Source: Propionibacteriales bacterium (GTDB lineage: Bacteria > Actinomycetota > Actinomycetes > Propionibacteriales > Nocardioidaceae). From it: a DNA stretch of 33,588 bases. The stretch covers positions 1 to 33,588 of the forward strand of contig JAEKKP010000094.1 of assembly GCA_019510315.1 (NCBI GenBank), read 5' to 3'. The notes beneath the pieces were generated by a model. The model did no database searches. It was given only the letters and a program-made list of their open reading frames with translations, and was not told the DNA's origin. Of this stretch, positions 1-33,588 are shown one piece after another (within the stretch, counting starts at the first letter, position 1; the number at the start of each line of letters is the position of its first letter). The translations under genes and the position numbers were made by a program.

Positions 1-981
1 CTGCAGGGCTCGATCGACCGGCTGCTCTACGGCGAGCGCGGCAACCCGCTGAAGGTGGCGTCGCGGGTCGGGCGGTCGCTGGGATCCGGTCTGGCCGACA
101 CGCTCGAGGAGATCCGCGCCGCGCTGCGACTTCCCTATGTCGGCGTGGTCGTGGACGACGTACCGCTCGCCGAGGGTGGCCGGCTCGACGGGCCGACGGC
201 GACCGTCCCCCTCGACGTCGGCTCGCTCGTGGTCGGCCTCCGCAGCGGTGAGCGCCGGCTCGCGCCGGCCGACGAACGCGTGCTCACACTGCTGGCCGGT
301 CCGCTGTCGACCGCGGTGCGCGCAACCACCCTGCTCGAGCAGCTCCAGGTCTCGCGCGAGCGGCTCGTCGTGGCCCAGGAGGACGAGCGCCGACGACTGC
401 GGCGGGAGCTCCACGACGGGCTGGGGCCCCTGCTCACCGGCGTGGCCCTGTCCGCGGACACCGCGGCCAACCTCGCCGCAGGCCCGTCCGACAGCGCACT
501 CCAGGCGACGTTGACCGGCGTCCGCGGTGACACCCGCGCCGCCATCCAGGAGGTACGCCGCATCGTCGACGGCCTCGGCTCACCCGCCCTCGACGAGCTG
601 GGGCTCGTCGCGGCACTGCGGATCCGGACGGCACAGACGACCCGCCGCACTGACGGGTCGCCGTTGAGCGCCACGATCGAGGCGCCCGACCTGCCCGCAC
701 TGCCACCCGCGGTCGAGCAGGCGCTCTACCGGATCGTCAACGAGGCGGTGACCAACACGGTGCGGCACTCGACCGCCTCGTCGGTGTCGGTCCGGATCAC
801 CTGCGACTCGGCGGTGCACTGCGAGATCAGCGACGACGGCGGCGACACCGGCCCGTGGACGCCCGGCGTCGGCATCTCCGCGATGCGCGAGCGGGTGGCC
901 GAGCTCGGCGGCACCTGCGAGGTGGGCCGCACCCCTGCCGGCGGACTCGTCCGCGTCTGCCTCCCCCTGGTGCTCGCATGA
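1..981 (+). CDS. Two-component sensor histidine kinase, NarL/DesK type (HisKA_3 + HATPase_c), 5' partial
   Basis: Frame is open to the window edge (LQGSIDRLLYGERGNPLKV...). Dimerisation/H-box 'QEDERRRLRRELHDGLGPLLTG' and ATPase 'EAVTNTVRHS...ISDDGGD...GVGISAMRERVAELGG' motifs are visible. Confidence 0.93.
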   Translation: MQGSIDRLLYGERGNPLKVASRVGRSLGSGLADTLEEIRAALRLPYVGVVVDDVPLAEGGRLDGPTATVPLDVGSLVVGLRSGERRLAPADERVLTLLAGPLSTAVRATTLLEQLQVSRERLVVAQEDERRRLRRELHDGLGPLLTGVALSADTAANLAAGPSDSALQATLTGVRGDTRAAIQEVRRIVDGLGSPALDELGLVAALRIRTAQTTRRTDGSPLSATIEAPDLPALPPAVEQALYRIVNEAVTNTVRHSTASSVSVRITCDSAVHCEISDDGGDTGPWTPGVGISAMRERVAELGGTCEVGRTPAGGLVRVCLPLVLA

Positions 982-1634
982 TCCGCGTGCTGGTCGCCGA
1001 CGACCATCCAGTCGTGCGCTCGGGTCTGGTCGGCGTGCTGTCGTCGCTCGACGGGTTCGAGGTGGTCGCGGTCGCGGCGGACGGTGCCGAGGCGGTGCGC
1101 GAGGCCGTGCTGCACCACCCTGACGTGGCGCTGATGGACCTGCAGATGCCCGGCACAGACGGCTTCACCGCTATCCGCGAGCTGGCCAGGGTCGCTCCGG
1201 CGGTGCGGGTCTGCGTGCTGACGATGTACGACGACGACGACTCTCTCTTCGCCGCCATGCGGGCGGGCGCGCACGGCTACCTCCTCAAGGGCGCCGAGCA
1301 GGACGAGATCGCCCGAGCGGTCCGCGCGATCGCGGCCGGCGAGGTGATCTTCGGCCCCGCGATCGCCGTCCGCGTCCTCCACCAGCTCAACGCGCCGGCC
1401 ACCCAGGCGCCGGGCAGCGCGTTCCCCGAGCTCACCGCCCGGGAGCTGGAGATCCTCGACCTGCTCGCCTCCGCGACACCGACCTCGGCGATCGCACGCC
1501 GGCTGGAGCTGGCCCCGAAGACGGTGAGCAACCACGTCTCCAACATCCTCACCAAGCTCCAGGTCTCCGACCGGACACAGGCCGCGATGAAGGCGCGCGA
1601 GGCCGGGCTCGGGCAGCCGCCGAGCTCGGGCTGA
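978..1634 (+). CDS. LuxR/NarL-family response regulator
   Basis: ATGA overlap with the kinase stop. Receiver 'MIRVLVADDHPVVRSGL...DVALMDLQMPGTDG' and LuxR HTH 'LTARELEILDLLASATPTSAIARRLELAPKTVSNHVSNILTKLQV'. Confidence 0.95.
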   Translation: MIRVLVADDHPVVRSGLVGVLSSLDGFEVVAVAADGAEAVREAVLHHPDVALMDLQMPGTDGFTAIRELARVAPAVRVCVLTMYDDDDSLFAAMRAGAHGYLLKGAEQDEIARAVRAIAAGEVIFGPAIAVRVLHQLNAPATQAPGSAFPELTARELEILDLLASATPTSAIARRLELAPKTVSNHVSNILTKLQVSDRTQAAMKAREAGLGQPPSSG

Positions 1635-1638
1635 CCCC

Positions 1639-2973
1639 TCAACGTGGTTGCAGGTCGATCTCCAGGGCGTTGAGGTCCAGGGTGTAGGCCAGCGGCTTGC
1701 CGGGTCGGGGGTGCGGGCCGGAGGTGACGACCGGGTCGGCCTGGGTGAGCAACCGGCCGAGGAACGCCTGGCCGAGGAACACCGACAGGCCCGCGCCCGG
1801 ACAGCCCTGCGGGCCGTTGCTGAAGAAGTTGAACGACCAGTCGTCGGACGCGCCCCCGGTGACCCACTCCTCAGGGGCGAACCGGTCGGCGTACGGGATC
1901 CGCTCGCGGTTGCGGTGGTTGAACAGGTTGTGGATCAGCACCTGGCTGCCGGCGGGCACGAGCTCGCCCTGCGGGAAACGGACGTCCTCGGTCGTGACCC
2001 GGCCGAACAGTGCCGTCGTCGGCCAGAGCCGCATCGTGTCGAGGATGCACCCCGCGAGGTACGCCGCACCGGCGACCGACTTCGCCGCCGTGAGCCGCTT
2101 GCCGGTCAGCTCCGCCCGCACCTCGGCCAGCTGGAGGGGGTGGCCGGCCAGCACCGCGAGCGTGCGGACCAGGTTGGCCGGCAACGTGTCGCCCATCGCG
2201 AACAGCCAGTGGATCAGCTGGCCGGCGGCGTCGGTCTCCTCGTCGTCGGTGTGCGGGGCCGCGGCGACGAGACCGGTCAACGCCTCGGGGTCCGGCGTGT
2301 CGACGTACTTCTGCAGATGGGCGTGGAAGTCCTCGTAGCCGGCGGCGGGCTTGCCGGGCATCTTGTTGCCGGCGTCCATGAGGGCGCCGAGCTCGTCGCT
2401 CAGCGCGGTGTCGTCGGCCGCGTCTGCGCCGATCACCACCCGCCGCGTCAGCCGCTGGAAGGCCTCGTGGACGTCGGCCCACGTGACCGGTCGCCCGAGA
2501 CCCAGCACCGCGTCCGCCTCCTCGACCGCGACGGCCGCGAACCGCTGGCCGAGGCGATGGATCGGCCGACCCGTGTCAAGCACGGCCTCGGCGAAGCTGC
2601 GCCGGTCTGCCCACAGGTCCCCGCGAGACAGCGTCAGCGCGGTCGGCTGGAAGGCCGACATCCCCTTGCGCTTCGCGTCGGGATCGGAGGCGAACGGCGT
2701 CGGCGAGCCCTCGAGCACCCGACGGATGTCGTCGGGATGGTGCACCAGCAGCGCCTCCTCGGTGACCAGTCGCACCCAGAACGGCTCGGGACCGTACTTC
2801 TTCACCAGTGACGCGGTGCATCCGTAGGCGAGCTGGTCGGCCTGCACCAGGCCCGCCACAGCGACGACCTTCTCGCGCTTGCGGAACAGGCCCTGGACGA
2901 CGTTGGGCACGCCGACCTGGGCGGTGAACCGGACGCCCTCCGGGATGCTCGCGTGCTTGAAGTCGAGGACCAC
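1639..2973 (-). CDS. Cytochrome P450 with DxxR in place of the K-helix ExxR
   Basis: Haem-binding loop 'FFSNGPQGCPGAGL' and K-helix region 'ILDTMRLWPTTALFGR'. Proposed GTG start (MVLDFKHASIPEG) lies 1 nt past the TGA of the upstream peroxidase gene; the longer ORF-track start would overlap the peroxidase. Confidence 0.9.
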   Translation of the reverse strand: MVLDFKHASIPEGVRFTAQVGVPNVVQGLFRKREKVVAVAGLVQADQLAYGCTASLVKKYGPEPFWVRLVTEEALLVHHPDDIRRVLEGSPTPFASDPDAKRKGMSAFQPTALTLSRGDLWADRRSFAEAVLDTGRPIHRLGQRFAAVAVEEADAVLGLGRPVTWADVHEAFQRLTRRVVIGADAADDTALSDELGALMDAGNKMPGKPAAGYEDFHAHLQKYVDTPDPEALTGLVAAAPHTDDEETDAAGQLIHWLFAMGDTLPANLVRTLAVLAGHPLQLAEVRAELTGKRLTAAKSVAGAAYLAGCILDTMRLWPTTALFGRVTTEDVRFPQGELVPAGSQVLIHNLFNHRNRERIPYADRFAPEEWVTGGASDDWSFNFFSNGPQGCPGAGLSVFLGQAFLGRLLTQADPVVTSGPHPRPGKPLAYTLDLNALEIDLQPR

Positions 2974-2974
2974 G

Positions 2975-4786
2975 TCAGGCCGCTCCCCCGGGCGTCGACT
3001 TCCGCCACGGCGCGAACGCGTTGGCGCTGCCCTCCAGGGCCGGGGCCAGCTCCGGGAAGTGCCGCACGACCACGTCGGCCATCGTGTGCCGGTCGATCCA
3101 GTCGAGGCCCTGGGCCGTGTAGATCTCGGGCGTGTAGTCGCGCGTGAAGAACCGGTCACTCTTCAGTCGGCGGGATGCCATCAGGATGAAGATCCGGAAG
3201 GCCGTGTCGCTGAACCCGAATCCCGTGGGCGGCTTCTCCCCGAGCAGCCCGACCTGCAGGTCGACGTCGTCGATCTGGCCGTTGTAGACGTCCCTGATCT
3301 CGGCGTTCCACGCCGGGTCCGGGGTGAGCTTGTCGAACGACGTCACGCGCGGCATCCGCAGCTGCTCGCGGAAGTCGTTGTAGCGGCGGACACCGCGCTC
3401 GCGGTCGCGGAGCACATCGATCGTGCCGAGGTCGACGTGCTGTCCGGTCACCCTGGTGTGGTCCATCAGTGCTCGCGGGTGGTTGTGCAGCGTGATCTTG
3501 CCGGGGTGCTCGGTGCCGAAGTGGTACATCAGGTCGGACCAGCCGTACTTGTCGACGGCCGCGCGGGTGTCGTTGCCCATCAGCGAGTTGAACTCGACCT
3601 CCTCGATCAGCGCCCCCGTGCGGTGGTCGTGGATCGCGTAGTCGTCAGGGATCAGCGGGTGCAGCCGGTAGACCGAGATGAACTCCTCGGTGATCGCGAA
3701 CGAGGCGCCGTGGTGCTTGAGCTCGCTGCCGATGATGCCGGCGCCGGCCTCGAGGTCGAGCGTCTTGGTGATCAGCCGGGTCGCCTTCGCCCACTGCGGC
3801 AGCGCGCCGTACCAGTTGGCGTGCATGCCGGTCTGCAGCACCGGTGTGTTGAGGATGCCGGGCGTCCACTCGACCGTGTGGATCTTCGCCATCAGTGCCG
3901 CGTTGACCAGCCGGGCGGTCAGGAAGAGCCGCTCGTCGTCCCACGACGGGTAGGACTTCCGGAGCATGTCGCAGATCGCGTTGTGCTCCTTGACGAAGAG
4001 CGTGTGCAGCAGCGAGAGCCCGACCCAGTAGTTGTCGTTGAAGCCGGTGCGGTCGATGCCGGCCAGCACCGGGTCCTCCTCGAGCGGGAGCTTCCCGTCG
4101 ATGAGCAGCATCTTCCCGTCCTCGCCGGCTCGCATGACCCGGTTCTGGTCCTGGCTCGAGCCGTAGATCGAGGAGCCGTCCCACCAGTGCGTCACCTTGT
4201 TGAGGTACGTCGCCGGGCGCCCGTCCTCGGGATCCTGCGTGCGGTCCGCGGTCGTGCGCTCGACGACCATCGGGTCCTCGGACCAGTTGTCGTCGGCGGC
4301 GAGCTCGATGTCGATCCGTCGCTCGGGGTCGTTGGTGCCGTGGCCGAACCAGCCGTGGTTCTGGAACTGGATCCAGGCGGCCGCCAGCACGTTGAGCCCG
4401 GTGGCCGGCTGGAACTCGTCGCGCCAGAACAGCCGCCGGCTGACCTCGCGGGGCGACGGGCTCAGCAGCCGCGGCGGGTCCTCGGCCTTCGTCTGGTCGA
4501 GCGCGAAGTTGCGGCCGAAACGCGTGCCGGCCGAGCCCATCTGGGCGTCGTACGGGTCCTGGCGGGTGCCGTCGTAGGTCCGGTACGGCGGCAGGTCGGC
4601 GATCTCCTCCTCCACGATGTCATCGCGCGTCTCGTGGAGGTTGTCGTGCCGCAGGTCCTCTCGCAGCGCGGCGAGGTTGAGTGCGCCCGCCGGTCCTGGC
4701 AGCTTGTGCCAGGGGACGCCGGCCTTGTTGACCGTGCGCCACACGGCGGCGTTGGTCCCGGTGATGATTCCGCGGATCGACGGCAT
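2975..4786 (-). CDS. Animal-type haem peroxidase / fatty-acid dioxygenase-like protein
   Basis: 'WIQFQNHGWFGHG' distal region, 'THWWDGSSIYGSSQDQNRVMR', and 'EEFISVYRLHPLIPD' proximal-His motif resembling the COX 'YHWHPLLPD' segment. ATG 4786 is preceded by a GAAGGGA-type RBS. Confidence 0.9.
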   Translation of the reverse strand: MPSIRGIITGTNAAVWRTVNKAGVPWHKLPGPAGALNLAALREDLRHDNLHETRDDIVEEEIADLPPYRTYDGTRQDPYDAQMGSAGTRFGRNFALDQTKAEDPPRLLSPSPREVSRRLFWRDEFQPATGLNVLAAAWIQFQNHGWFGHGTNDPERRIDIELAADDNWSEDPMVVERTTADRTQDPEDGRPATYLNKVTHWWDGSSIYGSSQDQNRVMRAGEDGKMLLIDGKLPLEEDPVLAGIDRTGFNDNYWVGLSLLHTLFVKEHNAICDMLRKSYPSWDDERLFLTARLVNAALMAKIHTVEWTPGILNTPVLQTGMHANWYGALPQWAKATRLITKTLDLEAGAGIIGSELKHHGASFAITEEFISVYRLHPLIPDDYAIHDHRTGALIEEVEFNSLMGNDTRAAVDKYGWSDLMYHFGTEHPGKITLHNHPRALMDHTRVTGQHVDLGTIDVLRDRERGVRRYNDFREQLRMPRVTSFDKLTPDPAWNAEIRDVYNGQIDDVDLQVGLLGEKPPTGFGFSDTAFRIFILMASRRLKSDRFFTRDYTPEIYTAQGLDWIDRHTMADVVVRHFPELAPALEGSANAFAPWRKSTPGGAA

Positions 4787-4873
4787 GACGGTCCCTTCGT
4801 CTGCCTCCCTGCTGCGGAAGTTATCACCGCCGATCACTCTGCCGGGAGTCCCTCGAACCGTCCGCGGACAGCA

Positions 4874-4907
4874 CCGCGCCGGAAGGACCGAAGTCCTCCC
4901 GGCGCGG
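4874..4907. terminator. Stem-loop, probable transcription terminator for the 4941..6917 gene
   Basis: 15-nt arms ccgcgccggaaggac / gtcctcccggcgcgg with one mismatch and a cgaa loop, in the gap between two minus-strand genes. No clear U-tract. Confidence 0.7.
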
Positions 4908-4940
4908 CTCCGAACAGCGTCCTGCTACTCCAATTCTGGG

Positions 4941-6917
4941 TCAGAGCGGCAGAAGCGCTGTCAGCTGGGCGAGCAGCGCGCTCACCGTCGGGTCAGCTGT
5001 GGCTTGACCGACGGCCTGGCCCACTGCAGCGTTCACGGCGTCGGTGAGCTTCTCCCCGGCCGGCGAAGGCTTGGCCAGCGGGTCGAAGATCGTGCCGAGG
5101 CCGTATGCCGGGTACGGGTTGTTCAGCAGCGCGACACCCGTGCCCAGCATGAAGTTGAGCGAGAAGCAGCCGAGCGACCCGAGGCTCGTCTCGGACGCCG
5201 TCCACGTCGCCGTGCCCATGAAGTCCAGGCTCCGGGCCACGGTCGCGTGACCCGATGCCACGAACGGCTCGATCCACACCGGGTACCCGCCCGGGGCGTC
5301 CGCCGCAGTGTCGAGGCCGAGGACCGACGACGTCGTGTTGACGGTCGCACCCGAGGCGAACTTGCCCAGGATGTGGTAGACCGGGCCGCCCACGATGGCG
5401 CCGAGCGGGCCCGTCGCCGGCACGGCCGGCAGCAGGTCGGACCTGGTCACCGTGTAGCCGTCCGGCAGGCTGCGCGTGAACCTGTCGGTCTTGGGCACCG
5501 CGGCGTAGCCCGCGTTGCTCGCAGTCTTCGTGACACAGGTGTTGGAGCTCAGGTTGGCGTAGATGTTCAGGATGATCCCGGCCTGCACCGTGGTGTCGGT
5601 GTAGAGCTGGATTCCACCGGGCTTGCCGGTCGGGTCGATCTGCAGCGCGTCGAGCAGGCTCAGCGACAACGTCTGACCGTTGGAGGTCACCCCGACCCGG
5701 GTCGCCAGCAGGCTGGCGAGGTCGATGCCCTTGGCAGCCGCAGCCGCCTCGAGCTTGTCGAGAGTGCTCTTGTACAACGCGTCCTGCGCCGTCCCGAGCG
5801 ACATCAGCGTCCGGACCGTGCCACCGTTCGACGCGTGCGCGATGAACGCCTTGGTCTGGAGGTCGAACACCCCGACCAGGCTCGGCTCCTGAGCGTTCTG
5901 CAGTGGCCGGTTGACGAACATCAGCCGTGGTGTGCAGCCCGCCGACGGGTCGCACTGGAGTGCGCCGCTGGGCAGGCACGTGCTCGGGTCGGCGACGCAC
6001 GTCTCCGGGTCACCGGGCAGCGGGAAGCTCGACGCGTCGGGCAGGCTGTAGAACTTCATGCTGTTCGCGGTGCCGGCGTAGATCGGGGAGCTCTTCGTGT
6101 CGACCGTGAACTGGAACTCCGCAGGGTTCTGGTTCGCGTTGACGGTGCCCTTGCCGAAGACGTCCTTGAAGGTGTCGTGCCACGGCCGGTACTCGAACGT
6201 CGTCGTCGTGGTCACCGGCCCGGCGATCACGGTCTTGTTGCCGGTGGCAGGGTTCGGGACGCCGATGACGCAGGTGCCCTGGACGCCACCGGGTCCGGTC
6301 GAGTCGCTCTTGGTCATGTTCTGGTTGACCGTGGTCACCGTGTAGACCCCGGCCGGCTTGCCGGTGAGATCGACGCTGACGGTGTAGCCGTGGTTCGTGC
6401 CGGTGCCGGCGTAGTCACCGCGGTAGTTCGTGTCGTTGGGCGCCAACGGCTGGGGTGAGAGCGCGCCGCCGGTGCCGCCGACGGGGTTGATGTCCCTCAC
6501 CGGGCTGACGGCCGGTGTCCCGACGACGTTGTTGCTCGGGTCCTTGACCGTGACGATGGTCCGCGGTGTGTTGTTCTTGCCGCCGGTCGCAGGGTTGTCA
6601 CCCGCGCACAGCTTGCTCGAGAACTTGAGGAGCTTCAGGGTGTTCAGGGTCGCGGGTGCGTACGCCGCGTTGGCGACGGTCGCGACGCTTCCCGAGCGGT
6701 AGTACATCAGCGCCGCGTTGTCGACGGTGATGGTCGCGGTTGCGTTGCGGATGACCGGGCCGTGGGGTCCCGTCTCCGTCGAGCCCACCGTGGTGGTCGC
6801 ACCGGCCGGGATCAGGGTCGCTCCCGCGGCGACCAGGGCGAACGTGGCGAGGAGCGCGCCGAATCGGCGCGTCCTGGGAGTGACCGCCGGCTGACGCCGG
6901 CGTGCATGCTTTGGCAT
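4941..6917 (-). CDS. Secreted protein of unknown function (658 aa)
   Basis: N-terminal signal peptide (RRRQPAVTPRTRRFGALLATFALVAAGATLIPAGA), AGGAG-type RBS before the ATG, low-complexity Thr/Gly/Ala/Asn-rich extracellular composition; no C-terminal TM or anchor seen. Confidence 0.85.
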   Translation of the reverse strand: MPKHARRRQPAVTPRTRRFGALLATFALVAAGATLIPAGATTTVGSTETGPHGPVIRNATATITVDNAALMYYRSGSVATVANAAYAPATLNTLKLLKFSSKLCAGDNPATGGKNNTPRTIVTVKDPSNNVVGTPAVSPVRDINPVGGTGGALSPQPLAPNDTNYRGDYAGTGTNHGYTVSVDLTGKPAGVYTVTTVNQNMTKSDSTGPGGVQGTCVIGVPNPATGNKTVIAGPVTTTTTFEYRPWHDTFKDVFGKGTVNANQNPAEFQFTVDTKSSPIYAGTANSMKFYSLPDASSFPLPGDPETCVADPSTCLPSGALQCDPSAGCTPRLMFVNRPLQNAQEPSLVGVFDLQTKAFIAHASNGGTVRTLMSLGTAQDALYKSTLDKLEAAAAAKGIDLASLLATRVGVTSNGQTLSLSLLDALQIDPTGKPGGIQLYTDTTVQAGIILNIYANLSSNTCVTKTASNAGYAAVPKTDRFTRSLPDGYTVTRSDLLPAVPATGPLGAIVGGPVYHILGKFASGATVNTTSSVLGLDTAADAPGGYPVWIEPFVASGHATVARSLDFMGTATWTASETSLGSLGCFSLNFMLGTGVALLNNPYPAYGLGTIFDPLAKPSPAGEKLTDAVNAAVGQAVGQATADPTVSALLAQLTALLPL

Positions 6918-7103
6918 ACCTGCTCCTGGGAGGAAGGCAGCAGCCCCGAGCCCGCTGGTTGATGAGGGCGATCACAATGTGGCCGAGCTCAGATCGCGCT
7001 GTCAGCAACTGGCAGAAATGTCCCAGTAGCGCGACTAGACACCTTCAGAACCACCCGTAACTTCTCGGTGACCAGTCTCGTTTCCCGCTCCCACGGGGCC
7101 GGA

Positions 7104-7997
7104 TCAGACGTCGCGCTCGAGCACCTCGTCGAAGCGCAGGTGCTCGATCCCGAACGGATCCTCGGCACCCGCCTCGATCTCGTCCCACGTGCGTGGTGCG
7201 GCGACCGTCGGGACGTCGCGACCGCGCAGGGAGTACGGCGCGATGGTCGTCTTCGAGCCGCTGTTCTGCGACCAGTCGAGGAAGACCTTGCCGCCGCGGC
7301 GCGCCTTCGTCATCTGCGAGACGACCAGCTTGGGGTGCGCCTTCTCGAGCTCCTCGGCGATGCCCTTGGCGTAGTCGCGGACCTGGTCGCTGTCGCGACG
7401 GCCGTCCACCTCGGCGTACAGGTGGATGCCCTTGGACCCGCTGGTGACGGGCAGGCAGTCGAGCCCGTCGGCGGCAAGGCGCTCGCGGACGAGCAGTGCG
7501 ACCTGCGAGCACTCCATCAGCCCTGCCGGATCGCCGGGGTCGAGGTCGATCACCATCTTGTCGGGGTGTCGGGGCCGTCCCTTGGCGTCAACGGTCCACT
7601 GGTGCACGTGCAGCTCGAGCGCCGCCAGGTTCACCAGCCAGGTCAGCGTCGCCAGCGAGTCGACGATCGGGAACTCCAGGGTGCCGGCCTCCTTCGACGC
7701 CGTGCGCGACCCGGTGGTCGGCACCTTTGCGGTGCGCACCCAGCTCGGCGTGCCGGCCGGCACGTTCTTCTCGAAGAAGGACTTGTCGCCGGTCCCGTGC
7801 GGCCAGCGGATCCGGGTGACCGCCCGGTCGGCCAGCACCGGCAGCATGCGGGGCGCGACCTGCGCGTAGTAGTTGAGGACCTCACCCTTGGTCGTGCCCG
7901 TGCGCGGGTACATCACCTTCTCGAGGTTGACCAGCGTGAGCGTGCGGCCCTCGACCTCCACGCGCACCTCCGTGCGCTCCTGCTCGGCCACCCTCAT
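7104..7997 (-). CDS. ligD: LigD-type polymerase (primase-polymerase) domain protein, NHEJ
   Basis: 'VNLEKVMYPRTGTTKGEVLNYYAQVAPRMLPVLADRAVTRIRWPHGTGDKSFFEKN' and 'MVIDLDPGD...LPVTSGSKGIHLYAEVD' are LigD PolDom hallmarks. ATG overlaps the upstream TGA (ATGA). Confidence 0.94.
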   Translation of the reverse strand: MRVAEQERTEVRVEVEGRTLTLVNLEKVMYPRTGTTKGEVLNYYAQVAPRMLPVLADRAVTRIRWPHGTGDKSFFEKNVPAGTPSWVRTAKVPTTGSRTASKEAGTLEFPIVDSLATLTWLVNLAALELHVHQWTVDAKGRPRHPDKMVIDLDPGDPAGLMECSQVALLVRERLAADGLDCLPVTSGSKGIHLYAEVDGRRDSDQVRDYAKGIAEELEKAHPKLVVSQMTKARRGGKVFLDWSQNSGSKTTIAPYSLRGRDVPTVAAPRTWDEIEAGAEDPFGIEHLRFDEVLERDV

Positions 7998-8716
7998 CTC
8001 CCGATCGCGATGACCGGGATCCGGGCCGGGTCGAGGGTGGCGAGCGTCGTGCGCAGGAACCACCGCGGCGCGGAGACGCAGCCCGCGGTCGGTCCAGGGC
8101 CGTTGACGTGGAGGAAGATGCCGGCGCCGCGTCGTCGTACCGGGGCGTCGTAGTTGTAGCTCGTGACGATGGAGTACTCGTACTGCTGGGGGAAGGCACT
8201 GAGCAGCTCGGAGGAGTTGAAATTGCTCTCCGGGAGGCCCCACCGGAAGCCACCCTCGGCCTTGTTGCGGTAGCGGTTGTAGTACGCCGACCGGTTGTCC
8301 TCGACCCAGTAGTCCCCCGGCTGGATGGTCCGGTGGCTCATCCGCCAGCCGGCCTCCGCAGGCTGCGTGCCGAAGGACCAGAGCAGGCGGTAGCTGCCGA
8401 GCGGCGTCGTGCCGGTCCCTTGGTGCCGGTGACGCGGCCGCACGAGGCCCCCGTAGCCGATGTGTCCCCTCGCCGACTGCGCGAGCCGCTGCCAGCCCGC
8501 CGCGCCGCGCTGCCACAGCGTGACCCGCGCGTGGGTGCCGGTCGTGTGATTGACGGTCACCACCTGGTCACTACCGGCTGGGAGCGCCACCCGGACGCCG
8601 TCGAGGACCACGTGGGTGGCCGTCGTGCGGGCGTTCGTCGTGGGGGCGTTCGTCGCCGGCGGGGTGCCGCCCAGGGCGAGCACCATCGCGACCAGCAGCG
8701 GGCCGAGCCAGCTCAC
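7994..8716 (-). CDS. L,D-transpeptidase (YkuD-like) family protein with N-terminal signal/TM segment
   Basis: 'GTGTTPLGSYRL', 'IFLHVNGPGPTAGCVSAP' (catalytic His/Cys region). GTG start overlaps the ligase TGA; stop overlaps the ATG of the polymerase gene. Confidence 0.88.
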   Translation of the reverse strand: MSWLGPLLVAMVLALGGTPPATNAPTTNARTTATHVVLDGVRVALPAGSDQVVTVNHTTGTHARVTLWQRGAAGWQRLAQSARGHIGYGGLVRPRHRHQGTGTTPLGSYRLLWSFGTQPAEAGWRMSHRTIQPGDYWVEDNRSAYYNRYRNKAEGGFRWGLPESNFNSSELLSAFPQQYEYSIVTSYNYDAPVRRRGAGIFLHVNGPGPTAGCVSAPRWFLRTTLATLDPARIPVIAIGR

Positions 8717-9675
8717 CCGTCGTCCCCCTTGCCGATCAGGTCCGTCACGTCGAGGTCGGTGCGGACTCCACGGTACGCCGGCTGACGGAGCCGTCCGTCG
8801 GTCGTGAGCGTCAGGTACTGCACGTCCACGATCACCTCGGGGTCCACCCAGACGGTGCCGGCGGTGTCGACCCGTGGCAGAGCGGTCACGAACGGCGACG
8901 TGGCCCGTTCGAGCGGTCGCAGCTGGTCGCCGAGCCGCTGGCCGGCCTTGCCGGCGATGCCCGAGCCGACCCGGCCGCGGAACACCAGGCCCTCGCTCGT
9001 GGGCTCGCCCACGAGCACGGCGCCGAGCCGGTGGTCGCTGTCGGTCTCGAACCGGAAGCCGCCGACGACGAACGAGCCCGTCGGGCGGATCGGGAACTTC
9101 AGCCAGTCCCGGCTCCGGCGGCCCGGGTGGTACGCGGCGGACCACCGCTTGCTGACGATGCCCTCGAGCCGCTGTGCCTGCGCGGCCTCGAGGAGCGACG
9201 GGCCGTCCTCGTAGGTCGCCGGCACCTGGACCACGGCGGCGATCGCCGCTGTGTCGAGCCCGACCGACTCCAGCAGCTCGCGACGTGCTCGCAGCGGCCG
9301 TCGGCACAGGTCCTCGCCGTCCAGGCGCAGCAGGTCGAACGCCAGGAGGGTGACCGGGTTGGTCTCGGCCAACCGCGCCACCTTCGTGACGTCGCGCAGG
9401 TGCATCCGGTCCGCCAGCGCACCGAACGACGGGACACCGTTGCCCAGCGCGACGATCTCGCCGTCGAGGAGGACGTCGTGGCCGAGGTTCCCCAGGGCCT
9501 GCAGCTCAGGCCAGGCGACGGTGATGTCGTTCTCGTTGCGCGACCACACGCGCACCCGTCCGTCGGTCACCTCGACGAGCGCCCGGATGCCGTCCCACTT
9601 CACCTCGTGGGTCCACTCCGGACCCACCGGGACGTGGTCGCCTCGGGTCGCCAGCATCGGCTGCATGCGGCCCAT
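8713..9675 (-). CDS. ligD: ATP-dependent DNA ligase, LigD ligase domain, NHEJ
   Basis: Adenylation motif 'THEVKWDGIRALVEV', 'DVLLDGEIVAL', 'EGIVSKRWSAAYHPGRRSRDWLKFP'. Confidence 0.95.
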   Translation of the reverse strand: MGRMQPMLATRGDHVPVGPEWTHEVKWDGIRALVEVTDGRVRVWSRNENDITVAWPELQALGNLGHDVLLDGEIVALGNGVPSFGALADRMHLRDVTKVARLAETNPVTLLAFDLLRLDGEDLCRRPLRARRELLESVGLDTAAIAAVVQVPATYEDGPSLLEAAQAQRLEGIVSKRWSAAYHPGRRSRDWLKFPIRPTGSFVVGGFRFETDSDHRLGAVLVGEPTSEGLVFRGRVGSGIAGKAGQRLGDQLRPLERATSPFVTALPRVDTAGTVWVDPEVIVDVQYLTLTTDGRLRQPAYRGVRTDLDVTDLIGKGDDG

Positions 9676-9687
9676 CCTCGCAGGCGG

Positions 9688-11313
9688 TCACGGACCCGAC
9701 TTGAAGGTGACCGGACCGCCGCCCGGACCGCCGCCGGCGCTGCGTCCGAGCGGTATGCCCTTGAAGCCGCCACGCTGGTCGAGGGAGTCGGCCGCGCCGG
9801 TGATCGCCTGGTCGATGTCGGCCACCACGACCTCGTCGCCGGGCTCGAGGCCGTGGGTGATCTCGACCTCGCGGGCGCCGACCGTGCCGATCGTGACTCC
9901 CGTGCGGGAGAGCTCCTTGCCGTCCCAGGTCCGCACGGATGCAGCGTCGCCTCGCCGGGTGACGGCCGAGATCGGCACCGTCACCACGTCCTTCGCCGTG
10001 GCGACGACGATCGCGAGCATCGCCTGCGACCCGGCGGGCAGTGGGATGGTCGGGTCCTCGACGGTCACGGTGACCGGGTAGGTCGCCGTACCCGAGGACG
10101 TGTCAGCGACCAGGCCGACGGCGGTGACCGTGCCCTCCGCGGTGTCCGGCTGCCCCGGGGTGGTCACCCGGACCGTCTCGCCGACCTTGACCTGGCCGAC
10201 CTTGGCCGACGGCACGGTGCCCTTGATCGTCACGGCCTTGCCCCCGACCACGACCGCGCCGACGTCCCCCGCGCTGACCTGGTCGCCCTCGGCGACCGGC
10301 AGGGACACGACCCTGCCCGAGCGGGTGGACCGCAGGACGGCCTGGCGGAGCTGCTGCTGGGCATCGACCAGGTCGGCACGTGCCTTCTCGATGGCCGCCT
10401 GGTCGGCGGCGAGGCGGGCCGCCGTCACCGTGCCCGAGCTGCTGTCGGGCTGGTCTGCGGTCGGCGTCACGGCGCCGTCGCTCGCGGGGGTGGTGCTGCC
10501 ACCGGACGGAGTGGTCGGGTCGTCGGACGGAGTCGCGCTGTTCGCCGACAGGGTGGCGAGGGCCTGGGTCAGGGTGGCGGCGAGGGTGGAGAGCGCCTTC
10601 GCGAGCGCGTCCTGAGCAGCGCTGACATCGTCCTGGCGTGCCTGCACCTCGGCGAGCGCCGTCGAGCAGGCCGTGGCGTCGCCATCTCCGCTCTTGCCAT
10701 CCTCCTGGTAGGCGTCGGCACAGGCAGCGGTCTGGGCCGTCAGCGCGTCCTTCGCTGCCGCGATGGCCGTCGTCGCCGCGGTCTGCGCCTGCAGCACGGC
10801 GTCCTGTTGGTCCTTCAGCGCCTGCAGCTGTGCCGCCGTGTCCGGGTCCGGGCCGCTGCTGGTCGGAGACGCCGAGGGCGTGCTGCTCTTCGGCTTGTTC
10901 GCCTTCGGCTTCGACGACGCGGCGTCCGCGACGGCCTGTGCCTGGGCGTCCTTGTCGGCCTCGAGCTGGGCGACGGCGCGGGCGACGCTCGCCCTCGCCC
11001 GGGTGACCGCCGCCTGCAACGTGTGCGCGTCGAGCCGGGCGATCACCTGTCCCGCCCTCACGGTGTCGCCAACCGCCACGGCGAGCCGGGCCACGGTGCC
11101 GGCGGCACCGAACTCCAGGTCGGCCCGTCGGGCGGCGTCGACGGATCCGCTGGTCGAGAGCACCTCCTCGACGTCGCCCTTCGTGGCGCGCACGGTGCGG
11201 TAGCTGCCGGTGGAGGGGTCGTTCGTCACGGCGTACGCCGTGCCGCTGCCGGCCACGAGCACGGCCACCGTGGCCAGCACCGGCCAGCGGATCCTCTTCA
11301 CCCGGTGTCGCAC
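9688..11313 (-). CDS. HlyD/RND-type periplasmic adaptor-like protein with long coiled coil and Ser/Thr/Pro-rich inserts
   Basis: 'LEFGAAGTVARLAVAVGDTVRAGQVIARLDAHTLQAAV' lipoyl/HlyD motif, Ala/Gln-rich hairpin, 'VVSLPVAEGDQVSAGDVGAVV'. GTG start 1 nt after the upstream stop. Confidence 0.88.
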   Translation of the reverse strand: MRHRVKRIRWPVLATVAVLVAGSGTAYAVTNDPSTGSYRTVRATKGDVEEVLSTSGSVDAARRADLEFGAAGTVARLAVAVGDTVRAGQVIARLDAHTLQAAVTRARASVARAVAQLEADKDAQAQAVADAASSKPKANKPKSSTPSASPTSSGPDPDTAAQLQALKDQQDAVLQAQTAATTAIAAAKDALTAQTAACADAYQEDGKSGDGDATACSTALAEVQARQDDVSAAQDALAKALSTLAATLTQALATLSANSATPSDDPTTPSGGSTTPASDGAVTPTADQPDSSSGTVTAARLAADQAAIEKARADLVDAQQQLRQAVLRSTRSGRVVSLPVAEGDQVSAGDVGAVVVGGKAVTIKGTVPSAKVGQVKVGETVRVTTPGQPDTAEGTVTAVGLVADTSSGTATYPVTVTVEDPTIPLPAGSQAMLAIVVATAKDVVTVPISAVTRRGDAASVRTWDGKELSRTGVTIGTVGAREVEITHGLEPGDEVVVADIDQAITGAADSLDQRGGFKGIPLGRSAGGGPGGGPVTFKSGP

Positions 11314-11314
11314 C

Positions 11315-12166
11315 TCAGGACTCCTGACCCGTGTCGGAGCCGGAGCCGGCGCGCATCCGTGTGAAGCCGCCGCACTGCCCGTCCTTCGGAGTGGAGACCG
11401 CCATCGTCTTGGCGGTGACCGCTCCGGTGTCGTCGGTGGTGCCCTCCGCCTGCACGCACACGCCGACCTTGACGTCGGACGCGGCACCCGGGGCCGTCGT
11501 CGTGTACGTCGTCGCGGCGGCGGCCGTGACGGTCACGGTCGTCTTGTCGTTGCTGCCGGGCATCACCGAGGAGACCGTGAAGCCGGTGCCGGAGACCGCG
11601 GTGACCTCGCCGAACGCTCCGCCGATCGCCCGGATCTGGGGCCGGGGGCCGCCGCTCGGCGCCCCCGACGGCGGCGTGCCGTTGAGCTGCGGGCCGCCCG
11701 GACCCGCTCCCGGGCCACGTCCGCCGAGTGCGCAGGAGCCGTTCGTCGGCTGGGTGATCCGGACGGTCCCTGCAGTGATCGCGGTCGGCGGCGTCGTGCT
11801 GCCCGAGGTGGTGTCGTCGGCCGAGGAGACCGCCACGCACGAGCCGACCTTCACGTCGGCGAGCGTGGCGCTGACCTCCTTGGTGAAGACCGTGCTGCCC
11901 GTCCACGTGACGGCGACCTGACCCTGGAGGCCCTGCACCTGGGCGGTGCCGTCGGCAACGGCCGCGACCTTGCCGCTGGCGCCCGGGAACTGCCCGGCAG
12001 GCCCGTCCTGGCTGGTCTGCGGACCGTTGTCGGTGCTGCCCCGGCTCGGAGCGCCCGTGTTGTCGGCGCTGCTCCCGCAGGCGCTGACCAGGAGAGCCGT
12101 CGCGGCACAGGCGATGGCAACTCTGGCGCCCAGGCGGGTGCGAGTGTGGGGAGTGGTGAGGCTCAT
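11315..12166 (-). CDS. DUF5666-like lipoprotein
   Basis: Lipobox 'TALLVSACGS'. Two related segments: 'GKVAAVADGTAQVQG...TKEVSATLADVKVGSCVAV' and 'GEVTAVSGTGFTVSS...SDVKVGVCVQAEG'. ATG at 12166 has AAGGAG RBS; alternative ATG at 12184 overlaps the permease stop. Confidence 0.83.
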   Translation of the reverse strand: MSLTTPHTRTRLGARVAIACAATALLVSACGSSADNTGAPSRGSTDNGPQTSQDGPAGQFPGASGKVAAVADGTAQVQGLQGQVAVTWTGSTVFTKEVSATLADVKVGSCVAVSSADDTTSGSTTPPTAITAGTVRITQPTNGSCALGGRGPGAGPGGPQLNGTPPSGAPSGGPRPQIRAIGGAFGEVTAVSGTGFTVSSVMPGSNDKTTVTVTAAAATTYTTTAPGAASDVKVGVCVQAEGTTDDTGAVTAKTMAVSTPKDGQCGGFTRMRAGSGSDTGQES

Positions 12167-12180
12167 GGTTCTCCTTGGGT

Positions 12181-14105
<1,925 letters not shown>

Positions 14106-14109
14106 CCGG

Positions 14110-15261
14110 TCACCCACCCTTCTGGACGAGCACCGGTCCCTGACCGCCACCACCCGGTCCGGCGCCGTCGGGGATCTGGAAGTCGGTGTTCGGCCCGTTG
14201 CGGTTGCCGGAGCCGCCCTTCGGAGCGCTGAAGCTGACCACCTCGACGACGTCACCCTCCTTGAGCCCCGAGAGCACCTGGGTGTTGATGCCGTAGGTCT
14301 CACCGACGGTGACGACGCGCTTGGTGCGCTTCGACCCGTCGATCACGTAGACGTACGTCGTGTCGCCGTCGGTGTGCAGTGCCTGCGAGTTCACGGCCAG
14401 CACGTCGGTGGCCTGCTTCACGGTGATCGCCACGTCGGCACTCGAGCCGGCGTACAGGCCCGCCGTCTTGCCGGTCACGTCGACGGTGACGGGGAACTGC
14501 GCGGCACCGCTGTCGCTCGCCGTCGCGATCACGCCGACCTCGGAGACCGTCCCGTAGGCGACGTCGCCGCCGCCGGTCGGGGTGATCTCGACCTGCATGC
14601 CCTTCTTCAGCTTGCTGACGTCGGCGGCGGACACGTTCGCGTCGATCTGCAGCGAGCGTGGCGAGATCACGGTGATCGCGGGGGTGGTGCCCGAGCCACC
14701 GTCGGACGCCGGAGTGTTCCCCGCCTGGTCGCCGACCTCGTAGCCCACGGCGCTGACCGTCCCGCTGAACGGCGCCCGCAGCGTGGCGTCGCTCAGGGCG
14801 TCCTGCGCGTCCTCCAGGTCGGACTGAGCCGACGCGACGGAAGCCTCGTCGGCGGCGACCTGCGTCGACGAGGCATCGCTGTCCTCGGAGAGCTGGGACT
14901 TCGCCGCCGTCAGCTGCGCCTCGGCCGCGTCGACCTGGGCCTGCAGCGACGAGGAGTCGATCGTCGCGAGGAGGTCACCCTTGTGGACCTTGTCGCCGAC
15001 CGCGACGGCGACGCGCGTGACGCTGCCCGAGGACGAGAAGGAGAGGTCCTCCTCGCGCTTCGGGGTGATCGTGCCGGTGGCCGAGACGGTGGTCTTGTAG
15101 GTCCCCTTGGCGACGGTCGCGGTGATCCGCTGGGCGCTCGGGCTGTCGTCGCGCGCCATCCAGGTCCAGCCGCCCGCGACGAGGGCCACCAGGACCACCA
15201 GCACCGCGACCCACCAGCGGCGGGGCATCGATCGGAGCCGGGAGGGAAGGGGCAATCGCAT
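14110..15261 (-). CDS. HlyD-type efflux adaptor subunit
   Basis: '[45 protein letters not shown]'; single N-terminal TM; first gene of the export operon. Confidence 0.92.
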
Positions 15262-15359
15262 GCCTGGAGCGTGGCGACGCGGCCTGTGGCTCGCATCGGC
15301 GGACCATGTGAGGACCCTATGAGGTGGCGCAGCCGGGCACGGCGAGACATCCTTGAACC

Positions 15360-16301
15360 ATGCGTGCCATCTGGAAGGGTGCCGTCTCGTTCGGCCTCGT
15401 CAGCGTCCCGGTCAAGCTGTATGCCGCCACGGAGAGCAAGGACATCTCCTTCCGGCAGGTGCACGCCAAGGACGGCGGCCGCATCAAGTACCAGCGGGTC
15501 TGCAGCATTGACGGCGAGGAGGTCGCGTACGCCGACATCGCCAAGGGCTACGAGACCGAGGACGGCGAGATGGTCATCCTCACCGACGACGACATGACCC
15601 AGCTGCCGGCAAGCAGCAGCCGCGAGATCAGCGTCGAGAAGTTCGTGCCCAGCGAGCAGATCGACCCGATGCTGTTCGAGAAGTCCTACTACCTCGAGCC
15701 CGAGAAGACCGGCGCCAAGCCCTACGCCCTCCTGCGCCAGGCGCTCGAGGACGCCGACCGGATGGCCCTGGTCACGGTCTCCCTGCGCAACCGGATGTCG
15801 CTGGCCGTCCTTCGCGTGCGCGACGACGTGATCGTGCTGCAGACGATGATGTGGCCCGACGAGATCCGGCAGGCGGACTTCGGGTCGGTCGACACCGCGG
15901 AGGCCAAGCCCGCCGAGGTCAAGATGGCCAAGATGCTCGTCGAGACGCTGGCCGGGGACTTCGAGCCCGACGAGTACGAGGACGACTACCGCCAGGCCGT
16001 CGAGGACCTCGTCAAGACCAAGATCGAGGGCGGCGAGGTGAAGGCGGCGCCCAAGGAGCGCAAGAGCGGTGGCGAGGTCGTCGACCTGCTGGCCGCGCTG
16101 CAGCGCAGCGTCGAGGCGGCGAAGAGCGCCCGCGGCGAGGCGAGCGACGACGCCGAGCAGCCGCCGGCGAAGAAGACCGCGAGCAAGAGCGCCGCGAAGA
16201 AGTCGGCCAGCAAGAGCACCGCGAAGAAGACAGCCCAGAAGTCGGGCCGAAAGACGGCGAGCAAGAGCGCCGCGAAGAAGTCGACGCGCAAGGCCAGCTG
16301 A
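15360..16301 (+). CDS. ku: Bacterial Ku protein with Lys/Ala/Ser-rich C-terminal tail
   Basis: 'MRAIWKGAVSFGLVSVPVKLYAATE...FRQVHAKDGGRIKYQRVCSIDGEEV' is characteristic of bacterial Ku. Confidence 0.97.
   Translation: MRAIWKGAVSFGLVSVPVKLYAATESKDISFRQVHAKDGGRIKYQRVCSIDGEEVAYADIAKGYETEDGEMVILTDDDMTQLPASSSREISVEKFVPSEQIDPMLFEKSYYLEPEKTGAKPYALLRQALEDADRMALVTVSLRNRMSLAVLRVRDDVIVLQTMMWPDEIRQADFGSVDTAEAKPAEVKMAKMLVETLAGDFEPDEYEDDYRQAVEDLVKTKIEGGEVKAAPKERKSGGEVVDLLAALQRSVEAAKSARGEASDDAEQPPAKKTASKSAAKKSASKSTAKKTAQKSGRKTASKSAAKKSTRKAS
16179..16283 (+). repeat. Two copies of a 27-bp direct repeat (78-bp period) in the Ku tail
   Basis: gcgagcaagagcgccgcgaagaagtcg occurs identically at 16179-16205 and 16257-16283, encoding ASKSAAKKS. 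Confidence 0.9.
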
Positions 16302-16403
16302 GCAATTCCAACGGTACGCCGCGGTCTCGGAAAAGGGCGATTTCCCCCGATAACCCGCTCAAAACGACATTCCCTCCCGACACACTCGTAACGTTCCAAC
16401 GTT

Positions 16404-16433
16404 TTGCGCGTTGTGAACTAGTACTCATAGGAT
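16404..16433 (+). promoter_or_regulatory. Candidate sigma70-type promoter for the secreted protein-sortase pair
   Basis: TTGCGC (16404) and TAGGAT (16428) separated by 18 nt in an AT-richer intergenic patch. Directly upstream are two AACGTT palindromes (16390-16395 and 16398-16403). Confidence 0.35.
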
Positions 16434-16547
16434 CGAACGGATTCCAGGGGTACGGGGTCGTGACGCCATCAGGCGTCTTCGTGCGCCGACCTCTGTGCAT
16501 GTGTGTTGTCGGTGTCGAGACGCGGCGCCCTTCCGGGAGGAAACATC

Positions 16548-17762
16548 TTGAAACGTGTGTTGAAGTTCGGAGCCATCATCGGGGCGGCGGCCGTCTCCGT
16601 GTTGAGCGTGGGCCCCGCCTTCGCGTCAACCAATGACACCGGCGGCGCCAACGCCAGTGCCTCGACCGGCACGGGATCCCTGTTCCAGCTGCTCGACACC
16701 GACGCCTGCACCTCCGCGGCCCCGTCGGGCACCGGCACCGGCCGGTGCGGCAACGGGCTGAGCCTGAACAACCAGATCAACGCGTTCTCCCAGAACGCCT
16801 CTGGTGCCACCAACGGCACGTCGACCGCCAACGCCAGCGTGGCGCCGATCGACATCACCAACATCGGCACCAGCCTCGACCTGAACGGGATCATCGACGG
16901 CCTGGTCGCGATCAACACCGGCACCGTCCTTGACGACGTCATCGGCGGGGTGTCCGACTCGGTGCTCAGGGGTCTGCTCCAGAACGCGCTCGGTCCCACG
17001 ATCCTCAACCCGCTCAACGACGCTCTGCAGACCACCCTGGCCGGTGTCACCGACGCGCTGCCGCTCGGGGTCCAGATCGGCGCGGTCGAGTCGCAGTGCA
17101 CCGCAACCGCGGCGCCCCTGAGCGCGACCGGCAGCAGCCACGTCGCGGGCGTCAACATCGTGGTCCACCTCGGCAACCAGGTGATCAACGTGCCGATGAC
17201 GCTCGGCACGACGCCGAACTCCAACCTGCTCGTGGGTTCGCCCCAGCAGCTGGTCAACGGCATCATCGCCGGCCTCGAGGACACCTTCACCCAGTCCCTG
17301 GGCGGTGCTCTCGACCCGCTGAACACGATCCTGTCCACGATCCAGCAGCAGGTGACCACGCAGATCTTCAACCAGCTCGAGCAGTCGCTGCTGCCGGCGC
17401 TGGCCAACGCTCTGGAGCCGCTGATCGCGGGCACGGTCAACAAGCAGGTCCCGGTGTCCCCGTCGTCGACGGGCCAGATCGAGGTCACGGCCCTGGAGCT
17501 CAAGCTCCTCGGGACCAACGTCCTCGACCTGGCGCGCTCGCACTGCGGCCCGAACGCCCGCGGGACCGGCACGCCGGCCGGCGGTGGCAACACCAGCAAC
17601 CCGCACCACGGGAACAACCCGCACGTGCCCACCGTGGTCGACGCAGGTCTCGCCGGTCACCAGGACCACACCGCCCGTAACGTGCTCGGCGCGACCGCGG
17701 CGCTGATGCTCCTTGCAGGAACGGCGGGGCTCCTGGGCTACCGCCGCATGCTCAACAAGTGA
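16548..17762 (+). CDS. Secreted/cell-surface protein with C-terminal sorting-like signal
   Basis: TTG start with GGGAGGAAA RBS (MKRVLKFGAIIGAAAVSVLSVGPAFAS signal). C-terminus 'HVPTVVDAGLAGHQDHTARNVLGATAALMLLAGTAGLLGYRRMLNK' has TM helix plus basic tail. Stop overlaps the sortase GTG. Confidence 0.82.
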   Translation: MKRVLKFGAIIGAAAVSVLSVGPAFASTNDTGGANASASTGTGSLFQLLDTDACTSAAPSGTGTGRCGNGLSLNNQINAFSQNASGATNGTSTANASVAPIDITNIGTSLDLNGIIDGLVAINTGTVLDDVIGGVSDSVLRGLLQNALGPTILNPLNDALQTTLAGVTDALPLGVQIGAVESQCTATAAPLSATGSSHVAGVNIVVHLGNQVINVPMTLGTTPNSNLLVGSPQQLVNGIIAGLEDTFTQSLGGALDPLNTILSTIQQQVTTQIFNQLEQSLLPALANALEPLIAGTVNKQVPVSPSSTGQIEVTALELKLLGTNVLDLARSHCGPNARGTGTPAGGGNTSNPHHGNNPHVPTVVDAGLAGHQDHTARNVLGATAALMLLAGTAGLLGYRRMLNK

Positions 17763-18391
17763 CGGACGGCAGAGCCGGCGATCGCATCGCGGGGCTGAGC
17801 ACGAGACTCCTCGTGCTCTTCCTCGCGATGGTGATCGTCGGCTTTGTCATTCCCTCACCGGGGATCGCCGGCATCCCCGGCACCAGCACGGGCGACTCGC
17901 GCTACACCGCCCTGCCGGCACCGTCGGACCCGGAGCTGCTGATCGTCCCGGAGATCGGCCTGCGGGCACCGATCGTGCCGATCGAGATCGACCCCGACGG
18001 CGTGCTCGACCCCCCGGCCAACGTGCACGAGGTCGGCTGGTGGCAGCGCAGCGCGAAGCCGGGATCGCCGTCGGGACAGACCCTGGTCACCGGGCACACC
18101 GTCCACACCGGTGGCGGCGTCATGAACGAGCTCGGCAACCTGCGCCCGGGCGCGCTGGTCCAGATCAAGACCCCGCTGGGCACGGTCGACTACGAGACCA
18201 CCAAGGTCTTCGTCTACACGAAGGCCGAGGTCGCCGAGCACAAGCTCCAGCTGTTCAGCCAGAGGCGGGCGAGCAACCGCCTCGTCCTGGTGACCTGCAC
18301 CGGCTGGACCGGCCACGACTACACCAGCAACATCATCGTGTTCGCCGATCCGCTCGGCGTCGAGAAGGCCGCCACCGGCGACGCGGCCTAG
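17759..18391 (+). CDS. Sortase, class E/F-like
   Basis: N-terminal TM, 'IPEIGLRAPIVPI'-type strand, catalytic His in 'TLVTGHTVHTG' and Cys in 'RLVLVTCTGW'. GTGA overlap with the preceding gene. Confidence 0.88.
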   Translation: MTDGRAGDRIAGLSTRLLVLFLAMVIVGFVIPSPGIAGIPGTSTGDSRYTALPAPSDPELLIVPEIGLRAPIVPIEIDPDGVLDPPANVHEVGWWQRSAKPGSPSGQTLVTGHTVHTGGGVMNELGNLRPGALVQIKTPLGTVDYETTKVFVYTKAEVAEHKLQLFSQRRASNRLVLVTCTGWTGHDYTSNIIVFADPLGVEKAATGDAA

Positions 18392-18397
18392 CTGGAC

Positions 18398-19798
18398 CTA
18401 GCCGGTCAACAGCGGCCACGGCCGCGTGCGCTCGAGCTGGGCGGCCAGGCTGAGCAGAGTGGGCTCGTCCCCGATCCGGCCGACCAGCTGGACCGCGAGC
18501 GGAAGACCATCCGGGCCGAGCCCAGCCGGCACGGACGCCGCCGGGTTGCCGGTGACGTTCCACAGAGCCGTCCACGCGATCATCTGGGTCGAGGCGAGAG
18601 CGACCCGCACCGGGCGCGTGCCGGTCAGCACGCCGGCGCGACGCGGGCGGATCGGCACGGTCGGGGTCAGCAGCACGTCGACGTCGTCGAACACGTGGTT
18701 CACGCGCTCGGCGAGGCGCTCCCCCGCCGCGATCGCCCGGTCGCGCACGCGCGGGCTGACCCAGCGGCCCAGGTGGTAGACGAGCCGGGTGCGCGGCTCC
18801 AGCCGTTCGAAGTGCTCGACCGCGTCGGACTCGGTGCGGACGCCGGCGAAGAACTGCGGGAGGAACGCCAGCGTCGTGTCCGGATACCGCGGCTGCACCT
18901 CCCGGACGTCGTGGCCCAGACCGGCCAGGAGGCGGGCCGTCTCCTCGACGGCTTCGACGTGCTCACGCACCAACCGAACCCCACGGGCAGGCGACGCGTT
19001 CGACCACCCGATGCGCAGGCTTCCCGGTTCCGCGCCGGCGGCCGCGACGAAGCTGGTCGTCGGCTCGGGCGCCGTGAACAGGTCCCCGTCCGTGTTGCCA
19101 CGGATGACGTCGTAGACGATCGCCGAGTCCAGGACGGTCCGGGTCAGTGGGCCCGTCGTCCCGAGCGCCCACCACAGGTGCGGGTAGGGGTGACTCGTCA
19201 CCCTGCCGCGCGTGGGCTTCAGCCCGAAGATGCCGCAGTGGGCGGCCGGGATCCGGATCGAGCCGCCGCCATCCCCGCCGATCGCCACCGGGACCATGCC
19301 GAGCGCGACCGCAGCTGCCGTGCCGCCACTCGAGCCGCCGGGCGTGCGGCTGTGGTCCCACGGGTTGCGCGTGATGCCACCGTCGACCGACTCGGTGAAC
19401 GGCCACTGGCCGAACTCCGGCATCCTCGTCTTGCCGACGACGATCGCGCCCGCCTCGCGCAGGCGGCGGACCACCTCGCCGTCCTCGTCCGCCGGGGTCG
19501 AGTTGCCGCGGCCACCGAACGTGGTGACGCACCCGGCGACGTCGATCTCCTCCTTGATCGCCACCGGTACGCCGTGCAGCGGGCCGGCCGTGCCGTCGGC
19601 GGCGAACCGGGCATCGAGCGCGGCCGCGTCCGCGAGGGCTCGCTCGCCGAGCACGACGGAGAAGGCGTTGACGCCGGGGTTGCGCCGCTCGATCCGCTCC
19701 AGGGAGGCCGCCACCGCCTCGACGGCGGTGGCCTCGCCGGTCGTGGTGCGGCGTACGAGATCGGCGGCGGAGAGGTCCGCGAGGTCGGTGCCCGGCAT
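18398..19798 (-). CDS. Amidase (amidase signature family)
   Basis: '[18 protein letters not shown]' (Ser-Ser-Lys Lys region), '[50 protein letters not shown]'. Confidence 0.95.
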
Positions 19799-19815
19799 GG
19801 CCCGCAACCTACCGC

Positions 19816-22800
19816 TCAGTCGGTGTGCACCAGGGATCGCACGACACGCAGTGCGACCGACATGCGCGCCAGGTCGGCCGTCTCGTCGGCGCAGATCTCC
19901 TCGAAGGTGGCAGCGGCGCGGTTGATCGCCTCGGCGTCGGTCTCCTCCCAGGCGGCCACCCTCGCGGCGGTGTCGGTGTCGGCGTCGGCGCCCGTGGCGG
20001 CGAGGACCTGGCCGGTCAGCTGCGCGTGCACGGTGTGCAGGTCGTCGCGCAGGGCGGCACGCGCCATCGTCTGCCAGCGGTCGTCGCGCGGCAGGGCGAG
20101 GATGCGCGAGACCAGCATCGGCAGGCCGAGGCGCTCCCCCACCGCGAAGTGCACCCGGGCCACCTCGAGTGGGTCGGCCTCGAGTCGGGCGGCGGTCTGC
20201 ACGATGCCCAGCACCATGTACGCCGGCGGGCACACCGCCACGCGGGTGGCCAGCTCCTCGGGCACGCCCTTGGCCACGAGCGCGTCGCGGCGGCTGGTGA
20301 ACGCCTCGAGCTCGCGGCCGATCATGAGCGTGGGCAGCTCGGCCATCACCTTCTCGACGGTGACCTCGAACTCGGCGACGATCGCCTCGCTGTCCAGAGG
20401 GGCGCGGCGGTTGTTGACCAGCCAGCGGCTGGCGCGCTCGACGAGCGTGCGCACCTCGATCCGCATGCGGGTCTGCACCGCTGCGTCGACGGCGTTGTCG
20501 AACGAGGCGATCTCGCGACCGAGCGCCCGGGCTCCGAAGATCTCCCGGCCCACGAAGTTCGCGAGGGTGAGCTCCGGCGCCGAAGCGGCGGTCTCCCCCG
20601 AGAGCCGGTGGTAGTAGGTGATCCCCGAGTTGTTGACCAGCTGGTTGACCAGCTGGGTCACCACGATCTCCCGACGCAGCGGGTGCTCCTCCATCTGGGT
20701 GCGGTAGTCCTGCCGCATCTTCGTCGGGAAGTAGGAGTACAGGTCGCCGCGCAGGAACGGGTCGTCGGGGAGATCGCTGGCCAGCAGCTCGTCGGCGAGC
20801 ACGATCTTCGTGTAGGCGAGCAGCACCGAGAGCTCCGGCCCGGTCAGGCCCTCGCCGCGCTCGATCCGGCCAGCCACCTCGCGCCTGGCCGGCAGCGCCT
20901 CCAGCGCCCGGTTGAGCAGCCCCCGGCGCTCGAGGGTGCGGATCCAGTCCTCGTGCACGTGCAGCAGCGCCGGCGCCTGCGCACTGGCGTTGGCCAGAGC
21001 GAGGTTCTGGTCGTAGTTGTCGCCCAGGACGAGGTGCGCCACCTCGTCGGTCATCGACGCGAGCAGCTCGTTGCGCTGCTTGGCGGTCAGGTCGCCGTCA
21101 CGCACGACCCGGTCGAGCAGGATCTTGATGTTCACCTCGTGGTCGGAGGTGTCCACACCGGCGCTGTTGTCGATGAAGTCGGTGTTGATCCGCCCGCCGT
21201 GTCCGTCGCAGCCCTGGACGGCGTACTCGATCCGGCCGCGCTGCGTGCAGCCGAGGTTGCCGCCCTCGCCCACGCAGCGCGCCCGGAGCTCCGCACCGTT
21301 GACCCGGATCGCGTCGTTGGCCTTGTCTGCCGCGTCGGCGTCGGACTCGGCCGTCGCCTTCACGTAGGTGCCGATGCCGCCGTTCCAGAGCAGGTCGACC
21401 GGTGCGAGCAGGATGGCGCGCATCAGCTCGGCCGGGGTCATCTTGGGTGCGTCCACGCCGAGGACCTGCTGGACCTCGGGGCTGAGCGGGATCGACTTCG
21501 CGCTCCGCGGGAACACACCACCGCCCTCCGAGATCAGCGAGGTGTCGTAGTCCTTCCACGACGATCGCGGCAGGTCGAAGAGCCGCTTGCGCTCGGCGTA
21601 CGACGCCGCCGGGTCGGGGTGCGGGTCGAGGAAGATGTCGCGGTGGTCGAAGGCGGCGACGAGAAGCGTGTGCTCGGAGCAGAGCATCCCGTTGCCGAAG
21701 ACGTCACCGGACATGTCACCGATGCCGACGCAGGTGAAGTCCTCCTTCTGGCAGTCCACGCCCATCTCGCGGAAGTGCCGCCGGACGGAGACCCAGGCTC
21801 CGCGGGCCGTGATGCCCATCGCCTTGTGGTCGTAGCCGACCGAGCCGCCGGAGGCGAACGCGTCGCCGAGCCAGAAGCCGTACTCCGCGGACACGGCGTT
21901 GGCGATGTCGCTGAACGTGGCAGTGCCCTTGTCGGCGGCGACCACGAGGTACGGGTCGTCGTCGTCGTGGCGGACCACCTGGGGCGGCGGGACGACGGTG
22001 CGCCCGTCGGGACCGTCGACGAGGTTGTCGGTGACGTCGAGCAGCGCGGAGATGAAGGTCTTGTAGCAGGCGATCCCCTCAGCCATCCACGCCTCGCGGT
22101 CGCCGGGGTCGGGCAGCATCTTGGCGAAGAAGCCGCCCTTGGCGCCGACCGGCACGATCACGGTGTTCTTCACCATCTGGGCCTTGACCAGACCGAGTAC
22201 CTCTGCCCGGAAGTCGTCGCGTCGGTCAGACCAGCGCAGACCGCCTCGGGCCACGGCGCCGAAGCGCAGGTGCACGCCCTCGACCCGCGGGGAGTAGACG
22301 AAGATCTCGTACTTGGGCCGCGGCTCGGGCAGGTCCGGGATCGCCGCCGGGTTGAGCTTGAGCGAGACGTAGGGGTGCACGCCGCCGTCGTGGGCGTCCT
22401 GGAAGAAGTTCGTGCGCAGCGTGGCCTTGATCGCCGTCAGGTAGGACCGCAGGATCCGGTCGTGGTCGAGGCTGGAGACGTCGTCCAGCGCCCTCAGGAT
22501 GCGCTCCTCGAGGTCGGCGCACTTCGCCGTCCGCGACTCGCTGTCGGCCGCCAGGTCACCGTTGCGGCCGGGATCGAAGCGCGCCTCGAAGAGCTGCACC
22601 AGCAGGCGGGTGATGTCGACGTTGATCCGCAGGGCGTCCTCGATGTAGTCCTGCGCGAACGGGGTGCCGCCCTGCCGCATGTGCTTGGCGTAGGCACGCA
22701 GCAGCAGCGCCTGCCGCCAGCTGAGACCGACCGAGAGCACGAGGGCGTTGAACCCGTCGCTCTCGCTGCGACCGTCCCAGACGGCGAGCACGGTGTCCTG

Positions 22801-24696
22801 GAACAGGTCGCGGGCGTTGGCCGGCAGGCCACCGGCGTACCGGAGCCCGAAGTCGTAGATGTACGACGGGGTCGGCAGCCCCTCGAGCTCGTAGGGCCGC
22901 TCGTCGACGACCTCGACGCCCATCGCGGACAACGTCGGCAGCACCTGTGACAGGGAGAGCGGCGCGCCCACCCGGTAGATCTTCAGACGGGCCTCGCCGA
23001 CAGCGGCCTCGAGCGACTCGTAGAGGGAGAGCCCGATCGCACCCTCGTCCTCGACCTGCTCGAGCCGGCCGAGGTCCGCGGCGCCCGTGCGGGGCGTGTA
23101 GTCCTCCTTGTAGGCCTCCGGGAAGGAGTTCGCGTAGCGGCGGGCGAGCCGGCTGCCCTTCTCCTCGCCGTACTCGGCCAGCACCGCAGCCGAGAAGTCG
23201 TCGCGCCACGACCGTGCCGCCTCGGCGCAGCGGCGCTCGAGGTCGGCGGCGTCGGCCTCGCCGATGTGCTCCCCCGGCGCCGGACGGACGACGAAGTGCA
23301 GCCGCGCGGCGAAGGAGTCGCCGACGTGCGCGGTGTACTCCAGCGAGTCGCCGTGCAGCTGCTCCTTGAGGATCCCCGCGATCCGCTCGCGCACCGCCGT
23401 GTTGTAGCGGTCGCGCGGGAGGTAGACCAGGACCGACCAGAAGCGCTCGTACGTGTCGCGCCGCAGGAACAGCTTCAGCTGCCGCCGCTCGCGGGTGTGC
23501 ATGACCGTCGCCGCGATCGGCGCGAGCTCCTCCACCGTCGTCTGGAAGATCTCGTCGCGTGGGTAGGTCTCCAGGACGTCCAGCATCGCCTTGCCGGCGT
23601 GGCTCATCGCGTCGTACCCGGCGAGCTCGAGCACCTTGCGCGCCTTCTCGCGGGCGAGCGGGATCCGGGTGACCGACTCGGTGTAGGCACCGGAGGAGAA
23701 CAGCCCGAGGAACCGGCGCTCGCCGACCACCTCGCCCTGCTCGTCGAACTTCTTCACGCCGACGTAGTCCAGGTGCACGGGCCGGTGCACGGTGGCCCGC
23801 GAGTTGGCCTTCGCGAGCACGAGCAGTGTCTTCTCCCGTGCCCTCTTCGCCGCCGGCGCGGGCAGCGGCACGGCGAGACCGGGGTCGGCGCGCAGGATGC
23901 CGAATCCCGTGCCGGGCATCGCCACCAGTACCTCGTCGTCACCACGGCGCTCGAGCTGGTACTCGCGGTAGCCGAGGAAGGTGAAGTGGTTGTCGGCGAG
24001 CCACCTCAGGAAGGCCTCGCCCTCCTTCAGGTCGCTCTGCGGCAACGGCGGCGGGTGCTCCTCGAGGTCGTCGAGGATCACCTGCACCCGGTCGTGCATC
24101 CGCGGCCAGTCCTCGACCGCCTCGCGGACGTCGCTGAGCACCTTCTCGAGCAGCTGCTGGAGCGGAGGGATGTCGTCGGCGCCGATCCGGTCGATCTCCA
24201 GGTGCATCCACGACTCACGGGAGACGTCGTGCGCCTTCACGTCGGCCTGGTCGTCGAGCACCTCGTGCAGGTGGCCGGCGACGTCGCGGCGGACGACCAG
24301 CTGGGGGTGGATGACGAGATGGACGTCGTGGTCGACCTGGTCGAGCGCCATCGTGACCGAGTCGACGAGGAAGGGCATGTCGTCGGTGATCACCTCGACG
24401 ACCGTGTGACCGTCGGCCGACCAGCCCTCCGCGTCGACGCTCGGCGTGAAGATCCGCACGGTCGCGGTGCCCTGCGGCCGCTCGATCCCGGTCTTGAGCT
24501 GGTGCATGGCGGCGCCGTACAGGTCGACCTCGTTGCGGTCGAGCAGGTCCTCGGGGGCCGCGTGCTTGTAGTAGGCGCGCAGCAGCGTCGGGATGGACGG
24601 TCCGTCGGGGTCGCGCTTCCCGGCGCTGCGTTGCTCGGCGTGGGCACAGAGCCTGGTCAGCAGCTCGGACTTGCTTTCCTCCAGTGTCGTCGACAC
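19816..24696 (-). CDS. NAD-specific glutamate dehydrogenase, large (~180 kDa) class
   Basis: 1626 aa; '[39 protein letters not shown]' and '[15 protein letters not shown]', typical of the large NAD-GDH family. Confidence 0.95.
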
Positions 24697-24812
24697 CCAG
24701 GTCCCACCTTCGTCACGTCGGTTGCACGCCGTCGTGCCACCCAGTCGAGACTAGGACCGGGGACAGGCCGCTCACAACGTACGACGCGCCGCGAATGATC
24801 TCGGATCCGAGA

Positions 24813-25449
24813 CTAGAGCGCCGAGCGGAGGCTCCACAGCAGCGGGTAGTACTTCAGGTCCAGCCGGCTGCGCAGGTACGCCGCCCCGGTCGAGCCGCCG
24901 GTGCCGGTCTTCCCGCCGATCATCCGCTCGACCATGACGACGTGCCGGGCGCGCCAGGCGGAGGCCAGCTCGTCGTGCTGGAGCAGCGCCTCGGCCAGCC
25001 CCCACAGGTCGGCGTACGCCGACCTGTCGTGGGCGACGGTCCGCAGCGACGCGGTGATCGCCTCGTCGGAGGAGGCGTCGAGCCCGGCCTCGCCCAGGAC
25101 GTGCACGAAGCCGTCCCACAGGGTCGGCTCGGCCAGCCGGCGGGCGAGCCGTCCCTTCTCCGCCTCGGTCAAGCCCTTGAACCGGTGGACGTAGCCCGGG
25201 TCCTTCGCACCGGAGAGGAGTCGTGACCAGCGCGTCGCGCGCCGTCTCCGCCTCGTGCAGCAGCTGCTGGAACCACAGCTCGTAGACCTGGTGGATCGTG
25301 ATGAACAGCAGCTCGTCGTGGGCCGGTGGCTCGGACTCGAGGTGCTGGGCGTCGAGCAGCTGCTCGAGGCGCAGGTAGCTGCCGTAGGTCAGGAGCGCTC
25401 CCTGCTCACCGAAACGGACATCGTCGCTCGACTCGGACTCACCATTCAT
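24813..25449 (-). pseudogene. Tryptophan 2,3-dioxygenase, disrupted by internal deletion with frameshift
   Basis: N-terminal part '[55 protein letters not shown]' (frame of ORF 24772..25482). C-terminal part '([17 protein letters not shown])[15 protein letters not shown]...[33 protein letters not shown]' in the frame of ORF 24813..25172. The expected middle segment is missing around 25212-25230. Confidence 0.85.
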
Positions 25450-25480
25450 GGTGAAGAACCTAATGGGCATGATGTCTGCC

Positions 25481-25963
25481 ATGAGACTTCGTCATGAGCT
25501 CGCCTACGACGCCCCGCCGGCCGACGTCCTCGCGATGTTGGCCGACCCGCTGTTCTGGGACAAGGTCGCCGAGGCGACCGGCGCCCTCTCCAGCACGGCC
25601 ACGGTCGGCACGGACGGCCCCACCACGCGCATCGTCGTCGACCAGGAGCAGGCCGTGAAGGGGGTGCCGGCGTTCGCGAAGAAGTTCGTCGGCGACTCGA
25701 CCCGTGCGATCACGACCCAGGTCTGGCAGGGCCACGACGCCACCGTCGAGGTGGACACGCCCGGCAAGCCCACTCGCATGGCGGGCACCGCCACCCTCGC
25801 CGAGAACGGCGCCGGCAGCACGCTGACCTACGACCTCGAGGTCAAGGCGAGCGTCCCGCTGGTCGGCGGCAAGCTCGAGAAGCTGGTCGTCGAGCTCACC
25901 ACCGAGGGCTTCGACAAGGAACAGGCCGTCGGCGCCGCGTGGCTGGCGGGTGATCGAGCGTGA
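25481..25963 (+). CDS. DUF2505-like (SRPBCC-like) protein, copy 1
   Basis: '[35 protein letters not shown]...[24 protein letters not shown]...[20 protein letters not shown]'. Confidence 0.82.
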
Positions 25964-26448
25964 AGCGGGTCCAGGAGGACCTGCGGTACGACGGCGCGAC
26001 GGTCGACCGAGTCTTCTCGATGCTCGCCGACCGCGAGTTCCGGGAAGCCGTCTGCGACTACCAGCGCGTGCTCCGGCACGACGTCACCGTCGACCGGGTC
26101 GGCGAGACGGCCTCGGTCACGATCGACCAGGATCACGGCACCGGGCGGCTGCCCGGCTTCGCGAAGAAGATCGTCGGCGACCGGATCAACATCGTCCAGT
26201 CGGAGGTGTGGACCGGCGGGGCGCACGGCAACATCACCGTCACGGTGCCCGGCAAGCCCGGCGAGATGACCGGCACCGCCACGCTGACCGGTGACGACGG
26301 CGGCGTCACCGAGAAGGTCGACATGACGGTGAAGGTCAACCTGCCGCTGATCGGCGGCAAGGTCGAGGGCCTGATCGCCGACATGTTGACCAAGGCGCTG
26401 CGGGCCGAGCACCACGTCGGCAAGGACTGGCTGGCCGAGCGGGCCTGA
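25960..26448 (+). CDS. DUF2505-like (SRPBCC-like) protein, copy 2
   Basis: GTGA overlap with copy 1; parallel motifs 'RLPGFAKKIVGDRINIVQSEVW' and 'VKVNLPLIGGKVEGLIADML'. Confidence 0.82.
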   Translation: MKRVQEDLRYDGATVDRVFSMLADREFREAVCDYQRVLRHDVTVDRVGETASVTIDQDHGTGRLPGFAKKIVGDRINIVQSEVWTGGAHGNITVTVPGKPGEMTGTATLTGDDGGVTEKVDMTVKVNLPLIGGKVEGLIADMLTKALRAEHHVGKDWLAERA

Positions 26449-26922
26449 TCAGTCCGCCTCGAGAGCCTCGGTCGCCTGCCGGCCCGCGGCGGTGGTGCGG
26501 TCGAGGAAGTCGAGGATCACGTCGAGCTCGGCGTCGGCGTACGAGCCGAGGATCTCGTCGAGGGCCGAGTCCATGCCGCCGTAGAGGCCGAAGATCTCGC
26601 GCAGCCGGTCGGGCACCGGGGCCAGCACGACGGCGCGCCGGTCGTGCGGAGCCGGCTGCCGCACGATCCAGCCGTCCCGCTCCAGCCGGGTCAGGATCCC
26701 CGTCATCGTCGCGGCGTGGATGCCGGTACGCCGGGACAGCTCCGTGGGCGTCATGGAGCCGTGGCGCACCAGGACGTCGAGGCAGTCGAGGTCGGCGTCC
26801 TTGAGGGCCGCGCGACCTCCCACGCGGTGGTTGAGCATGGCCAGCTCGATCCGGAGGTTGCGCAGGCGGCCCTTCGCCTCGGCGATCGTCCGCCGGCGAC
26901 TGCGCCCGTCCCGCTCGCTCAC
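26449..26922 (-). CDS. MarR-family transcriptional regulator
   Basis: wHTH 'DVLVRHGSMTPTELSRRTGIHAATMTGILTRLERDGWIVRQPAPHDRRAVVLAPV'. GTG start. Confidence 0.9.
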   Translation of the reverse strand: MSERDGRSRRRTIAEAKGRLRNLRIELAMLNHRVGGRAALKDADLDCLDVLVRHGSMTPTELSRRTGIHAATMTGILTRLERDGWIVRQPAPHDRRAVVLAPVPDRLREIFGLYGGMDSALDEILGSYADAELDVILDFLDRTTAAGRQATEALEAD

Positions 26923-26948
26923 CGCACTCCTTTGTTTCTACGACTTTC

Positions 26949-26971
26949 GTATTATATGGTTCTCATATTAC
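26949..26971. promoter_or_regulatory. AT-rich imperfect palindrome, candidate MarR operator
   Basis: GTATTATATG-GTTCT-CATATTAC; core ATATG/CATAT (26954-26968) is a perfect inverted repeat, in the divergent MarR/NmrA-like intergenic region. Confidence 0.5.
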
Positions 26972-26999
26972 TTCATCCGGACTCCAGGAGGAGCACATC

Positions 27000-27701
27000 A
27001 TGAGAATCGCGATCTTCGGCGCCAACGGGCCGACCGGCCGGCTGCTCACGCAGCAGTCCCTCGACGCCGGGCACCACGTCGTCGCCGCCACCCGGCAGCC
27101 CGCCGCCTTCCCGCTCACCCACGAGCGGCTCGAGGTCGAGGCTTCCGACGTCAACGACCCCGACCAGGTCGCTGCCGTCGTCGACGGCTGCGACGCCGTC
27201 CTCTCGACGCTCGGCGTGCCGTTCACCCGGGAGGCGATCACGGTCTACTCCGTCGGCGCCCGGCACATCGTCGATGCGATGCACCGCCACGGCGTGAAGC
27301 GGCTCGTCGTGGTGAGCTCGAGCGCGACGTACCCGCACCATCACGCCGACGGCGGCTTCCTGCTCAACCGCGTGCTGCAGCCGATCGTCATCCGGACGAT
27401 CGGCAGGACGACCTACGCCGACATGCGGGCGATGGAGGAGCTGGTGCGCGCCAGCGACCTGGCCTGGACGATCGTGCGGCCCTCCGGGCTCTTCGACCTC
27501 GAGCAGCCGACCGCCTACCACCTCGACGAGGACGAGGCCCCCGGCGTCTTCACCGCGCGGGTCGACCTGGCTGCCGCGATCCTCGACCAGCTCCACCTCG
27601 ACACCTACGTCGGCAAGGCGGTCGCGGTCACCACCACGACCGGCACCCCCACGTTGTTCCAGATGCTCCGCAAGGAGGCCGGCTCGAAGAAGGCAGCCTG
27701 A
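27000..27701 (+). CDS. NAD(P)H-binding protein, atypical SDR/NmrA-like
   Basis: 'MRIAIFGANGPTGRLLTQQSLDAGHHVVAATRQP' Rossmann motif; AGGAGGA RBS. Confidence 0.92.
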   Translation: MRIAIFGANGPTGRLLTQQSLDAGHHVVAATRQPAAFPLTHERLEVEASDVNDPDQVAAVVDGCDAVLSTLGVPFTREAITVYSVGARHIVDAMHRHGVKRLVVVSSSATYPHHHADGGFLLNRVLQPIVIRTIGRTTYADMRAMEELVRASDLAWTIVRPSGLFDLEQPTAYHLDEDEAPGVFTARVDLAAAILDQLHLDTYVGKAVAVTTTTGTPTLFQMLRKEAGSKKAA

Positions 27702-27704
27702 CGC

Positions 27705-27839
27705 TCACGGGTCCTCGTGGTCGATGCGCCGGCGCGCGATCCAGATCGTGACGGCCAGCAGCAGCACCGGCCCGAAGGCCAGCACCAGCACGAGGACCTG
27801 CTCGTGACCGTGCAGCGCGCCGAGGTGTTCTGGGACCAC
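27705..27839 (-). CDS. Small single-TM protein (44 aa), not in the supplied ORF track
   Basis: GTG start; VVPEHLGALHGHEQVLVLVLAFGPVLLLAVTIWIARRRIDHEDP; starts 16 nt after the P5CDH stop on the same strand; hydrophobic helix followed by RRR. Confidence 0.55.
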   Translation of the reverse strand: MVPEHLGALHGHEQVLVLVLAFGPVLLLAVTIWIARRRIDHEDP

Positions 27840-27855
27840 CCGGAGAGTGTCCCAG

Positions 27856-29484
<1,629 letters not shown>

Positions 29485-29513
29485 GGCAGCGATGTTCTCA
29501 GACAGTCCCGGGC

Positions 29514-29852
29514 TCAACCACCGAGGAGGTCGGGGATCTCCTGCACGGCGTACCAGCCGAGCTCGGGGAGGTCGTCACGTGCGGGGTCGACGTCCTCGGT
29601 GTCGGCGTGCACCGCGACCACGAGGCTCGTCGGGAAGGCGGCGTCGGCGTCCGGTACGTCGGCCACGAGGACCACCCTGCGGCCAGGCCCGTCCAGCAGC
29701 TCGGCCGCAGCGGTCGCGGCCTCGGCCAGGGCGTCGTACTCGGCCTCCTCGGACTCGTCGGCGGCGACGTACCGGTCACCCTCGGCCGGCACCTGCCCGC
29801 CGGCGACGGACGCCGCGAGCCTCGCGAGCGTGGTCGGCAGGTAGACCCTCAC
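29514..29852 (-). CDS. Conserved hypothetical protein (~112 aa)
   Basis: GTG start overlapping the stop of the upstream acyltransferase (GTGA): 'VRVYLPTTLARLAASVAGGQVPAEGDRYVAADESEEAEYDALAEAATAAAELL...'. Confidence 0.75.
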   Translation of the reverse strand: MRVYLPTTLARLAASVAGGQVPAEGDRYVAADESEEAEYDALAEAATAAAELLDGPGRRVVLVADVPDADAAFPTSLVVAVHADTEDVDPARDDLPELGWYAVQEIPDLLGG

Positions 29853-31273
29853 TTCTTGCGACCTCGCGGAGCGCGCGGGCGGCTGTCGCTCGCGCTGTCG
29901 ACCAGCTCGTCGAGCGACTCGCGCACGCACTGGCCGAAGACGTCGATGTCCGGCAGGGCGTCGCGGTCGGCAGTGATGCCGTAGTAGACCCCGCCGTCGT
30001 ACGACGTGACGCCGACCGCCACGCCGAATCCCGGCTGCAGCGGCGGGACGGGATAGGTCTCGACCATCTCGGCGCCCGCGAGGTACATCGGGAACTGCGG
30101 GCCGGGCACGTTGGTGATCACCAGGTTGACCCCCGGGGATTCCTCGGCGGCGACTCTCGAGCCGAGCGCGTGGAAGGTCGTCGGGGCGAAGCCCGCAACC
30201 CCGGCGATCCGGTCCGCGGCGACCGCACGACCGGTCTCGCTGTGCGCCTTGAGCGCGTAGGAGACCTGGTGCAGCCGGACCACCGGTGACGACTCCCCGA
30301 CCGGCAGGCTCAGCCGGTGGCCGACCACCTGCGAGCCGAGCGACGTGGGCTCGAGCTCCTCGTCCATCACGCTCATCGGCACCAGCGCCTTGATCTTGCG
30401 GCCCGCGCCGACCGGCTCGCCGCGGGTCATCAGCCAGGCACGGATCGCACCGGTGAGCGTGGTCAGGATGACGTCGTTGACCGTGCCACCGTGGACGCGC
30501 CGCACCCGGCGGTAGTCCTTGAGGGCCGTGCGGACGAGCACGACCCGGCGCTGCTCGGTGGGGTCGACGTTGAACGGGCTGTCCGGGGCGGCCCGGCGGT
30601 TCGAGAGGGCGCCGGCGACGGCTCCGAGGCGGCCGGTCAGCCCGCCGACGCGGCGCAGCGCGGCCTCTGCGGTGCCGAGCCCGGTGCCGAGCAGTGTGCG
30701 CGGGTTGCGCGCTCCCTCCGCCAGCGCCTCGATCACCAGCGCGGTCGGCGACGGCTCTGCTGCCGGGCGCCAGTCCTCCTGGACCACCTGACGGGGTCCG
30801 GGATCGACGTCGAGCAGCACCTGGCCGAGGTCGACGGTGGAGATGCCGTCGACGAGCACCTGGTGCGACTTGGTCAGCAGGGCGACCCGGCCACCCTCGA
30901 CGCCCTCGACGAAGTAGGCCTCCCACAGCGGTCGTTCCGGGTCGAGCCGGCGCGACATGATCCGCGCGACGAGCTCGCGGAGCTGGTCGCTGTTGCCCGG
31001 GCGTGGCAGTGCGGAGCGGCGTACGTGGTAACCGAGGTCGAAGTCGGGGTCGTCGACCCAGACCGGGTTGCCGAGCCGGCCCGGCACGCGCCGGATGTGC
31101 TGGCGGTAGCGCGGCACGAAGGCGATCCGGTCCTCGATGTGCGCGATCAGGGCGTCGTACTCGAGGCCGGACTCGCCGGGATCGAAGATCTCGAGCGTCG
31201 CGTTGTGCATCGGCGTGCGCGAGGTCTCCTGGGCCAGCAGGGCCAGGTCGCTCGAGCGCAACCGTTCACTCAT
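29849..31273 (-). CDS. WS/DGAT-like acyltransferase (wax ester synthase/diacylglycerol O-acyltransferase family) with HQxxxDG
   Basis: 'MSERLRSSDLALLAQETSRTPMHNATLEIFD', 'LTKSHQVLVDGISTVDLGQVLLD', 'VNDVILTTLTGAIRAWL', 'NLVITNVPGPQFPMYLAGAEM'. The longer ORF-track N-terminus is spurious. Confidence 0.88.
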   Translation of the reverse strand: MSERLRSSDLALLAQETSRTPMHNATLEIFDPGESGLEYDALIAHIEDRIAFVPRYRQHIRRVPGRLGNPVWVDDPDFDLGYHVRRSALPRPGNSDQLRELVARIMSRRLDPERPLWEAYFVEGVEGGRVALLTKSHQVLVDGISTVDLGQVLLDVDPGPRQVVQEDWRPAAEPSPTALVIEALAEGARNPRTLLGTGLGTAEAALRRVGGLTGRLGAVAGALSNRRAAPDSPFNVDPTEQRRVVLVRTALKDYRRVRRVHGGTVNDVILTTLTGAIRAWLMTRGEPVGAGRKIKALVPMSVMDEELEPTSLGSQVVGHRLSLPVGESSPVVRLHQVSYALKAHSETGRAVAADRIAGVAGFAPTTFHALGSRVAAEESPGVNLVITNVPGPQFPMYLAGAEMVETYPVPPLQPGFGVAVGVTSYDGGVYYGITADRDALPDIDVFGQCVRESLDELVDSASDSRPRAPRGRKK

Positions 31274-31396
31274 CGTCGTCGGCCTCTCGCGTTCTCGTCG
31301 TGCCGGGGGTCCCGGTCGTGGTGGCTCACCACTCGCATGGGATTCTGGCAGAGCCCACGCGGCGGTCGCCGCTACGTCTTGCTCGCTGGAGGAAGC

Positions 31397-31822
31397 ATGG
31401 CCCACGCGCCCCGCCGTCTGCTCGCGGCTGCCCTGACCGCTGCGCTGGCCGTGGCCCTGACCGGCTGTGGGGGTGGCTCCACGGACGCCGCCGGCAAGAA
31501 GGGCGACGTCGAGCTGACCGCGACGCCGATGGCACAGGTCACCGCCACCCCTCCCGCCGACGCCAAGGTGATCGCTGTGACGGTCGGCAAGGACAGCGTC
31601 TCCCCCTCGGGCACGCAGGTCCAGGTCAAGCGCAACCAGCCGATCGTCTTCCAGATCGACGCCGTCGAGGCCGGCGAGCTGCACGTCCACAGCTCCCCTG
31701 CCAAGGCGATCGACTTCCCCGCCGGCAAGTCGCAGGTGCAGATCAGCATCGACAAGCCCGGCCTGATCGAGGCCGAGATCGAGAACCTCGGCAAGCTGGT
31801 CGTTCAGCTCGAGGTTCGCTAG
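31397..31822 (+). CDS. Lipoprotein with cupredoxin-like fold (predicted)
   Basis: Lipobox 'AVALTGCGGG'; C-terminal beta-rich 'VKRNQPIVFQIDAVEAGELHVHSSPAKAIDFPAGKSQVQISIDKPGLIEAEIENLGKLVVQLEVR'; GGAGGA RBS. Confidence 0.78.
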   Translation: MAHAPRRLLAAALTAALAVALTGCGGGSTDAAGKKGDVELTATPMAQVTATPPADAKVIAVTVGKDSVSPSGTQVQVKRNQPIVFQIDAVEAGELHVHSSPAKAIDFPAGKSQVQISIDKPGLIEAEIENLGKLVVQLEVR

Positions 31823-31825
31823 CCG

Positions 31826-33175
31826 ATGGTCGGGCAGCTCATCGGCCCGGTCGTGCCGATGCACGGTCTGGGCGGCGCCAAGGACCTGCCGATCCCGGCA
31901 CCACTCGCGATCGCGGGAGGCACGGCGGCGCTGGTCGTGTCGTTCTGCGTGCTGGTGCTCGCCTGGCGCCGTCCCCGGTACGCCGGGACGCGTGGCTCGG
32001 GGCGCCCGCTGCCGTCCGGACTCGCGGCGCTGATCGACAGCGACGGCTGGGCGTGGGCGCTCCGGCTGCTCGGGCTGGTCGCGGCCGGCTGGTTCGGGTG
32101 GGCGCTGGTCGCCGGGCCCGACCTCGTGACCAACCCGGTCTTCGGCAGCTTCTACGTGCTGCTCTGGGTGGGCATCGTGCCGGCGTCGTTGCTCTTCGGG
32201 CGGATCTTCCGCGCGCTGAGCCCCGTGCGCACGATCAACCTGCTGTTCGCGCGGGCCACCGGCGGTGAGCCGTCGAACGGTGTCACGGCCTATCCGGCGT
32301 GGCTGGGCTCCTGGCCCGCGGCCGTCGGGCTGTTCGCGTTCGTCTGGCTCGAGCTGGTCAACCCGCACTCGGCGTACATCGGTCCGGTCCGGCTCTGGCT
32401 CGCGGTGTACGTCGCCGTGATGCTGATCGGGTCGGCCGTGTTCGGGGACACCTGGCTGTCGCGCGCCGACCCGTTCGAGGCGTACTCCGACCTGCTCGCC
32501 AAGCTGTCCCCGTGGGCTCGGCGCGAGGACGGCACCCTCGTCTGGCGCAGCCCCCTGGCCAACCTGGCGACCACGCAGGCGCGGCCCGGCCTGGTGGCGA
32601 TGGTCGCGGTGCTGTTCGGGTCGACGGCCTTCGACTCCTACAAGGACACCCCGCGCTGGGTGAACTTCGTGACAGATCTCGGTCCGGACGTCGAGCTGCT
32701 CAACACGCTCGCCCTGGTGGCGTTCTGCGCTGCCGTCGGGTTCTCGTTCACGATCGCCACGCGGACCACCAGCGTCGATCCTGAGACCGGTCCCGAGCAT
32801 CGCGCTCTGCCGTCCCTGCTCGCGCACTCGGTGGTGCCGATCATCGTCGGCTACATGACCGCGCACTACCTGAGCTTCTTCGTGGAGCAGGGCCAGACCA
32901 CGCTGATCCAGCTCAGCGACCCGATGGTCAGCGGGCAGAACCTGCTCGGCACGGCCAACTGGACGGTCAACTACTGGCTCTCGTTCCACCCGACCGTGCT
33001 GGCGTCGATCAAGGTGCTCGCCGTCGTCATCGGGCACATCGTCGGCGTCGTCGCCGCCCACGACCGGGCGCTCGAGCTGCTGCCGAAGAAGCACCAGGTC
33101 GTCGGCCAGCTCGGGCTGCTGGTGATCATGGTCGTCTACACGGCTACCGGGCTGTACCTGCTCTTCGGCTCCTGA
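31826..33175 (+). CDS. Polytopic membrane protein of unknown function
   Basis: Multiple TM segments (e.g. LAIAGGTAALVVSFCVLVLAW, LYVAVMLIGSAVFG-like, LGLLVIMVVYTATGLYLLFGS); starts 3 nt after the lipoprotein stop. Confidence 0.82.
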   Translation: MVGQLIGPVVPMHGLGGAKDLPIPAPLAIAGGTAALVVSFCVLVLAWRRPRYAGTRGSGRPLPSGLAALIDSDGWAWALRLLGLVAAGWFGWALVAGPDLVTNPVFGSFYVLLWVGIVPASLLFGRIFRALSPVRTINLLFARATGGEPSNGVTAYPAWLGSWPAAVGLFAFVWLELVNPHSAYIGPVRLWLAVYVAVMLIGSAVFGDTWLSRADPFEAYSDLLAKLSPWARREDGTLVWRSPLANLATTQARPGLVAMVAVLFGSTAFDSYKDTPRWVNFVTDLGPDVELLNTLALVAFCAAVGFSFTIATRTTSVDPETGPEHRALPSLLAHSVVPIIVGYMTAHYLSFFVEQGQTTLIQLSDPMVSGQNLLGTANWTVNYWLSFHPTVLASIKVLAVVIGHIVGVVAAHDRALELLPKKHQVVGQLGLLVIMVVYTATGLYLLFGS

Positions 33176-33588
33176 GCCGGTGCGCGGGCGCGGCGGCGGC
33201 CGGGAACATCGCCGACGCCAGCTGCTCGAACGACGTGGCGAGCCGTGACTCGCCGAGCTCGGTGAGCGACCTGCCGGCGACCAGCGCCCGGTCGACGGTC
33301 GCGCGGTCCTCGGGGAGGAAGTGGACGGGCACCGGCCCGGCGTACCCCTCGACCATGCCGACGATGTCGCGCTCGCTCCAGCCGAGCGTCGAGCGCATCC
33401 TGTTCACCACGACGCGTGCCGGTGTGCCGCCGGCGACGTCGCGCAGCTGCACGAGACCGCGCGCGAGCCGAGCGAGACCGCTCGGCTCGGCCGACCCCAC
33501 CACGACGACCTCGTCCGCAGCCTCGAGCGCGTCGAGTGTCATCCGGTCTCGCGCGAGGGGGAGGTCGGCGTCCTCCAGCCCGAAGCCG
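33144..33588 (-). CDS. ParA/MinD/CpaE-like P-loop ATPase, C-terminal part, 5' truncated by the window edge
   Basis: Frame open to the edge (GFGLEDADLPLARDRMTLDALEAADEVVVVGSAEPSGLARLARGLVQL...RVVVNRM...). Confidence 0.65.
   Translation of the reverse strand, partial: GFGLEDADLPLARDRMTLDALEAADEVVVVGSAEPSGLARLARGLVQLRDVAGGTPARVVVNRMRSTLGWSERDIVGMVEGYAGPVPVHFLPEDRATVDRALVAGRSLTELGESRLATSFEQLASAMFPAAAAPAHRLRSRRAGTAR

Follow-up and report, generated by a model that had tools for sequence, protein, structure and literature searches.

In the split LigD/Ku loci described from actinobacteria (Streptomyces kuA-polK and ligD, PMC5124664), Ku, ligase and polymerase are encoded by separate genes, Ku lies near the polymerase or the ligase gene, and kuA rises in late development. 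A large survey of NHEJ neighbourhoods took in solely LigD proteins with all domains in a single protein (PMC7719229), and an insert in a split LigD locus would therefore have escaped it. L,D-transpeptidases commonly act in stationary phase or under stress, and LdtD of E. coli is induced upon DNA damage (PMC12729407). The targets of MtrA in M. tuberculosis include mku, ligD and ldtA (PMC11215152), which is a hint only. Among open-licence papers, none was found that links a LigD locus with an L,D-transpeptidase, nor was an earlier description found of a YkuD insert in a ligase-polymerase tandem.

The window analysed in the current study, a stretch of 33,588 nucleotides from a Propionibacteriales bacterium, resembles the Streptomyces loci in its separate genes and in the placement of Ku. 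It differs from them in having one ligase-polymerase tandem, which is split by a predicted wall-enzyme gene (table 1). The reading preferred here, in which we place about even confidence, is that this gene (LDT) encodes a wall-modifying enzyme, old and exported, that the NHEJ operon carries and probably co-expresses, to some related benefit, and that is no partner in repair.

Gene order and surroundings of the split LigD locus

Table 1. Features of the NHEJ locus, in positions of the window.
Feature	Position	Strand	Basis
LigD-type ATP-dependent ligase (LIG)	8713..9675	(-)	320 aa; PF01068 + PF04679; TIGR02779 249 bits, above cut-off
Divergent YkuD-superfamily enzyme (LDT), predicted	7994..8716	(-)	240 aa, GTG start; PF03734 25.3 bits
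LigD-type primase-polymerase (POL)	7104..7997	(-)	297 aa; PF21686 281 bits; TIGR02778 261 bits, above cut-off
LIG/LDT stop/start overlap GTGA	8713..8716	(-)	sequence and translation
LDT/POL stop/start overlap ATGA	7994..7997	(-)	sequence and translation
Predicted N-terminal export signal of LDT	8620..8716	(-)	residues ~1-32, extent approximate; low-confidence tail of model
Putative catalytic His203 codon	8108..8110	(-)	invariant, 46 aligned homologues
Putative catalytic Cys213 codon, in T-x-G-C	8078..8080	(-)	invariant, 46 homologues
Ku gene	15360..16301	(+), divergent from operon	PF02735
Efflux cassette between Ku and LIG	9688..15261	(-)	five genes, tight spacing, upstream of LIG; Pfam matches
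HlyD-type, cassette gene	14110-15261	(-)	Pfam
ABC ATPase, cassette gene	~13404-14105	(-)	Pfam
MacB/FtsX permease, cassette gene	12181-13407	(-)	Pfam
DUF5666, cassette gene	11315-12184	(-)	Pfam
Second HlyD-type, cassette gene	~9688-11313	(-)	Pfam

LIG matched DNA_ligase_A_M/A_C and NHEJ_ligase_lig above cut-off (Pfam/NCBIfam), passing the NHEJ-specific ligase limit of TIGR02779 (249 bits vs 227.75). POL was recognized as a LigD primase-polymerase by TIGR02778 (ligD_pol, 260.7 vs a cut-off of 214.7) and PF21686 (LigD_Prim-Pol, 281 bits). Judged from these profile matches, the pair is clearly identified as a split LigD ligase and polymerase of the NHEJ type. The same genome holds elsewhere two further LigD-polymerase-like genes, both distant, L002 (contig C94, 31% identity) and L003 (contig C206, 36%). 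Downstream of POL, at 4941-6917, lies a gene for a large predicted secreted protein, which had no Pfam match and was not found near the NHEJ loci of relatives.

The order ligase, YkuD gene, polymerase, the coordinates and both 4-nt overlaps, as given in the original prediction, were confirmed by sequence and translation. The 3' end of LIG (9675->8713) reads ...GACGGGTGA, the GTG start of LDT lying within the shared GTGA (8716-8713), and that of LDT (8716->7994) reads ...GGGAGATGA, the ATG start of POL lying within the shared ATGA (7997-7994). From this spacing, expression of LIG, LDT and POL as a single operon is likely. The overlaps had also been viewed as something unusual and as a sign of special coupling, which is rejected here, since they are ordinary both in the window's own operon, where further ATGA overlaps occur at 13404-13407 and probably also at 12181-12184, and in relatives. 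Among species with the LIG-LDT-POL order, in-frame NTGA overlaps were found at 26/33 LIG/LDT and 13/33 LDT/POL junctions, and overlaps of like kind at 46/91 LIG/POL junctions that are free of inserts. In one relative (locus L109, genome G135), the LIG-POL gap holds about 100 nt of short GGGTGGGCACGGACG repeats.

The last gene of the MacAB-like efflux cassette ends 12 nt before the LIG start, so that LIG, LDT and POL appear as the final three genes of a unit of eight. Ku adjoins or is close to LIG in nearly all relatives. The cassette separates the two in 9/22 members of the window's genus, and in other relatives Ku is directly divergent from LIG; the ancestral core is therefore taken to be Ku beside the ligase-polymerase pair. 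Simple patterns gave no promoter-like, DNA-damage or stress motif in the short Ku-LIG gaps, bar one PafBC half-match, a result counted against the preferred reading. When scanned for Rfam families and tRNAs, the window gave no matches, and the latter result indicates a window without a tRNA-based integration site.

An operon that takes up genes in this way may simply tolerate them. It is possible, if somewhat doubtful, that LDT is a passenger, expressed from the operon promoter, with a wall function unrelated to the conditions of NHEJ and a position owed to history and not to selected co-regulation. The ordinary nature of the overlaps and the cassette in nine genus members are consistent with this. 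Other DNA between Ku and LIG is also commoner where LDT is present (14/31 vs 17/83; Fisher p 0.017, relatedness being ignored).

A divergent YkuD-type enzyme with a predicted export signal

The match of LDT to the YkuD profile is weak and marginal (PF03734, 25.3 bits vs a cut-off of 23.4). The genome (75% complete) has three other, far stronger YkuD matches on other contigs, which makes LDT a divergent extra copy and not the main wall enzyme. Across 46 aligned homologues, His203, Thr210, Gly212 and Cys213 do not vary, the putative catalytic His/Cys motif is intact in 33/33 junction copies, and a simple hydropathy rule finds an N-terminal hydrophobic export signal in 32/33 of these. On such features LDT can safely be classed as a predicted exported enzyme of the YkuD superfamily. 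The LDTs L101, L153 and L192 (genomes G102, G218 and G257) have RR-containing N-termini (TRRTALALG, TRRAALGTV and SRRAVLGSV) that are twin-arginine-like, unlike the rest.

The AlphaFold model of LDT is confident (pLDDT 91.8). A fold search gave only weak matches to distant YkuD-type structures, the best solved folds being Pgp2 (TM 0.41, E 1.9e-3) and Ldtfm (TM 0.36), with none at E<=0.001, and a PDB sequence search returned only unrelated matches at chance level. Pgp2 of Campylobacter is a YkuD-related, peptidoglycan-trimming enzyme; at 12% identity and TM <0.5, this best match is too weak for its activity to be transferred to LDT. With YkuD L,D-transpeptidases of the LdtMt2 and Ldtfm type (PF03734), LDT shares the YkuD match, the conserved His and Cys, and predicted export. 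Its motif is T-x-G-C-V-S, with the His 10 residues before the Cys, and the His-Cys spacing of LdtMt2 is longer. The 1,3-cross-linking enzymes LdtGo2/LDTGo (PMC10727944, PMC10864386) likewise belong to a divergent YkuD branch barely caught by domain models, but they are proteobacterial, their spacing is 19 residues (His245-Cys264) compared with 10 in LDT, and they are absent from the listed fold matches. Of the original naming as an L,D-transpeptidase, membership of the YkuD superfamily therefore stands, and the exact name is provisional because the profile score is low and no solved structure is close (TM <=0.41); LDT may be a transpeptidase, a carboxypeptidase or a hydrolase.

LDT is under purifying selection. 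By a simple counting method, which is approximate for these G+C-rich genes, dN/dS in ten pairs was 0.12-0.54 for LDT and 0.08-0.21 for POL; the mostly higher values of LDT indicate weaker constraint, which was counted against the preferred reading. At the same time, the purifying selection and the intact motif argue against a passenger. Direct participation of LDT in the joining of DNA ends is highly improbable. Its location inside the ligase-polymerase operon, and nothing more, would favour such a role, which is opposed by the predicted export signal, by the wall-enzyme motif, and by a tandem that lacks LDT in most relatives.

Distribution and history of the junction in Nocardioidaceae

In a sample of 220 Nocardioidaceae genomes, LDT orthologues (E<=1e-25) were found in 53 and tandem ligase-polymerase genes in 136. 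With the thresholds used, LDT lies at the LIG/POL junction in 33 of these tandems (6 in genus g1 and 27 in genus g6), lies elsewhere in six, and is absent in 97. Genomes with both the tandem and LDT thus have LDT exactly at this junction, on the same strand, in 33/39 cases, indicating an order beyond chance. Within the window's genus the order is present in 6/22 genomes having both NHEJ genes. The named relatives, whose species overlap with the 220-genome set, gave 52 complete LIG-LDT-POL loci among 80, and these fall in Nocardioides and Marmoricola, with Marmoricola sp. Leaf446 and Nocardioides pocheonensis among the cultured carriers. The survey of gene neighbourhoods that had been suggested with the original prediction therefore shows an order not confined to one strain, and a strain-only curiosity is rejected.

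LDT homologues of Mumia, Streptomyces and others lie away from LigD genes, among varied neighbours, and no neighbour common across lineages was seen in the 11 loci inspected outside the junction. A second NHEJ-linked position, beyond Ku, is occupied in N. mangrovicus (L080 of genome G010, 7269-7874, and L262, 5001-5627).

An obligate tie of LDT to NHEJ does not agree with the 97 tandems without the gene, the six with it elsewhere, and the many changes of state on the tree described below. Absence from most relatives, and location elsewhere in some, was counted against the preferred reading, and frequent absence is what a passenger would show. A passenger is also favoured by the LIG/POL junction of genome G020, where an unrelated thioredoxin-rhodanese-like gene stands, suggesting that the site accepts inserts without a special link. 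However, this gene is the sole exception among the junction inserts, 33/34 of which belong to the one LDT family, and were position irrelevant, more copies outside the junction than the six seen would be expected in both genera. The G020 gene, identified from sequence reading, is on the reverse strand of L054 (2420-3085) and has an ATGA overlap with the LIG stop.

The history of the junction was mapped on a LIG+POL tree (a quick tree with a midpoint root, not a species tree). The junction changed state 23 times, at least 17 of the changes being forced by well supported branches. In a two-rate model, the loss rate was about six times the gain rate, with presence at the midpoint root at 0.95; a gain-only model was 12.6 lnL units worse, and a loss-only model 3.6 units worse than loss with gain. 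LDT distances track LIG+POL distances (Mantel r 0.66, and 0.76 within g6; 0/999 permutations). By the AU test the LDT and LIG+POL trees are mutually rejected, and they have 11/30 splits in common, so that descent was not purely vertical and some recombination or transfer was mixed in.

The sister species G008 and G009 differ at the junction by 713 nt, bounded by a GCGC repeat, and in G008 the LDT start and first codons are fused in frame to POL. This scar fits a deletion via GCGC microhomology, and with LDT present in the nearby G005 and G017 a deletion is a simpler account than an insertion. In a scar search across pairs, a clean join was seen solely in this closest pair, the alignments of distant pairs being uninterpretable.

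The patchy distribution with its many changes, the mutual rejection of the trees, and the better fit of a model with some gain would also be expected if horizontally spreading LDT copies had colonised the junction independently many times, as opposed to one entry followed by many losses. Such repeated insertion is nevertheless unlikely: LDT distances still follow those of LIG+POL, gain alone fits much worse, the G008/G009 scar points to deletion, and an unsystematic look noticed no mobile-element genes at the junction. The gene order is an old and recurrent one that has often been lost. The original suggestion of an accidental insertion that persisted fits this history of early entry and then mostly loss.

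Proposed co-expression and role

In the explanation we prefer, a gene for a YkuD-type wall enzyme would have entered the split LigD ligase/polymerase junction early in the Nocardioides/Marmoricola radiation, and would since then have been inherited in place, partly exchanged by recombination, and many times lost. As the middle gene of an NHEJ operon divergent from Ku, with gene starts on or near the preceding stops, LDT would be expressed whenever the end-joining ligase and polymerase are made, by analogy with other actinobacteria in slow-growing, stressed or dormant states. The stress and stationary-phase roles of L,D-transpeptidases and the late rise of kuA (PMC12729407, PMC5124664) make such co-expression with NHEJ plausible. 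The enzyme would then leave the cytoplasm and modify peptidoglycan, by cross-linking or trimming, and would take no part in end joining. LDT is thus probably co-produced with the repair proteins and not needed for repair, and its frequent loss indicates that it is dispensable.

A further step, which we regard as rather unlikely, is that one signal drives both the NHEJ ligase and polymerase and the production of an exported peptidoglycan enzyme, joined in some members by an efflux system, so that wall and genome would be fortified together at dormancy or drying. Closely related species whose NHEJ operons match except for the presence or absence of the wall gene provide a natural experiment, by which the suspected joint management of DNA-break repair and wall remodelling in non-growing actinobacteria becomes directly testable. 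LDT also draws attention to an uncharacterised YkuD branch, and the locus illustrates that overlapping genes of one operon need not belong to the same pathway.
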